From Schlesneria paludicola DSM 18645 (GTDB lineage: Bacteria; Planctomycetota; Planctomycetia; Planctomycetales; Planctomycetaceae): a stretch of 64,000 bases of DNA. The translations under genes were made by a program, and so were the position numbers. The stretch spans positions 62,001-126,000 of the forward strand of contig CAMCMU010000003.1 in NCBI GenBank assembly GCA_945876035.1, written 5' to 3'. Below are positions 1 through 64,000 of this stretch, piece by piece (position 1 is the first letter of the stretch; every line of letters begins with the position of its first letter). The notes beneath the pieces are model-generated. The model was given only the letters and a program-made list of their open reading frames with translations, had not been told where the DNA came from and ran no database searches.

Positions 1-2
1 CG

Positions 3-134
3 GTATACGACACCTGTGCTGGGCGTTCTAGGAGGTATTCATACTCCCACGTGCTCGTTTGGCGCGAGGGTGTTTCGTCGGTGACGACAGCGACTCTTTC
101 GGTGTCCCCGGCCTTAACATTTAGGTCCGCTTGA
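3..134 (+). CDS. Possible C-terminal end of a gene cut by the left edge
   Basis: An open frame enters from the left edge and runs 43 codons to a TGA at 132-134. No family is recognised. It may be the tail of an upstream plus-strand gene, since the helicase gene begins about 95 bases later on the same strand. The frame is short enough to be open by chance, so this is a weak call. Confidence 0.25.
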   Translation, partial: VYDTCAGRSRRYSYSHVLVWREGVSSVTTATLSVSPALTFRSA

Positions 135-228
135 CCGTATCGCGAGTGATCACGGTTCTGTTTGGTCGACCGGACGAATAGAATCTCAACAGACAGGAAC
201 CGGACCGTTCAAGGGAGTGGGTGCAGTG

Positions 229-2616
229 ATGATGACTTCTGATGGGGGAAGTGTGCCCGCAGATGATTTGACGGGTTCTCAGCGGGCCGCCGTCGAACAT
301 TTTGAGGGGCCGTTGCTTGTCTTGGCCGGACCGGGATCCGGCAAGACGCGGGTCATCACTCGGAGAATCGCTCGATTGATCGAGCGGGGAGTTAAGCCTT
401 GGGAAATTCTGGCGATCACCTTCACAAACAAGGCCGCTCGCGCGATGAGCGAGCGGGTTCACACGCTGCTTCCCGGTTCGCGGATCTGGGTCAGTACGTT
501 TCACCGCTTTTGTGCAAAACTTCTACGAGAGCATGGCCGCGCTGTGGGATTGAATCCCAATTTTTCGATCTACGACACCGGCGACCAACAGCAGTTGATC
601 AGGCAGTTGCTGCATGATCTGAACTTCGATTCCGCGCACTTTCCTGCGAACAAGATCAACGCACGAATCAGTCAGGCCAAAAACGAACTCCTCTCGCCGG
701 AAAAATACATAACACGATACGGCGAAGGGATCGGAACGCATCTCGAAGCGGTCGTGGCCAAAGTCTATCCTGCCTATCAGAAACGGTTACTTGAGGCGAA
801 CGCCGTCGATTTTGACGACCTCCTAGTCCACGTGGCGATGCTACTCGCCGAGCAGGATCCGCTGCGTGTGGAACTCGATCAACGCTACCGCTTCATTCTC
901 GTCGATGAGTATCAGGACACCAATCAGGCGCAATATCAGATCGTCACCGCCTTGTCGCAAATCGAGCCAAACTTGTGCGCCACTGGCGATCCCGATCAGT
1001 CAATCTATGGCTGGCGCGGAGCGAGAATTGAAAACATCCTACGATTTGAGCATGACTTTCCCGCTGTGACGATGATCCGTTTGGAAGAAAACTTTCGCAG
1101 CACGCCTGAGATTTTGAAGACTGCCGACAGGCTGATCGGATACAACATCCATCGCAAAGCCAAGCGACTGAAGACCGACAACGTCAGCGGAGAAGCGGTC
1201 GAACTGCGACTGTATCGCGACGGGCAGCATGAGGCCAACAGCATCGCCAACGAAATCGCAGCTCTGATTGAATCCGGTGAGCGGCGGTGGAAGGACTTTG
1301 CCGTTTTCTATCGCGTCAACGCGTTATCGCGGTCGCTGGAAACGGCCTTCTCACGCCAGAGAATTCCTTATCAGATGGCCGGCGGCGTGGCGTTCTATGA
1401 GAGAGTCGAAATCAAAGACTTGCTGGCCTACTTACGACTGATCGAGAACCCGCAGGATCGCATCGCCTTCCTCAGAGTCGTGAATACACCGACGCGAGGA
1501 ATCGGAAAACGATCGCTGGAAAAGCTCGTCCAATGGGCCGACGGGATCGGATGGAATCTGATCGATGCCTCGAGACAACGTGTGCCGATTCCCGCTCTGC
1601 CCAAAAGGGCCGCCGTTCAACTGCGAACATTCGCTGCCATGGTCGATGAGTTAAGTCAGGCAAACTGTGGGACTGTTGAAGCTCTTTTGCAACTGATTCT
1701 TAAGCGAACGGGATATCTTCAGCAGTTGGAAGCATCGCCTGACGAAATGGACTCACAGCGGGTTGGCAACATCGAAGAACTGATTAGTGCCGCACGGCAG
1801 TACGATGAACAGGAGCACGAAAACGATCACGCCTCATCGCTCACGGGCTTCCTAGAAACGGCGACCCTGACTCAGGACATCGATTCGCTCGACGAATCGA
1901 CCGGCACAGTGACGTTGATGACACTTCACGCCGCTAAGGGCTTGGAATTTCCATGCGTCTACCTGCTTGCCGTCGAACAGAATATTCTCCCCCACGAACG
2001 ATCCCTGCGTCAGAATGACGCCCGACAACTGGAAGAGGAGCGGCGTCTGCTGTTCGTCGGAATGACGCGTGCCGAGGAAAAACTTGTCCTCACACACACC
2101 GTCCGACGCGAACTGCATGGACGCAGCCTGAGTACTATTCCAAGTGTGTTCCACGACGAACTCACGGTCGAACTGCGAGATCTTACGGGTGCAGAGGACT
2201 TTCAATTCCTGGACTCAACCGATCACGACTTGAGGTTCGACAGGGACGATTTTTCGAACTCACACCAGACCGACGATGAACACGAAACCTCGATGCCATC
2301 TGTGCCGGAATTAGAAAAACATCACGCAGACGGCGAACCTTGGCAGCAGCGGAAGCCTCCTGTCGGCCAAACGCGGAGCGGTCTGCGACTCACCACAGGT
2401 GCCGCATTAAAATCCGGAACAAAACAGTCTGTGGAGTTGCAAACCGGTTTCGCCATTGGAATGCAGGTCCGACACCCACGCTATGGCCTCGGGACGGTGA
2501 TCGAGACAAGCGGGCTTTCCAAGAATCGGACGGTCACAGTGGAATTCGCCGCCGACGCACGACGCGAATGTTTTGTGGCCGCCAAATGCCCCTTGCAACC
2601 GATCGGCTTGAGGTAA
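229..2616 (+). CDS. UvrD/PcrA-type superfamily 1 DNA helicase
   Basis: ATP-dependent 3'-5' helicase of the UvrD/Rep/PcrA family, expected to act in the cytoplasm in nucleotide excision repair and replication restart. Walker A (AGPGSGKT) lies near residue 35, motif II (DEYQDT) near residue 227, followed by GDPDQSIYGWRGA and the motif VI region GMTRAEEKL. The length, about 795 residues, is normal. The last 50 residues carry a Tudor-like fold (VRHPRYGLGTV) like the PcrA C-terminus that binds RNA polymerase. The start is not settled: AAGGGAG at 211-217 fits GTG 226 or ATG 229 better than GTG 217. A linker of about 80 polar residues precedes the Tudor-like end. PcrA and UvrD cannot be told apart by eye. 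Confidence 0.93.
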   Translation: MMTSDGGSVPADDLTGSQRAAVEHFEGPLLVLAGPGSGKTRVITRRIARLIERGVKPWEILAITFTNKAARAMSERVHTLLPGSRIWVSTFHRFCAKLLREHGRAVGLNPNFSIYDTGDQQQLIRQLLHDLNFDSAHFPANKINARISQAKNELLSPEKYITRYGEGIGTHLEAVVAKVYPAYQKRLLEANAVDFDDLLVHVAMLLAEQDPLRVELDQRYRFILVDEYQDTNQAQYQIVTALSQIEPNLCATGDPDQSIYGWRGARIENILRFEHDFPAVTMIRLEENFRSTPEILKTADRLIGYNIHRKAKRLKTDNVSGEAVELRLYRDGQHEANSIANEIAALIESGERRWKDFAVFYRVNALSRSLETAFSRQRIPYQMAGGVAFYERVEIKDLLAYLRLIENPQDRIAFLRVVNTPTRGIGKRSLEKLVQWADGIGWNLIDASRQRVPIPALPKRAAVQLRTFAAMVDELSQANCGTVEALLQLILKRTGYLQQLEASPDEMDSQRVGNIEELISAARQYDEQEHENDHASSLTGFLETATLTQDIDSLDESTGTVTLMTLHAAKGLEFPCVYLLAVEQNILPHERSLRQNDARQLEEERRLLFVGMTRAEEKLVLTHTVRRELHGRSLSTIPSVFHDELTVELRDLTGAEDFQFLDSTDHDLRFDRDDFSNSHQTDDEHETSMPSVPELEKHHADGEPWQQRKPPVGQTRSGLRLTTGAALKSGTKQSVELQTGFAIGMQVRHPRYGLGTVIETSGLSKNRTVTVEFAADARRECFVAAKCPLQPIGLR

Positions 2617-3132
2617 CGACCATTCCTCGAGTGATTTCTCACCCTCCAAGACCGCTCTGTATTCGGGCGGCACCGATTGACTGACAGCAAACTCAAAATT
2701 CTGTAAGACGGATTGCAACACGATCAGGGCTATCACCATCGAGAGTCCGCAAACGACGTTTGCCGAAAAGAGTAGGGACGACGCTTCTCAGCACACCCGC
2801 CCGAACGACGGCAAAGAAGTACATCGCAATAATTTGTATCGAGGAGAATACGGTGGCGGGAATTTCGGCGGCGACTAAGATCCGGCTGAGCACGCACCAC
2901 CGAGCCGGATCAACGAATGACACCACGAGACATGTTGAGGCTTTGTCAGTGCGATTCACGTTGTGACTCGAACGAACGCCGCGGGGCGTCGTTCGTTCGA
3001 GGGATGATTTCGAATCGATTGATAAGGCGAAGAACCGAACGAATTCGCACCTGAATTCGACCCACCCCCCCCCCACTAAAGCCCCTTTGAAGTGGACTCT
3101 GAATTTGACTTCTCTCAGAAAATGCAACATCG
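2617..3132. other. Intergenic stretch with hairpin and C10 tract
   Basis: No supportable gene is seen. The stretch holds a strong inverted repeat at 2967-3001 and a run of ten C at 3065-3074. Open frames here match no known family. Confidence 0.5.
2967..3001. terminator. Strong hairpin downstream of the helicase gene
   Basis: CTCGAACGAACG at 2967-2978 pairs with CGTTCGTTCGAG at 2990-3001, giving a 12-bp perfect stem with further GC pairing inside. No T-run follows on either strand. It may be a transcription barrier or a protein site, and a classical intrinsic terminator is less likely. Confidence 0.4.
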
Positions 3133-3192
3133 TTGGCGACCACTCTTGCTTCACTTGATGTGTCCAGTAACTCTCTGAAAAAAACTAAAACA

Positions 3193-3948
3193 ATGATGCT
3201 CCCCCTCCTCCGATCTCAGTTACTCAGCCACCCACTTTACGACTCCGTACGAACGGTCCACAATTTGAGACTGTTCATGCGTGAACATGTGTTTGCCGTT
3301 TGGGACTTCATGTCATTGCTCAAGCGTTTGCAACAGCTTGTGACGTGTACCCAAGTTCCGTGGTTGCCGCCGACCGATCCCGAAGCCAGCCGTTTCATTA
3401 ACGAAATCGTGCTCGGTGAAGAATGTGATGACGACGGACGCGGTGGGCATGCCAGTCACTTGGAACTGTACATGCAGTCCATGCAGGAAGTCGGGGCTGA
3501 CACGAAGCCGATTCACCTGTTCCTCAGCCGACTCGCGCAGCAGATTCCTGTAGAGCAAGCGATCACGGAGGCTGCGATTCTCCCGAGCACTCGCGATTTT
3601 GTGAGATCGACACTTCGGACTGTTTCTTTGGGGCGGCCTCACGAAATTGCAGCGGAATTCTTCTACGGACGCGAAGATGTGATTCCGGATATGTTCGCAA
3701 GGTTAGTCGAAGCATTGCCCAGTCAAGGAGTGCGCGTCGAGAGACTCGTACACTATCTGAAACGCCACATCGAACTCGATACCAACGAACACGGCCCGCT
3801 GGCCCGAAAGTTGGTCGATAACCTCTGCGATCAACAACCGCAGCGACTCGCTGAAGCGGACGCTGCCGCTGCGCACGCGCTCAAAATGAGAGCCTCACTA
3901 TGGGATGGCATCCTCTCGGAAATACAGATCCCATCGTTCGTCAGCTGA
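3193..3948 (+). CDS. DUF3050 family protein (heme-oxygenase-like fold)
   Basis: Matches the DUF3050 family by the conserved block HPLY ... LRLFMREHVFAVWDFMSLLK in its N-terminal third and by the HEIAAEFFYGRE segment. The family is predicted to adopt the all-helical heme-oxygenase/TENA-like fold, some members of which bind iron. The role of DUF3050 proteins is not established. Two adjacent ATG codons (3193, 3196) are the likely start, giving about 251 residues. A TTG at 3133 in the same frame would add 20 unlikely residues. The gene stands alone. Confidence 0.8.
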   Translation: MMLPLLRSQLLSHPLYDSVRTVHNLRLFMREHVFAVWDFMSLLKRLQQLVTCTQVPWLPPTDPEASRFINEIVLGEECDDDGRGGHASHLELYMQSMQEVGADTKPIHLFLSRLAQQIPVEQAITEAAILPSTRDFVRSTLRTVSLGRPHEIAAEFFYGREDVIPDMFARLVEALPSQGVRVERLVHYLKRHIELDTNEHGPLARKLVDNLCDQQPQRLAEADAAAAHALKMRASLWDGILSEIQIPSFVS

Positions 3949-4444
3949 TCGCACGGACTCGCACATCCAATCCCGCTCAATCACCGGAAAACGCAAGGCA
4001 CCAACTTCGCGGGCACCGATGTTTTCCGCTGGTCCATAGAAAACATCCATGCCCGCCTTGCCGTTGCCGAATCGTAGTGATTTTGAGGCTGACCGGTGCC
4101 GGGAGCATTGACGCCGAAAGGTCGCAGCGATCAGATCCATTGCTGGGGTCAACCGGCCGTGACTCGGGCATTGAGTCGACCCAAAACCATGGTGAGATCG
4201 ATTCCCGCTCGGGACGAGTTCTGAGCTCATCAAATACAGAACGCCGAGACAACGACCATCCGTTCACCGGGATGGCGTTCTGCCCGGACCATCTCGCTCT
4301 TGATGTCCCTTTTTGTGGCGTTTCTTTTGCCTTCGTTTCAAATTCTCTCTCCGTCTTGGTCAAATCTTTTCATTCTGTTTGCCTGCCTCTGTTGATTGTT
4401 ATGGCCCGTTTTCGGATGCGGACGCTGAGGCTTGTCAACCTGAG
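3949..4444. other. Intergenic stretch left of the IS relic
   Basis: Open frames exist on both strands, up to about 190 codons on the plus strand, but none shows a recognisable family or ribosome-binding site. Composition and overlapping frames suggest non-coding or decayed DNA beside the insertion sequence. Confidence 0.4.
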
Positions 4445-5764
4445 CAGCCTGTTGAAAAATCCGTCGTTGGCTTGACGTGTGTGACAGGACGCGATGATCT
4501 GCGCGTTTGAGGGACTGAGGAGCAGGGAATGGCGATGGGACATTGGCGGACGGAGCAGCAGCAAGAGTTTTGGATTGCGACCGATGAGCTGTCCCAGACG
4601 CCTCGGCATGTGTGTTATCAGCGAGTGAATGAATGGCTCGCGAAGGCTGAGTTCGCTTCGTGGTTGGAGCAACTCTGTCGGCCGCACGACTCCCAGCAGG
4701 ATCACGGTTCGATTGCGCCGGGGGAGGGATTTTCGGATGCTGCTGGTCGGCTATTTCGAGGACATCGACTCACAACACGGGATCGTGTGGCGGTGTTCCG
4801 ACAGTTTGTCGCTGACGAGTTTCCTGAGCTGTCAGCCACACGAGGCGACTGCCGAGCATTCGAGTCTGACTTGGATCACGTCGCGGTTGCCGCTGGAGAT
4901 TGACCGCGAGGTGTTCGCCTTCGTGCTGCCGTTGCTGCATGAGCAGGGTCTGCTCAAAGGGACGACGCTGGAAGCCAACGCGGCGATGATTGGGAAACTC
5001 ATCGGAAGAATTTTGCGGCGGCGGAAGGGATCGAGCTCTCATGGCGAGCGGACGCGGCTCGCTTCGACCAGCAGCGAGCGAAGACCAGGAATAAGAAATG
5101 CTCCCACGACGACTGGCCATCGCCGTCTGATCCGGACGGACGCATCACGAAGCTGACGGCTGGCTCGACAGACTTGGCGGACAAGGCGGTGGACCTCGAC
5201 ACGGGAGCTATCACCGCGGCGGAAATCGATCACGCGGATCAAGCAGACTCGGCCACACGCGAAGACACACGGAGATTCGCGGCTGGCCAGATCGCCGAGG
5301 TTGCTGGCGATCCGCTGTGCCACGAGGGAGTGGCCGACAACAGGCGACCTCAAGAACGCAACAGGGCCGGTGATCCGCGATCTCGGCACGGGCCTTCGCA
5401 CGTACATCTCTGAGCCGCAGGTTCCCCAAGGTCGCACTTGGACCGACAAGGCGGTCGAACAACGCGGCGCCTTCCGCGCCAACTATTGCCGCATCCGCAG
5501 TGAACGCGGTAAATGCCGGCTGCGTCGCCGTGGCGAGGTGGTCGAACGGACGTTCGCTCACCTCTGCGGAGCGGCCAAACCGCGAGGATTTACGCTCGTC
5601 TTGCGCCTTGGTACGTTGCGACAGACCACCCCTACGGACCCTGAAACCGATCAGCCACTCTCAACCCGATTTTCCGATGTTCAAAATCACATAATGGCAA
5701 ACCGCACTCGCGACCGGATCACGCCGATCACATAACGACAAAATCAGACGTCGTCAACAGGCTG
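4445..5764 (+). mobile_element. Decayed IS1182-like insertion sequence
   Basis: CAGCCTGTTGA at 4445-4455 is matched by its exact reverse complement TCAACAGGCTG at 5754-5764. These bracket about 1.3 kb holding a broken transposase gene. The length and the single DUF772-type transposase fit the IS1182 group of the IS5/IS1182 supergroup. Target-site duplications could not be recognised. The element should be immobile because its transposase frame is broken several times. Confidence 0.7.
4529..5735 (+). pseudogene. Transposase pseudogene, IS1182-like (DUF772 domain)
   Basis: The protein can be followed only by changing frame. The N-terminus (TEQQQEFWIATDEL ... WLEQLCRPH) lies in one frame to about 4690. 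The DUF772 core (DFRMLLVGYFEDIDSQHGI, SLSLTSFL, LTWITSRLPLE, TLEANAAM) lies in a second frame to about 5010. KCSHDDWPSPSDPDGRI through AVDLDTGAITAAEI lies back in the first frame to about 5300. The final block (GLRTYISEPQ, RWTDK-like RTWTDKAVEQR, RRRGEVVERTFAHLC) is in the second frame again. At least three frameshifts and a degraded C-terminus mean no active product. A start codon and GGAGCAGGG-like site remain at 4518-4531. Confidence 0.85.
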
Positions 5765-6161
5765 TTCGGAGCCTTTTCGGGGCCAATTCGGCGCAATTTC
5801 AGCTCCACCCGCGCGGACCGACAGACCGCAGGTGTCTCAAAATCATTGACACGTTCCGGGATGACGTCATTCGGTGACTTCGCCAGCAGGCTTATGGCGA
5901 AGACGATATCCGTAGAACCCTGTGATTCCGTCTTTAGATGTAGCCAGATCGGCTTTGCAAAGGTAAAATGATCATTATGCCGGCAGACGCGTGCGTCCTG
6001 GAAATTGAATCGGACAAGTTTTGTCCGTCTGGAGGGTTGGGACGCATGAGACATCGCTGATTGGAATGACTTCGCCTCAAAGCGGATCGGATGATGCGGC
6101 GGATCTGCTAACATACCGTCACGATAATCGGGCTAAAGCCCATGACACGGGACAAACAAGA
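5765..6161. other. Intergenic stretch right of the IS relic
   Basis: A 128-codon minus-strand open frame crosses the IS end here but has no recognisable family. The region otherwise holds the upstream part of the epimerase gene. Nothing further is supported. Confidence 0.4.
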
Positions 6162-7070
6162 ATGAAGATCTTGGTGACTGGTGGAACAGGTTTGATCGGC
6201 TCGTTGCTCCGTTCTTTTCTGACAACAAGCGGTCATGAGGTCTATTGCCTCACGAGAACAATTCCCAAAAGTGCAAACGACATTTCGTGGAATCCCACAG
6301 AAGGCGAACTTCTGAGGGGTCGTCTCGAGGGCCTTGATGCTTTCGTACATCTCGCGGGCGAAAATATCGCCGGTTCGCGGTGGAACACAAAATTCAAGGA
6401 ACGTATCCGGAGCAGTCGCATCAATGGAACTCGTTTGCTCTGTGACACGATCGCACAACTTCAACGCCCGCCCAAGATACTCATTTCTGCTTCTGCGATC
6501 GGAATTTATGGTGATCGTGGCGCTGATCTTTTAAATGAATCTTCACCGCCAGGCCAAGGTTTCCTCGCAGACGTCTGCCAAAGCTGGGAGGCTGCCACAG
6601 AGCAAACGCGCGCTCAAGGGATTCGAGTTGTTAATTTGCGTATCGGTTTTGTTCTGAGTCGCCATGGTGGAGGTCTGGCCAAAATGCTGACTCCATTCCA
6701 ACTGGGCGGCGGCGGAGTGATCGGAACCGGCCGGCAGTATTGGAGTTGGATCGCCGTCGACGATGTGATCGGTATTATTCATCATTGCCTGATGAACGAT
6801 CGAATGACGGGGCCCGTCAACGCCACGGCACCATCACCCGTGACAAATTTTGAATTCACAAAAACATTGGGGCGAGTTCTTCACCGACCGACGATTTTCC
6901 CCATGCCTGCTTTTGCTGCCAAATTGGCCCTCGGTGAAATGGCAAATGATCTGTTACTGGCAAGCGCACGAGTCATGCCCAATCGCCTGAATGAATCGGG
7001 TTACGTGTTCCGCCACCCCACGCTTGTGGGAGCGTTGCAACACGTACTGCAAAGCAGTGGAAATCAATAA
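6162..7070 (+). CDS. TIGR01777 family NAD(P)-binding epimerase-like protein
   Basis: A 302-residue short-chain-type protein of the TIGR01777 (YfcH/SulA-like) family. The Rossmann motif GGTGLIG is at residues 7-13. HLAGENI, SASAIGIYGDRG and the C-terminal DUF1731-type segment (LASARVMPNRLNESGYVFRHP) are all present. The family is predicted to be oxidoreductase or epimerase, with substrate unknown. ATG 6162 is preferred because the Rossmann fold begins at once, and the 47 residues available upstream look non-coding. It converges on the membrane-protein gene at 7238. Confidence 0.88.
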   Translation: MKILVTGGTGLIGSLLRSFLTTSGHEVYCLTRTIPKSANDISWNPTEGELLRGRLEGLDAFVHLAGENIAGSRWNTKFKERIRSSRINGTRLLCDTIAQLQRPPKILISASAIGIYGDRGADLLNESSPPGQGFLADVCQSWEAATEQTRAQGIRVVNLRIGFVLSRHGGGLAKMLTPFQLGGGGVIGTGRQYWSWIAVDDVIGIIHHCLMNDRMTGPVNATAPSPVTNFEFTKTLGRVLHRPTIFPMPAFAAKLALGEMANDLLLASARVMPNRLNESGYVFRHPTLVGALQHVLQSSGNQ

Positions 7071-7237
7071 GCCACTGAACAAAGACGGTTGGCGACACTG
7101 AGACGAAAACGAGATTGCGTGCGAAATTGGCTCTGACGCGAAGTCGTTGGAAATCCGAATCTCACCGCGCCACACGGAATCCTTCGCTGACGTCCGCAAG
7201 GAACACAACACCGCAACCCGATTTGAGGCACCCGTAC

Positions 7238-8866
7238 TTACGAGCCATCAAGGTGGAATCCACTGACTCGGGTCACTGTCAAAATGCAGATCAAGAGTTG
7301 AATGGCCAAGACAATCCATGCGGGTCGCCACAATGCGTTATCCGCGGCGCCTTCGACTCGAGCAAGACATGGACCGGCTAACAACGCCAACCAAGGCATA
7401 AAAATGATCCACAGTCGAGCGGCCTCTCCTGAATTTTTACCGGTCAACCACAACGCTCCCCAAACCATCAAAACGGCGGCAATTTGTGTGAGCGGTTCTG
7501 TTCGATCTTGCGAGGATCGGAGGTCGGATCGACTTCCGCTGATCTGGGACACCAGACTCCACACCGTCACAACGGCGATTGGACAACCGACGGAGAACAC
7601 CAATTCCATCGGATTGAACAGGACCCATTTCCAGTAAGTCCGCACGGACACTTCGTAAAATCCCGCGTGGTTCTGATAGTTGAGACGCCAAATTTCAATT
7701 AAATTGGCATGTCCCCAAAAATTCATGGCCAAGAGTGGCCCGAGAAATCCAACGGCAGCGGCGAGAATACAACGCCAAGGAGGAAACATTCGCCAGCAGC
7801 TTACGTCACTGCGACCGATTTCACGCAGGCCCTGCGATACTTGGAGCTTGACGGAATCATGCAACGATTGTTTTGAACGATGTCCCAATCGAAGTGACGC
7901 AAGTGCAGCAAAGAGGAACACCGGTAGAAAGGCGAGACTGCACATCAAGCCACACCAAGCAAGCAGTCCACTCAGAGCAGCGATCGTCAGGCTGCGGCGA
8001 TCGGATCCGGCCAGCCATGCCCAAACGATCATCATGCCCATGAAGGCGTAAACCACATCGGACTTTGGAACGAAGATCGCGATCGCTGGAAATAACGGCC
8101 AAAGTGAGCATGCCAACCAGCCGACCGCGAGTCCATGTGTGCGTGAAACAACAGCAAAAATAGGCACCACCACCAATGCCGCGCTGGCCATAACGATCAA
8201 TGTTGCCAACCAAAGGACTTGTCGATCCAGAGGCAAGAGTGATCGTGGCGGGTGCGATCTGAGCACATTTTGCGAGATTACGTCGCATCCATCGCGAAAT
8301 GACGAAGGCGTCGTCATCTCCGCGAATGCTGCCAACCATGCGGAACTCTCACAGGCGGCGATCAGCCCGTGAAAGAAGAGAAACAAGCCTGGCGGATGAG
8401 TCCCGACGTGCAGCACGTCCCCTTCACGCATCAAGTCTTCATAGGTGGAAAGGAATGGTCCAACTTTGGGAGAATCGTAACGAGCCCTCGTAAAATATCC
8501 GGAGGAGCTTGGATAGTACAAAACAAAAGGGGCTTTACCGAGACCATTTGCGGGCGGAGCACCTTCTTGAACAATCCAAATCCACGTGAAAGAGATCACC
8601 ACGAGGATGGTCAGCCACACAGCCACTTCGACCGATGAACTTGTGAACGAACCACTCCGAAAACGCCGCCATCCCAAGCGGACAACAGACAAATAGAATC
8701 CGGCGGCGACAGACAACAAGAGCACGTTGACAAGCGTGTCGGGTTGCGTTGTGACGCGGGTCCACGTCCATTCGCCTGGAATTCCCAGCGGAATTTTCGT
8801 TAACCACAGGACGCCGAGCGATATGCCTGACAGGACCAGAATCAGACCGAGGAATGCTCGGGACAT
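7238..8866 (-). CDS. Multi-pass membrane protein, glycosyltransferase-39-like
   Basis: A 542-residue protein with a first transmembrane helix at residues 4-22 and about ten more hydrophobic segments, separated by an outer loop of about 80 residues containing HVGTHPPGLFLFFHG. The topology and the conserved HPPG-type loop resemble the polyprenyl-phosphate-dependent GT39/PMT/ArnT group. The usual acidic DE pair of the first loop was not clearly placed, so catalytic activity is inference. The gene starts 18 bases after the zinc-protease gene ends, on the same strand, which suggests co-transcription. Confidence 0.7.
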   Translation of the reverse strand: MSRAFLGLILVLSGISLGVLWLTKIPLGIPGEWTWTRVTTQPDTLVNVLLLSVAAGFYLSVVRLGWRRFRSGSFTSSSVEVAVWLTILVVISFTWIWIVQEGAPPANGLGKAPFVLYYPSSSGYFTRARYDSPKVGPFLSTYEDLMREGDVLHVGTHPPGLFLFFHGLIAACESSAWLAAFAEMTTPSSFRDGCDVISQNVLRSHPPRSLLPLDRQVLWLATLIVMASAALVVVPIFAVVSRTHGLAVGWLACSLWPLFPAIAIFVPKSDVVYAFMGMMIVWAWLAGSDRRSLTIAALSGLLAWCGLMCSLAFLPVFLFAALASLRLGHRSKQSLHDSVKLQVSQGLREIGRSDVSCWRMFPPWRCILAAAVGFLGPLLAMNFWGHANLIEIWRLNYQNHAGFYEVSVRTYWKWVLFNPMELVFSVGCPIAVVTVWSLVSQISGSRSDLRSSQDRTEPLTQIAAVLMVWGALWLTGKNSGEAARLWIIFMPWLALLAGPCLARVEGAADNALWRPAWIVLAIQLLICILTVTRVSGFHLDGS

Positions 8867-8884
8867 GGATGACTTGCCTGACTC

Positions 8885-11728
8885 TTATGGTGTCTCGTAT
8901 CCGTCCTCGCCAACTTTCGCCCGCTCAGTTGCTTCGTTTCCAAAGAGTAGGAGAAAGCCACCTCCACCGCCAGTGGGCTTTCCATAGTCTTCGGACTCCG
9001 CCTCCAAGATTTGCTTGATGCGCAGTCGTGAATCGGTCAGATGCGCCCGACTATAGTCATCCAGTTTTAGGTCACCCTTGATCAGCGTTGCATCAATTCT
9101 GGTGGCGAGTTCGGTCAGGACCACACGTGTCAAAACTCTCGCATCCTCCGGCTGCCCAGTTCTTGGGCTCGCGACAATTTCTCCGAGCCGTTTGAGCGCC
9201 GTCCGCTGCAGTGAGCGGCGGAAACTGTTGATATAGGCGTTCCGGTTCGTGAACTCTCCAGCAGGCTGGGCGTTGACCTCGGCAAAGACGGCTTCCGTCA
9301 CGCCTTTCAGGTGCTCCGGTAGTGTGTAGACATCTTCCGCGGCCGACGCCTTCGCCTCACCGTCCAAAATCCGACTCAGCGTGAGTGGATTGAGCATTCG
9401 ATTTAGGATCGTATCCTGAAACATCGCCACTTGTTCGTGAATGGGATAATCAATTCTCCTTGGGTCCTGAGTTCCCCAATGTCGCCAGCGACTTGCGGCC
9501 AGTGAGTTGAGCACGGATTGATCGTACTTCGGAACAGTAAAAGCCTGTTCGGCAAGCTGTTTCATCGCAGCCCGCTGCTGGGAGGCGTCCACCAGCGTAA
9601 ATGGAGTCCTCGCCTGATTGTCACCCTTGTGATCGCGGTGAACGACTACGCCACCGATGAACCGCGCCACGAACTGGGCGGACTTATAGTACTCACTGAG
9701 CAGGACGCCAAACGCCTGCCGAGCACGCTGGTAGCCATCACCGTTTTGAACCGTTCGTTCGAGTAACGTAGGCAGCAACCCATTGACTAGGGCCATCTGC
9801 CGTTGAGCATGGACGATCGGTTCCTTACCGAGATCAAAGCGGCCCGAAAAAGGGTCGGGATCGTTGGACTCGGTATCCTCGTCCGTGGCAAAATCGAGCC
9901 CCGATTCGCCGCTGCGTATGGCGATTTTTATGAGTTCGGCATTCTCATCGCCGTTGATGGTTTTGTAGCCATACTCGATGGCCCAGAAGTCATAAGGCCC
10001 AACTGTTGTCGTATAGTACGCCGGTTGCTTCGTGCCCGCCGCAACGATATTGACGGGCAAATAATCCATGACACTTCCCACCGTGGCTTCGTTCGCTTTG
10101 GTTGGGTCTTCGATGTCCGCGAGTGTCTTCCAAGCACTCGCCTTAAAATTGTGTCGCAAGCCGAGTGTATGTCCGACCTCGTGCATAACGACGTCTTTGA
10201 GTGCCTGTTGCAAATATTCTTCAGGCAACTCACCGCGTTTGGTCATCATTCCCTGCGCGGCGAAGACCGCTCCGGCAAAACTGCTCTGGTGCTGCATCCC
10301 GTCACTCAAACGGCAGTCGGCGTGCCGCTGACGTGGCGAGTCGACAAATATTGCCCCCTTCGCGGGACGGGTATGATCGATGTCGAACAATGCTGCAACA
10401 CTGGAGGGGGTGAAATTTTCGTAACTGCTCTTCCACGATCGAAGGAAACTCGCATCGAAGAGGATGTCGGCATCGAGGATTTGGCCGGTCAGCGGATTGA
10501 CACGCGAAGGACCCATCGCGAATCCCGCTTCGGCGGTGATCCAACGAAATGTATTGTATCTGACGTCCTCGGGATCCCAAGTATCCTTTTCATATTGCTG
10601 ATTAACCTCAATCGCATTGTCGAAGCCCAGCTTGTCGAATGTTTTGTTCCATTCTTCGATCCCGGCGCGAATAATCGGCCGTAGATTGACTGGAACGGTC
10701 TTCTCCAGCCAGAAGGTGATTGGCTTTTTCGGTGGCGAAACTTTGGCCTCCGGAGCGTCCTTTTGCAAATCCCAGCGGTTGATGTAGCGAACGAAGTTTT
10801 CATCATCGCTATTGTCAGTGAAATCCTTCGCGACGGTCAGAAAATATCCGACGCGATCGTCCGCCTTGCGCGGCTTGTAGCCCGTCTGCGGCAGTTGGCT
10901 GATGCTGTAATGGACGGTCACCTGCATGCCACGCGGATCCGCCACGGTGTCCGACGGGATCTGCCCTGCGTAGACCGCGTTGATGTCGATCTCAACGTTC
11001 TGCTCAAACGCCTTCACGTTCGAGATTGTACTGCGATCCGAGGCAAAACTGGCTCCGAGCATTTTACCGACCTGCTCGTCGTCACTCAAGAAGACTCGCG
11101 TCATATCGATCAAATGTCCGCCAAGTGTATCGGTCACGATCGGCAATGCGTACAGAACACTGTCGCTATAAGCCAACTTCACCGCACTCGCCTCCGGAGT
11201 CCCTGGCCTAGCTTTGAATTTGACGTTCCGCCGAAGGACGTGAATTTTGTCACCCGACTTTCTGAATGACCAGAGCACGTCGTCGCCCCACGTCATTCCG
11301 CCTAAGACGGGCATGCGACTGATACCTCGGGCGATCGAACTGAGCATCAGAAAGTCTGTTCCAAAATAACTTTGCTTCAGATCCACGAGGATCTGTTGAT
11401 CCTTGTGGTAGACGGTCCAGAGCCCTTCAACCTTTTTGCACCCCTTGACTGCTTGATCGAACTTGGATGCTGCCGGTTCCGCCGTCGTCGCCGTGGTCTG
11501 AGCAACAGCGATGTCAGACACGATTCCCAGAAAAAGGGTCAGCACAACACTCGCGAGCGACAAAACTCGCAGCCAGAACTTGTTGTTGAGCCGGGTGTTG
11601 TCAGTGTCCGAATCCATTCGGGACGACGTCGAATTTTCGACGGCAGCCATCACGGGGCTTGCCGCGCCCGTTCTTTTTGCGGGGCGGCGACTGCCGAGCC
11701 GTGAAGCAGATAATTTTGAACGAGGCAT
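8885..11728 (-). CDS. Exported zinc metalloprotease, DUF5117/DUF4953 type
   Basis: A 947-residue protein with an N-terminal basic segment and a hydrophobic helix (about residues 51-75, ending near AVAQ) that is a signal peptide or anchor. The middle resembles DUF5117/DUF5118, and the C-terminal half resembles DUF4953 with HEVGHTLGLRHN at about residues 516-527. That is the extended zinc site HExxHxxGxxH of metzincin-type proteases, with a Met-turn candidate in GSVMDYLPVN downstream. It should act outside the inner membrane on unknown substrates. ATG 11728 has GGAG seven bases upstream. The membrane-protein gene follows. Confidence 0.88.
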   Translation of the reverse strand: MPRSKLSASRLGSRRPAKRTGAASPVMAAVENSTSSRMDSDTDNTRLNNKFWLRVLSLASVVLTLFLGIVSDIAVAQTTATTAEPAASKFDQAVKGCKKVEGLWTVYHKDQQILVDLKQSYFGTDFLMLSSIARGISRMPVLGGMTWGDDVLWSFRKSGDKIHVLRRNVKFKARPGTPEASAVKLAYSDSVLYALPIVTDTLGGHLIDMTRVFLSDDEQVGKMLGASFASDRSTISNVKAFEQNVEIDINAVYAGQIPSDTVADPRGMQVTVHYSISQLPQTGYKPRKADDRVGYFLTVAKDFTDNSDDENFVRYINRWDLQKDAPEAKVSPPKKPITFWLEKTVPVNLRPIIRAGIEEWNKTFDKLGFDNAIEVNQQYEKDTWDPEDVRYNTFRWITAEAGFAMGPSRVNPLTGQILDADILFDASFLRSWKSSYENFTPSSVAALFDIDHTRPAKGAIFVDSPRQRHADCRLSDGMQHQSSFAGAVFAAQGMMTKRGELPEEYLQQALKDVVMHEVGHTLGLRHNFKASAWKTLADIEDPTKANEATVGSVMDYLPVNIVAAGTKQPAYYTTTVGPYDFWAIEYGYKTINGDENAELIKIAIRSGESGLDFATDEDTESNDPDPFSGRFDLGKEPIVHAQRQMALVNGLLPTLLERTVQNGDGYQRARQAFGVLLSEYYKSAQFVARFIGGVVVHRDHKGDNQARTPFTLVDASQQRAAMKQLAEQAFTVPKYDQSVLNSLAASRWRHWGTQDPRRIDYPIHEQVAMFQDTILNRMLNPLTLSRILDGEAKASAAEDVYTLPEHLKGVTEAVFAEVNAQPAGEFTNRNAYINSFRRSLQRTALKRLGEIVASPRTGQPEDARVLTRVVLTELATRIDATLIKGDLKLDDYSRAHLTDSRLRIKQILEAESEDYGKPTGGGGGFLLLFGNEATERAKVGEDGYETP

Positions 11729-11880
11729 TCGAGGACTCCAGCGTTTGAAATAATTCAGCGGCGGAAGCGATCACACCCACATAACGTTTTGCTCAATCCG
11801 CCCAGTCTCGCAATTATGGCACGAAATCGGGTCGAGTTGCACGCCTACCCCGCAGAATTCTAATCGGTTTTCGAAGGAAT

Positions 11881-11888
11881 GGGGGGGG
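11881..11888 (+). repeat. G8 homopolymer in intergenic DNA
   Basis: Eight consecutive G lie between the protease and phosphatase genes. It is one of several G/C tracts of 8-10 bases in this window. Confidence 0.8.
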
Positions 11889-11926
11889 TTCGGCGAGAGA
11901 AAGCGGTATGTTGCATCAAGGCAACG

Positions 11927-12664
11927 TTATTGATCAACAAACAAGACAACCGCAGTGATATTGTCCTTCGATCCACCGTCGGTGGCCGCCTGCACAATCG
12001 CTTTAGCCGTCTGATCAGGGCATGTTCCCGAAATCAGCAACTCCGCAAGTTTCAGATCGTCAGCGCCACCCGTAACACCATCCGAACAGATCAAATATTT
12101 GTCGTTCACCTCGGCCTTAATTGTCTTAGGCGTCGTTCCTTGGCCACCTTCTTTGCATCCAAGATATCGGTAAAGAACGTTTCGATATCTGTGGTTGGCC
12201 GCTTCCTCAAGGGTCAGCGTACCAGCATCAACTAAGGCCTGTGTCAATGAATGATCTGTCGTCAGTTGCTGCAGTGTTCCGGCGCGCAGCAGATAAACAC
12301 GACTGTCACCCACGCCACCGACAAACAGTGTTTCAACAACTCGAACGACAAAGACCAGTGTGGTCCCCATGTTTTTAAGCTTGGAATTGACTTCGCCCCC
12401 GGCCATGATTTCAATGTTGGCCTCAGAAACAGCATCATTAATCGTTTGGATTGTTTGTTCAGCGGTGGCTTTTTCGAAATCGAGGTGCCTCAGTTTTCGA
12501 GGAATGATTTCCATCGCTAGGCTACTGGCTTTCTCGCCAGCCGACTGACCGCCCATCCCATCGGCCACCAAAAAAAAACGATGGAAGGGATCGTCAATGA
12601 AGTACGCGTCCTCATTGTTGTCACGTTTGCCAATGATGCTCAGATGTCCAACTCGAAACTTCAT
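11927..12664 (-). CDS. PP2C-family serine/threonine protein phosphatase
   Basis: A 245-residue soluble phosphatase of the PPM/PP2C (Stp/PrpC) class. Metal-binding motifs are visible in order: RDNNEDAYF near residue 14, VADGMGG near 34, SDGVTGG near 196 and GGSKDNITAVV near the C-terminus. Such enzymes reverse Hanks-type kinase phosphorylation using two Mn or Mg ions. No kinase gene is adjacent, so the partner is elsewhere. The length equals the bare catalytic domain. Confidence 0.93.
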   Translation of the reverse strand: MKFRVGHLSIIGKRDNNEDAYFIDDPFHRFFLVADGMGGQSAGEKASSLAMEIIPRKLRHLDFEKATAEQTIQTINDAVSEANIEIMAGGEVNSKLKNMGTTLVFVVRVVETLFVGGVGDSRVYLLRAGTLQQLTTDHSLTQALVDAGTLTLEEAANHRYRNVLYRYLGCKEGGQGTTPKTIKAEVNDKYLICSDGVTGGADDLKLAELLISGTCPDQTAKAIVQAATDGGSKDNITAVVLFVDQ

Positions 12665-12846
12665 AATGCGTTACCGAATTCGTTGAGTGGACAGGAGTTG
12701 TACGGCATTGGCCCATGCAGCTCTATTGAAGTGAATACTCCGAGACCGACTGCACCAAAACGTTGCTTGAGTTTATGCAACTCGAGCCGGATTGGAAGTC
12801 CGGCCCCTCTGAAAAGTTCGCCCACCCGTGACGATTCGAGCGATCA

Positions 12847-13578
12847 TCACGGGCATAACGATTGCACAAGATCCCTGATTCCGATCGCTTCTGACGCGAT
12901 GAGCATCTCACCCGCTTCAAATCCTGCCATTTGGCCAAACAAGCGGTTTTGATTCTCGACCCAGCCAAACACGCGTTGCTTGCCGACCGGAAATTGAGTC
13001 TTGTACGCCCGTATCGCCTCCAACTTGATCGGCAAGGTAGAGGAGATGTCCGTGATAAATTTTCCGCCTCCTTCAGAAATATCGATGTTACTCAGTCCCA
13101 AAGGATACCAAAATTGCTTCTGAATCGAATGCGCCGGCAGACCGGCAAATTCGTCGTCCCACTTTGTCAAACGGCTATAAAACACCGCCGCATCTGTGAT
13201 CTGCATCGCTTGCCAGTGGTCCGGGGAGGCCATCGGAGTTTTCCCCGCGATTCCCAACACAATTCGGGGACGCCACAATCGAAAGAGGCGTGCCAGTGCA
13301 ACGCGTGCGGGAAACGAATCGAACAAGCACCGATTGGGAAGTGTCAGGGTCTCACGCGCATGCACGCCGAGAATTTCTGCGGCCACTCGCGCCTCGTTGA
13401 GACGCACGTTGATCTCCGGACAGCCCGGCGTTGGTTCGCCATTGGTGAGATCTACAATTCCGACTCGATAACCCTGTTGAACGAGCCGGGCCAGTGTTCC
13501 TCCCACCGCAATCTCAACATCATCAGGGTGAGCGCCCACAGCAACGACATCAAACGGCGGCGGAAATTCTGTCGTCAT
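12847..13578 (-). CDS. bshB1: PIG-L family deacetylase, BshB1-like
   Basis: A 243-residue LmbE/PIG-L zinc deacetylase. AHPDDVE at residues 16-22 holds the metal ligands. [22 protein letters not shown], the motif [12 protein letters not shown] and [12 protein letters not shown] near the end match bacillithiol deacetylase BshB1, which removes acetate from GlcNAc-malate. The start ATG 13578 overlaps the TGA of the preceding hydrolase gene in an ATGA, indicating translational coupling. Specificity for bacillithiol is inferred; a general N-acetylglucosamine-type deacetylase is the alternative. Confidence 0.8.
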
Positions 13579-14570
13579 GCCAAGTCCGATGGAAAAAAAG
13601 ATTTGAGAACTTTTGCCAATCGATGGGGATGCGTTAAGCAGGGATGCTGCCCCGCCGAGTGCATCCACTCGGTGCGGGATTGTTTGAGCCCGCGTTCCAG
13701 TTGCAATTGGCATTGGGTCTCGACTCGGCTTTCCCCCTCCGTCCTCAACAACAGAATTGGGCAAGTCACCTCATGCAGTTGCTCGGTCAGATCAAACGCA
13801 GCCAATGCCATTGCTTTTCCAGCAAGATCGGCCAATCTTAGGGAGCCGGTTGACTCAATAAGAAACTCGAATCGAGTGGTATCAAAAGGAGGAAACCAGC
13901 GACGATGATTTAACTCTTGAATTCGCCGTCGTCCGGGGAAAGAGGACAGAGGAAAATGAGTGAGCCCGCACAACTCCGAGAGCATGCGTTCGGCAACGCT
14001 TAACCGTCGCTGAGAGAAGCCATGCTGCAGGACAATGCCCGCAAAACGCTCAGGAATTTCCCGAGCCGCAGCCAAGGCCACAGCCGCTCCGAAGGACGGT
14101 CCAAAGACCCGTAACGTCCGATCTTCATGTAGGTCCGCCGCAGCGAATAAATCCGAGGTGAAGTCACTCATCCGCGGTCGCGCCGTCCTCGCCGCTCGAT
14201 CATCGTGTGTATCAAAGACGATACAGCGGAACTGATCTTTTAGTAACCACAGCGTGAGGGACGACATTTCAGCAGTCGCCGCAAATCCGTTCAAAAAATA
14301 CAAGGGCAAACCGTTGCCCCAAGTCCGACCGACCAAGTGTCGTGAGCCATTGGACAGCTCCCATGGCGTTGATTGTGAACGATATGCCGCGACGACCTCT
14401 GGCCAGGCGAGTGGCGGCGGACACGACTCCCCAGCAGATTGCGAGTCAGCAATCGCAGCCGAATTTTGTGTTATTCCCTGTGCATTTGCTGTTGTCCCCG
14501 GCTCATGTAATCGAGTCTCCGACGCGAATCTCGCCGGATCGTTAAGCATTGAAAAACGTGTTTCTAGCAT
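13575..14570 (-). CDS. Alpha/beta hydrolase
   Basis: A protein of about 331 residues with an alpha/beta-hydrolase core from about residue 80. The oxyanion segment is [10 protein letters not shown], the nucleophile elbow is GPSFGAA (GxSxG), and a C-terminal histidine candidate lies in SAGQHPCL. The first 60 residues look disordered. The substrate is unknown. It sits between the HTH-IIA gene and the BshB1-like gene and overlaps the latter by four bases. The start is uncertain among GTG 14597, ATG 14570 and ATG 14549; none has a strong ribosome-binding site. Confidence 0.75.
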
Positions 14571-14616
14571 TGGATTCGATTCGTTCCCACCTATCACAAA
14601 TGTGCATTACCGACAG

Positions 14617-15321
14617 TCATCCGACAATCTGACGATCGGCATCACAGATGAGTTGATAGGCCGAACCGCTGTTCTCCGTCGACCGCAAGTTGTCGATAAA
14701 CCCTTGTGACTGCAACATCCGACCGAGGCGGGCCAAGACGTGTAAATGAGTGCGTGAGTCTCGGCAAACGACCAGAAAAAACAAGTCGGTCAACGCTCGA
14801 TTGGGCCCGCCAAACGGAATCCCTGACAACGTGCGACCAAACGCAATGAGCGAGTCTCCAATCGCATCGACCTGCGGATTGCGCGGGTGCGGAATGGCCA
14901 CGCCATTATCAAATGCAGTTGATAAAACCGCTTCACGATCTTGAATTGCTGCTAGTAACTTAGACGGTTGCCAAACCTCCCAAGACCGCCCCGCGACCTC
15001 GACGAGACTTTCCAAAACCGACCGCTTTGTTCTCGCATCTAGGGGCACTTGCACCGTTTCTATCCGCAAGAAAGACGCAACCGGATGTGGGTTGTCAAAT
15101 TCGGCCGACCGCTGCGTTTGTTCGAGAATCGCCAGTTCGCCGTCAGTGAACTCACGCATTTCCTGTTCTAACCAATGCGTGATCTCCATGGGATGGAACT
15201 GCCAATCCCCGGCGTTCTTGCGACCGGGAATACGTCCCCGATTGGCAAGCTTCTCTATTTCTCGGCGATCGCGTCCCAATTGCCGAGACAACTCATCTAG
15301 GTTGTACCAATCATGGGACAT
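14617..15321 (-). CDS. HTH (excisionase-type) domain fused to PTS IIA domain
   Basis: A 234-residue two-domain protein. Residues 1-55 form an excisionase/MerR-like winged helix (WYNLDELSRQLGRDRREIEKL, then GRIPGRKNAGDWQF). Residues 90-234 form a fructose/mannitol-type (nitrogen-PTS-like) IIA domain with the phosphoryl-accepting histidine in GVAIPHPR at about residue 145. No sugar-specific IIB or IIC gene is nearby, so a regulatory role is likely: a phosphorylation-tuned DNA-binding protein. ATG 15321 is chosen over TTG 15342. It heads the hydrolase-BshB1 set. Confidence 0.85.
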   Translation of the reverse strand: MSHDWYNLDELSRQLGRDRREIEKLANRGRIPGRKNAGDWQFHPMEITHWLEQEMREFTDGELAILEQTQRSAEFDNPHPVASFLRIETVQVPLDARTKRSVLESLVEVAGRSWEVWQPSKLLAAIQDREAVLSTAFDNGVAIPHPRNPQVDAIGDSLIAFGRTLSGIPFGGPNRALTDLFFLVVCRDSRTHLHVLARLGRMLQSQGFIDNLRSTENSGSAYQLICDADRQIVG

Positions 15322-15466
15322 GGCAGGGCCGAATTTTGACAACTACGTGGGATTTGCCAAGGGCCAGTAGGATTCCATTTGTCGGATAACTGACCACGAG
15401 GGAGGAGGCGAATTTCACGAACAGACGGAAATCGCAGGTCGAAAAGTTTAAGATACCCAAAGACGA

Positions 15467-16444
15467 TCACATGTCAACGGATGCGGAAATTTCTGTCTGT
15501 TCAACGGAGTTGGTAATCATCCGGATGGCATCACGACAGTGGCTCACTAACTCGGCCCGGGATTTAACGCAACTTCCATGCGGCCAAACGTGAACATCAA
15601 AATATCCCTCGTAACCGCAATTGTGGAAACACCGCACGATTTCAGCCAGAGCAATGCGTCCCTCTCCCGGAAAGCATCTCTCCGAATCTGGTTTTCGGGA
15701 TTGTCGCAAATCACTGACTTGAACCACACCGATCCGTGGAACCAACTGTGGAATGCGGTCCATCAAGCGGTGTTCGTGGGACAGCTGATACGTATCAAAC
15801 ACCATTCCGACAGAAGCATGATTCACTTCGTCTAACAATTCGAGTGTTTCATCGAGCGTGTTGAGAAATGTCCACGTCGATGAGAACGCCTTTTTCATCG
15901 GCAAAACCGAGAGTCGCACTCCCTGTAACATGGCGAACTCGGACAACTCGCGGAGAGCCTCTCGGACCAACCGTCGACTGTGTCGCGTCGTATGCAGGCT
16001 TTGAGACCCGCTGACCACAATCACATTTTCCGCAGACAGTAATCTGGCAGTCGAAATAGCTTCTCGAGCATCCGCCTGTGCCTCATGAAAACTGATGCCG
16101 TGGCGACCAGTGAAACCGCCCGCAAACGACAACGAACAAACGTCGATCCCGGAACTTTGAAGAATGTCCGCAGCCGCGTATTCACCAATCTCAGAGACCT
16201 TGGGCCGCCACAATCCTATGCCACCATATCCCATCGTCTTGAGTTGCTGCACCTCTTCCTGAAGCGTCCAACGAAAAGTTGTCAGCTGGCTGAGAGAAAT
16301 CTTGATCTTCGTTTTCTGAACACTGGTCGCCACATCACCAGGCATCGCATGCGGCTTTTTTTGATTCACCCCAACGAGGGGAATGGACGGAAAACTAGTT
16401 GAAAAATTTGGAAGACTATCGTGAGCCGAGGATGAATGTTTCAC
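15467..16444 (-). CDS. Sugar phosphate isomerase/epimerase (AP-endonuclease-2 fold)
   Basis: A 325-residue TIM-barrel protein of the xylose isomerase-like family. Hallmarks are MGYGGIGLWRPK near residue 71, the metal-site region MVFDTYQLSHE, the strand VVQVSDLRQ and GEGRIALAEIVRCFHNCGYEGYFDVHV near the end. Members act on sugars or inositols with a divalent metal. The substrate cannot be read from sequence. The start is GTG 16444 with GAGG about 11 bases upstream. The first 45 residues are outside the barrel, so a later start is possible. Confidence 0.82.
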   Translation of the reverse strand: MKHSSSAHDSLPNFSTSFPSIPLVGVNQKKPHAMPGDVATSVQKTKIKISLSQLTTFRWTLQEEVQQLKTMGYGGIGLWRPKVSEIGEYAAADILQSSGIDVCSLSFAGGFTGRHGISFHEAQADAREAISTARLLSAENVIVVSGSQSLHTTRHSRRLVREALRELSEFAMLQGVRLSVLPMKKAFSSTWTFLNTLDETLELLDEVNHASVGMVFDTYQLSHEHRLMDRIPQLVPRIGVVQVSDLRQSRKPDSERCFPGEGRIALAEIVRCFHNCGYEGYFDVHVWPHGSCVKSRAELVSHCRDAIRMITNSVEQTEISASVDM

Positions 16445-16662
16445 TCTTGCAATACCTCAAGAGTCATGATGGGACGTAACGGGCACATTGTTCGGAGCGA
16501 CCGCCAAGACAAACGAACCGAGCGGAGCGAGATTGTGCGCGAGAGATACGCTCTTGCCAAGAGCAACGATGACGATATTTGCTAACAGAAATAAATAGGC
16601 GGCCTTGATTCTGTGATTTATCAACGAACTTGAATCAATTGATAAGCCCGCCGGAAGCGTAT

Positions 16663-17724
16663 CTAACCTCGTGTTGAGATCGTCATACGGGGATCATCGG
16701 CAACGTTCACCCAAACATGAACATGCGGCGCACCTCGGTAATGCCACACGAACGAAGGACCTTCCAATCGCCAGTTGTCCCACACGTTGTCGTCACCGAG
16801 GTCACCCGATCGATAGAACGCGATCTGGCATTTGTCGAGGCCGCCCTGAGTCTTCAAATACCGCCTCGCCTTGGACTGATCCGACGCCCGATACGGTTCC
16901 AAGAGTGTATCCAGGACCTTCTGTGCGTAAGCCTTCTGGTCTTCCGTCAGCGTGTTGATCGGAAGTCCCAAAATTGTTCCGTCTGGTCCGCCGAAGTGAA
17001 CCTTGCTCTCGGCGGGCGCGTTCTGAATCAGCGCCCGTTCGCGCTGCTTGCCGTCGAGTATCCGAAACAACTCATTCGCCTTCAATGCCTGATTCCAATA
17101 AATGTTGCCAGGATGATCTGAGGGTTCATTAAAATCAGACGCCGCGTGCCCGTAGAAGATTGGGCCGCCAAATGCGCAGTGTTCGGTACTGTCCCCATCA
17201 GCGCGAATCGTCAAGTGGCGCCCCGTCATGACGAACTCGAACTTACCGCTGCCCGGTGTTCCAAAAATTGCTAGGGATTGTTCTTTTCCATAGCCACCGG
17301 CGTCGTCCTTAAGCTGCTTCTTGATGCGGTCGTGCCAATCGGGTGAGTACAGTCCCCAGAACAGCGCTTCTATGATGTCCTGCTGATCTTTGGTAAAAAA
17401 TCCACTGTTCAGCTTCTTATCGGTGATATGCCAGTTATTGGAAACGTGCGTTCGTAGGATTCCACGATCATCCTTATAATCCCACTCAAAACAGACCTCT
17501 TCTTTTTGCACCGGAGTCAGAGAGTCATACAGCGTCTTAACGAAGCTCTCTGAGACCGGTGCGGTGGCCTGTTCCGCGCGACTGCTGGCGGGCAGCACAC
17601 TGACCGCAGTGGCCGTTGCTGCAACCGTTTGAACAAACCCGCGACGAGACACCGCCTCCCCGCTTGTCAGGCCGGTTGTCAATAAACCGTTATCCAAAAC
17701 ATGGCTATCGTGACAGCGATCCAT
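16663..17724 (-). CDS. Tat-exported DUF3500 family protein
   Basis: A protein of about 353 residues with a twin-arginine signal (SRRGFVQTVAATATAVSVLP, ending near SRA at about residue 50) and a DUF3500 body. Visible features are SLTPVQKEEVCFEWDY, GRHLTIRAD, FGGPIFYGH, the repeated calls to product removal (YLKTQGG), and the end SFVWHYRGAPHVHVWVNV. The function of DUF3500 is not established. ATG 17724 is chosen because AGGAG lies six bases upstream; ATG 17751 lacks a site. It is monocistronic. Confidence 0.85.
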   Translation of the reverse strand: MDRCHDSHVLDNGLLTTGLTSGEAVSRRGFVQTVAATATAVSVLPASSRAEQATAPVSESFVKTLYDSLTPVQKEEVCFEWDYKDDRGILRTHVSNNWHITDKKLNSGFFTKDQQDIIEALFWGLYSPDWHDRIKKQLKDDAGGYGKEQSLAIFGTPGSGKFEFVMTGRHLTIRADGDSTEHCAFGGPIFYGHAASDFNEPSDHPGNIYWNQALKANELFRILDGKQRERALIQNAPAESKVHFGGPDGTILGLPINTLTEDQKAYAQKVLDTLLEPYRASDQSKARRYLKTQGGLDKCQIAFYRSGDLGDDNVWDNWRLEGPSFVWHYRGAPHVHVWVNVADDPRMTISTRG

Positions 17725-18397
17725 CAGAGTCTCCTGAAAAGGAATATTCATCTCGACTTCAACCCCTATAGTATGCCGCCGACAACGACAAATTCAAAGA
17801 TTGTCATTACTCGGTAAAAAAAAGACCAACAGACGACAAGATAACGATTGACAGAAAACGATGATCACCTCTTAAATCCGCCTCATCGGTTGTCACCGCC
17901 AGAGTTGTTTGATGTGGGGAAATAACATGGCGGCGGGCAAGATCCGGATCACGTATCTCTGCGTTGTCGTCGCATACGAACGGTGGGGGATAATACGATT
18001 AATCTCGAAAGGCTGGCGCGTGTTCGATCCGCTTTCGCTCCCATGAGCATCACTCGTTCGCAGGTTGTGTGTGGTCATCGATACCTGACGGACGCGGTGG
18101 ATGCGTTTTCAAAAAACGTATGGGAGTTGCATACTGCACGCCCCGCGGCGATCCTCGATCCGTCGGCATGGTCAGGCTTCTCGCAAGTCACGGTAGGCCG
18201 TACTCGCACAGCAGGGTTCTTGACGGATCAAGGATCCACATCGGCAGGCCGCGATACCAAATAAATTACCGCCGTGATAACGAGTAATTCGTCAGTCGGC
18301 CGAATCCGAAATCTGGAGAGACCCTGTAGAGATCCCTCTGCCCAGAGTCTCCTACGGCAGATCTTTTAAAGAGCATCCACCGAATTGACGCCAACGA
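17725..18397. other. Intergenic stretch
   Basis: About 670 bases between the divergently ordered DUF3500 gene and the esterase gene end. Only short overlapping open frames are present and no RNA gene, repeat or regulatory motif was recognised. Confidence 0.4.
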
Positions 18398-19345
18398 CTA
18401 GGTTTTAATCAGAACTGAATTCCGATCAATTCGAAGAAATTCAGCAATACGATGAATGATCCGCATTGATTCGTCGAAGACCGCGACGCGGTGTACAAAC
18501 CCATGAATCATTCCATCAACGCGCACAAGTGTTGTTGGAACACCAGCTGAAAGCAGTTTTTCTGAGTAGCGTTCTCCTTCGTCGCGTAGGACATCACACT
18601 CGGCTGTAATGATCAGAGCCGGTGGTAATCCGCTGAAATGCGTTGCGCGACACGGTGACGCATAGGGGTGATCGCGATCGATCTGCTGCGGCGCATACTG
18701 CTGCCAGAACCACTGCATGGCGGAACGAGTCAACAAATAACCCTGTGCAAATTGTTCGAATGATGGCGTCACGCAGGCGGCATCGATAACCGGGTAGATG
18801 AGGACTTGTCGGCTCGGCAGATGTCCCTGACGTTCACGGGCCATGAGCGTGACGACTGCGGCCAGATTACCACCGGCGCTATCTCCGGCGATCGCGATAC
18901 GTTTTGGATCAATCCTCAATACCACCGCATGTTCGTGAACCCACTGGGTGACCGCATAGGCGTCCTCCGCGGCGGCAGGAAACCGATGTTCAGGAGCCAA
19001 GCGATAATCCACTGAAATCACGCATTGACCTGTTATCTCAGTCAGGGCGCGACATAAGACATCATGAGTTTGGATGTTGCCCGCAACCCATCCTCCGCCG
19101 TGCAGAAAAACAACGGCCGACTGGGGGCAGGCAGCCGAGCCGCGATAGATCCGAATTGGTATTTCGCCGCCAGGGCCGGGCGTCTGCTGATCGTTGATAC
19201 TAGAAATATTTCGGGCCACCGTATCTTGAACGATGCCGGCACACATGTTCGCCCGTATCTCCAGCGGACTGGAATGCTCCATGGGCTTGGCAGCCGAGGC
19301 CTTCCAGAGTTCTAAAAATTGGGCCACTTGTGGGTGAAGTAACAT
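18398..19345 (-). CDS. Alpha/beta hydrolase fold-3 (HSL-family) esterase
   Basis: A 315-residue hormone-sensitive-lipase-type esterase. The oxyanion motif HGGGWVAGN is near residue 79, the nucleophile elbow GDSAGGNLA near 153, the acid in ECDVLRDEG near 255 and the histidine in MIHGFVHR near 285. These complete the Ser-Asp-His triad. It should hydrolyse short or medium acyl esters in the cytoplasm. There is no signal peptide and it is an isolated gene. Confidence 0.92.
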   Translation of the reverse strand: MLLHPQVAQFLELWKASAAKPMEHSSPLEIRANMCAGIVQDTVARNISSINDQQTPGPGGEIPIRIYRGSAACPQSAVVFLHGGGWVAGNIQTHDVLCRALTEITGQCVISVDYRLAPEHRFPAAAEDAYAVTQWVHEHAVVLRIDPKRIAIAGDSAGGNLAAVVTLMARERQGHLPSRQVLIYPVIDAACVTPSFEQFAQGYLLTRSAMQWFWQQYAPQQIDRDHPYASPCRATHFSGLPPALIITAECDVLRDEGERYSEKLLSAGVPTTLVRVDGMIHGFVHRVAVFDESMRIIHRIAEFLRIDRNSVLIKT

Positions 19346-19755
19346 GAAAACCCCATGTCATCAGGAACTCATCAAAGAATTATTCATCTCGACAACCACG
19401 TAATAAGGAGCGACTGAATGACTCGGATCACTGTCTGCCAGCTAGAGCTTGGCAGCCGATCAATCCAAGAGTCCGGTGCGAGTCGAAATCGAAAAACAGC
19501 GATACGGCTGAACCTTTGACTCTCAGCCGGCTGTATGATCCGGCTCCACAGCCGCCGCTCTCTCAAATCAACGGACCTACGGCACAACAACTCGGGTCAT
19601 TAAGGAACTGGAAAGTTCGGTTGGCAACAGTCGGGGGTCCCAGATTTCGATCGGAAGGACTTCGAGCGTCTAGTCGTGATAACTAGGGGAATCACTTACA
19701 AATGAGGATTGGTGAAGATTTCAGCCGCATTGCCAAAGGCCAGCAGGTCGGCGCG
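19346..19755. other. Intergenic stretch
   Basis: About 400 bases between the esterase gene start and the transporter gene end. Nothing recognisable was found apart from short open frames. Confidence 0.4.
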
Positions 19756-21987
19756 CTAACGGTTCAGGATCCGGCTCCGCTTTCGTTGCCGAGCCGAAGC
19801 GTCTGGAAACGGGTGAATCTGCATCTGAGCTTCGGTGACAGAGATTGGTTCGGCAGCTAGAATCGGTTTCTCGATGCGCATCGTTGCGCCGCGTTTGTCT
19901 GGCCGGCAGCAGAGGATCGCCGGAAGGATCACAAGTTCACCCAGCAACGAGGCCACCATTTGAGCCGCCATCAACATCCCAAAACGAACGGTGGGGCTAA
20001 AGCTACTTAAACACAGTGCCAGCAGACCAAGACTGGAAATCAGCGTTGAATCAAGCATTGGCTCACCCGAGTGATTCAGTGCCTGTTTGCATGCTTCAAC
20101 AGACGAGCCTGTGCGACGGTATGTCTGTTGGTAGTAAACCAAAAAATGAAACGTGCAGTCGACAGAAATTCCAAGTGCAATACTACCAGTCATCATCATG
20201 CCGATATCGACCGGCATCTTTAGAAATCCGACGCTGCCGAAGACCAGCCAAATGGGAATGATATTCGGAATCATTGCGATGACTCCGGAGGTAATCGAAC
20301 GTAACGACAGAACCATTACGATGAAAATGGTCACGCAGGCTGCCGAAAAACTTTGCCAGAAGCCATCAAAAATCTCGTGCTGGGCACTCTTCAACAGCGG
20401 AGCCATTCCCGTAATATGAACCGGCTGACCCTCAAGGATACGGGTCAAGTCTGTGAGTACCTGCACCGACGAGTGACCGGCATCATGGCGAATTCGTGCC
20501 GAAATTCTCCACAAGCGTTGACGTTCCGCCACGAAGCCCTCTTCGCTGCTATAAGACTTCGCAACTCCGAGCAGCCGAGCCGTGTCTAGCGGGCTGCTCG
20601 GCATTTCCTCGGGAAAGAAGCTTGCAAGAGATAGTGTATGACGCACGGCAGGATGCGCCGCAATACTTGACTCGATCTGACGCACTCGCTGCACCTGATC
20701 GAGAAACGCCAGATTCTGACCGTGAAAATCTACGACGGCTTCGATCGAATCGACGTTCGTCAGATCACGCTCGACACGGTGCAGATCCGACAAAATCTTG
20801 CTGTTCTTTGGGAGGAATTCTGCCGGATTGATGTCGGGACAAAGCCGGAGCAACCCGAAGCCTGTCGTCAGCATCAGGACCGCTGTGGCACCGAGCACAG
20901 CAATCCTCCACTTCGCAACCCATTCGCCCCATGCCAAAAAATTGAATCGAAAACTACCGCAACGGGATATTTTGCAGGGGATGAGAGTCAGCAGGGCCGG
21001 GGTAATCCCCAATCCGACGAGCAATGCGACCACCGAACCCGATGCCGCAGCATATCCGAACTGGCTGACAGGCAGAATACTGCTGACGTTCAGTGAGACT
21101 AGCCCCAACAAAGTCGTCAACGTCGAAAGCAGACAGGGATTGAGAGACTGCCGCATGGCGGAGGACAAGGGGTCAGGATTTCCATCCTCTGCTGCAGTGG
21201 CATGATAACTCACGACGTGAACGGCAATTGAAAGGGTGAAAATCATGACCATGATTGACAGCGAGCCTAAGATGAAATTCATCTCGCCACCGCAGGCAAC
21301 CATGATTGCCTGATTGAGGAGAATGCCCCACAGAGTCACCGCCAGCATGGCCAAAGAGAGGCCCATGTGACCGAACGAATAATACAACAGGCCGAGACTG
21401 ATGAGGCAGGTCAACAAGAAAAAACGCTTATTCGATTTCGAGCTGCCCAGTCGATCGAGTTCCGTGACGATGATCGGTGCACCTGTGAGCGCGACGTCAT
21501 CGAGATTGAACAGGCAATATTGCAGAGCCGCTCGAACATCGGCTGCGGTTTCCGCTCGGTTTTTCACTCCGAAGGCAGAAAGCGCTGCAACCACTCCGAC
21601 CATCTTCCCGGTGGAGGACTGCAGCAGTCCCTCGATACGGAGTTTGGCCTGTACTTCCGAAACGCCAAATTCACCCATGCGTTCCATCATGCGTTGCGGA
21701 GTCCAACAGCGACGAATTCCCGGAACTCGATCTAGTCGGCCGGCAAAAGATTCCACAAGCTCCGGAGTCAGGTTTGATTGCGGAAGCCCGACAACGATCA
21801 CTTCTTCAGCGCCGAAATCCTGTTTGAACTCTTCGTAAGTGCGACGAACATCCGTATTCTGTGGAAGCCACGTCTCAATGTCGTTATTAGAACGAATACT
21901 TTCAGCGACGATGAACAACGGTGGAAATGAAAGTACGACGATTCCTAAGATCAATCGACTGTAGCGGCGATAGAAATTCGAGATCAT
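19756..21987 (-). CDS. MMPL/RND family membrane transporter
   Basis: A protein of about 743 residues with classic RND layout: one transmembrane helix near the N-terminus, a large outer domain, five helices (from about SLGLLYYSFGHMG), a second helix-loop pair, and five more helices ending near LVILPAILCC. SSD-like helices with GIMMTGSIALGISVDCTFHFL carry the acidic relay residue. It fits the HAE3/MMPL exporters that use proton-motive force to move lipids or hydrophobic compounds. No membrane-fusion partner is adjacent. The start is ATG 21987 or GTG 22026; neither has a good ribosome-binding site. Confidence 0.9.
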   Translation of the reverse strand: MISNFYRRYSRLILGIVVLSFPPLFIVAESIRSNNDIETWLPQNTDVRRTYEEFKQDFGAEEVIVVGLPQSNLTPELVESFAGRLDRVPGIRRCWTPQRMMERMGEFGVSEVQAKLRIEGLLQSSTGKMVGVVAALSAFGVKNRAETAADVRAALQYCLFNLDDVALTGAPIIVTELDRLGSSKSNKRFFLLTCLISLGLLYYSFGHMGLSLAMLAVTLWGILLNQAIMVACGGEMNFILGSLSIMVMIFTLSIAVHVVSYHATAAEDGNPDPLSSAMRQSLNPCLLSTLTTLLGLVSLNVSSILPVSQFGYAAASGSVVALLVGLGITPALLTLIPCKISRCGSFRFNFLAWGEWVAKWRIAVLGATAVLMLTTGFGLLRLCPDINPAEFLPKNSKILSDLHRVERDLTNVDSIEAVVDFHGQNLAFLDQVQRVRQIESSIAAHPAVRHTLSLASFFPEEMPSSPLDTARLLGVAKSYSSEEGFVAERQRLWRISARIRHDAGHSSVQVLTDLTRILEGQPVHITGMAPLLKSAQHEIFDGFWQSFSAACVTIFIVMVLSLRSITSGVIAMIPNIIPIWLVFGSVGFLKMPVDIGMMMTGSIALGISVDCTFHFLVYYQQTYRRTGSSVEACKQALNHSGEPMLDSTLISSLGLLALCLSSFSPTVRFGMLMAAQMVASLLGELVILPAILCCRPDKRGATMRIEKPILAAEPISVTEAQMQIHPFPDASARQRKRSRILNR

Positions 21988-22122
21988 AAGCAGGAGTCTC
22001 GTGGGGTCGACAGATATACCAGACACTCTTCAACGCAAGGTGCGAGAACGCCACCTCAGAGCGTAGAACCTAACGTTCATCCGTCAGCGTTAAAGTCACT
22101 AACAGCCAAGGCAACAATCGGT

Positions 22123-22713
22123 CTATGCAGGGTGTTGTCCTACTGTTCCGAAAAAAATTTGGGAGCTCTCATTTTTCGCTCCCCCATTCCATCCGACAAA
22201 ATTTAAATATTTAATGAGGCAGTTTTTTCGTGTGTGTTTTCTTAGATAATCAAGAACCTCGACGAAAACACGGCTTTCGACCAAGGCAAAGCTGAATCTT
22301 CGACCATGGAACTCAATTAGAAGGTCAGTCGTCACGCTCGCGCAAACTTTTCCGCGAATTAGAAACAAGCTGCAGATTTCAAATTTGGACTCTCCGTCTT
22401 CGTCGAATGCTGACTGGGAGACTTTTGTCACGCTGAACGCTCGGGATTCCACGACGGAGGCGTCACCGTGTTGGACACGGTCTGTCGGTGTTGGCCGCGG
22501 ATAAAAAACATCGCCGAATCGCCTGAGGATCCGGAACATTCCGTGAATATTCCGAATTGTTTGGGTTTTTCGACACGTCATCGCCAGCAAATCATCGACA
22601 CTCTCTGAGTTTGATAACTTGGATATCGGCGGATTTCTACAAAACGGCAAAACGACGATTATTTTTCGCGGAGTTTCGAGGATCTCGACGTTGGTGAGAC
22701 GTTGGACTGTCAA
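22123..22713 (-). CDS. Hypothetical protein, no family recognised
   Basis: An open frame of 196 codons starting at TTG 22713, with GGAG about 12 bases upstream. The second half alternates hydrophobic and polar residues in strand-like fashion (LLIEFHGRRFSFALVESR), as real proteins do, and codon use resembles neighbouring genes. No signal peptide or motif is seen. It stands alone behind the transporter gene on the same strand. It may be a lineage-specific gene or a chance frame. Confidence 0.35.
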   Translation of the reverse strand: MTVQRLTNVEILETPRKIIVVLPFCRNPPISKLSNSESVDDLLAMTCRKTQTIRNIHGMFRILRRFGDVFYPRPTPTDRVQHGDASVVESRAFSVTKVSQSAFDEDGESKFEICSLFLIRGKVCASVTTDLLIEFHGRRFSFALVESRVFVEVLDYLRKHTRKNCLIKYLNFVGWNGGAKNESSQIFFGTVGQHPA

Positions 22714-23219
22714 CGCGTACTATTCTCCGGCGGCGACACCGGATTGATCGATGAATGACCTGTTAGCCACAGCAGAGATGTCGGCTAAGAGATCAACGTT
22801 GGTAGCGTGGTTCCCGTTCTGGTCTGCAAGAGATGCTTTGTGGGAGGAGAGGCAGCGCAGTCGGATACTGAACTTCAGTTGTCGCCTCGCCGCGATTTTC
22901 TCGGGAGATTGCAAAAAATACGGTCTGATCGTTCGACGAGAACGGTTTCGGCCGATCGCCGAAACGCAGGGCACGTTTTGTGTTCAGTTAGACGGATGAC
23001 TCGCGGGAAGATTTCTTCAGGCACAGAACAGTCGTTCATTGTGCCTTGCAAATGGACTTCAAACGGCCGGCATTGCCGGAGTTCGATCGGATGCTTCCCC
23101 GCGTTGTCAATTTGCGGTCCGCTTGAGGGAAGCTCGTCTTGGCGATCTTTGGACGCCACGTTATGGTGCCATCGTCGGTGTTCAATCCCATTGCACTCGT
23201 GAAGTGAGAAACTAGGACG
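22714..23219. other. Intergenic stretch upstream of small lipoprotein
   Basis: Overlapping open frames on both strands with cysteine- and arginine-rich, non-family products. No gene, RNA or repeat is supported. Confidence 0.4.
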
Positions 23220-23474
23220 ATGTTTTCGAACCGTCACCTCCTTCTATCGCTGATAATGCTGATGGTCTTCGGTAGTGGATGCACCAACATTTTGCATGAG
23301 TTCAAACCGCATCGATTGCATCGTTGGAATCGGTGTGCCGCACCGTCACTGGATCCCGAGTTTTCCGAAACATCGAAGGCGACACATCTGAACTTCGTTC
23401 GCAATCCCAATGCAAAGGCGCCAATCGTCTTCGCGAATCGTGCGGAAGCGATCATTGCCGCCGATCATAAATAA
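23220..23474 (+). CDS. Small lipoprotein
   Basis: An 84-residue protein with a short basic start, a hydrophobic core and a lipobox-like VFGSGC, so Cys21 would be lipidated and the mature protein of about 64 residues anchored in a membrane facing the periplasm. The mature part is basic near the anchor (HRLHRWNR) and has no known domain. AGGA precedes ATG 23220. The gene lies 97 bases before the OleD-like gene on the same strand. Its function is unknown. Confidence 0.65.
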   Translation: MFSNRHLLLSLIMLMVFGSGCTNILHEFKPHRLHRWNRCAAPSLDPEFSETSKATHLNFVRNPNAKAPIVFANRAEAIIAADHK

Positions 23475-23571
23475 ATCGAAATCGGCGATTTACCGTTGGA
23501 CTCCGTGTGACCGCATTGACGACGGCCTTTGACCGTAGGCCACCCGTGAAACCGGAAAGCAATCGAATACG

Positions 23572-24585
23572 ATGCATGCACTTGTGACGGGTGGTGGTGG
23601 ATTTCTGGGGAAGGCGATCGTCACGCGTTTGTTACAGCGTGGTGATTCGGTCCGCAGCCTGTCGCGAGGAGTTTATCCTGAATTACGGGCGATGGGTGCG
23701 GAAGTCATTCAAGGTGATGTCGCCGACGCAAACACGGTGCTGGCTGCTGCAACAGATTGCGATGTCCTATTCCATGTCGCGGCCAAGGCGGGCATTTGGG
23801 GGCCGTATGCGGATTATCATCACTGCAATGTTGTCGGCACAGAAAATGTCGTTGCCGCATGTCTTGCAGGTGGAATTAAAAAGCTAATTTTCACCAGTTC
23901 ACCCAGCGTCGTATTTGATGGACATGATGAGTCTGGGATCGACGAGACTGCCGCTTATTCAAAACATTTTTTGGCACATTATCCCAGAAGCAAGGCCATG
24001 GCAGAGAAAGTTGTATTGAATGCGGATGGCAAGACCTGCCGCGATGGAGAGACTCTGAATACTGTTGCATTGCGTCCGCACCTAATCTGGGGGCCGGGCG
24101 ATAACCATCTCATTCCCCGGTTGATTGATCGCGCTCGCCGCGGCCAATTGCGGAAAGTCGGTTCGGGGAAGAACCTTGTTGATATGGTCTACATCGACAA
24201 TGCGGCAGATGCACATCTTCAGGCAGCTGATTGTCTGACACCGAATTCGTCCGTCGCCGGTCACGCATTTTTCATCTCCAATGGGGAACCGCAACCATTG
24301 TGGGTAATGATTGACAGACTACTCGCCTGCGCCCACCTTCCCCCCGTCAAACGAAGTATCTCCGCGACAACGGCCTATTGCGTCGGCGGATTACTAGAAA
24401 TGATTTATGCGGCCATGAATCGCTCCGATGAACCACCGATGACTCGATTTGTCGCGAGGCAGCTATCGACTTCGCATTGGTTTCGAATGGACGCAGCGCA
24501 GAACGCGTTTGGATACCAGCCAAGAGTTTCCAACGAGGAGGGGCTACAACGGCTCGCAGAGTGGCTTCGGCTCAATCCGGCCTAG
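23572..24585 (+). CDS. NAD(P)-dependent reductase/epimerase, OleD / 3-beta-HSD-like
   Basis: A 337-residue extended SDR protein. GGGGFLG at residues 7-13 binds the cofactor, FHVAAKAGIWG follows near residue 67, and the active site is Ser (TSSPSVVFDG) with Tyr-x3-Lys in HYPRSKA near residue 141. The segment RPHLIWGPGDNHLIPR and the overall wording closely resemble OleD, the 2-alkyl-3-ketoacid reductase of long-chain olefin synthesis, and sterol 3-beta-dehydrogenases. OleA, OleB and OleC genes are not visible here, so the substrate is inference. Confidence 0.85.
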   Translation: MHALVTGGGGFLGKAIVTRLLQRGDSVRSLSRGVYPELRAMGAEVIQGDVADANTVLAAATDCDVLFHVAAKAGIWGPYADYHHCNVVGTENVVAACLAGGIKKLIFTSSPSVVFDGHDESGIDETAAYSKHFLAHYPRSKAMAEKVVLNADGKTCRDGETLNTVALRPHLIWGPGDNHLIPRLIDRARRGQLRKVGSGKNLVDMVYIDNAADAHLQAADCLTPNSSVAGHAFFISNGEPQPLWVMIDRLLACAHLPPVKRSISATTAYCVGGLLEMIYAAMNRSDEPPMTRFVARQLSTSHWFRMDAAQNAFGYQPRVSNEEGLQRLAEWLRLNPA

Positions 24586-25055
24586 GATCGGCAATGAATC
24601 CTGCAAATTTCGGATGGACTCGAAATCTGTTGCGGACCGAGTTTTTTGACGGATGCTGCGAGGTTCCGTTTTTACAAAATGTCCTCGGTAGTCTCTTGGG
24701 AGCGGAATTTCATGCGTTTGAATGGTTCCTCACAGGCCTGCGATTACGGAGGGGCTCCGCAGTTCCTCGTTATAAATGTGTTTCTCCCAAGAACGCCGGT
24801 GAAAAATACGGACGCCGAATTTTCTGGATCTTATTTCAGAAGCCGATCCCGTGTGTCCGACAAGCCTCCGCATCAAGACGCTACGGGAGCATGCGAGTCC
24901 CTGAATGAGTCACATCGGCGACCGGTGGTCTTCCCCGCGCAGGCAAGCGGCGTACGCTGAAACCGGTCGCCGCGATGAGGTGCGCGGGAACCCCTTGTCC
25001 TCGACCTTCAGGATTCTTAGATCCGCGACGATCTACATCCAATCGTTGAAAAATC
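24586..25055. other. Intergenic stretch between convergent genes
   Basis: About 470 bases between the OleD-like gene and the rhomboid gene, both ending here. No clear terminator hairpin or family-matching frame was seen. Confidence 0.4.
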
Positions 25056-26339
25056 CTACAGAGTTGTCCCCTCAACTGCGTCTTCTCGCCATATCGGATC
25101 GAATTCCCGAGGCAGGTCTTCTCCGCTGTGGAACGGTTCCCATTGAAGATCGATCGTTTGATCGAGCGGGAAATGAGGGGAGTCGGGCTCTCGCCATGGT
25201 TGCCAATGGGAAACATTGGCCCCAGTCCGCGGATTCAAGGAGAGGTGTCTGATCTGGTTCAACCAGCCGTCGGCTTGGTCGCCAAACACTCTTCGCAATT
25301 CGCGTTCGGCATCGATTCGGCTCTCTCCTAGCGGAAGCCGTCTCCAGACGCGCCCGGTCCCCTCTAGCAATTTGTCGTGGCTAGGGTTAAACGACAATCC
25401 CTCTAACAATGTTCGCCAAGCGACGGGTGTGTCATTCATGAGCAATTGGCCGTCCCCAAGACGCAACCAGACACCCGCCAAGGTCGGATCGCATTTCACG
25501 GCAAGCCGCAGAGTCTGTTCTTGATGAAGAGGATCTGTGAGGCGATCTGCCAAGTACCAATTGTAGCGACCGCTCCCGGTCGGTTGAATCGTCGCCAGAG
25601 TCATTGGCCACAACAAAACGTGCGTCAGAATGAAGATGGAACGAAATAGGACCGGCAGGCGAAGGGGCCCACACATGCACCATGCGGCAGTCCATCCATA
25701 CGCCAAACCGACGAGGTGTGCCACATTGGCTATGTTTGCCAGATCAACGATCGTGACCCACACACAGAACACCAAGAAGGCAAGTCCGCACTGAACCTCC
25801 AGAGCGGACAGAATTGTCTCATTCCGAAACTGCCTGATCGCGATCAGGGCACCCAACATTGCACAAATTCCGCCCGAAAAACCAAAGGCGATATGACCGA
25901 TTAAGAATTCTGCCAGCAGCGGGATAAAGAGGGCCGGTAATAAGAAAACGGCATACCGCCAACTCCCCCAATGTCTCTCAAGTCGTTTTCCGAGGAACCA
26001 CGCGGAATAGCCGTTGAAGACTAAATGTAAAAACCCGACATGATGAAATGCGTTGCATGGAATCCGCCACCAATCGCCATTCCACAGATCAAATGGCCCG
26101 ACCAAACGGAGATCAGGGGACTCATCGAGGCTGCCTGGAATGATCCTCTGCAAATTGACCGCCGCGCCCCACTCCCGCTGTGTATCTCCCCACCGGACTC
26201 CGTTCCAAGTTTGGCCCGCACAAACAACAGGCAATGCCATACAAATGCCAAGACACAGAACCGTTATAGGTGAAGAACGCAAGGCGATTAAGGCGGACGG
26301 AACTCCCTGACCGGTTTCTGATGCAGCCTGTAAAAACAT
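25056..26339 (-). CDS. Rhomboid-family intramembrane serine protease with C-terminal extension
   Basis: A 427-residue protein. Residues 24-275 carry rhomboid helices, and residues 280-427 form a soluble tail with TPR-like character (TLRLAVKCDPTLAGVWLRLG). The catalytic serine is S155 in GFSGG and the histidine is H208 in NVAHLVG; HLVFN at 105-109 supplies the oxyanion asparagine. It cuts transmembrane substrates within the bilayer. It is the last gene of a minus-strand run with an ECF sigma factor, its anti-sigma factor and an exported protein. The gap to the preceding gene is 31 bases. Confidence 0.88.
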   Translation of the reverse strand: MFLQAASETGQGVPSALIALRSSPITVLCLGICMALPVVCAGQTWNGVRWGDTQREWGAAVNLQRIIPGSLDESPDLRLVGPFDLWNGDWWRIPCNAFHHVGFLHLVFNGYSAWFLGKRLERHWGSWRYAVFLLPALFIPLLAEFLIGHIAFGFSGGICAMLGALIAIRQFRNETILSALEVQCGLAFLVFCVWVTIVDLANIANVAHLVGLAYGWTAAWCMCGPLRLPVLFRSIFILTHVLLWPMTLATIQPTGSGRYNWYLADRLTDPLHQEQTLRLAVKCDPTLAGVWLRLGDGQLLMNDTPVAWRTLLEGLSFNPSHDKLLEGTGRVWRRLPLGESRIDAERELRRVFGDQADGWLNQIRHLSLNPRTGANVSHWQPWREPDSPHFPLDQTIDLQWEPFHSGEDLPREFDPIWREDAVEGTTL

Positions 26340-26370
26340 CGAGCATCATCCAACAATACGGTACGTTAAC

Positions 26371-27429
26371 TCATGGCAGGACTTGGACGCCAGTTTTTTG
26401 TTCACGGGAACTTCGATCTTGTGCGTGCTTCGAATGCGTATTCGGTGGGACTCCCAACTTCATTCGGAGTAATCGAATCTGACGTTGAGTTTCTTCGATT
26501 TTCATTGGATTAACGTCGGTTTCGTTGTCGATCTCATACCGCCCCAATTTACGAAGTAATTCAACAATACCACTGGCGACCCAGTCTCGCGTCCCAGGAG
26601 TTCCCTGTTCGAACTGTTTCTCAAGTCTCTGGTTTTTGACCTGATCCACGATCTGATTCGTCAATGCTGGGGAGGGCCAGTTTCGGGGTCCTCCCGGGCT
26701 CCTCTCAGCACTGAAATTAACGAGATAAAGATAGAAAACAAAGTCGGATTGACTTTCATTTATAGGGGGGGTGCGTCCTGCCTCTGTTGCAATGATTTTC
26801 ATCAATTCCGCTAGTTCACTCCGGAATGTTTTGAGGTTCTTCTGCCGCATTTGGAACGGCGTTGAGGAATCGTCATTCGTCGATTCGAGGCCCTGGGATG
26901 TCTTATTCCAGTTGCTCCATTCCGCATGGTTTTTTTTTACCAGCAGCAACTTTTTTACGGAGTCCGTCTCTTGAGTCAGTTCCTCTCGTTGATGCGGTGT
27001 CAGCGTCCTGAGCCACGCCGAGTAATTTTGAAGGACGATGGACAACCTGCCGCCTGATCCGTTGACTTCCTGATGTAGTTCTCGAAGCGACTGTTGTTGG
27101 TCCGCGTTCATTTTCATGAACGAAGTCAGGTTCCTTTTGAGGTGGTCTCGCTCAATTTGAGACATTTTCTCGATCCGTTGCGAATTTTCCGCAAGGATCT
27201 TCGTCGCTTCGGCGGGCCATGCTTGTGGAGCAAAACAAATCCAACTAGCACTCACGAGCACGAGGAAGTTGATGCCATTGATAGAGGGTGTCCATGCGGA
27301 ATCCCACCGCAGGTTCCCTGTCTGACAGGCACCACTTTTTGAACGGCCTGAGGGACGATCTGAAATGCGAAATAGAGCATCGCAAGGAGATCGCGGCGCG
27401 ATTGAGTGCCAACAAGACCGCGAAGCCAT
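26371..27429 (-). CDS. Exported or anchored unknown protein of the sigma-factor operon
   Basis: A 352-residue protein with a hydrophobic stretch at about residues 52-72 (INFLVLVSASWICFAPQAWPAEA), read as a late signal peptide or membrane anchor after an unusually long basic lead. The following 100 residues are helical and charged (QRIEKMSQIERDHLKRNL, TPHQREELTQ), reminiscent of DUF3106-like proteins, and the rest has no known domain. It starts three bases after the anti-sigma stop, so it is almost surely co-transcribed. A true start inside the long lead is possible. Confidence 0.6.
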   Translation of the reverse strand: MASRSCWHSIAPRSPCDALFRISDRPSGRSKSGACQTGNLRWDSAWTPSINGINFLVLVSASWICFAPQAWPAEATKILAENSQRIEKMSQIERDHLKRNLTSFMKMNADQQQSLRELHQEVNGSGGRLSIVLQNYSAWLRTLTPHQREELTQETDSVKKLLLVKKNHAEWSNWNKTSQGLESTNDDSSTPFQMRQKNLKTFRSELAELMKIIATEAGRTPPINESQSDFVFYLYLVNFSAERSPGGPRNWPSPALTNQIVDQVKNQRLEKQFEQGTPGTRDWVASGIVELLRKLGRYEIDNETDVNPMKIEETQRQIRLLRMKLGVPPNTHSKHAQDRSSREQKTGVQVLP

Positions 27430-27432
27430 AGA

Positions 27433-27933
27433 TCAATCTTCCTGCGGCGGGGAGTCGAACAATCCGATCTGTTTTAACCGTATCAAAAAATCGACGGTTT
27501 GAATTTCTTGATACGAATCGAATGTTTGCAGCAAGTCCAGATCCTGCAAGATCTGCTCCTGTGGATTCGGAATCCAAGTGGATGTTAATCGGAAACCCAG
27601 GTAACCGGAAATTCCCAGCACGAGCATCCAAACAACCATATTGGTTCCCCGTTTGATGTAACGGAACCATGGATGACTGATCATCTCGTATTTGACATCA
27701 TCCAACTTCAGTGCCGTCATTGTTCGTGTGTCGAATTCTTTGGAGGCTTTGAAAACGGGGAGCGCATCGAGCAACTCCCAAGTCCTCGCTAAGGCTTCGA
27801 CCTCGTGGCGTGCCACTTGATTTCCCGCCAAAATCTGATCGATCGCCCGCGCCTGTCCGTCCGGGAGTTCCCCGTCCAAATAAGCGACTAAATCAGCGCG
27901 ATGATCGGTGTTAAGCCTCGTAATCTTGTCCAT
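27433..27933 (-). CDS. Membrane-anchored anti-sigma factor (putative)
   Basis: A 166-residue protein directly behind the ECF sigma gene (gap 68 bases). Residues 1-60 resemble an anti-sigma domain (HRADLVAYLDGELPDG, then a helix with EALARTWELLDALP). One transmembrane helix lies at about 97-115 and a short outer tail follows. The HxxxCxxC zinc motif of ZAS proteins is absent. It should hold the sigma factor at the membrane and release it on a signal. ATG 27933 gives the compact domain; ATG 28002 is less likely. Confidence 0.78.
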   Translation of the reverse strand: MDKITRLNTDHRADLVAYLDGELPDGQARAIDQILAGNQVARHEVEALARTWELLDALPVFKASKEFDTRTMTALKLDDVKYEMISHPWFRYIKRGTNMVVWMLVLGISGYLGFRLTSTWIPNPQEQILQDLDLLQTFDSYQEIQTVDFLIRLKQIGLFDSPPQED

Positions 27934-28001
27934 GACCGACTGAAACCTCACAGTAACTTTACCCAGCAAAACAATTCCACCGACGCGAAAATCCCCGTCC
28001 A

Positions 28002-28649
28002 CTATTTCGAGTCGCGTCCCAACTGCATATAGGGTTCCAATATCTGTCGCAGGTTTTCACGCGCCCGAGACAGCAGCGACTTGACCGCCGATGGGGACAT
28101 CTCCATCGCCTGTCCAATGTCCTCGTAGCTCATCTCTTCATATTTATTGAGCAGCACCGCCATCCGCTGACGATCGCTCAGTTGTTCGATCGCATTTTGG
28201 ACGACAACCTGTAATTCTCGTTGATCTAATTGCCGCGTCGGCATCAGGCCCGATTTTGCAATCGCCAACTGTTCCTGGGGGCGAACTCCCATCGGTCCGG
28301 AAGCCGTTCCGACGAGGTTGACTTCCTTACGCCGTCCCTTGGATCGGCGAGCGTTGCTTGCTAAATTGTTTGCAATGCGAAAAAGCCATGTCGAAAAGCG
28401 TGCATTCGGTTGATAGCCGTTCCGCGCGCGATAGATCCTCAGAAAAACCTCTTGTGCCAGATCTTCAGCCGCCTCCTGACCCGCCACCAAATGACGAAAG
28501 ATGTTGGCGAGGCGATCTTGGTACACATTGACCAACTGGCCGAATGCCTCATCGTCTCCTTCCTTCGCGCGCAGCATCAGTTGTACTTCCGGATCTCGAA
28601 GAAAACCGGATTGCTCGGCACTCTGTTCGGAGGGAGTCTTAGTCGGCAC
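28002..28649 (-). CDS. ECF-type RNA polymerase sigma factor
   Basis: A 215-residue group 4 sigma factor. Region 2 spans about residues 28-100 (EAFGQLVNVYQDRLANIFRH, EDLAQEVFLRIYRA, FSTWLFRIANNLASNARR). Region 4 spans about 150-205 (LSDRQRMAVLLNKYEEMSYE, MEMSPSAVKSLLSRAREN). GTG 28649 is preferred because AAGGGG lies about nine bases upstream; TTG 28655 is too close to it. It heads a probable four-gene operon. The shared upstream region with EboE probably carries its promoter. Confidence 0.93.
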   Translation of the reverse strand: MPTKTPSEQSAEQSGFLRDPEVQLMLRAKEGDDEAFGQLVNVYQDRLANIFRHLVAGQEAAEDLAQEVFLRIYRARNGYQPNARFSTWLFRIANNLASNARRSKGRRKEVNLVGTASGPMGVRPQEQLAIAKSGLMPTRQLDQRELQVVVQNAIEQLSDRQRMAVLLNKYEEMSYEDIGQAMEMSPSAVKSLLSRARENLRQILEPYMQLGRDSK

Positions 28650-28961
28650 GAGCAAACGCCCCTTAATCGATGATCACCGGGAACGAGTTCTGGAATTTCT
28701 TGGATGAAACCCCAGAACTGATGAAATGGTTCCGTTCGGTTTTTCTGCCGGTCGATTGCGATTAGGCTTTTGAGTATACTCCGTTCGCAGGGCTTGTCGA
28801 ACCCTAGACGCTGTTTGGGATCCGACAACCACCGTTGTCCATTTCGGGCGGCAGTGCAACGGTTACATTTCGTTTTGAAAATGCGAGGAGTCATCGATTG
28901 TGACTACTCGACGCATTCGCCTAACTCGATGGTTCACCAGTCCCTGTTAAAGTACCCGTAG
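28650..28961. promoter_or_regulatory. Divergent promoter region between sigma factor and eboE
   Basis: About 310 bases separate two genes transcribed away from each other, so both promoters must lie here. No promoter box is clear enough to place. Confidence 0.4.
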
Positions 28962-30128
28962 ATGAGCCTCAGCCGCCTTCCTTTAAGCTATTGCACCAAT
29001 GTTCATCCCGGTCGAACCGTTGCCGAGGTCGTGGAGGGCTTAGATCGATTCAGTCGACCAATCAAGGCGAAATACGGTTCCGAGTTGGCAACTGGATTAT
29101 GGCTTGCCTCCTCTGTGGTCCGCGAGTTCGGTACATCCGTCGACATCTTGAGGCGGTTCGCTGATGGACTGAAATCGCGTGGGCTGACATGCTATACATT
29201 AAATGCCTTTCCCTACGGGGACTTCCATGATACGCGAGTCAAGGAGAACGTGTATCTTCCCGATTGGGCGGATGCGAATCGCCTCGAATATACGCGGGCA
29301 TGCGCTCGGTGCCTAGCAGAATTCTTGCCCGAGGGGGGCGAAGGGAGCATTTCGACGGTACCACTCGGTTTTAAGCTGTTCGATCGCCCCGAAAATTTTA
29401 TGGATCGTTGTCTCGATCAGTTGATCCAGTTGGCGAGACAACTGGATCAACTCTATTCCGAGACAGGCAAGATGATTCGACTAGCGATTGAACCGGAGCC
29501 TTTCTGCATTCTGGAAACGACGGCCGAAACACTGCAATTTTTCACACGCCTTCGTCAACGGGCGAGTGATGAACGGGCTCTCGAAGTTGTTCGAACACAT
29601 CTTGGCGTTTGCTATGATGTTTGTCATCAGGCCATTGAGTTTGAGGATGTGGCGGCTTCAATTCGTTCGCTCGCTTCCGCAGACATCCGAATCAATAAAG
29701 TTCATATCACTTGTGCACTTCAAATCGATTTCCCAAGCCAAAACAATGCGTCTCGTGCTGCGTTGGCTCGCTTCGTTGAGCCGCGTTACCTTCATCAAAC
29801 ATTAGCCCTCACAGACTCGGGGAAAATTTTGAAACATCGTGATCTGGATCAGAATTTCATCGCATCACCTCCGGCCGAATTTCGCGATGCACCAGTGTGG
29901 CGAGTCCATTTTCATATGCCCGTTGATGCCGAAACTGTGGGCCCCCTGAAAACCACGCGGCACGAGTTGAAGGTGGCTCTGGCGACGATTCCTGAACTCA
30001 ACTACGCCCCGCACTTAGAAGTTGAGACCTATACTTGGCCGTTACTTCCTCAGGAGAGTGCACCCAACATCGTCGAGGGTGTTGCCCGCGAATTGCTCGC
30101 CACCTCAAAGCTGCTTTCGAAAGAATGA
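28962..30128 (+). CDS. eboE: EboE-like TIM-barrel protein (metabolite traffic protein)
   Basis: A 388-residue xylose-isomerase-type TIM barrel. The opening (LSYCTNVHPGRTVAEV), NAFPYGDFHDTRVKENVY, the metal-site region LAIEPEPFCILE, LGVCYDVCHQAIEFED and the end LEVETYTWPLLP are characteristic of EboE. In cyanobacteria and other bacteria ebo genes help move secondary-metabolite precursors toward the periplasm. The usual partners eboA-D and eboF are not in this window. A HAD-IIA gene follows 76 bases later on the same strand. Confidence 0.82.
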   Translation: MSLSRLPLSYCTNVHPGRTVAEVVEGLDRFSRPIKAKYGSELATGLWLASSVVREFGTSVDILRRFADGLKSRGLTCYTLNAFPYGDFHDTRVKENVYLPDWADANRLEYTRACARCLAEFLPEGGEGSISTVPLGFKLFDRPENFMDRCLDQLIQLARQLDQLYSETGKMIRLAIEPEPFCILETTAETLQFFTRLRQRASDERALEVVRTHLGVCYDVCHQAIEFEDVAASIRSLASADIRINKVHITCALQIDFPSQNNASRAALARFVEPRYLHQTLALTDSGKILKHRDLDQNFIASPPAEFRDAPVWRVHFHMPVDAETVGPLKTTRHELKVALATIPELNYAPHLEVETYTWPLLPQESAPNIVEGVARELLATSKLLSKE

Positions 30129-30204
30129 CGACTCCAGCCACTCCAAGCCTTTCAAAATCTAATTCGCATCGCGAATAAAAAAACTCGACTTAGGAGACGG
30201 TCCC

Positions 30205-31035
30205 GTGCGTCAACATTCCAGCCTCCGATCAGTGCGCGGTGTACTCTTCGACATGGATGGTGTCATCTACGTGGGCAATCAACCCTTACCAGGCGTTCAA
30301 GAGGCCTTCGACTATCTCGCGGAAACAGGCCGGAAATGGCTATTTGTCACGAATAATGCCAGTCAAACGTCGATTCAGTTTGTCGAAAAACTCGCCAAAA
30401 TGAACCTTCGCGTGGAGCCCGAACAGGTACTCGGCAGTGCCGAGGCAACGGCCTGCTGGCTTGCCAAGCAAGTCCATGGTCACGGTTGGAAAAATGGTCC
30501 GGTGATTGTGATGGGACAGGCGGGTTTGAAAACAGCATTGGCGAATTACGGATTCGACCTGACAACGGATCCGGATCAAGCCGCGTACGCTGTTGTGGGA
30601 ATCAACTTTGAGATGACTTATGACGATCTGGCAAACGTCACGCTTGCCATCCAACGAGGAGCGCGTTTTATCGGGACCAACGCCGACGTGACCTACCCCA
30701 GTGAGCGTGGCCCCTTGCCTGGAGCGGGGAGCATTCTCGCTCTCCTCGCTACGGCGACCGGACAGCAACCGTTGGTCATTGGAAAGCCGAATGCAGGTAT
30801 GTACGAGCAGGCAATGGCTCGACTCGCTCTCTGTCCGGCCGAAACGCTGATGGTGGGAGACCGTTACGATACCGACATTGCGGGTGCCATCTCACTGGGC
30901 ATTCAAACCGCCGGTATTTTGACGGGTGTCACGTCACGAATTGAATTCGAGCAGGCGATTATTCCGCCGCAATTGATCGTAAATGACCTGCCGGACTTGG
31001 TTGAGATCTTTCGCCAATCAGACAACCACAAGTGA
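30205..31035 (+). CDS. HAD-IIA family sugar/nucleotide phosphatase (NagD-like)
   Basis: A 276-residue HAD phosphatase. Motif [16 protein letters not shown] near residue 16 has the nucleophile aspartate, motif II is FVTNNAS near 48, the C2 cap precedes [11 protein letters not shown], and motif IV is [13 protein letters not shown] near 214. The order matches subclass IIA (NagD, pNPPase, phosphoglycolate phosphatase). GTG 30205 has AGGAG eight bases upstream. The Nudix gene begins 18 bases after its stop, so the pair is co-transcribed, perhaps with eboE. Confidence 0.93.
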
Positions 31036-31053
31036 AGACGAGGAAATTCATCG

Positions 31054-31560
31054 ATGATTGAGGAATCTTTTGATATTGTGGATGGATCTGACACAGTAAT
31101 CGGGCAGGCACCACGTTCCGTGGTTCATGCCAATCGATGGCTTCATCGGGCGTCCCACATTTTTGTTTTCAACTCGCGAGGCGAGTTGCTGATCCATCGT
31201 CGTTCCGCCACTAAAGATGAATGTCCGAACCTTTGCACTTCCTCAGCCTCCGGACATGTTTCTGCAGGAGAGGATTATGGCACAGCGGCAACCCGGGAAC
31301 TTCAAGAGGAACTCGGACTGACAACTCCAGTCGAATTCCTGGGGATTATTCCAGCGAATGGCGAGAAAACGTCATTCGAGCATAGTGGTCTCTTTCGCAC
31401 CACCACGGATGAGGCACCCCGTTTCGACCCCGCCGAGATTGCCTCCGGTGAATTTCTTTCGCTGCAGGAGATCGACATGCGACTCGAAAACGACTCAGCC
31501 GACTTTACTCCCTGCTTCCGAATCCTCTTTCGGTGGTATCAAGATACATGTGGAAAATGA
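31054..31560 (+). CDS. Nudix hydrolase, YfcD/Idi-like
   Basis: A 168-residue protein with a full Nudix box, starting GHVSAGE and ending RELQEELGL (G-x5-E-x7-REUxEExGU), at about residues 67-89. The N-terminus FDIVDGSDTVIGQAPRS and WLHRASHIFVFNSRGELLIHRRS resembles the isopentenyl-diphosphate isomerase/YfcD branch, but the isomerase cysteine context was not confirmed. It probably hydrolyses a nucleoside-diphosphate-linked compound. GAGGAA lies upstream of ATG 31054. Confidence 0.9.
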   Translation: MIEESFDIVDGSDTVIGQAPRSVVHANRWLHRASHIFVFNSRGELLIHRRSATKDECPNLCTSSASGHVSAGEDYGTAATRELQEELGLTTPVEFLGIIPANGEKTSFEHSGLFRTTTDEAPRFDPAEIASGEFLSLQEIDMRLENDSADFTPCFRILFRWYQDTCGK

Positions 31561-31780
31561 ACCATTGTTTGCGAAGTGATGATGATCGCAAATCGTCTGT
31601 TGACCACTCGCGACATTCAGAGATTTTCAATACCCGCTTTCCCAGACAACGACCGTCGTCAGTTGGCTCAAACGGAATCGAAGAACGGTCGGCAGATGTT
31701 GACGGTTCGTCGATTGCCAACGCCACCAAACCCCTGTTTTTCAAAGGGAGATCAGGTGCCACCGCGACACACAGTAGGGT

Positions 31781-32374
31781 TCATTGTCGGAAACCGCTGA
31801 CGTAAGGCAATTTTTCAGCAATACGAGAGACGTCGCTTGTTCCTTCGAGGAGTTGACCCAGAAAGTCCCAATTGCCGGTTGTCAGAGAACGACGAGCGCT
31901 TTCGACAATTTCCGAAGGAAACGACTCATGACCGGCATTCACCTGTTGTCCGACGAGATCGACGGTCACTACGAGTGTTGGATTGGCAGCGATAACTGCG
32001 GCCAAACGAATCAGCTCGGTGCGTTTTGCGTTGACACACGGCAGTCCGAGGCCGATGCAGTTGCCGAAAAAGATTTCCGCGAATGACTCGGCGATGATCG
32101 CCTTGATTCCCCATCGGATCAGTGCCTGCGGCGCATGTTCTCGCGACGAACCGCAACCAAAGTTGCGTCCCGCAATCAGTATCCCCCCTCCCTGATGGCA
32201 AGGATCGTCGAACGGATGTTTCGAATCTTGTTTTCGATCGTCTTCAAAAACATGCTCGCCAAGTCCCTCGAATGTCACGCAACGTAGAAAACGCGCGGGA
32301 ATGATCCGGTCCGTGTCGATATCGTCGAGAAGAAGTGGCACTCCGGTACCACTGATTTGCCTGATCTGTTGCAT
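31781..32374 (-). CDS. leuD: 3-isopropylmalate dehydratase small subunit
   Basis: A 197-residue LeuD, the swivel subunit that completes the active site of isopropylmalate isomerase in leucine synthesis. DDIDTDRIIPARFLR near residue 17, GRNFGCGSSREHAPQAL near 69 and SFAEIFFGNCIGLGLPC near 97 are diagnostic. It follows leuC with a gap of 55 bases. ATG 32374 is chosen by family alignment; the 36 residues available upstream lie in leuC antisense-free overlap and are not expected. Confidence 0.96.
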   Translation of the reverse strand: MQQIRQISGTGVPLLLDDIDTDRIIPARFLRCVTFEGLGEHVFEDDRKQDSKHPFDDPCHQGGGILIAGRNFGCGSSREHAPQALIRWGIKAIIAESFAEIFFGNCIGLGLPCVNAKRTELIRLAAVIAANPTLVVTVDLVGQQVNAGHESFPSEIVESARRSLTTGNWDFLGQLLEGTSDVSRIAEKLPYVSGFRQ

Positions 32375-32429
32375 ATCAAAACTTTCTTTGGGGCAGATTG
32401 AATTTGCGATTGTTGTTGGAAGCGGAATT

Positions 32430-33836
32430 TCAAAGCATCTCGCGGACATCACTGACACAGCCATTGACTGCGGCGGCGGCAACCATGGCGGGAGACATCA
32501 AGAGTGTTCGGCCCGTCGGGCTTCCCTGTCGGCCTTTGAAATTGCGGTTACTGGATGAAGCGCAGACCTCGCGGCCCTGAAGTTTGTCTGGATTCATGGC
32601 GAGGCACATCGAACAACCTGCACTGCGCCATTCAAAACCCGCGGCTTCAAACACCTTGTCCAATCCTTCATCCATCGCCTGTTGTCTTACCAGTTGAGAT
32701 CCCGGCACAACCAATGCTTTCACTCCGGCCGCGACCTTACGTCCTTTGGCGATCGCCGCGGCTTCTCGTAAATCTGAAATGCGGCCATTCGTACAGGAGC
32801 CGATAAACGCGACATTGATCTTGAGTCCACGGATCGGCTGCTGCTCCGTGAGTTCCATGTAATTCAACGCTTCTTGAATTCCCTTCTGATCGTCGACCGA
32901 GAAGCTGGCGAGAGTCGGCAGTTTCTCGGTCACACCGACTGACTGCGAGGGATTAATTCCCCACGTGACCGTTGGTTCAATCGCACTTCCATCGAAGCTC
33001 ACGATGTCGTCAAATTCCGCATTCTTGGGCGAAGCAAGACTCAACCACCAGGCTGAGGCTCGATCGAAGTCCGCGTCCCGGGGAGCAAACGGGCGGCCTT
33101 TGATGTAGTCGATCGTGGTCCGGTCCGGGTTGACGTAGCCACATCGAGCACCACCCTCAATGCTCATGTTGCAGACGGTCATTCGCTCTTCCATCGTCAT
33201 GCGATCAAAAACATCACCGGAATATTCATAAGCAAATCCGACTCCTCCCTGAACACCCAGTCGGCGAATGATGTGCAAGGCGACGTCTTTCGAAAAGACG
33301 CCCCGTCGCAACGCGCCGGTCACCTCCACCTTTCGTACTAAAGGCTTGCCGATGGCGATTGTCTGTGTGGCGAGTACATCGGCGACTTGGCTTGTTCCAA
33401 TTCCGAATGCAATCGAACCAAATGCTCCATGGGTGCTCGTATGACTGTCACCGCAGGCGATCGTCATCCCAGGTTGTGTTAAGCCTTGCTCGGGACCAAC
33501 GATATGGACGACTCCTTGCCGGTGGTCATCGAGATTGAACAGACGAATGCCAAATTCACGACAGTTCCGTTCGATGGAAGACATCATTTGCTCAGCCAAG
33601 ACATCGAGAAATGGCCTCGATTGATTTTCTGTGGGAATAATGTGATCGACAGTCGCAAGAGTCCGTTCGGGGTATTGAACGTTGAGTCCGCGATCTCGAA
33701 GTATTGAAAATGCTTGTGGGCTGGTTACCTCATGGATCAGATGCAGACCAATGAAGAGTTGTGTTTGACCGGAAGCTAACGTCCGAACGGAGTGCACGTC
33801 CCAGACTTTGTTAAACAAATTGCGTCGATCATTCAT
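32430..33836 (-). CDS. leuC: 3-isopropylmalate dehydratase large subunit
   Basis: A 468-residue aconitase-family enzyme converting 2- to 3-isopropylmalate in leucine synthesis. [27 protein letters not shown] and the 4Fe-4S ligands in GSCTNGR and [12 protein letters not shown] are present. Length and domain order are normal. ATG 33836 begins [15 protein letters not shown] as in other LeuC proteins. leuD follows. No leader peptide, T-box or other leucine-linked control element was recognised upstream. Confidence 0.97.
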
Positions 33837-34748
33837 GGCAAAATCCCAGTGTGCTGAAACTTGTAAACACGATAGTCTAAAAATTGTAGCAATCCGGTTG
33901 TTGACGTGCGAATCGACTTCGATGACCTGCCAGCAATCGATTGCACCGGGGCATTGGCTTCTCGCGACGACAGGCATAGGATCTCGGTCGAGCACGTACC
34001 AAGGGCCTCGTTCGCTCAGATTTGATTTGACCTAAGATGAGGGGGCAGGCTGCTTCCTAAATTTGTCTTGCGTGAGATGGTGTGTTCACCCGAATTCGAT
34101 CCGTCGTCAATCCTCGCCGCCTCGTTGTTCCTGTTTGCAAGGCAGACACAAACGTCACTTCGAATATTTCGTCCGTTCTCCAATGGTTCCACCATGTGTC
34201 ACTCACCCGCTGGACAAAAGCAAGATCCTTGAGCGACGAGGTGAGGTCTGGCGCTCGGGTTCGCAAGGAGATTGTCCTAGGCTCACCGATTGCCACGTTG
34301 TGGAGCGATGTCTTGCATTCAGATCCGCGGTTTCTATCGGTGATTCGGTAAGACTATCGAGCATCGTTGCCGTTTTCGGCATTAATTTTTACTCATTTTT
34401 CGGAGTGAGATAGTGCTACGTTTAAGTGCACATTCTTGCCGATGCAAACGGAATCAGGACCACAATTCGGAGCGAGCCACGCCGTGGCATGGAATTACGG
34501 GTCTCATTCCTTCTGCCCGCTCCTCAGGCTCAGATCAAGAGTTTCATTCCACGGATGACCAATTGGTAACTAGAGACCTGTTCCGGATTCTTTTTAGACG
34601 TTGTTTGCGGTGTGATTCAATGAGGCTTAGGCTTGCAAACAGACACCGGAATGGGTTCAGTCGGTTGCTTGCCACCACGACCGTGAGTCGAATTACTGCG
34701 AAGGCCGCGTGTTTACAAATTTCAGAAAGATCCTTGGGAGCAACAACC
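33837..34748. other. Intergenic stretch between leuC and the Maf gene
   Basis: About 900 bases between divergent genes. Several short overlapping frames exist on both strands without family matches. The promoters of leuC and the Maf-type gene must lie here, but none could be placed. Confidence 0.4.
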
Positions 34749-35324
34749 GTGTCACTGATTTTGGCCAGCACATCTTCTTATCGCCGCGATTTGCTTGCGA
34801 GACTCGGCGTACCGTTTGAGTGTCACACGTCGGGCATCGACGAGAATAAATTTAAGGCCGATGGCATGGGGCCAATCGAATTGGCGAGAACGCTCGCAAC
34901 CGAGAAGGCCATGAATGCGATTACTGCCCACCCGCTCGCGACAATCATCGGTTGCGATCAACTGGTCGACATTGACGGCCGCATTCTGGGCAAGCCAGGG
35001 TCCTTTGATGCCGCCGTGGAACAACTGTCTCTATTGGCTGGCCGGTCGCATCGGTTGGTAACGGCTATTTGTGTGTGGCATAATGGGGGTGTTCTCACAC
35101 ATATTGATCTCACTACGCTCGTCATGCGTCCGCTTGCTGCCGATGCGATCTCACGCTATCTGATGCACGATCAGCCGTTCAATTGTTCCGGATCATACCG
35201 ATTGGAATCGCGAGGAATCACGCTTTTCGAGCGAATTGAATCGGACGACAATACAGCAATTATTGGCCTTCCTTTGATCGCCACGACGACGCTACTGAAG
35301 CGGTGCGGATACGAAATTCCGTAG
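34749..35324 (+). CDS. Maf-family nucleotide pyrophosphatase, YceF-like
   Basis: A 191-residue Maf protein that hydrolyses non-canonical nucleoside triphosphates. LILASTSSYRRDLL opens the fold, GIDENK and GCDQLVDIDGRILGKPG hold catalytic acidic residues, and the end FNCSGSYRLESRGITLFERI with GLPLIA matches the YceF (7-methyl-GTP) branch rather than YhdE. GTG 34749 is the start: GGGAG lies eight bases upstream and the fold begins at once, while the longer open frame upstream looks non-coding. Confidence 0.9.
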   Translation: MSLILASTSSYRRDLLARLGVPFECHTSGIDENKFKADGMGPIELARTLATEKAMNAITAHPLATIIGCDQLVDIDGRILGKPGSFDAAVEQLSLLAGRSHRLVTAICVWHNGGVLTHIDLTTLVMRPLAADAISRYLMHDQPFNCSGSYRLESRGITLFERIESDDNTAIIGLPLIATTTLLKRCGYEIP

Positions 35325-35457
35325 TGGAGAGACGAACAGGAAGGCGTTTTTTAATGTCTTCCATGCCTCTGACCTTCAATCAACCCCGCCGAAGTCGGCC
35401 CAGACAACAACGGTACTACGGAGTTGCTTTCGAATTCCATTCGGAAATCTAGTTATC

Positions 35458-38103
35458 ATGAATCCATTGCCTATCGCCGCTGCTTCCCGTGACGAGCTCG
35501 CCCTGAACTATCTCGACTCTCTGCCCTACCCACCATATCCCGTCCAAGAGGAGGCTCTTCTGGCCTGGTTCGATTCCAACGACGGTGTGCTGGTCTGTGC
35601 CCCTACGGGAACAGGCAAGACACTGATCGCGGAAGCGGCCGTCTACGAAGCCCTTCATACGGGCAAGACAATTTACTACACGGTGCCGCTGATCGCTCTG
35701 GCGGAACAAAAATTTGCCGAGATGCAAGCGTCGGCCGAACGTTGGGGATTTTCGCGAAATCGTGTTGGACTTGTCACGGGCAATCGCAGAGTCAATCCAG
35801 ACGCGACGATTCTGATCGTGGTTGCCGAAATTTTACTCAACAGACTCCTGAATTCACACTGGGCGGCGCATGAAGAACAACGGAGAGAAGCGGACAGTGA
35901 AAATCAGGCTGACGAAAACACGGGGGACGGGAACGCGGAAATCTGGAATGCCACCAAGGACGAATCGCCGCCCACTGGCGTGGAGCCAGACCTGATCGGC
36001 TGGGACCCGATCAACGCGCCGACACCAACGGTGATGCCCTCTCCAAAGATCACCACGGCCGGACTCTGTCCAGTGGTACACGACACCTTATCGAAGGCCT
36101 CATCCGCCGCTCTTGATTTCGACCGAGTCTCAGCCGTTGTGATGGATGAGTTTCACAATTTCTCCGATTTTGAACGCGGGATCGTCTGGGAATTCTCACT
36201 GTCCCTGCTACCGAAGCATGTGAAACTTCTACTGCTTTCGGCCACAATCGGCAACGCAAGCACATTTGTGCATTGGTGTCGAAGAATTCATGGTCGGTCG
36301 CTGCATTTAGTTCAGAGCACGGAACGTCGAATTCCGCTCAGTTTTCAATGGATTCCCGACAAATTATTGACGGAACACTTGGAAGATATGGCCGCTGGCG
36401 AGGAAGTAACGCGTCGGACACCGGCGTTAGTTTTTTGTTTCAATCGCGATGCGTGCTGGAATGTTGCCGAGGAACTCAAAGGTAAGTCCATGCTGGCCAA
36501 CGGTCAGCAGAAGCGACTTGCGACGGAAATCGAGAAAGTGAACTGGTCCAAGGGTGTCGGCCCCAAGATGAAGCAATTGCTGATGCGGGGAGTCGGCGTT
36601 CACCATGCGGGAGTCCTTCCCAAATACAAACGGCTCGTCGAAGATCTGTTCCAAAAGAAATTGCTGACAATTTGCGTTTGCACAGAGACTCTGGCTGCCG
36701 GAATCAATCTTCCCGCGAGATCCGTCGTCCTGCCGTCCCTGCTCAAGGGAAAACCAGGTGAGCAAAAGATCCTCGATCCGAACTCTGCTCATCAAATTTT
36801 TGGACGGGCGGGCCGCCCTCAATTCGATACGGAAGGATTCGTCTACGTCCTAGCTCACGAGGATGATGTAAAAATCCTCCGCTGGAAGGAAAGATACGAC
36901 CAGATTCCCGAAGACACGAAAGATCCGAATCTGATTCGCGCAAAGAAGGCACTGAAGAAGAAGATGCCGACGCGAAGTCCCGAGCGGCAGTACTGGAATG
37001 ATGCCCAATTCGAAAAGGTGCGAGTCGCCCCATCCGGAGATCTGTCAAGCCGTGGGCCCCTCCCTTGGCGAATGCTGGCGTACATGTTGAAGCTTTCGCC
37101 AGAAGTGGACCGGCTTCGAAAACTCGCTCACAAACGCCTGATGGATCCCAAACAACTTGAAGCGGGAGAAAAACATCTGGAACAGATGCTGCTGACGCTT
37201 CATGCCGGTGACTTCCTGCGACTTGACCCGCCGCCGCCACCGCCGCCTGAAATTGGCAAGCCGGGCCAAGAATCCTCTGTGACTCAAGAGACGCCAAAGG
37301 TTTCCTGGCTGTCGCAGCAACTTCAAGGATCCATCGACAAAAAATTCGAGGCGAGCACCGGAAAACAGTTACAAAAACACGCGGAGCTCGACAATCGGCC
37401 TCGGTATCGGGCCGTTTTGGCCCATCCGACGGATCGACTTGACCAACTTTTTATATTTCGGGGTGTGAATCCGCTCTACGGAATGTTCATCCTAGAACAC
37501 ATAGGCTACGCAGATCGTATGGAGCGACTGTTGATTATTGAAAGTGTCTTAGAGTTACCCCGAGCGTTGATACGCTCGGTTCGGGTTCCGCCACCGCATC
37601 TGTTGTCGCCCGGTCCTCTGGCGTTGGAACGGATTGACATTGAATTGGTCCAGCGTGGTCTGATCGCTGCGAATGACCTTTACCCTGAGTTTGATCCCAA
37701 CATTCCCTTTGAAGATCGCAAGTATGCACCGCCTTTGGCAGACAAAATGCGAATGTTGTTTGAAGCACAATATCCCGAGGTTCAGGGCGTGACAGTGCAA
37801 CCGGTGATGGTCGCAGCCGATTTGCTCGAAAATTTCAACGATGACTTCTGGCTGTTCATCTCCCAAAAGGAACTTTCAAAACAAGAGGGACTGATTTTTC
37901 GCCATCTTTTGCGGCTTGTGCTACTCTTGGACGAGTTTCGACAAGTGACGCCACGCGGTCTGGACCCCAGCGTCTGGCAGAGCGAACTGAGGGACGTTTC
38001 GGAACGGCTCACCGCATGCTGTCAGGTCGTTGATCCCGCGTGCACAGAAACCGTTCTCGCTCACGAAGACGATGCCGACTTCATCGAACACCCGAAGCGG
38101 TAG
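35458..38103 (+). CDS. Ski2-like DEAD/DEAH-box helicase
   Basis: An 881-residue superfamily 2 helicase. Walker A APTGTGKT is at residues 48-55, motif II DEFH at 230-233, motif III LLSATIG near 260, and motif VI QIFGRAGRP near 446. An acidic insert of about 85 residues separates the Ia region from motif II. Seven consecutive prolines occur at residues 591-597 in a flexible segment. The family remodels RNA or DNA 3'-5'; the bacterial role is not defined. The gene converges on rpoN, and ATG 35458 is supported by the conserved start of the fold. Confidence 0.88.
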   Translation: MNPLPIAAASRDELALNYLDSLPYPPYPVQEEALLAWFDSNDGVLVCAPTGTGKTLIAEAAVYEALHTGKTIYYTVPLIALAEQKFAEMQASAERWGFSRNRVGLVTGNRRVNPDATILIVVAEILLNRLLNSHWAAHEEQRREADSENQADENTGDGNAEIWNATKDESPPTGVEPDLIGWDPINAPTPTVMPSPKITTAGLCPVVHDTLSKASSAALDFDRVSAVVMDEFHNFSDFERGIVWEFSLSLLPKHVKLLLLSATIGNASTFVHWCRRIHGRSLHLVQSTERRIPLSFQWIPDKLLTEHLEDMAAGEEVTRRTPALVFCFNRDACWNVAEELKGKSMLANGQQKRLATEIEKVNWSKGVGPKMKQLLMRGVGVHHAGVLPKYKRLVEDLFQKKLLTICVCTETLAAGINLPARSVVLPSLLKGKPGEQKILDPNSAHQIFGRAGRPQFDTEGFVYVLAHEDDVKILRWKERYDQIPEDTKDPNLIRAKKALKKKMPTRSPERQYWNDAQFEKVRVAPSGDLSSRGPLPWRMLAYMLKLSPEVDRLRKLAHKRLMDPKQLEAGEKHLEQMLLTLHAGDFLRLDPPPPPPPEIGKPGQESSVTQETPKVSWLSQQLQGSIDKKFEASTGKQLQKHAELDNRPRYRAVLAHPTDRLDQLFIFRGVNPLYGMFILEHIGYADRMERLLIIESVLELPRALIRSVRVPPPHLLSPGPLALERIDIELVQRGLIAANDLYPEFDPNIPFEDRKYAPPLADKMRMLFEAQYPEVQGVTVQPVMVAADLLENFNDDFWLFISQKELSKQEGLIFRHLLRLVLLLDEFRQVTPRGLDPSVWQSELRDVSERLTACCQVVDPACTETVLAHEDDADFIEHPKR

Positions 38104-38207
38104 TCATTCCAATCGTTGTGTCGAATTTTGGCGATCGCGGAACGACCGTTTGCAGCTCTACGGACAGGCCTCTTCCGAGCGACGCGACTCCGCGGGTGCG
38201 GTTCATG

Positions 38208-38217
38208 CCCCCCCCCC
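38208..38217 (+). repeat. C10 homopolymer between convergent genes
   Basis: Ten consecutive C in the 190-base gap between the helicase and rpoN ends. The gap shows no gene and no clear terminator. Confidence 0.8.
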
Positions 38218-38293
38218 GAGCAAGTTTTTTGAGCACCAACGAAGGAATCGCAGGAGATGGCAGAAAACAAGGACAGTCCAAGACTGGAAACAA

Positions 38294-39778
38294 TCAATAG
38301 GCGCGGCGTTGTCTCGAGGAAGGGATGTCGAGAGCCTTGCGGTATTTAGTCACAGTGCGACGCGCAAGGTTGTAGCCATGCTTGGCAAGTCCCAAAACAA
38401 GCGCGTCGTCGCTCAACGGATCATTCTTGTCTTCCTGATCAACAATCTCCTTGAGTTTAATCCGAATGATATCCCACGCGACGTCGTCGCCGTCCTCCGT
38501 CTTCGTTCCACCGCCAAAGAATCTCTTGAGTGGATAAAGCCCCCGCGGCGTTTGAATCCACTTGTCATCAACGGCTCTTGAAATCGTGGTCACATGGACC
38601 TTCACGACATCGGCTATCTCTTGCATCTTCAGCGGTGTAATCGCCTCCGGCCCATTCTCGAGGAAACCGTTCTGACGATCTACGATGGCTTGCGCCACTC
38701 GTTTCACCGTGTTGTGTCGTTGACCGATGCTTTCAATTAACCACTTGGCGGAGTCGATCTTGTGCTTGATGTATTCCTTGGTTTTGACGTCAACGCCGGC
38801 TCTGAGCATTTCTTGGTAGCGTTTGCTGATTCGAAGACGTGGGGTGTATTCGTCCTCCAATCGAACGACCCAACGTCCGTCTGAGGTTTGCTCGACAAAC
38901 ACATCAGGAGTGACCGCTTGCGCAGGACGAGACTCAAAACCCTTGCCGGGAAATGGATTAAATCGCGTCAACTCTCGGTAAGCCTCCTTGATCAGTGGGA
39001 TTGGATAGCCGGTCTTTCGTTCGATCAGCGGCAGACGATTCTGTGCCAAGTCTTCCAGATGCGATGAGATCAACGTCACAAGCACATCACGCAGAGGGGT
39101 CTCATCCGTCACCTGAAGAAGCAGACATTCCCGCGCGTTCATGGCAGCGCAGCCTGGCGGATCGAGCCGTTGAATCAGTTGCAGAGCCGCCCTCGCATCG
39201 ATGTCCGAAATCTGTTTGCCGGAGACTTGTATCAGTTCCTGAAGTGGGCAGGGAAGTCGGCCATTGGGATCGAGGTTTTGAATAACGAACTCACCAAATT
39301 CACGTACTTCATGCGGAACGCTGTGGAAGCCAAGTTGCTCAAGCAGGTATTCATGCAGTGACTGTGGCCGTTCCGTGATGTTTGAGACCAGATCATTTTG
39401 TCGCTCGGAGTCGTCGTCGATTCGGTTGGATGAGGGTTTGTTTCCAGACGTGTAGTTGTCTTCTGGCCAATCCCGCGACATCTCCAATAACCGTTCAAAG
39501 TCGGCTTCGTTGTTGTGTTCCGAGTCCACTTGGAGTGTTTGTTCCCCGAGACTCTTTTCGGCAGCAGCCTCCTTGGCCTCTTCACGATTGTGTTCCGCTT
39601 CGGGTGCGTCGGGATCAGCCGTTTGCAGTTCTAAGCAAACGTTTTCTGCCAACTCCTTTTCGATTCGTTCCTCCAACTCCATGCAGGGAAGTTGCAGGAT
39701 TTCCATCGACTGTATCATGCGAGGCGCCAGCTTCATTTGCTGACTCATTCGCATCTGTTGTGAAAAATTCATCTGCAT
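38294..39778 (-). CDS. rpoN: RNA polymerase sigma-54 factor
   Basis: A 494-residue RpoN. Region I is glutamine/leucine-rich ([20 protein letters not shown]), region II is acidic (about residues 50-120), the core-binding domain follows, then a helix-turn-helix ([20 protein letters not shown], with GLYPLKRFF) and the RpoN box ARRTVTKYR at the end. It directs -24/-12 promoters activated by AAA+ enhancer proteins; no such activator is adjacent. Start ATG 39778 or 39772. recR lies 98 bases upstream on the same strand. Confidence 0.97.
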
Positions 39779-39876
39779 GGTGAACCATCGCAATTTGTCG
39801 CCATTCGGCGATTTGTGTCAATTCGCAATTACGGACGTCTGAATCGCATTCGATTTCCGAGGAAGTCTTACCGCAA

Positions 39877-40500
39877 TCAAAAGGCTTGTCTTCCGCGGAT
39901 CGCATCTGCCAACATTTCACGGTTTGCAAACTCTAGCACACTGCCTGTTGCAATGCCGCGAGCAAGTCTTGTGATCTTCACCTTGTCGTTTGCCAGCAGA
40001 TTGGAAATAAAAAGTGCAGTGCCGTCGCCCTCCAAAGTCGGATTCGTAGCCATGAGAATTTCTCGAACACCCTTCGTTCGAACCCGACGAACAAGCGCAT
40101 CGATTGTTAGTTCATCAGGGCCGACGCCGTTCAATGGAGAAATGCGACCACCCAAAACGTGATACAGACCGTGAAAGATCCCAGCGGCCTCCAACGCCAA
40201 TAAATCGCGAGGCTGTTCGACAACACAGACAGACTGAGTCTCCCGACGTGTATCGCGACAAATGTCACAAAACTCTTGTTCCGCCAGATTAAAGCAGAGA
40301 GAACAGGGTCGTACGCAACTCTTCACTAATCGGATCGCGTTTGCCAACTGATTGGCTTCACTCTCAGAACAGGCAAGTAAATGATTTGCTAGGCGTTCCG
40401 CTGATTTGCGGCCAATGCCTGGCAAAGTCGCTAGCCTGTCAATGAGGTTACCGACCGAAATTCCAAACGGATGGCTTGTCGCCTGATCAAACCGTGCCAT
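39877..40500 (-). CDS. recR: Recombination mediator protein RecR
   Basis: A 207-residue RecR, partner of RecO/RecF in loading RecA at gaps. An N-terminal helix-hairpin-helix ([20 protein letters not shown]), a four-cysteine zinc finger ([12 protein letters not shown]) near residues 55-72, and a Toprim domain ([14 protein letters not shown]) are present in the usual order. ATG 40500 has GGGAGA upstream. It ends the dnaX-ybaB-recR set; the gap to ybaB is 123 bases. Confidence 0.97.
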
Positions 40501-40623
40501 CCTGATTCTCTCCCCCGCTTCTACTACTTCGATTGTTTCCATCCCCCCCACCGACCTCGCGGGAAGACACGCATCACGGAAAGCATATCCGAAAAGGTCC
40601 AATTCGGCACAGACGAGAATGTT

Positions 40624-40977
40624 CTATCCTCCCAGTCCCATTCCGCCAAAAATGTCACTCAACCCTGGAATGTTCACTCCCCCGGTCAGTTGTTTCATCT
40701 CCAGTTGCTGCGTCTGGCGAATCTTGTCGAGAGCCTGATTGGTCGCAGCACAGATCAGTTCTTCAATCATTTCGGTATCACCAGACTGTATCAGACTTTT
40801 GTCGATGCGACATTTGGTAAGTTTCAGGTGTCCGTTGACTTCGACTGTCACCAGACCACCTCCCGCCTGCCCCTGACTGCGCATCGCAGCGATCCGTTCC
40901 TTCATCTCTTGGATCTTGCTGCTCATTCCCTGCGCTTGTTTCACTAGCGAAGCGATGGCCGAAAAATCTTTGAACAA
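40624..40977 (-). CDS. ybaB: YbaB/EbfC family nucleoid-associated protein
   Basis: A 117-residue YbaB/EbfC protein, a dimeric DNA-binding nucleoid protein. The core (LVKQAQGMSSKIQEMKERIA, VTVEVNGHLKLTKCRID, LICAATNQALDKI) and the glycine-rich tail (DIFGGMGLGG) match. TTG 40977 is chosen: AGGAG at the end of dnaX lies about eight bases upstream and the protein then begins FKDFSAIASL as in relatives. An upstream TTG at 41007 lies inside dnaX. The gap after the dnaX stop is five bases. Confidence 0.93.
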   Translation of the reverse strand: MFKDFSAIASLVKQAQGMSSKIQEMKERIAAMRSQGQAGGGLVTVEVNGHLKLTKCRIDKSLIQSGDTEMIEELICAATNQALDKIRQTQQLEMKQLTGGVNIPGLSDIFGGMGLGG

Positions 40978-40982
40978 TTCCG

Positions 40983-42779
40983 CTACTCCTGTGGGGTTTC
41001 CGAACAATCGCCGGTACGACCAACTTCAGCGGCCAAAGTTTGAACCTTCCAGCTCTTCACGCGAAACAGTGACATGATGTCTTGCAGGTAGGGGTCGTCG
41101 GGACGTTTGACAAATCCCTCGCCATTCTTTGGCGACACTACGGGAACCGCTCCAGCGGACAGAGTCTGCCGGGGAGCATCGGGCTTGGCCCCCACGGAAT
41201 TCGGTAATGTCCTAAAAGAAACTTTGGTCAAACGGCCAACCAATTCTGAAACGACCGCTTCTAATCGAGCAACCACCTCGGGGCGGTCACAAGACTTTCG
41301 ATCGGAATCATAGTTCAAAGGGAACGAAAATTCCAAGATGTTTGGCCCAATGATTGCTGTTGCCGCCACTCGGGCAAGGTAGGTACCGGTCATATCAGTT
41401 AGACGGGAGATGATCGCTGACTGCAACTCATTTTCGCAACCCGCTTTCCATTCGATCGTCGGCTTAGGGATTGAGTCCACAGGAACGACTGGCGAATGAC
41501 GATCCGAAAGCAACGGCGGTGAATTCGTCTTATCAGCTATGAGCTCGAAGTCATTTTTTTTTTGATCCGGAGGAGTTTCCCGGTTACTGGGGCGAGCCAT
41601 CGCTGGCACGCTGGAAGCCCGCGTGATCACGGCGGGTGACTGACCGGCCTTTAAAGCTGCGATCAATTCGTCCAAATGATCAAGATCTTCAAGCATCGAG
41701 ATTCGCACCAAAGCCAGTTCGGCTAGGGCACGGCCATAGGTCACCCGTTGCATCCGCCCTTTAGACTCGGCCAAGACCTGCATTCCAGCAACGATCGTTT
41801 GCAATCCCCATTGGTTTGCCTGTTCCGCCAGCCGAGTTCGTTGATCAGTCCCGATAGAAAGGAACACGGCGTCCGTCGCGCCGCATGCCGTGACCATCAG
41901 ATCGCGAAAGTACCCCACAAGCTGATCTGTCAAGGCTTCGAGTTGCACACCCTCGCGCAATGCGGCATCTAATCGTCCCAAGGCCAGTGATCGATCGCGG
42001 ACAATTAACGCGTCGACAATCTCAATTAATCTCTCATCGGGAGCCGTTCCCAAGAGGCGATGAACGTCGCCAACGGTAATTCTTTTCGATCCGAATGCCA
42101 ACAGCTGGTCAAACAAGGACTGACTATCGCGCATCGACCCGGCGGCCCGACGGGCCACTAACTCGAATGCCTCAGAATCGACAGAAAATCCCTCGGCTTC
42201 CGCCAACTGACTCAATCGGAGTGAAATGTCGTCGACACAGATGGTGCCAAAGTCGAACCGCTGACAGCGAGACAGTATTGTATCCGGAACCTTGTTCGGC
42301 TCGGTCGTGCAGAACAAGAATTTCACAAGAGGAGGTGGTTCTTCAAGCGTCTTGAGCAACGCGTTGAAGGCCTCTTTGGTCAACATGTGAACTTCGTCGA
42401 TAATGTAAACTTTGTACTTCGATCTCATGGACTTGACGCCGACGCTGGCGCGCAGTGAGCGGATATCGTCGATCCCTCGATTCGATGCTCCGTCAATCTC
42501 CGACACATCGACGTCGTGTCCGGCGGAAATACCGAGACATTGCTCGCAGTCATTGCACGGAACAGCACCTACCGCATGTGGGCAATTGAGGGCCTTAGCG
42601 AAGATGCGCGCCATCGAAGTTTTTCCGACGCCGCGGGCTCCCGAAAAAATATAAGCATGCGCAACGCGCCCCTCGAGAATCGCGTTCCGAAGGGTCTGCG
42701 AAATTCGATCCTGTCCCACAACCTCGCCGAAAGTCTGAGGACGAAATCGCCGAGCCAGCACGGTGTACTGGGCTTCCAT
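40983..42779 (-). CDS. dnaX: DNA polymerase III subunit gamma/tau
   Basis: A 598-residue clamp-loader ATPase. Walker A is in GARGVGKTS near residue 45, a zinc module follows (CPHAVGAVPCNDCEQC), Walker B/sensor region IIDEVHMLTKEAFNALLKTLEEPP is near 120, and SRCQRFDF (arginine finger) near 170. The C-terminal third is the tau-specific part. At codons 406-409 the gene has ten consecutive A residues; a -1 shift there meets UGA at once, which would give a short gamma-like product. ATG 42779 has GAGG nine bases upstream. Confidence 0.96.
   Translation of the reverse strand: MEAQYTVLARRFRPQTFGEVVGQDRISQTLRNAILEGRVAHAYIFSGARGVGKTSMARIFAKALNCPHAVGAVPCNDCEQCLGISAGHDVDVSEIDGASNRGIDDIRSLRASVGVKSMRSKYKVYIIDEVHMLTKEAFNALLKTLEEPPPLVKFLFCTTEPNKVPDTILSRCQRFDFGTICVDDISLRLSQLAEAEGFSVDSEAFELVARRAAGSMRDSQSLFDQLLAFGSKRITVGDVHRLLGTAPDERLIEIVDALIVRDRSLALGRLDAALREGVQLEALTDQLVGYFRDLMVTACGATDAVFLSIGTDQRTRLAEQANQWGLQTIVAGMQVLAESKGRMQRVTYGRALAELALVRISMLEDLDHLDELIAALKAGQSPAVITRASSVPAMARPSNRETPPDQKKNDFELIADKTNSPPLLSDRHSPVVPVDSIPKPTIEWKAGCENELQSAIISRLTDMTGTYLARVAATAIIGPNILEFSFPLNYDSDRKSCDRPEVVARLEAVVSELVGRLTKVSFRTLPNSVGAKPDAPRQTLSAGAVPVVSPKNGEGFVKRPDDPYLQDIMSLFRVKSWKVQTLAAEVGRTGDCSETPQE
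41554..41563 (-). promoter_or_regulatory. A10 slippery tract in dnaX, possible programmed frameshift site
   Basis: On the coding strand the frame reads CAA AAA AAA AAT GAC. Slipping back one base, or adding one A to the mRNA, gives AAA AAA AAA TGA and stops after about 409 residues. E. coli dnaX and Thermus dnaX use such sites to make gamma. No strong upstream enhancer or downstream hairpin was seen, which favours transcriptional slippage of the Thermus kind. Confidence 0.6.
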
Positions 42780-43016
42780 GTCTTTCGCCTCTTCATTTTC
42801 TGGGACGTCAGCCGAAGGACCAAACGTCACTTGAAAAATGTCCGAAACCCAAATTTTCAGAAGACATCACCGACATTCAGCGCCACTTGCGACGATTGAC
42901 GAAACCTGTCGAAACAATCGGCTTCTTCACCTCGCGAAGCTCGATCACCTGCTTTTGTCGCGACGATTTTTCGTATTTTGGTCGCCGTTTCGTTGTTTTT
43001 GTCGCGGAAACGGAAA

Positions 43017-43107
43017 GCCACCCCTTCCACACCCGAAATCTGATGCTTAGGGCTGCTCCGGTTAGGGCCTGACCCGGTTCACACGACCCCGCCGCAGAAG
43101 GGGCAGC
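43017..43107 (-). ncRNA. ffs: Signal recognition particle RNA, small bacterial type
   Basis: Read on the minus strand, GTGAACCGGGTCAGG and AGCAGCCCTAAGC reproduce the conserved SRP domain IV (GUGAACC, GUCAGG, AGCAGC, UAAGC). The outer ends pair over 12 bp: GCTGCCCCTTCT near 43107-43096 with GGAAGGGGTGGC near 43028-43017, counting G-U pairs. The apical ten bases are CCCUAACCGG where E. coli has UCCGGAAGGA, so the tetraloop position holds UAAC and not GGAA. It lies upstream of dnaX on the same strand, as in Bacillus (scr-dnaX-yaaK-recR). The RNA binds Ffh for co-translational membrane targeting. Confidence 0.9.
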
Positions 43108-43609
43108 TTTTCGTTTCCGCATACGAGTTGGGTCAGTATGGGTGACGACCTCAAGAAGTCAAGCGAGTCTCTTCGGGTTTCAGGATCATCGTTTTTTTGT
43201 TGCGGAGTGCCATCGGTGCCAAGTGCCCCCTGTTTGCGGACGTTTTTTCAGGCCTGCGGTCTGCAATCCAACACGAGTTGTGGCGTTGTGAAAAAACGTA
43301 AGCGGGATCTCTCGTTGGATTCTGGCTCGCAGGAACACCGAGTCGCAGCGAGGCCGCTTCCGCCATCAGAGCGAATTCGCAAGTGAGGCGGAGGCGTTTT
43401 TCACTTTAAGATCCTCAATCTTGGCTGAATCTTCGACGACGTATCGCTGCTGCGACTCGCCGGAAAACCAGTCAAAAAACTCAGACACGACGTCTTTTAC
43501 CAGTTGCAGAATCTCCGCGATGATTGAACACTCTTGGAGTGTTGTGAGTCATGCAACAAACAACCGATTGGAGGCAGAAGGTTACATCGCGGTTTAGAAA
43601 AATCCGTTC
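43108..43609. other. Intergenic stretch upstream of SRP RNA
   Basis: About 500 bases, which must include the SRP RNA promoter on the minus strand. No clear -10/-35 pair was placed. Short open frames on both strands lack family features. Confidence 0.4.
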
Positions 43610-44407
43610 CTAACTGAATTTGACTTGAAATCCTGAAATCATCATTCCGCTATCGACTGTTAATGTCTGCCCCGTCACGAGTTTGCTGCCGGTAATCAGG
43701 CTCGTGATACACTCAGCGACATCGATGGGTTCGCAGACTCGCTCCAAGGGGAGAGCCTGCTCATATGCTGTTTTAATTTGATCGTAGTTCTGTCCGAGCC
43801 CCGCTGCCGTCCAACGGCCGGCAATAAAACCCGGAGCGACGCCATTCACCCGTATTCGAGGAGCAAATGTTCTCGCTAACGAAACGGTCAGGTTGTCTAG
43901 AGCCGCCTTCGTACAGCAATAGGGAATCGAACTCCCCTGACCGAGTTGAGCTGCAACACTAGAAACATTGATAATCACGCCTCCTCCTGCGGAAAGCATC
44001 GGCTGGCGGACGGCACGAGCACAATGAAACGCACCGACGACATTGACCTTATAGAGGCGATCCCAAATATCGTCCGACACCTGATCCAGATCGTGAAAAG
44101 GAATGAACTGAGTCGTTCCGGCACAGTTTACGAGGATATCGACCCCCCCCAACTGCGAACACGCAGTGGCCACCATTTCCCGACAAGCGAAGTCGTCTGC
44201 CACGTCGGCACGAACGGCTATTGAGCGAACTCCGCTCGTGGCGACATCCTTCGCCGTCTGTTCGGCTTCCTCGCGGGAAACCGAATAGTTGATTAGAACG
44301 TGACAACCAAGTCTGGCTAAAGACAACGCCGTTTCCCGTCCGACGCCGGTTCCGCCACCGGTCACAATTGCAACCTTGCTCTTCATCGTCACGGAGACTT
44401 CCTTCAT
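43610..44407 (-). CDS. Short-chain dehydrogenase/reductase
   Basis: A 265-residue classical SDR. TGGGTGVGRETA near residue 17 binds the cofactor, NCAG follows near 95, and the active site is Ser (NVSSVAAQ) with Tyr-x3-Lys in YCCTKAALD near 162. The C-terminus VDSGMMISG is typical. FabG-like or pteridine-reductase-like roles are both possible. It starts 13 bases after the folE stop, so a link to pteridine chemistry is plausible inference. The coding strand contains G8 at 44143-44150. The start could be ATG 44407 or 44386. Confidence 0.88.
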   Translation of the reverse strand: MKEVSVTMKSKVAIVTGGGTGVGRETALSLARLGCHVLINYSVSREEAEQTAKDVATSGVRSIAVRADVADDFACREMVATACSQLGGVDILVNCAGTTQFIPFHDLDQVSDDIWDRLYKVNVVGAFHCARAVRQPMLSAGGGVIINVSSVAAQLGQGSSIPYCCTKAALDNLTVSLARTFAPRIRVNGVAPGFIAGRWTAAGLGQNYDQIKTAYEQALPLERVCEPIDVAECITSLITGSKLVTGQTLTVDSGMMISGFQVKFS

Positions 44408-44420
44408 TTTTTTCCGGGAT

Positions 44421-45062
44421 TCACTTTCCCTGAATAAATGCCATGACCTCAGCGCGACTGGATTGATTGGTTTTGAAAAGTCCCCGGACGGCACTGGTGA
44501 TTGTCAGGCTGCCGGGTTTGCAAACGCCCCGGATGGTCATGCAGGTATGTGCCGCTTCAATAACCACGATCACACCCTTGGGATCCAGTTCCTGCTGCAT
44601 CAGATCCGCAATTTGATGAGTCATCCGTTCTTGAATCTGCGGGCGATGTGAAACTTCTTCCACGACTCGAGCTAACTTGGACAAGCCTACCACTTTGCCG
44701 CGTGGTAGATACCCGAGGTGAGCCGTTCCAATAAAGGGCAATAGGTGGTGCTCGCACGTACTGTTGAAACTGATGTCGCGCACGAGCACTAATTCGTCGT
44801 AGTGCTCAGCAAAAACTCTCTTTAAGTGACGGGCCGGATCGAGCCGAAGTCCTGAGAACAACTCGGCGTACATCCGCGCAACTCTGGCCGGAGTTTCCAG
44901 CAATCCTTCGCGATCAGGATTTTCACCAACAGCGAATAAGATTTCACGGACGGCCCGCTCGATACGCGGGTGATCAACCGCATCGTTGACCGTGAACGAG
45001 GTGGGAGATGATGGCGATGAATAATGAGCACCGTCATTATTCTGAGTAGAAGAATCGTTCAA
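44421..45062 (-). CDS. folE: GTP cyclohydrolase I
   Basis: A 213-residue GTP cyclohydrolase I (type IA), which converts GTP to dihydroneopterin triphosphate for folate and related pterins. Zinc ligands are in [10 protein letters not shown] and in [20 protein letters not shown] and RPQIQERMT are also standard. The start is probably TTG 45062; no better start lies before the conserved core, and the first 25 residues are low-complexity. The SDR gene follows immediately. Confidence 0.97.
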
Positions 45063-45077
45063 GATGGTAATCCAAAT

Positions 45078-45506
45078 TCAATTAACGCCAAAGCAGGATG
45101 GAAATGGACGATCGAGACAGTTCGCCTGTGGGAGATCGGCATTCTTCAAAATTCGCCACAACGATGGAGTTCGACAATCCGGATAGAGCTGCTTGAGAAA
45201 CGGCAGGCACCGTGTCGCCGGCAGCGATATTGTTAAGCAGGTCGCATCGACGAACGTTGCCAGAGGCAAATCAGGGACGGTTCCGGATGAACCGTTTGTG
45301 GAAATCTTCTGTCCGAAAACATTTCGATAAAACAACCCGAGTCGTGTTGCAGAACACCACCGAACGTCTTCAACGGCATCGGCTGCATTCAGCCGGTAGT
45401 GATTCTCGAAAACAGGCACTGCAACAAACCTAAGAGGGAGCAGGACAAACTCGTATACGGCAAACCATGGAGCCAACCCAGAAAGCGACTCCCGCCACCA
45501 CGTCAT
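45078..45506 (-). CDS. Unknown protein translationally coupled to the DUF309 gene
   Basis: A 142-residue open frame whose ATG (45506) overlaps the TGA of the DUF309 gene in an ATGA. Codon use resembles neighbouring genes. The first 35 residues are hydrophobic (LAPWFAVYEFVLLPLRFVAV) and may associate with the membrane. No family is recognised. It ends 15 bases before folE begins, so DUF309, this gene, folE and the SDR gene may form one transcript. The overlap is the main support. Confidence 0.45.
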   Translation of the reverse strand: MTWWRESLSGLAPWFAVYEFVLLPLRFVAVPVFENHYRLNAADAVEDVRWCSATRLGLFYRNVFGQKISTNGSSGTVPDLPLATFVDATCLTISLPATRCLPFLKQLYPDCRTPSLWRILKNADLPQANCLDRPFPSCFGVN

Positions 45507-45898
45507 TCGATTAATCCCTCGACGGTGGAGTGAATTTTGGGAACCAGTTCGTCATGCAGCACCACCGTCGTCGGATAGCCTTCCGTATTGGCAAGAAGTT
45601 CTTCAAAACAAAGTCTGAAATCATTGAGGAACCTGCCAAGCGCGATCCCCATGTATTCGTCTCCAAAGGGGGTCAGTTTGTCACGGGCGGATAAGTAAAG
45701 CTTCTTCGCCCCACCAAAATTGTCATTCCCAAAATGAAACAAAGCTACTGCCGCTTGAATCAGCCCTTGGAGAAATTTTTTGGGTTCGCCCAGCGTTTCG
45801 GACCACAACTCTTCGATGATCTCGTGGCACTCAAAGAAGTCTTCCTCATTGAACAGACGGAGGCCGCGGCGATACTGTTCTGGAAACTGGGTCGCCAA
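45503..45898 (-). CDS. DUF309 family protein
   Basis: A 131-residue helical protein of the DUF309 family, shown by GLRLFNEEDFFECHEIIEELW near residue 15 and KFLQGLIQAAVALFHFGNDN near 40. The histidine and glutamates of the FECHE motif may bind metal. The role is unknown. TTG 45898 is the likely start: GGGAG lies seven bases upstream and the family fold begins there. A longer frame to 45985 is unlikely. Confidence 0.82.
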   Translation of the reverse strand: MATQFPEQYRRGLRLFNEEDFFECHEIIEELWSETLGEPKKFLQGLIQAAVALFHFGNDNFGGAKKLYLSARDKLTPFGDEYMGIALGRFLNDFRLCFEELLANTEGYPTTVVLHDELVPKIHSTVEGLIE

Positions 45899-46085
45899 AT
45901 GCGAAACTCCCGGATATTGGTGACTCGATCGGGCAGAATTTAGCCCCAAAACGGTGAAGCGTGGTATGGTGACACAGAGACGCATCGAGCCCTTCTGTGC
46001 CGCAGGGTATTCTAGCCAGTCTGTTCGGCTTCACGCTACTTCACGATACCACGAAGTTCATCAAATCGACTGGACAATTCCATCC

Positions 46086-46766
46086 ATGACTCGGCCACGT
46101 CAACTCCCGATCGATGAGGATCGCAAGATTCGGGCACGTCAGATCGTTCGAAGGCTTAAAAAGGGCTATCCCGTGGCACTCTGTGCCTTGGATCATCGCT
46201 CTCCCTTTGAGTTGCTCGCGGCCACAATTCTGTCGGCTCAGTGCACCGATGTGCGTGTGAACAAAGTCACACCCGAACTGTTTCGCCTCTGGCCAAATCC
46301 GCATATGCTTTCCCAGGCTACGCAAACAGCCGTGGAATCAGTGATCCACTCGACGGGGTTTTTTCGTTCGAAAGCGGCAAATCTCATTGGGATGGCACGT
46401 TCGATTGTTGAGAATCACGATGGTGATATCCCTCAAACTTTAGTGGAACTGGTCAAGCTGCCAGGCGTCGGTCGTAAAACAGCCAATGTGTTACTCGGAA
46501 CGGCCTTTGGTATCACGAGCGGTGTCGTCGTGGACACACATGTCAAACGAATTTCCAAGTTTCTTGGGTTAACTGTCAGTGACAATCCGGAACAGATCGA
46601 ACAAGATTTGATGATTACGCTGCCGAAAAAAGAGTGGATCAGCTTTTCTCATCGACTCATTCACCACGGTCGAAAGATCTGCATCGCCCGACGGCCACAA
46701 TGTGGCTGTTGCCCCCTGTTGACCGTGTGTCCAAGAACAGGTTTGTCGGAATTGAGGTCAGAGTGA
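46086..46766 (+). CDS. nth: Endonuclease III
   Basis: A 226-residue DNA glycosylase/AP lyase for oxidised pyrimidines. The helix-hairpin-helix [13 protein letters not shown] has the catalytic lysine near residue 123, VVDTHVKR holds the catalytic aspartate near 141, and the 4Fe-4S cluster motif C-x6-C-x2-C-x5-C (starting CIARRPQC) closes the protein near 198-214. ATG 46086 is selected by family length. It diverges from the DUF309 gene. Confidence 0.96.
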
Positions 46767-46953
46767 ATCCGGATCTCCAACTTGCATCGAATTCCACCGA
46801 CAACTAATATAGGAAATTGGCGAGGGCGAAATGCCATTGGATTGGCGTTCATCAATATTGAGCCGACTTGTGCTGCTGGGGATCGGTTTCGTAAGAATAT
46901 CGGATCCCGGTGACATACTGTCTGCCGGACTTCAGTTGAGGGGGTAGTTCACG

Positions 46954-47190
46954 GTGTCGATCGACAAGAGTTTGAAACGTCGAAGTCGTCTGGCTCGCGT
47001 TCGCAGCGTTTTGACGCGTGCCGAACGGATTGACCAAATGAAGTCTAACGAACAATGGGTTGAAGGAACAAGCCCTTTTGGGATTCCAAAAACTCGCATC
47101 GTACGACTGGTCATTGGGAAAAAGAAAAAGAAGAAAGCGGTCGATCCTGATGACGCCAAGGAGACGACAAAAAAGAAGGGCGCTAAGTAG
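46954..47190 (+). CDS. PVC-superphylum small basic protein (TIGR04137-like)
   Basis: A 78-residue very basic protein. MSIDKSLKRRSRLARVRSVL, TRAERIDQMKS, then SPFGIPKTRIVR and a lysine run (GKKKKKKAV) match the small basic protein shared by Planctomycetes, Verrucomicrobia and Chlamydiae. It is thought to bind nucleic acid and have a housekeeping, possibly ribosome-linked, role; this is not established. GTG 46954 follows a G-rich stretch (GAGGGGG) about ten bases upstream. Confidence 0.88.
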   Translation: MSIDKSLKRRSRLARVRSVLTRAERIDQMKSNEQWVEGTSPFGIPKTRIVRLVIGKKKKKKAVDPDDAKETTKKKGAK

Positions 47191-48124
47191 GATTTAAGGA
47201 TTTCCATGACTTCATGGTGTTCGGAAACAACATGGCTTGCGAAATTATTTGCTTCGATTGATGACTTCACTCGTCATCTGTCACTGCATATTCCGTGATG
47301 AAGAGTGGATTCATTTTAATCCAATGGTTCCACCACGATCTTTTGCAGAGATTTTCAACAACGCCGGGCGCCCATTTACTGAGGACCACTTACGCTTTCT
47401 TCGGCGTGAGCCTTCAGTGTGATAGAAGATTCCTCGGGGGATTTGTTGATCAGCGGCGATCCAGAACCATGGTCGTGCGGGAGTGGATCTTGGGATGTCT
47501 CCACATCGTCTGAACTCAGGACTCCATCAGAACCTAGCGGAGTGGGTAACTCTTCAGATTGTTTTGGGATGCTTAAAAAATGCTGATATCAACCAAGCCT
47601 TGATATTGCAAAACGACATCAACGCAATTTTGGTGTTGATGATCCCAATACTCAACCGGAATGATGGGATCGAGCGTGCCTGAGTTCCGTCCTCACAATC
47701 CCATCGAGAGTCTGTTGAGCAACAGGAATTTTTAAAAAAACAGTCCCCCACTTTTGCTCCTCATGTCACGATCCCGTATGGACTTCAGGTCAGGGGAGAT
47801 CTTCACCCAAATCGTTGATGAGGGGTGCTAGAACAAGCCTTTAAATAAGCCAAGATTCGGCGTCTGATCTCCCTTATCAATCGACGATGCGAAATTCTGA
47901 CGGGTGAGCTGGAGCAAGATCCTCTGCGGGATTTTTGACCTGCATCTGGGTCAACGTCTCAGATCAGGAGCCTCGTCAGTTACAGGGCCGTTCGATGCCA
48001 TGAGGGGCGACACCGTTTTTTGTTTTCCCTGTCACGACGGTTGACGATATGACGACGGCTTGCATAGATCGCTAGTACACTCAATGAAAACATTTTCCCG
48101 TTACGAATACTCTTGGAGAAAACG
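47191..48124. other. Long intergenic stretch
   Basis: About 930 bases without a supportable gene. Several short frames overlap. Around 47852-47940 the plus strand can be read as AKIRRLISLINRRCEI before a stop but has no start codon, so it may be a gene fragment. A possible promoter precedes the propeller gene at 48041-48069. Confidence 0.4.
48041..48069 (+). promoter_or_regulatory. Candidate sigma-70-type promoter
   Basis: TTGACG at 48041-48046 is followed 17 bases later by ATAGAT at 48064-48069, about 55 bases before the start of the propeller gene. The -10 match is poor. Confidence 0.25.
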
Positions 48125-49426
48125 ATGCACCGACCACTTGTCACACTGACTTTAATCTTGTCTGGGCTGGCAAACTCAGTGGCGATCCACGCTCTCGAGC
48201 CATCACATTCCAGCGACTGGCCTCAATGGCGAGGCCCAAATCGTGACAACAAGAATTTAGAACAGGGGTTGCTCGACAACTGGAACATGCGATCGCCGGC
48301 ACTTGCATGGAAGATCGAGGGGATGGGAGACGGCTACGCTAGCGTCTCGGTCGTTGGTAGCCGGCTTTACACAACGGGAAATATCCATCATTCACAGAAC
48401 GCGATTGCGGTCGACTTAGCGGAAAAAAAAGTGTTGTGGAGCATGCCGTTGACTGACGGGAACCCGAAACACGGATACGAAGGCTCACGCTGCACACCGA
48501 CCGTTGATGGTGACCGACTGTATGTTGTTTCTTCGAACGGTCAGATTTCCTGCCTGAAGACGACAGACGGCAGATTCGTTTGGAAAAAGGACTTTATCCA
48601 TGAATGGGATGGCAAGATGATGTCCAAATGGGGCTTTTCCGAGTCACCGATCATTGACGGTGATTGGGTTCTGTGTACACCAGGCAACACCGGAGCAATG
48701 ATCGTCGCGCTCAATAAGTTTACGGGTGATTTGGTTTGGAAGTCCGCTGTGCCGGACGCGGGCGAACTTGGCGTTCCAGGCGCCGGGTATTCCTCAATCA
48801 CGGTGAGCGACGGGGCGGCGGTAAAGCAATATGTCCAATTGATTGGCCGTGGTCTGATCGGAGTTCGTGCAAGTGATGGCAAGCACCTTTGGAGCTACAA
48901 TCGAATTGCGAATTCCACAGCGAATATTCCTACGGCTATCGCCGAAGGGGACTACGTATTTGGCTCCACGGGTTACGGGGGTGGCGGATCCGCTCTGCTC
49001 AAACTGGTCCGAACGGACCAAGGTGTGGATGCGGTTGAGCAGTACTATAAGCCGGGCAAAGATTTGCAGAACCATCACGGCGGAATGATCCTCTGGCAAA
49101 ATCACCTCTACTTTGGCCACGGTCACAACAATGGTTTTCCGATCTGTGTCGATCTATTGACCGGCGAAACGCAATGGGGTGGAAAAACTCGCGGACCGGG
49201 AACGGGATCGGCCTGCATCACATTTGCAGACGGACATCTTGTTTTTCGCTATCAAAGCGGTGAAGTCGCATTGATCGAAGCGACTCCGTCCGAATACAGA
49301 CTCAAGGGCAGTTTCAAACCGGACGTGCAAATTCGTGAATCGTGGGCGCATCCCGTGATCTGCAAGGGCAAACTCTATCTGCGTGAACAAAACACGCTGA
49401 TGTGCTACGACGTTGCCAACAAATGA
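48125..49426 (+). CDS. Exported PQQ-type beta-propeller protein
   Basis: A 433-residue protein with a signal peptide (about residues 1-23, ending IHA). It then has repeated blades of the PQQ/BamB type: WPQWRGPNRDN at the start, GSRLYTTG, GDRLYVVSSNGQISCLKTTDG, FTGDLVWK, GLIGVRASDGKHLWSY. Such proteins are numerous in planctomycetes and act in the periplasm. No quinoprotein catalytic residues were identified, so a binding or scaffold role is likely. ATG 48125 has GGAG seven bases upstream; TTG 48113 is rejected. Confidence 0.9.
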   Translation: MHRPLVTLTLILSGLANSVAIHALEPSHSSDWPQWRGPNRDNKNLEQGLLDNWNMRSPALAWKIEGMGDGYASVSVVGSRLYTTGNIHHSQNAIAVDLAEKKVLWSMPLTDGNPKHGYEGSRCTPTVDGDRLYVVSSNGQISCLKTTDGRFVWKKDFIHEWDGKMMSKWGFSESPIIDGDWVLCTPGNTGAMIVALNKFTGDLVWKSAVPDAGELGVPGAGYSSITVSDGAAVKQYVQLIGRGLIGVRASDGKHLWSYNRIANSTANIPTAIAEGDYVFGSTGYGGGGSALLKLVRTDQGVDAVEQYYKPGKDLQNHHGGMILWQNHLYFGHGHNNGFPICVDLLTGETQWGGKTRGPGTGSACITFADGHLVFRYQSGEVALIEATPSEYRLKGSFKPDVQIRESWAHPVICKGKLYLREQNTLMCYDVANK

Positions 49427-49490
49427 ATCCTATGTCATCTGAGAAAACAGCAATTCGAAGAATCCGTTTCAGCGGAGCAGTAGAAAAAAA

Positions 49491-50219
49491 TTAATTGAGA
49501 TGCCGCAGTGATTCCATGCCTGACAGTTGACGCCATGCATTTTCAGCGGCCCGTTGTTCGGCCTCTTTTTTGTTGGGTCCCCATGCTGCGGCAAAGGCCT
49601 CACTTCCAACAACGACGGCCACCTGAAAACACTTCGAGTGGTCAGGTCCCTTTTCGTCGACGAGTTGGTAGACCGGTGTCGCTCGATTGTTTTTTTGAAC
49701 CAGTTGTTGCAACAGACTCTTGTAATTCTTTCCATAACTCGTTTCGACTGTCCGTTCGATTTCCGGTGCCATGAGTCGCCGCACAAAGACTCTCGCAGCG
49801 TCAAAACCACCGTCCAAGTACACTCCGGCGACCAGCGACTCGAATACGGCAGCCATGATCGAAGCCGGAACGGTGTCGTTCTCGGAAAGACCCTTGCCCA
49901 GTTGAAGACACTGGTCAAGGCCGAGTTCAGTGCTGAGCCGAGCGCACGTCATGCGTCCCACAATCACGGACTTGATGATCGTCAAATCGCCTTCCGCTTT
50001 GTCCGGATACAACTCGAAGAGTTGTTCGCACACCACGGCACCCATGATCGCATCGCCCAAAAATTCTAGCCGCTCATTGGACTCCAATCGCGTTCGAGCG
50101 ATCGAAGCATGTGTCAGACAGAGGAACAACAAGCCGCGATCGCGAAAGCGATAGCCGAGAGATTCTTCACACACGCGGAGCACTTTGTCTCGCTCAGGAT
50201 TCTCGATCGATTCGGCCAT
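49491..50219 (-). CDS. rnc: Ribonuclease III
   Basis: A 242-residue RNase III cutting double-stranded RNA in rRNA and mRNA maturation. The signature NERLEFLGDAIMG near residue 48 and the second acidic site AAVFESLVAGVYLDGG near 120 supply metal ligands. A double-stranded RNA-binding domain fills residues 165-240 (KSLLQQLVQK ... PNKKEAEQRAAENAW). ATG 50219 has AGGAA upstream and fits the family length. era, which often follows, is not adjacent. Confidence 0.96.
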   Translation of the reverse strand: MAESIENPERDKVLRVCEESLGYRFRDRGLLFLCLTHASIARTRLESNERLEFLGDAIMGAVVCEQLFELYPDKAEGDLTIIKSVIVGRMTCARLSTELGLDQCLQLGKGLSENDTVPASIMAAVFESLVAGVYLDGGFDAARVFVRRLMAPEIERTVETSYGKNYKSLLQQLVQKNNRATPVYQLVDEKGPDHSKCFQVAVVVGSEAFAAAWGPNKKEAEQRAAENAWRQLSGMESLRHLN

Positions 50220-50529
50220 GGGACCCGTTCCTATTTCGCCACTGCGAATTGATTGGTGGTGGCTTAAAGCTCTGCTAGGTTGGATCTGTTTCATGAAATT
50301 CGAGGTATCAATTCGTCGTGGTGTTGAATCGTCGACAAGTTAAATCCAACACGTCACGCAACAGTGTCGTAAATACCAGTGTTCCGTCGCAGATGGCAAG
50401 TCAGACACTGGATTTGTGTTTCCTCTCTGACAACGTGTCTGCAATGGGACATTGTCTACGATTTGTCGCATCGGTGATATTCTTATGAATGGTCACTCGA
50501 CGCGAATGGCTCTAAAAAAGGGATCACAC
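50220..50529. promoter_or_regulatory. Divergent region between rnc and htrA-like gene
   Basis: About 310 bases between divergent genes that must hold both promoters. No box was placed with confidence. Confidence 0.4.
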
Positions 50530-52029
50530 ATGTTGACAAATGCACGATGGCGACAGAACGCAATGGTCATGTTTGCTGGCTCCGCGTTGGTGATTATCGC
50601 CGTAAATTGGTCTCAAAAACAGGAGGCTGTGGCAATTCCAAATCTGCCTAACGCGCAGGATTTATCGGTGGCCTTTCGGTCCGTATCGGCGGAGGCGATG
50701 CCTTCTATTGTTTCGATTGAAACAACGATCAACCCGCGACAAGTGCAGGGAGGCGAACAACCCCTTCGCGAAGAGGAGATCCCGCTTCCCCTTCGACTAT
50801 TTTCACAAAATGACCCGCGGTTGGAGGAATTGTTCAAAAATCGAGGTCGCCAGCGATCATCTCCAAAACAACACGGAAAAGGTTCCGGGTTTATCATCGA
50901 TGGTAACGGCATTATTTTGACGAACAATCACGTGGTCAACGGTGCGGACGAAGTCAAGGTTCGTCTCTACGACGGACGCGAATTCATCGCCACGGAGGTC
51001 AAGACAGACCCCCGAACAGACGTGGCGATTGTACGAATCGAGGCCTCTGGATTGAAAGCTCTTCAACTTGGAGATAGTCGCGCAACAGAGGTTGGCGACT
51101 GGGTTCTTGCCATCGGGAGTCCGTTTGGTCTGGACATGACGGTCACCGCTGGAATCATCAGCGCAAAAGGACGTAACAATCAAATTACCCAACGTGCGGA
51201 TTTCCTGCAGACCGATGCGGCGATCAACCCCGGTAACAGCGGTGGTCCGCTGATAAGTCTTCGCGGTGAAGTCATCGGGATCAATACGGCGATCGCTACA
51301 GAAAGTGGCGGATACGATGGTATCGGATTTGCGATTCCAACTCATATTGCCGGGTGGGTCAGCCAGCAGTTGATTGCGTCGGGTGAAGTCAAACGCGGAT
51401 ACTTGGGCACTCAGATTCAGCCCGTTGATGCGAGCATTGCCAAACAGTTCAAGGTCAAAGTCCGAGAAGGTGCATTGGTTCGTTCGGTGATGCCAAACTC
51501 TCCGGCAGAAAAGGCGGGACTCGAACCGGGTGACGTGGTCCTCAAGCTCAATGGTCAAACGATCACCGATCCGGCAAGCCTGCAGGGAGTCACAGAGCAA
51601 CTCCACGTTGGTACGAGTTATCCAATGGAGATTGTTCGGGATGGCCAGGCTCTGACATTGACAGCAACGATTGAGGCCATGCCTCAGGCGACTGAACTGC
51701 CGATGCGGGATGCGGGTCAGAAATCTCCCCACGGAACGAGGTTCGATAAACTCGGCCTTGAGGTCCGCACTCTGACAAAAGATTTGGCCAAGCAACTTGA
51801 CCTCGGGAACAGTACTGGCGTGGTCATCTCTGCGATTGAAGACGGCAGTCCGGCAGCAGTCTCTGGCTTAAAAAGCGGTGACGTGATTGAGAAAGCAGGC
51901 GGACAACCCGTCGCTACGGCTGAAGACTACGAAAATGCGAAGTCGCGATTTTCGAGTACGGAAGGTCTGGTACTTCATATCCGATCACCGAACGGCAAGC
52001 GATTGTTTGTTATTCTGAAGAGCGAGTAA
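50530..52029 (+). CDS. HtrA/DegP-family serine protease with two PDZ domains
   Basis: A 499-residue Do-type periplasmic protease/chaperone. An N-terminal hydrophobic helix (about residues 13-26) is a signal or anchor. The trypsin-like domain carries His134 (NNHVV), Asp164 (RTDVAIV) and Ser237 (GNSGGP). PDZ1 spans about 285-375 (GYLGTQIQPV, AEKAGLEPGDVVLKLNG) and PDZ2 about 405-498 (GLEVRTLTKDLAKQL, GLKSGDVIEKAGGQP). ATG 50530 is favoured by AAGGGA six bases upstream; ATG 50485 would add 15 residues. Confidence 0.95.
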   Translation: MLTNARWRQNAMVMFAGSALVIIAVNWSQKQEAVAIPNLPNAQDLSVAFRSVSAEAMPSIVSIETTINPRQVQGGEQPLREEEIPLPLRLFSQNDPRLEELFKNRGRQRSSPKQHGKGSGFIIDGNGIILTNNHVVNGADEVKVRLYDGREFIATEVKTDPRTDVAIVRIEASGLKALQLGDSRATEVGDWVLAIGSPFGLDMTVTAGIISAKGRNNQITQRADFLQTDAAINPGNSGGPLISLRGEVIGINTAIATESGGYDGIGFAIPTHIAGWVSQQLIASGEVKRGYLGTQIQPVDASIAKQFKVKVREGALVRSVMPNSPAEKAGLEPGDVVLKLNGQTITDPASLQGVTEQLHVGTSYPMEIVRDGQALTLTATIEAMPQATELPMRDAGQKSPHGTRFDKLGLEVRTLTKDLAKQLDLGNSTGVVISAIEDGSPAAVSGLKSGDVIEKAGGQPVATAEDYENAKSRFSSTEGLVLHIRSPNGKRLFVILKSE

Positions 52030-52037
52030 AATGACAG

Positions 52038-52074
52038 CGTATGACGGATCGAGCGTGGTTCGAGCCGTCATACG
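52038..52074. terminator. Hairpin just after the htrA-like gene
   Basis: CGTATGACGG at 52038-52047 pairs perfectly with CCGTCATACG at 52065-52074, with a further TCGA/TCGA inside. It begins eight bases after the protease stop codon and sits next to a larger hairpin. Confidence 0.5.
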
Positions 52075-52077
52075 GAA

Positions 52078-52137
52078 GCCATACAAAACAAATCCCTCGG
52101 CAGCCTCTGTGCTTCCGGGGGATTTGTTTTGTATGGC
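52078..52137. terminator. Large bidirectional terminator hairpin
   Basis: Bases 52078-52100 pair with 52115-52137 over 23 bp (one G-T pair), and three more pairs follow one mismatch. The inner part is GC-rich and the outer part is A-rich on the left and T-rich on the right, so on either strand a GC hairpin is followed by a U-rich tail. It lies between convergent genes (htrA-like and dnaA), which fits a two-way intrinsic terminator. Confidence 0.75.
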
Positions 52138-52336
52138 AACGAATCAGGCTGGACGCCAAGCAAAAACAAGACTTGGCACAAACACTGCGAAGGGCGTTTT
52201 GGAAATCCACGGTTCGGGCAATTTCCGCTGGCTTGGCCCCCACGTCGGAACCGACGGTCACGCCACACCATCGACCTCGATCTCCGAAAATAAACCGTTT
52301 CTGTTCGCGCAGTCGTGTGGGGCTGCCGATTGTCCT

Positions 52337-53929
52337 CTATCCGGCAAGAAGCTGTTGCTCAAGAGTCGAAAGAATTTCGCCGATGCTCCATTTTTGTGAA
52401 GCCACTTGAATCGTTGAGTTTTCGTCCAGCCACTGCTGAACTTTTCTTTCCGCCGACATCACCGTACTGTGATTTCTACCGCCGAATTGCTGGCCGATCT
52501 CGCTGTAGGCCGATTCCGTGTGTTTTCGTGCCAGGAACATTGCAAGCATACGCGGTTGACTCACGGTACGAACACGACTCTCGGACTCAAGATCTTTGGG
52601 CTTGACTCCGAAAAGACCACACACGACTCGTACCACATCGGCCAGCCGAACAATCCGCAGACAGTCTCGTTCGAGATCTGCCAAGACTTGCCTTGCCGCC
52701 GACAAAGTTACCGGCTTTTTAGTCATAGAGTACAGAGTTTGCAGGCAGTGCAGAGCACCTTCCAGTTCACGAACACTGTTTTGAAACCTCTGGGCAACAT
52801 ACTGCAGTGCCTCCGGCGAAAACTGCCCCGTCAATCGTGCCGCTTTCGAGTCAACAATTTTTTGACGCGTGACAGAATCGGGAATATCAAGACGACAAAC
52901 CAGCCCTGATAAGAATCGAGTGGCCAATTCATCTCCAAGCTTAGTTAGCAGCCGCGGATGCCGCGAGCCGGTTAAGACAACTTGTCGACCGTGATCAACC
53001 AGCTCCGCAAACGTGTGCAAAAATTCTTCCTGAAAAACTCGTTTCGATTCAAAGAACTCGATGTCGTCGACGAGCAACGCATCGAGTCCGCGAAACCGCT
53101 GACGGAAGCTGGGAAGAGTGCGGTCTCGCAGTGCTTGAGTGAAGTAGTTGGCAAACGCTTCTGACGTGATGAGCATCACATTAGCAGTTGGCTGAGTCCG
53201 TTTGAGTTGTCGACAGATGCCTTCCAGAAGGTGGGTCTTGCCTGCTCCAACCGTCCCATGAATGTAGAGCGGATTAAATTGGGTTTGCTGGCCGGTTGCG
53301 ATTTGCCTCGCTGCAGTCAATGCCAGTTCTGTTTGCGGACCGGGGATGAAGTCATTGAGTTCCGCCAACCGTCGTCCGTACGATTGCCCGAGTCCGGCGG
53401 TTTGTTTGGAGAGTCCCTGAGATGAAACTCGAGTTCCAACGGTCATTCTCTGTTCATAAGAGACGATCGCGTCAGATGTCGAAATCGCTCGTGCAACGGA
53501 AGAATGGCCCTGAGGTTCAACAGCGGCAATCGATTCAACGGCGATGACCGAACCGTGATCCGAGGTTGATTTCATACCCCCAGCGCGCCCGACAGACAGA
53601 TTGGCGTCAACAGAAAACACGACGCGGGCTGAATGACCCAGTACGGATCGCGCCGCCTCTAGTGTTACTTCCTTGAATTGTTTTTGCATCCAATTCAAAA
53701 GGAACGGGCTGCCGACACTGACGGTCAATAAATCGTCATGAATCGCCAAGCCGATTTTTCCGTCAAACCATAAGGCGTAACGCTTCGTCCCCAGTCGCAA
53801 ACGCAGTTCCGAGACTGCGGCATCGACCAATGTTAGATCAGACCGAGTAGCGTTCTCCCCAGTGTCTCGCCGAGACTTGCAAGCAGAGTCGATTTCCGAG
53901 GACAGCGTCGGCGTCATGCCGGGTTGCAT
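52337..53929 (-). CDS. dnaA: Chromosomal replication initiator DnaA
   Basis: A 530-residue DnaA. Domain I (residues about 35-105, VDAAVSELRLRLG, ALWFDGKIGL) is followed by a long variable linker. The AAA+ domain has Walker A GTVGAGKTHL and Walker B LLVDDIEFF. Domain IV ends with the DnaA-box-binding signature ARKHTESAYSEIGQQFGGRNHSTV. Walker A departs slightly from the usual GGVGLGKTHL. ATG 53929 has AGGGG about eight bases upstream; TTG 53947 is the alternative. dnaN and gyrB are not adjacent. Confidence 0.95.
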   Translation of the reverse strand: MQPGMTPTLSSEIDSACKSRRDTGENATRSDLTLVDAAVSELRLRLGTKRYALWFDGKIGLAIHDDLLTVSVGSPFLLNWMQKQFKEVTLEAARSVLGHSARVVFSVDANLSVGRAGGMKSTSDHGSVIAVESIAAVEPQGHSSVARAISTSDAIVSYEQRMTVGTRVSSQGLSKQTAGLGQSYGRRLAELNDFIPGPQTELALTAARQIATGQQTQFNPLYIHGTVGAGKTHLLEGICRQLKRTQPTANVMLITSEAFANYFTQALRDRTLPSFRQRFRGLDALLVDDIEFFESKRVFQEEFLHTFAELVDHGRQVVLTGSRHPRLLTKLGDELATRFLSGLVCRLDIPDSVTRQKIVDSKAARLTGQFSPEALQYVAQRFQNSVRELEGALHCLQTLYSMTKKPVTLSAARQVLADLERDCLRIVRLADVVRVVCGLFGVKPKDLESESRVRTVSQPRMLAMFLARKHTESAYSEIGQQFGGRNHSTVMSAERKVQQWLDENSTIQVASQKWSIGEILSTLEQQLLAG

Positions 53930-54323
53930 CTTGCTACCCCTAAACAAAGCCTAACCACCAACCCAGCGAATACAGCGCGCAACGACACATCAAAGGATGA
54001 AGGACCTGCGCGCCAAGAACAGGCCATGAATGGCCGTTCGACGAATATTCGATGAGAAAAGTAGATACAGGCTTGACCTGATGGGATGATATCGAAAATC
54101 GCAGACCTGCGACAACGACGTCGGTTTGATTCATGTTCAGACAACGATCCTAGCCTGCGTGTGCTGAGAGTCAAAGCGAGTCGACTTCATAAATTTTAAA
54201 CAAAAATACATCCTGGGAGTCAAAGTAGGGCAAAGCTCATTAAACGACAGTGGTTGCCGCGATTTGAGTCACACTCGGTCACACGATCTCGATCGGTCAT
54301 CAGTGTGCATAAGATGTGGATTA
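53930..54323. other. Possible replication origin upstream of dnaA
   Basis: The gap upstream of dnaA contains two nonamers one mismatch from the DnaA box (TGTGGATAA): TGTGCATAA at 54304-54312 and TGTGGATTA at 54315-54323, 11 bases apart in the same orientation. An AT-rich run at 54187-54210 could be an unwinding element. No perfect box was seen, so this is a candidate only. Confidence 0.35.
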
Positions 54324-55277
54324 CTGCCGTGCCAAGTCTTTCGAGATCCGAATCATCACCCGCCTTCGTGCCAGTTCTGAAAACCCGAATTCACTATAAA
54401 TGCTGTTTGCATAGTGGTTTTCGGAATCGACAGCGAGAAACATAGCCGAATAATTACGGTGAGAGGCGAGCTGAATCCCCTGACGAAGCATCGTTTTACC
54501 AAGGCCCATTCCACGCATCTCAGGGACCACGCCAAAATACACGAGTTCAACAGAATTTTGGTCCGGATGGCCGTTCAACAAGAGAACACCCGCATCGCGA
54601 CCGTTAATGGAATAGATCCACCAATTTTCCGGATCAAACTGTCCCGACAATTTGTGACTTTCGATCGCGTCGGCTCCATCACGAAAGTTTTTCAGATGGG
54701 GACAGTCGAGACTATTTCGATAGGATTCCTCGATGACATTGGCAAAACGGGTGCGATTCACTTCGCCAAAACATTGCTTGTTGACAGAATGTTGAGCAAG
54801 CCCCGTATTCTCACGCGGAGCGACACGATTGATTTCAGAATCTAAGCGGTTGAACACCCTTGCGAGAAAAAAGACATCGGCACCGTATGCAAATCCATGA
54901 CGGGTCAGAAGAGTTTCTTCGACGTGGTCGTCGGGGATCAACAGGGACTGGCTCCGTCGAATCCCGGCCGCATCGATTCGCCGACACACTTCTTGCATCA
55001 AGGCATCTTCAGTTCTTATTTGGTTCTGGGAACCACAACTCAACACAGGAGGCCACACCAGTGCGGTGGCGTCTCGCTGCAACATCACGAGGGCGGCTCC
55101 AAGCGGTAATTCGCTTTCCGTTGCGAGCAACAACCCCTCAAGACTCAGGCTCCCTCTTTCCGCCGCTGCCAGTGCATCCTGCACCCGGGGCAACTGCTCA
55201 TCGATCGGAAAGCGAGAGAAGAGTAATTGCAATGCCCGTGATTGGTTGGATGCTGTGGCGACAGTCACTGTAAGCAT
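54321..55277 (-). CDS. GNAT-family N-acetyltransferase, tandem-domain
   Basis: A 318-residue acetyltransferase. The C-terminal GNAT domain has the acetyl-CoA loop VVPEMRGMGLGKTML near residue 250 and LAVDSENHYANSIYSEFGF near 285. The N-terminal half looks like a degenerate GNAT copy (LEGLLLATESELPLGAALV), as in mycothiol-synthase-like proteins. The substrate is unknown. The stop codon at 54321 overlaps the candidate DnaA box downstream. Confidence 0.85.
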   Translation of the reverse strand: MLTVTVATASNQSRALQLLFSRFPIDEQLPRVQDALAAAERGSLSLEGLLLATESELPLGAALVMLQRDATALVWPPVLSCGSQNQIRTEDALMQEVCRRIDAAGIRRSQSLLIPDDHVEETLLTRHGFAYGADVFFLARVFNRLDSEINRVAPRENTGLAQHSVNKQCFGEVNRTRFANVIEESYRNSLDCPHLKNFRDGADAIESHKLSGQFDPENWWIYSINGRDAGVLLLNGHPDQNSVELVYFGVVPEMRGMGLGKTMLRQGIQLASHRNYSAMFLAVDSENHYANSIYSEFGFSELARRRVMIRISKDLARQ

Positions 55278-55383
55278 TAGAGAGATGCCTGAATGGAGTT
55301 GATCGTTGTAAAACGGCTCTGCATGCCAATCTCTCGTTTTTTCACACCGGGTTTGGATCGCAGTTGTGACTATTGACCGCGAG

Positions 55384-56442
55384 TCAGGTAGCCTTCGTCG
55401 ACAGGTTGCCAGTGGTCATCGTTGCCAGCAGTTCAGATGTGGCACGGTGCGGATCCCCCGCCGCAAGAATGGCAGAACTCACCGCAATTCGACCCGCACC
55501 AGCAGCCAAAATGTCCGCAACATTTTCTGACGCGATTCCACCGACTGCAAACCAAGGAAGCGTCATTTCTGCCCCCACTTGACGGATGAACTCGAGGCCG
55601 GTGAACGCGTTGAATGCTTTTGTCGGACTAGGAAACGTTGGACCCACTCCGAGATAGTCTGCACCATCGAGAACGGCTTGCCGAGCCTGCGTCATGTCGT
55701 GCGTTGAGACACCAACCAATCGATCTGGTCCGATAATTCGGCGGGCATCACTCACAGTCAGTTCCTCTTGTCCGATGTGAACGCCGTCCGCTTCCGAAAG
55801 AACGGCAATATCCGCACGATCATTGATGATCAATAGTGCGCCTGCCTCGCGTGTCCAGGAACGAATTTGCCGAGCGTACGTCACAAGATCTCGATCAGTC
55901 ATCCTTTTTTCTCGCAGCTGAACGATGTTCACGCCGGCCGCCAATGCCCCACGGACAACGACTTCGTACCCAGCAGCACAGGAGGCCGCCGTGACGATCA
56001 GGTACAGCCGTTGTTCAAACAAATCTCGAGGCGAGGCGGCCGCTCGAAGCACGGATTTTTCCACCGTGTACAGTCGATAACGAAGTTGCTCGAAACTCTT
56101 GGCGAATGACGGGGAACCGGTCGGGACAAGCTTCCCGTATTCTTCGAGGGATCGTAACGCTTCTTGAACGCGTTTAAACGAAGCTCGAACGACATCAAGC
56201 GATGAATCTCTTCGATATTCCGAGGGAAGCCCAATGGTCACACCAACGTCACCGAGAGTGTCTCGAGTTGCCAAACGCTTGGTTTCCGGAACGATTGACA
56301 GTGTGGCTGTCAATTGGTGTCGACATTCCTTCAACGTTTGAGAGAGAAAGGCATCGTTGAGGCCGAATCTGACATAGTCTTCGACGACGCGCATCCCTTC
56401 ACAGGCCCGATTGGCAGCCGCATCCAGAATACGATAAATCAT
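55384..56442 (-). CDS. thiE: ThiD2-ThiE fusion, thiamine phosphate synthase
   Basis: A protein of about 352 residues. Residues 1-130 match the ThiD2 domain (RILDAAANRACEGMRVVEDYVRF), a distinct HMP-phosphate kinase unit found fused to ThiE. Residues about 145-340 form ThiE: VNIVQLREK, LIINDRADIA, GVHIGQEEL, VGVSTHD, YLGVGPTFPSPTK and WFAVGGI. It joins HMP-PP and thiazole phosphate to thiamine phosphate. The start is unsure (ATG 56442, GTG 56457 or ATG 56502). No TPP riboswitch was recognised upstream. Confidence 0.9.
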   Translation of the reverse strand: MIYRILDAAANRACEGMRVVEDYVRFGLNDAFLSQTLKECRHQLTATLSIVPETKRLATRDTLGDVGVTIGLPSEYRRDSSLDVVRASFKRVQEALRSLEEYGKLVPTGSPSFAKSFEQLRYRLYTVEKSVLRAAASPRDLFEQRLYLIVTAASCAAGYEVVVRGALAAGVNIVQLREKRMTDRDLVTYARQIRSWTREAGALLIINDRADIAVLSEADGVHIGQEELTVSDARRIIGPDRLVGVSTHDMTQARQAVLDGADYLGVGPTFPSPTKAFNAFTGLEFIRQVGAEMTLPWFAVGGIASENVADILAAGAGRIAVSSAILAAGDPHRATSELLATMTTGNLSTKAT

Positions 56443-56788
56443 AGCGGAATCAGTCACGGTCTGACTTTCATTGGAAACGAAGTTACGGCTGTGGTACGTC
56501 ATGTGGTGCTCTGAATCAAGCCTACGCGTCATTGCCAAATATCCGGCCGTTACATCACGTCCTCATTGCCCACATTGAGATCCACGACCGTGGAGCAGCC
56601 TCGTAGAGGAATGCTCTGTTCGAAAGAAGAGATTCACGAACCCAGGAAATCGTCTCTCCAGTCAGTTCAGTCCATCTGCTTCTTGCGATATAGTCTCCGC
56701 TTAGAAAACATCTGAACAGACCACCGTTCAGACAAACCGCGTGGTGTTCTTTATCATCCCCAAATGATTAACAAACAGGAAAACTCTG
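56443..56788. promoter_or_regulatory. Divergent region between thiE and sialate esterase
   Basis: Promoters of both genes are expected here. The conserved thi-box core was searched for by eye on the minus strand and not found. Confidence 0.35.
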
Positions 56789-58330
56789 ATGCAAATGTCT
56801 TTGGCTCGACAATCCGGCTATTGGATGCGAATCCTTATCGCCTTTTTTGTGATCGCCGGAGGTGACGCATTCGCCGACGTGACACTGCCCAATGTTTTCG
56901 GCAGCCATATGGTTTTGCAACAGGGGCAAAAAAACAAGGTTTGGGGACACGCCAACGCAGGTGAGACGGTGATTGTGAAGATTGACTCGCAGAGCCATCA
57001 GACGACGGCCGATGCGGATGGAAAATGGCATGTGATGCTTGATCCGCTCATCGTCGGTGGGCCGTTCAAGATGCTCGTCAACGGCAAGAATGAGATCGTT
57101 TTTGACGACGTTCTCGTGGGTGAAGTTTGGGTCTGCTCTGGACAATCAAATATGCAATGGAGTGTCAAGGATTCTACGGATCCTGACTTGGAGCGGTCTG
57201 CTGCAATATTTCCAAAAATCCGCATGATTAACTTCCCTCAGATCGGATCCCAAGAACCAACGTGGACGCATGATCGTCAGTGGAAGATTTGTTCTCCCCA
57301 AAGCGTCGGCGATTTTTCGGCTGTCGGATATTTTTTCGCCAGACAATTGCACCAGACGTTGGGGGTGCCTATCGGAATGGTCAACAACGCGTGGGGTGGA
57401 AGTTCCTGCGAAGGCTGGATTCGCCGCGATCTTCTTGCTGCCGATGACAAGTACAAGCGGTTGATGGATTACTGGTCAGCGGAGGAAGCTTCGTTTTTGT
57501 CACTTTCCAAAAAAACAGATTTGGTGGTCGGGGAAAAAGAGAAGCTGGATGGTTTGAGGAAGCGGATGCAAGGAAGTGCCCGACCCGGCAACATCTACAA
57601 CGGTGTCCTAAAGTCGCACATGGGCTACGGAATCAGGGGTGCGATATGGTATCAGGGGGAATCAAACGTTAAACGCTCCTACCAATACCGGGATCTCTTT
57701 CCACAGATGATTCAGAGCTGGCGTCAAGAATGGGGTCAGGGCGACTTTCCCTTTTATTGGGTACAACTCGCCGACTATATGGCCGAAAAGCCCGAACCGG
57801 CGGAGAGCCTTTGGGCCGAACTCCGTGAAGCACAAACCATGACAATGAAACAACTTCCCGGGACGGGGGAAGCGGTCATTATTGACCTTGGCGAAGCGAA
57901 GGACATTCATCCGAAAAATAAGGTCGATGTCGGAAGACGTCTGGCGCGTTGGGCTTTGGCCAATGACTATGGTATTCCGGAAATCGAGTTCCGCAGCCCC
58001 ATCTACAAGTCGTCTGAAAAACAGGCGGGAAAGATGGTTCTGGCGTTTGAAAACGTGACCGGCGGTTGGCGGCCATTTGATGTGGCCGAGCCACGAGGCT
58101 TCGCCATCGCAGGCACGGACAAGAAATTCGTTTGGGCCAATGCTAAAATTTTGCCTGATGGACGCATCGAAGTAGAAAGCGACTTGGTCAAAGATCCTGC
58201 TGCTGTTCGTTACGCCTGGTCTGACAACCCTGTCTGCAACATGTTCAGCGAGGCTGGGCTTCCATTGACTCCCTTTCGAACTGACACCTGGCCGGGGCTG
58301 AGTTTTGGAAAAGTGATCAATGCGGACTGA
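56789..58330 (+). CDS. Exported sialate O-acetylesterase-like SGNH hydrolase
   Basis: A 513-residue carbohydrate esterase. A signal peptide (about residues 1-30, ending AFA) is followed by a jelly-roll region (GSHMVLQQGQKNKVWGHA). The SGNH core comes next: nucleophile serine in CSGQSNMQW near 113, NNAWGGSSCEGWI near 195, WYQGESNV near 287, and the catalytic Asp/His in DIHPKNK near 374. It removes acetyl groups from acetylated glycans. AGGAAA lies eight bases before ATG 56789. Confidence 0.92.
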   Translation: MQMSLARQSGYWMRILIAFFVIAGGDAFADVTLPNVFGSHMVLQQGQKNKVWGHANAGETVIVKIDSQSHQTTADADGKWHVMLDPLIVGGPFKMLVNGKNEIVFDDVLVGEVWVCSGQSNMQWSVKDSTDPDLERSAAIFPKIRMINFPQIGSQEPTWTHDRQWKICSPQSVGDFSAVGYFFARQLHQTLGVPIGMVNNAWGGSSCEGWIRRDLLAADDKYKRLMDYWSAEEASFLSLSKKTDLVVGEKEKLDGLRKRMQGSARPGNIYNGVLKSHMGYGIRGAIWYQGESNVKRSYQYRDLFPQMIQSWRQEWGQGDFPFYWVQLADYMAEKPEPAESLWAELREAQTMTMKQLPGTGEAVIIDLGEAKDIHPKNKVDVGRRLARWALANDYGIPEIEFRSPIYKSSEKQAGKMVLAFENVTGGWRPFDVAEPRGFAIAGTDKKFVWANAKILPDGRIEVESDLVKDPAAVRYAWSDNPVCNMFSEAGLPLTPFRTDTWPGLSFGKVINAD

Positions 58331-58362
58331 ACGTCGTCGTCTCACCAGTCTCACGACTTGGC

Positions 58363-58392
58363 ACCACGGTCACGATTCACTGTGACCGTGGT
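58363..58392. terminator. Bidirectional terminator hairpin
   Basis: ACCACGGTCAC at 58363-58373 pairs with GTGACCGTGGT at 58382-58392, an 11-bp perfect stem with an eight-base loop, followed by TT on the plus strand. It lies between the convergent esterase and uracil-DNA glycosylase genes. Confidence 0.65.
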
Positions 58393-58446
58393 TTCCACGG
58401 CGGTCAGGCCCTCGCCTCGGAAGTCTCAACGAGATCTGCACGCCGT

Positions 58447-59322
58447 TCAGACCTTGCTGGTGAGATCCACACCCATATCCCGAAACAGAAATCGCATGTC
58501 TTCCCAGACATCTTTCTTTGCCGCGGGATTACGCAAAAGGTATGACGGATGATACGTGCAAAGGACCTTGGCGCAACCGTAGGAAAAGAACTGGCCGCGA
58601 AGCTTTCCAATAGTCGCTTCCGACCGCAATAAGTTCTTCGCGGCAGTGGATCCCCAACAGACGATGTACTCCGGATTGACCAACGCAATCTGTGCATCGA
58701 GAAACTCTCGACAATGCCCCGCCTCCTCAAGTGATGGTAAACGATTGCCGGGCGGGCGACAGCGTAGGACGTTGCAAATATAGATGTCTTCTCGCTTCAT
58801 GCGGCAGGCCTTGATGATCTCATTCAATAGTTGCCCGGCTCGGCCGACGAAAGGCTCTCCTTGTGCATCCTCATCCGCGCCCGGAGCCTCGCCGATAAAC
58901 AGAATCTTCGCTTCGGGGTTACCAACACCGAATACGGTCTGCTTCCGCGAATTGACCAGTTCTTGGCAGCGGATGCATGCCCCAACTCGTTCCGCCAGCA
59001 AGGCCAGTTGTGAAATTCGTTCGCTGCGTGGCAGGTTGAGCGGCTCAAACATCGCTGCCGTTGGCAATGACGAATTCTCCGTCGGCGCGGCGGGATTGAC
59101 GCGACTCATTGCTGACATAGTTCCGAAATGGGCGAGAGAAACTTGATTCCCCCTAGGTTCGGGCATTATGAGATCTGGTCCAACGATAGACGCTGACGTG
59201 ACGGAATCTGCCGCGATCGGTAATGGCGTGATTCGGTTCCAGTGTGTCAATCCAGCACGTTGAAACCCCTCAAGTTTTTGAATAACAGCACGCCGTACAG
59301 AGGCCGCATCAAGATCTTGCAT
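58447..59322 (-). CDS. Uracil-DNA glycosylase, type 4 (iron-sulfur)
   Basis: A 291-residue protein whose C-terminal 190 residues form a family 4 uracil-DNA glycosylase. Features are CIRCQEL for the iron-sulfur cluster, [21 protein letters not shown] in motif 1, [13 protein letters not shown], and the end [12 protein letters not shown]. It excises uracil from DNA. The first 90 residues are an extension of unclear role. On its coding strand eight C residues lie between an AAGG ribosome-binding site and ATG 59322. Confidence 0.92.
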
Positions 59323-59330
59323 GGGGGGGG
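59323..59330 (-). repeat. C8 tract between ribosome-binding site and start codon
   Basis: Eight consecutive C (G on the plus strand) abut the ATG of the uracil-DNA glycosylase gene. A change in tract length would alter ribosome-binding-site spacing. Confidence 0.7.
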
Positions 59331-59668
59331 CCTTGTTTCGCCACGGGAGATTTTTTCGCGGAATCGCGGAACTACGGTGAACCGGTGTTCGCGCATTGTC
59401 TCATCTATTGATTAAACTTGCCAATGCCCTAGCCATGCGTCGCATGGCAAAATTTCTGACGCTTGAAAACCAACACGGGTAGCGTATCAGCGCCATCTGA
59501 TTCTGCGCAGCCTACGTCCGTCCCGTAAGAATGAATCCAGTTGGCGATCGGCAAACAGTAAACACGATTGATGTCGCGATTGACAGCGGCCTCGCACTCG
59601 CCTATTCACAATAATAGACGGCAACGAAAGCAGACCGTGATCGATTCGAACAGAGCAGCGAGCGGCCT
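59331..59668. other. Divergent intergenic stretch
   Basis: About 340 bases between divergent genes; promoters are expected but none was placed, and no other feature is seen. Confidence 0.35.
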
Positions 59669-60817
59669 ATGCGAGTTTATTTGGATAATGCGGCAACAAG
59701 CTTTCCGAAGCCGCCCTCCGTTTACGACGCCGTTGATTTCTATCAACGGCATGTCGGGGTTGCCATCGGTCGTGGTTCTTATCGACAGTCGCTTGACGTT
59801 CAGCGGATTGTTGATCAATGCCGACAACAGGCCGCAAGACTTCTTGGAGCGGAGAACCCTGATCGCATCGTATTCACCTTCAGCGGAACCGATGGGCTGA
59901 ACATGGTCTTACTGGGGATCTGCCGCCCATCGGATCATGTGGTTACCAGTGTCCTCGAACACAATTCGGTATTACGTTGCCTGAGAGAGATGCAAGAGAG
60001 ACGCGGAATCGAGATCACAACCGTCGCACCACGAGCAGACGGTCGAATAGAACCAGCGGACGTACGCCGGGCCTTGAGGCCGAGCACGCGTTTGGTCGCA
60101 ATCCTCCACGCTTCCAATGTTACCGGCGTCGTACAACCGATTGCCGAGATCGGAGAATTGGCACAGAGGAACGGCTCGTTCATGATGACGGATGCTGCTC
60201 AAACAGCCGGTCATCTTCCGATTGACGTTTCGCGTCTGCCAATCGATATCGTCGTCTGCCCTGGCCACAAGGGGCTGTTAGGTCCCCTCGGCACCGGGAT
60301 CGTTTATGTTCGGACGGGCATTGAAGAGCATGTCAATTGTTTTCGGCTCGGCGGAACAGGGACTTCTAGTGAGGATGATCACCATCCCTGTCAGATGCCA
60401 GAGCGATTCGAAGCCGGCAACCACAACGTACCGGGGTTGGTTGGCTTAGAGGCCGCCTTGGCCTTCTTGGAATTAAAGACGATTCAAGCCATTCATGATC
60501 ATGAAGCCGGATTAACACGCATCCTCGTTGAAGGGCTGCGAAATCTCTCGACGGTGAGCGTCTACGGTCACGATGCTGCCGCGCCACATGTTGGCGTCGT
60601 CTCGTTTAATGTCAAGGGATTCAATGCCCACGAAGTGGCTTCATTACTGGATGATTCGTTTGGAATTCAATCTCGCGCGGGTCTGCACTGTGCTGCCGGT
60701 GCGCATCGCTCCCTAGGAACGTTCGACTGTGGCGGGACAATCCGATTCAGCGTCGGTCCCTTCACAACGGATTCCGAGATTGAGAAAGCGATTACCAGTG
60801 TTGCCGAATTGACTTAG
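59669..60817 (+). CDS. Cysteine desulfurase-like aminotransferase class V
   Basis: A 382-residue PLP enzyme of the NifS/SufS branch (similar to the TIGR01977 group). YLDNAATSFPKP opens the fold, the PLP lysine is K201 in CPGHKG, the PLP-stacking region is LEHNSVLR near 96, and the mobile cysteine is C341 in RAGLHCAAGAH. It would take sulfur from cysteine, or act on a related selenium or sulfinate substrate. No scaffold or suf gene is adjacent, so the acceptor is unknown. Confidence 0.9.
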   Translation: MRVYLDNAATSFPKPPSVYDAVDFYQRHVGVAIGRGSYRQSLDVQRIVDQCRQQAARLLGAENPDRIVFTFSGTDGLNMVLLGICRPSDHVVTSVLEHNSVLRCLREMQERRGIEITTVAPRADGRIEPADVRRALRPSTRLVAILHASNVTGVVQPIAEIGELAQRNGSFMMTDAAQTAGHLPIDVSRLPIDIVVCPGHKGLLGPLGTGIVYVRTGIEEHVNCFRLGGTGTSSEDDHHPCQMPERFEAGNHNVPGLVGLEAALAFLELKTIQAIHDHEAGLTRILVEGLRNLSTVSVYGHDAAAPHVGVVSFNVKGFNAHEVASLLDDSFGIQSRAGLHCAAGAHRSLGTFDCGGTIRFSVGPFTTDSEIEKAITSVAELT

Positions 60818-61768
60818 ACCGAAATCGCCAAACGATTCCGCGAAATCATAATCGGTACTGCTGCCCGCATATTTTGGTTACGGAGTGGCGATCCATTTGA
60901 GACCAAAACGGACGATGACCGTTTTGGTCTCCGCGATAACGTTACAGCACCGGCATTGTCACGCGAGACGGCCACAGAAGCCGTGACTCACAATGCGGGG
61001 CCGCTTCCGGTCCTGAAGCGGCATCACCCTTCCCAAGTCGCCTCCGGATTTCAGTCGTTCACCGCGGCTACACGACGAAGGTATTGCAAGGCTCAATATT
61101 CGTGGTAGGGCTGTGCTTGATACCGCGTTTGGAGGAACGTCGTGGATGCCGGTTCGTCAGCCGATTGTCAACTCAGTCCTTTTGCGGACGCTGATTCCGA
61201 CAGATGCGGGTTCCATTGTTGTCACAGCAGTTCCAAGAATCTGGCGCAGGACCATTTGCAGAGAGACGCTTTCGATCGCTACATTTCAACGTTGTCGGAA
61301 ACCGAATGCGGAGCCCGATGCTCCTCAACAACAGCGAGTTCGGCCTTCTGACGGTGATTGTTTTTTTGGGATCTCTTCCACGTGACAGTCGGGATCCCAT
61401 CAGCCGTATTTTGCCAGTCACCGACGGCGACTGGCCTTGTTCTGTGATCTCGCGGGTACCCACGTGGAGGAGATGCGTACCGGAGTCTGATGGTCCCCGT
61501 CGTCGGTGGGGGGGAAACCGCTCGCTGCGTCACGCCCTACGCACGAGACCGTGGCTCGGGATGCCGTCTCTTCCTTATGTTAAATAATAGAACTCACGCG
61601 CTGCCGTCCTGTTGCGACTGATCAAGATCTGCCGATGAATCCTCACAGGAAGGTGTGTTCACGGGTACGCTACTTACTGTGACGACCCAGAAGTCGTAGA
61701 TCCCCAGAGCACGTTTAATAAATCGGTCGATAAATTGCGTTGTCGATCACAAACGAGGAACGCCACCG
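60818..61768. other. Long intergenic stretch with hairpin
   Basis: About 950 bases. Apart from the hairpin at 60899-60931 only short frames are present, several overlapping on both strands, none with a family match. Confidence 0.4.
60899..60931. terminator. Hairpin after the cysteine desulfurase-like gene
   Basis: GAGACCAAAACGG at 60899-60911 pairs perfectly with CCGTTTTGGTCTC at 60919-60931 (13 bp, seven-base loop), 82 bases after the stop codon. No T-run follows. Confidence 0.55.
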
Positions 61769-62575
61769 ATGGATCTGGAATTCTGGGGCTTTAATCATTG
61801 GCCGTTCGATCGAAATATTGTGGAAGATCAATTGTTTACCAGTGCGGCGTTCGATGAGGCACAGGCGAGACTGTCGTTTCTTGTTGACGAACGCCGAAGT
61901 CTCGGAACACTCAGAGGACCTGCAGGTACCGGCAAAAGTTGCCTGTTGCGATCAGTCATGAAGGTCGCGAAGCGAACCGCTCGACATTGCCTGTTTGTCG
62001 ATGCAACCGGGATTGATGGCCGTGAACTTGTCTGGCAGGTGGCTGAAGCCTGTGATGTCGATTGTGACGTTGATGATAGTTCCGGAAAACTCTGGTCCGG
62101 ATTGCAGAGCCGTTTTTACGGGTTCAGCGTCGTCCGGCAACCCGTGTTGCTCCTGATCGATCATTTCGATTCAAGCAATCTTGAATGCTGTGAGGTTCTT
62201 CGGCGTTTGATCTGTCTTTCTGATCTCACGGCCACTGACTTGACTGTACTTCTCGCTACACGAGACCGGCCCACGCTGCCTCTGTTGTTGGAGGTCGTTG
62301 ACCTACAAGTCGAAGCATCAGACTGGACCCGTCAAGAAACGGCTCAGTTCATTAGAAATGCGATTCGTCGAGCCGGAGAGGCTGAACTCATCTTCAATGA
62401 AGAGGCGATTCAAGCGGTGCACGCAAAGACTCGTGGAAATCCATCCCGCATTGTGAAGCTTTGCGATCTCTCGCTCCTTGCGGCCATGAGCGAAGGGGTA
62501 CGGAGAGTCGATTTCGGAATCGTCGACGCCGCGGCGAGAGAACTATTTAATCAACACGTGGAGCCGGTTGACTGA
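61769..62575 (+). CDS. ExeA-like AAA ATPase
   Basis: A 268-residue P-loop ATPase resembling ExeA/TniB-type AAA proteins. FWGFNHWPFDRN opens as in ExeA (FGL-x-x-x-PF), Walker A GPAGTGKS is at residues 50-57, and a Walker B-like LLLIDHFD lies near 129. The usual catalytic glutamate or glutamine after the aspartate is replaced by His. The lid helix region TRGNPSRIVKLCDLSLL is near the end. It lacks the C-terminal peptidoglycan-binding part of ExeA. GAGGAA precedes ATG 61769. The partner is unknown and the gene is alone. Confidence 0.82.
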   Translation: MDLEFWGFNHWPFDRNIVEDQLFTSAAFDEAQARLSFLVDERRSLGTLRGPAGTGKSCLLRSVMKVAKRTARHCLFVDATGIDGRELVWQVAEACDVDCDVDDSSGKLWSGLQSRFYGFSVVRQPVLLLIDHFDSSNLECCEVLRRLICLSDLTATDLTVLLATRDRPTLPLLLEVVDLQVEASDWTRQETAQFIRNAIRRAGEAELIFNEEAIQAVHAKTRGNPSRIVKLCDLSLLAAMSEGVRRVDFGIVDAAARELFNQHVEPVD

Positions 62576-63289
62576 GTTCCTGAAAATTGTGTTGGACAAT
62601 TCGACCTCACAGCCATCAATGCCAAAACCTGAGTAGCCTGATGTGGCGTTGCAGTCCTCATGGCCTGGCATCTTGCGAGAATGACCGCTCGTTGAAACAA
62701 CGGTGGGGCGACTGCCGAGTCAGATAACGCTCGTGGCGCATGGAGTTCCTCAAATCAGATTGAGGCGTTCGTCTTGAATCGGCTCCTGACGTTTCTTAAA
62801 CGTGGCATTATAAATGCTGTCCGAAAGGAAACGGGTTTCTTTGTTTTTTTAAAAAAAGTGTTTTGAAACGGCATCTGAAAGACCGTTTCAAAAGCAATGG
62901 GAAGGACTAATCCTGATTGCCTTACATCAAGGACGTTCCACGTTTGTCACCGCTCAGGAGGAGATCTAGACTCTGTCAATACGTTGTTATTTACTCCCAA
63001 AAATGCAACGCTGATCGGATTGCGGTGTAAGAACAAGACCCCCGCATCTTCCTAGCCAGCCTCTTCATGGAAGCCCACTCGATCCAGGAGCCAACGTCCT
63101 CTCGACATAAACGACTGCACCTCACGGTCTCAGCATCGCTGACGCCAGCAGCGAATGAAATTTCCCGTAATGCATCGAGGGGATCTCCGATCAGATAAAC
63201 TGCGTTGACTTCGCGTGAGTGCCGTCATAATGTCAACGGACTAGCGATACCATTACGTTTTCGGGAAAAATAATTTAAAGCAATATCTT
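62576..63289. other. Long intergenic stretch with hairpin
   Basis: About 710 bases without a supported gene. It holds a T7A7 palindrome near 62844-62857 and a hairpin at 62861-62893. Confidence 0.4.
62861..62893. terminator. Hairpin in AT-rich intergenic DNA
   Basis: TTTTGAAACGG at 62861-62871 pairs with CCGTTTCAAAA at 62883-62893 (11 bp). It is flanked on the left by a T7A7 run. It lies about 290 bases after the ATPase gene, so its role as that gene's terminator is uncertain. Confidence 0.45.
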
Positions 63290-64000
63290 ATGATGGGCGT
63301 GGGCGTTTCTAAAATTTTCCATAGCTGCAATTCGGACTCAGGTTCCAGCCGGTTCGAAGGAGCCACAAGAGCTGTGTTTCTGGTACGCATCGTCGAGTGG
63401 CTGTGTGTCCTGTTGCTAATTGGATTCAACTCCGCGACCGTTTCGGGGGAGGATACCGATTGGGCCCAAAAAATGTTGGATCGGAAGGACTTCAACTTTC
63501 AAGTTGTGGCCAAAGGAGCGGATGCCTCCCTCCGTTTGCGCATTGAGAATGTCTACAAGGAAGAAATCCAGATTACCAATGCGACAACGGGTTGCGGTTG
63601 CGTGTCTTGGGATGAAAAGACATTTCCACTGGTGATTCCCAGTGGACAATCATTGTCATTGACGCTTCGTCTCGATACCGTCCGATTCGACGGTGAACGA
63701 AAGTCGAAGGCCAAGCTCTTCTTTTTGGGGCCTGCTCCTATTTTGGGTGATGAAGTTGAGTTTCCCGTGGAAGGGTATATTCGAAAGGATATCGTCGTCT
63801 CTCCCGGAGCGGTCAATTTTGGTGCGGTTGATGTCGGAAAAGCAGCGGAACAACGCGTTGCCGTTACCTATGCCGGACGACCAGACTGGAAGATCGAGTT
63901 GGCGGAGGGGAAAAACACCAGCCTCGTCACACAACTGGTGGAGAAAAGTCGTGGCAATGGTTTGGTCAATTACGAACTGATCGTCGCTCTGAAACCAGAA
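63290..64000 (+). CDS. DUF1573 domain protein, cut by right edge
   Basis: An open frame of 237 codons starting ATG ATG at 63290 and running off the window. A late hydrophobic segment (about residues 34-55, IVEWLCVLLLIGFNSATVSG) is a signal peptide. A DUF1573 domain follows, with its hallmark cysteine pair in TGCGCVSW near residue 105 and IPSGQSLSLTLRLDT. A second similar unit begins at VNFGAVDVGKAAEQ. Such proteins are exported and common in planctomycetes; their function is unknown. The C-terminus is missing only because the window ends. Confidence 0.8.
   Translation, partial: MMGVGVSKIFHSCNSDSGSSRFEGATRAVFLVRIVEWLCVLLLIGFNSATVSGEDTDWAQKMLDRKDFNFQVVAKGADASLRLRIENVYKEEIQITNATTGCGCVSWDEKTFPLVIPSGQSLSLTLRLDTVRFDGERKSKAKLFFLGPAPILGDEVEFPVEGYIRKDIVVSPGAVNFGAVDVGKAAEQRVAVTYAGRPDWKIELAEGKNTSLVTQLVEKSRGNGLVNYELIVALKPE

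Follow-up and report, generated by a model that had tools for sequence, protein, structure and literature searches.

How does a planctomycete dnaX gene come to carry ten consecutive adenines at a point where a shift of reading frame would cut its product down to a gamma-like subunit, and has the run been kept for that effect? In Escherichia coli, dnaX undergoes a -1 ribosomal frameshift at A_AAA_AAG, accompanied by an SD sequence and a stem-loop, and transcriptional slippage was reportedly described for dnaX of Thermus thermophilus by Larsen et al. in 2000. The Thermus slippage takes place on a run of nine adenines (A9), according to the portions covered of two papers (PMC1088944, PMC5009743); planctomycetes are unmentioned in those portions. 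The first-pass annotation of the present locus knew of no description for planctomycetes, and we found none in the open-access listings and passages covered.

The window analysed here is a stretch of 64,000 nucleotides from Schlesneria paludicola DSM 18645. The full-length (tau) frame of dnaX occupies positions 40983 to 42779 of its minus strand and specifies 598 amino acids from an ATG at 42779, with an in-frame GTG upstream at 42830. The gene is identified by Pfam matches (DNA_pol3_delta2, an ATPase lid and DNA_pol3_gamma3) and by PDB matches to clamp-loader gamma/tau chains. An A10 tract had been noticed in the gene at 41554-41563, and the sequence agrees: the plus strand reads T10 at these positions, that is, A10 in the coding strand (minus), and the putative slippage tract begins at nucleotide 1217 in the second position of codon 406 and runs into codon 409. 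The surrounding coding strand is C-A10-TGAC, read CAA AAA AAA AAT GAC; the letters had been given correctly in the first-pass annotation, but the five codons are 406-410 and not 406-409. A TGA at 41551-41553 (minus strand) immediately follows the run (0 nt) and is the first codon read there in the -1 frame, and a TAG at 41537-41539 (minus strand) closes the +1 frame 14 nt past the run, in keeping with the earlier remark that a stop follows soon, as in E. coli and Thermus. The TGA is entered with one extra or two missing adenines, the TAG with one missing or two extra. For the run lengths computed in silico, 8 to 13, lengths of 8, 9, 11 and 12 give products of 408, 413, 409 and 414 amino acids, respectively, while lengths of 10 and 13 keep the frame and give 598 and 599. 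The immediate end foreseen for one extra adenine or a -1 shift is thus what the sequence specifies, at 409 amino acids. Computed masses are 44.6-45.2 kDa for the short products versus 65.3 kDa for full-length DnaX. Directly downstream, a YbaB/EbfC-like gene (40624-41007, minus strand; presumably of that family) overlaps the end of dnaX, and directly upstream lies a gene for the small SRP RNA (43013-43108, minus strand; Rfam RF00169, 44.9 bits). An Rfam search for a dnaX frameshift element gave only two chance miRNA matches, far under the cut-off, and a scan of 40500-43300 for promoters and terminators gave 3 and 4 sites versus 1.2 and 3.3 in shuffles.

What kind of protein would end at these stops? 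Domain III, the collar and oligomerisation domain (PF12169; 41658-42077, minus strand), is retained in the short product; the match spans residues 244-383 of a 607-residue query, equivalent to 235-374 when numbering starts at the ATG (42779). An AlphaFold2 model of DnaX (mean pLDDT 85.2, 35 sequences) aligns along some 360 residues with E. coli clamp-loader chains of known structure, with E values of 7e-32 to 1e-25 among the best 34 matches. In this model the A-run falls within a disordered linker, residues 390-436 (41472-41612, minus strand; pLDDT below 50 at residues 390-420 and 422-436), which separates the final domain III helix (382-389) from a small C-terminal domain (449-525). The C-terminal tau part, residues 437-598 (40986-41471, minus strand), is absent from the short product; the models show a single small domain folded within it, at roughly residues 449-525. 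Foldseek returned no match to this domain with E at or below 0.001; weak matches at ranks 6, 8 and 10 (E 0.016-0.032) were 5fku_E and 5fkv_E, which are chains of the E. coli polymerase III complex and which we take to be tau, and 2aya, the E. coli tau C-terminal domain. The best VIA-align match was DnaA domain I (Z 8.7, 77 residues, rmsd 2.5), whose arrangement is common to many of the chains listed. Since the run lies in a linker behind domain III, and the part before it matches E. coli clamp-loader chains, the short product would be a complete gamma-type subunit; Pfam and the AlphaFold2 model both agree with the earlier statement that the shifted product keeps the ATPase and oligomerisation domains and loses the tau part.

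The run was followed through 258 genomes, a non-random sample in which no genome was picked for its A-run. It comprises 30 loci and then 27 stretches from relatives of the window, 100 places across the phylum among the matches listed (287 of 294 genomes matched), 52 loci (one already in the set) and 20 chosen places from the family and order of genome G321, and 30 further hand-chosen loci; family f11 was sampled more deeply since one f11 gene looked inverted, with gamma as its zero-frame product. Eleven unresolved genomes, with no Walker motif in the ORF or with the gene at a contig end, were dropped, two short genomes and three with A8 were kept as separate classes, and the f11 genome G350 was counted as unresolved, though inverted in appearance. 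Planctomycetia here means families f1-f10, with 84 genomes, 81 of them resolved; the three others are fragments, two with the run (G013, G031) and one without (G036).

Among the resolved Planctomycetia, an A9 or A10 run occupies the same dnaX linker in 64 of 81 genomes, from 44 of 58 genera and 9 of 10 families, the exception being f7 (0 of 3 genomes). The longest run is nine (37 genomes) or ten (27 genomes) in every carrier, and it lies 334 to 400 codons past the Walker GKT (median 356). Synonymous permutation of codons within each gene left a run in a mean of 5.2 genomes and at most 12 (200 draws), versus the 64 observed. Across Planctomycetia dnaX, runs of at least nine adenines number 65 in 29,064 bp of linker versus one in 113,928 bp of other ORF sequence, and the linkers hold no run of nine or more of any other base. 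Thirteen of the 17 single-contig Planctomycetia genomes in the set have the run, so it is not an assembly artefact. Within the genus of the window and two near genera (15 genomes), third positions are all invariant in one of 537 four-codon segments of dnaX, and that segment is the run; its flanks vary. Runs of at least nine adenines are themselves not rare, with 57 separate ones in the 4.71 Mb genome and three in the window, a count reached in 12 of 100 shuffles, but their recurrence at one place in dnaX of relatives is not chance. The other two runs in the window, both A9, lie at 12570-12578 (plus strand), antisense to a 245-aa ORF (11927-12664, minus strand), and at 26930-26938 (minus strand), inside a 352-aa ORF on its coding strand.

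Absence or interruption of the run in close relatives had been named in advance as evidence against the site; instead, all 14 readable genomes of the same genus carry it. Thirteen of these are resolved, 12 with A10-TGA and one with A9-GTGA, and the fragment G013 also reads A10-TGA; the fifteenth, G004, is without a dnaX match. The proposed test of nucleotide conservation therefore came out in favour of the site within the genus and across most of the class, but the run is not universal, 17 of the 81 resolved Planctomycetia genomes having no A9/A10 in the linker. In one of these, G046 (L046), the run is interrupted by a G (AAAAAGAAG) and the genus-mate G050 (L044) keeps A9, so that the sequences probably record a recent loss. 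Another, G034, is counted as runless and has an A9 at GKT+474, followed after 22 nt by a -1 stop and after 60 nt by a +1 stop; this A9 is the single run of nine or more found elsewhere in Planctomycetia dnaX ORFs. We also searched the 17 for a substitute in the form of 12 slippery heptamers in phase, a candidate that we discarded: 14, or 15 on another count, have none, two of a single genus (G040, G293) have GGGAAAG with the -1 stop 110-119 nt away, and only G053 combines a heptamer, A7, with a near -1 stop (14 nt on). The runless lineages may make gamma by proteolysis. Elsewhere in the sample, A9 runs lie behind the collar region in dnaX of Ignavibacteria, Bacteroidetes (two) and Verrucomicrobia records (L074, L084, L116, L117), and published descriptions may understate how common such sites are. 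Genome G173 (L144) has tandem runs, A9-TTG-A10-TGA, in one dnaX linker. In G239 (L185, f39) an A9 at GKT+392 is followed 17 nt on by a zero-frame stop, which reflects either a sequencing error or another slip site; its genus-mates G169 and G205 are open, with 556 amino acids.

We propose that the A10 tract is a selected transcriptional-slippage site yielding a gamma-like product beside tau, and give this reading a probability of roughly 0.8. RNA polymerase copying the run would produce mRNAs with 9, 10, 11 or more adenines. Those with 10 or 13 would be translated into tau (598 or 599 residues), and those with 8, 9, 11 or 12 would reach a stop 0 or 14 nt past the run, giving gamma-like products of 408-414 residues that, going by Pfam and the structural model, would contain the ATPase and collar domains without the C-terminal tau part. 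Both subunits would then enter the clamp loader, by analogy with E. coli and Thermus. The same short protein could arise if the ribosome slipped by -1 at A_AAA_AAA within the run, in the manner of E. coli. The stops behind the run discriminate between the two, as -1 ribosomal frameshifting needs one closed off-frame and slippage needs both. A -1 stop starts within 15 nt of the run in 41 of the 44 Planctomycetia genera, which suits either process, but 42 of the 44 also have a +1 stop, useless to a -1 ribosomal slip, no more than 30 nt away, and in 41 of 44 that limit holds for both off-frames at once, compared with 12% of control positions. Median stop distances after the run are 4 nt versus 65 in controls for -1 and 11 nt versus 51 for +1 (Mann-Whitney p 2e-21 and 4e-12, values that overstate independence, the genera being related). 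The run starts at codon position 2 in 43 of the 64 carriers, at position 3 in 19 and at position 1 in two; phase alone is indecisive, because every A9 contains A_AAA_AAA in phase, and for the same reason ribosomal slips could contribute part of the short product. The signals that accompany the E. coli shift are not enriched: SD cores precede the run in 7 of 44 genera versus 20% at control positions (p 0.15 for duplex energy), and the stretch of 55 nt 3' of it folds no better than shuffles that preserve base composition only, not dinucleotides (median z 0.31, 44 genera). At the window site itself, where the A10 is followed by TGA, there is no A_AAA_AAG heptamer, none of five SD cores recognisable by eye over the 20 nt that precede the run's final heptamer, and no stable hairpin downstream (z 0.54 and 1.29). 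Genes of the sister group described below do use A_AAA_AAA with signals like those of programmed frameshifting, but 31 of 43 inverted f11 genes have A7 there, versus the nine or ten of the Planctomycetia run. The window's own genome has genes for both tRNA-Lys(UUU) and tRNA-Lys(CUU) (36 of 42 tRNA matches read, the other six being of the long class by size), and part of PMC5009743 suggests that the presence of two tRNA-Lys may explain the use of polymerase slippage, and not of the E. coli mechanism, in Thermus. The inverted genome G292 has both genes as well, with A_AAA_AAA and not A_AAA_AAG as its heptamer, so two tRNA-Lys alone do not bar ribosomal frameshifting. With both off-frames closed, nine or ten adenines in any phase, and SD and hairpin signals unenriched, the comparison favours slippage during transcription, and we regard a ribosomal -1 slip as an unlikely explanation of the site. 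A 5' nascent-RNA hairpin was considered as a stimulator of slippage and set aside: across 44 genera the fold is stronger than in controls (p 2e-4 to 1e-3), yet the sequence 5' of the run has a G+C content of 70-71% versus 62% and median z values of -0.31 to -0.02 against shuffles of base composition alone, so composition explains the difference.

Could the run have nothing to do with recoding? A-runs are easily mutated and this one encodes lysines, so that it might be a contingency tract at the DNA level, subject to phase variation, or a by-product of a conserved Lys-Lys motif. Several observations speak against both forms of this idea, which we judge very improbable: the longest run is held at nine or ten in all 64 carriers, its codon phase varies, so that different residues are encoded, synonymous permutation accounts for about 5 of the 81 genomes, and the off-frame stops are kept close. 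Loss of tau is expected to be lethal, which counts further against a contingency tract. Alternatively, the short protein might be cut from tau by a protease, the run being incidental; gamma arises in this way in Caulobacter, according to part of PMC5009743. Proteolysis leaves the conservation at the nucleotide level and the closed off-frames unexplained, and of the explanations considered it seems to us the least probable.

In the order of G321 the arrangement is found turned around. The zero-frame ORF of these inverted dnaX genes encodes gamma and ends 321-352 codons past GKT, and the tau part follows in the -1 frame. This layout occurs in 43 of 48 resolved f11 genomes, 3 of 7 in f63 and 3 of 7 in f54, and in none of those from f66 (0 of 5), f46 (0 of 3) and f71 (0 of 1); the inverted loci of the order are found among L239-L290 (L238 and L239 both represent G321). 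The -1 extension matches an HMM of the tau C-terminal domain in 35 of 43 f11, 2 of 3 f63 and 3 of 3 f54 genes, and the other eight f11 genes have, by eye, an apparently shortened tail with a similar end motif. In all 43 inverted f11 genes a heptamer lies in phase no more than 21 nt from the zero-frame stop, A_AAA_AAA in 31 and G_GGA_AAA in 12. At the f11 and f63 sites an SD core is present in 32 of 40 genera versus 14% of controls, and the downstream fold has a median of -25.8 versus -18.9 kcal/mol (p 1e-12), with a median z of -1.64 against shuffles and values below -2 in 15 of 40. Judged from these signals, inverted dnaX of f11 looks like a case of programmed ribosomal frameshifting. The inverted genes thus serve as a positive control, and the tests that are silent at A9/A10 detect E. 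coli-like signals where these are present. The three inverted f54 genes (L295, L305, L308) have A10, not A7, and are probably slippage sites with inverted output. Single-ORF dnaX genes with nine or more adenines also occur in this order and in the neighbouring families f42, f58 and f61; both off-frames are closed within 30 nt in 17 of 21 such genera. In 20 sister-group genera with A9/A10, SD cores number 3 of 20 versus 8% in controls (p 0.07) and the fold z is 0.52. A few genes looked inverted to the script and were removed by hand: two f27 genomes, where a ybaB-like gene comes next and no tau part was seen, and the f17 genome G065, with no tau HMM match and no slippery motif before the stop. 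At L233 and L237 (f27) and L208 (f19), dnaX frames of 424-465 codons from stop to stop are followed directly by a ybaB-like gene, no tau part being visible, and these species may be without tau. In G103 (L223, f43) the dnaX frame is 380 codons from stop to stop and a tau-like part stands in the +1 frame (HMM E 4e-6), either through a frameshift error or through another kind of shift.

We built a tree with FastTree from the ATPase-to-collar part of 197 DnaX proteins, taking a single sequence for each genus and state and no outgroup. On one side (n=125) 65 genes are of the slippage type, 43 are inverted and 17 are plain; another (n=70) has 3 slippage-type and 67 plain genes, and two plain genes stand beside the side of 125. 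Family f61, which adjoins the order of G321 in the tree, includes an uncultured Phycisphaerales record. The tree demands at least 28 changes between run and no run, so the run was often lost or gained, and at least nine between inverted and not inverted, counts that cannot separate gain from loss. Planctomycetia and their Phycisphaerales-like sister group probably inherited the site from their common ancestor. From this unrooted tree we prefer a single origin before the split, with many later losses and swaps, the alternative being repeated gains within the clade. We lean towards a history in which a site that arose once was later re-engineered, as slippage with tau in frame (A9/A10, in most of the clade), as slippage with inverted output (A10, some f54) and as inverted ribosomal -1 frameshifting (f11 and part of f63). 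Were the two outputs of a site almost equal, a single indel could switch its in-frame product at little cost. If this history is true, a two-subunit output has been held while the polymerase and ribosome mechanisms, and the default product, were swapped.

What are the implications for gamma itself? Its importance beyond the few bacteria studied is argued for by selection at the nucleotide level across most of a class. The clade amounts to a natural experiment: related genomes seemingly make one pair of products either through transcriptional slippage or through ribosomal frameshifting, and the many sites open to comparison include some from cultured planctomycetes.

How does the site compare with the systems already described? 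Slippage in Thermus and frameshifting in E. coli are known; what we add is a putative Thermus-like dnaX site in planctomycetes. Like Thermus, the window has tau in one uninterrupted ORF, here of 598 amino acids, an A-run of at least nine behind domain III (match ending at residue 374), two tRNA-Lys genes and a truncated gamma-like product, in the window a prediction from sequence; near stops stand in both non-zero frames, as they do in Thermus dnaX according to part of PMC5009743. It differs in belonging to an unrelated phylum, in its A10 versus A9, and in the position of the run, which is at codon 406 of 598, about two thirds into the gene, versus the seven-eighths reported for Thermus in the portions covered. 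With E. coli the window shares a short product that stops at once in the -1 frame some two thirds into the gene, but it has no AAG heptamer, SD core or hairpin, its +1 frame is also closed, and it has two tRNA-Lys genes. A GeneTack scan, in the portion covered of Antonov et al. 2013 (PMC3711429), included two Planctomycetes genomes and lists two-ORF dnaX in 17 genes of 12 genera, nine with A10. The window resembles these in its A10 at the gamma/tau boundary and differs in that their tau needs a shift whereas its own is read in the zero frame to 598 amino acids; it is some f11, f63 and f54 genes of the sister group that, being inverted, share the two-ORF layout. Taken as a whole, the window site and those of Planctomycetia fit transcriptional slippage of the Thermus type.
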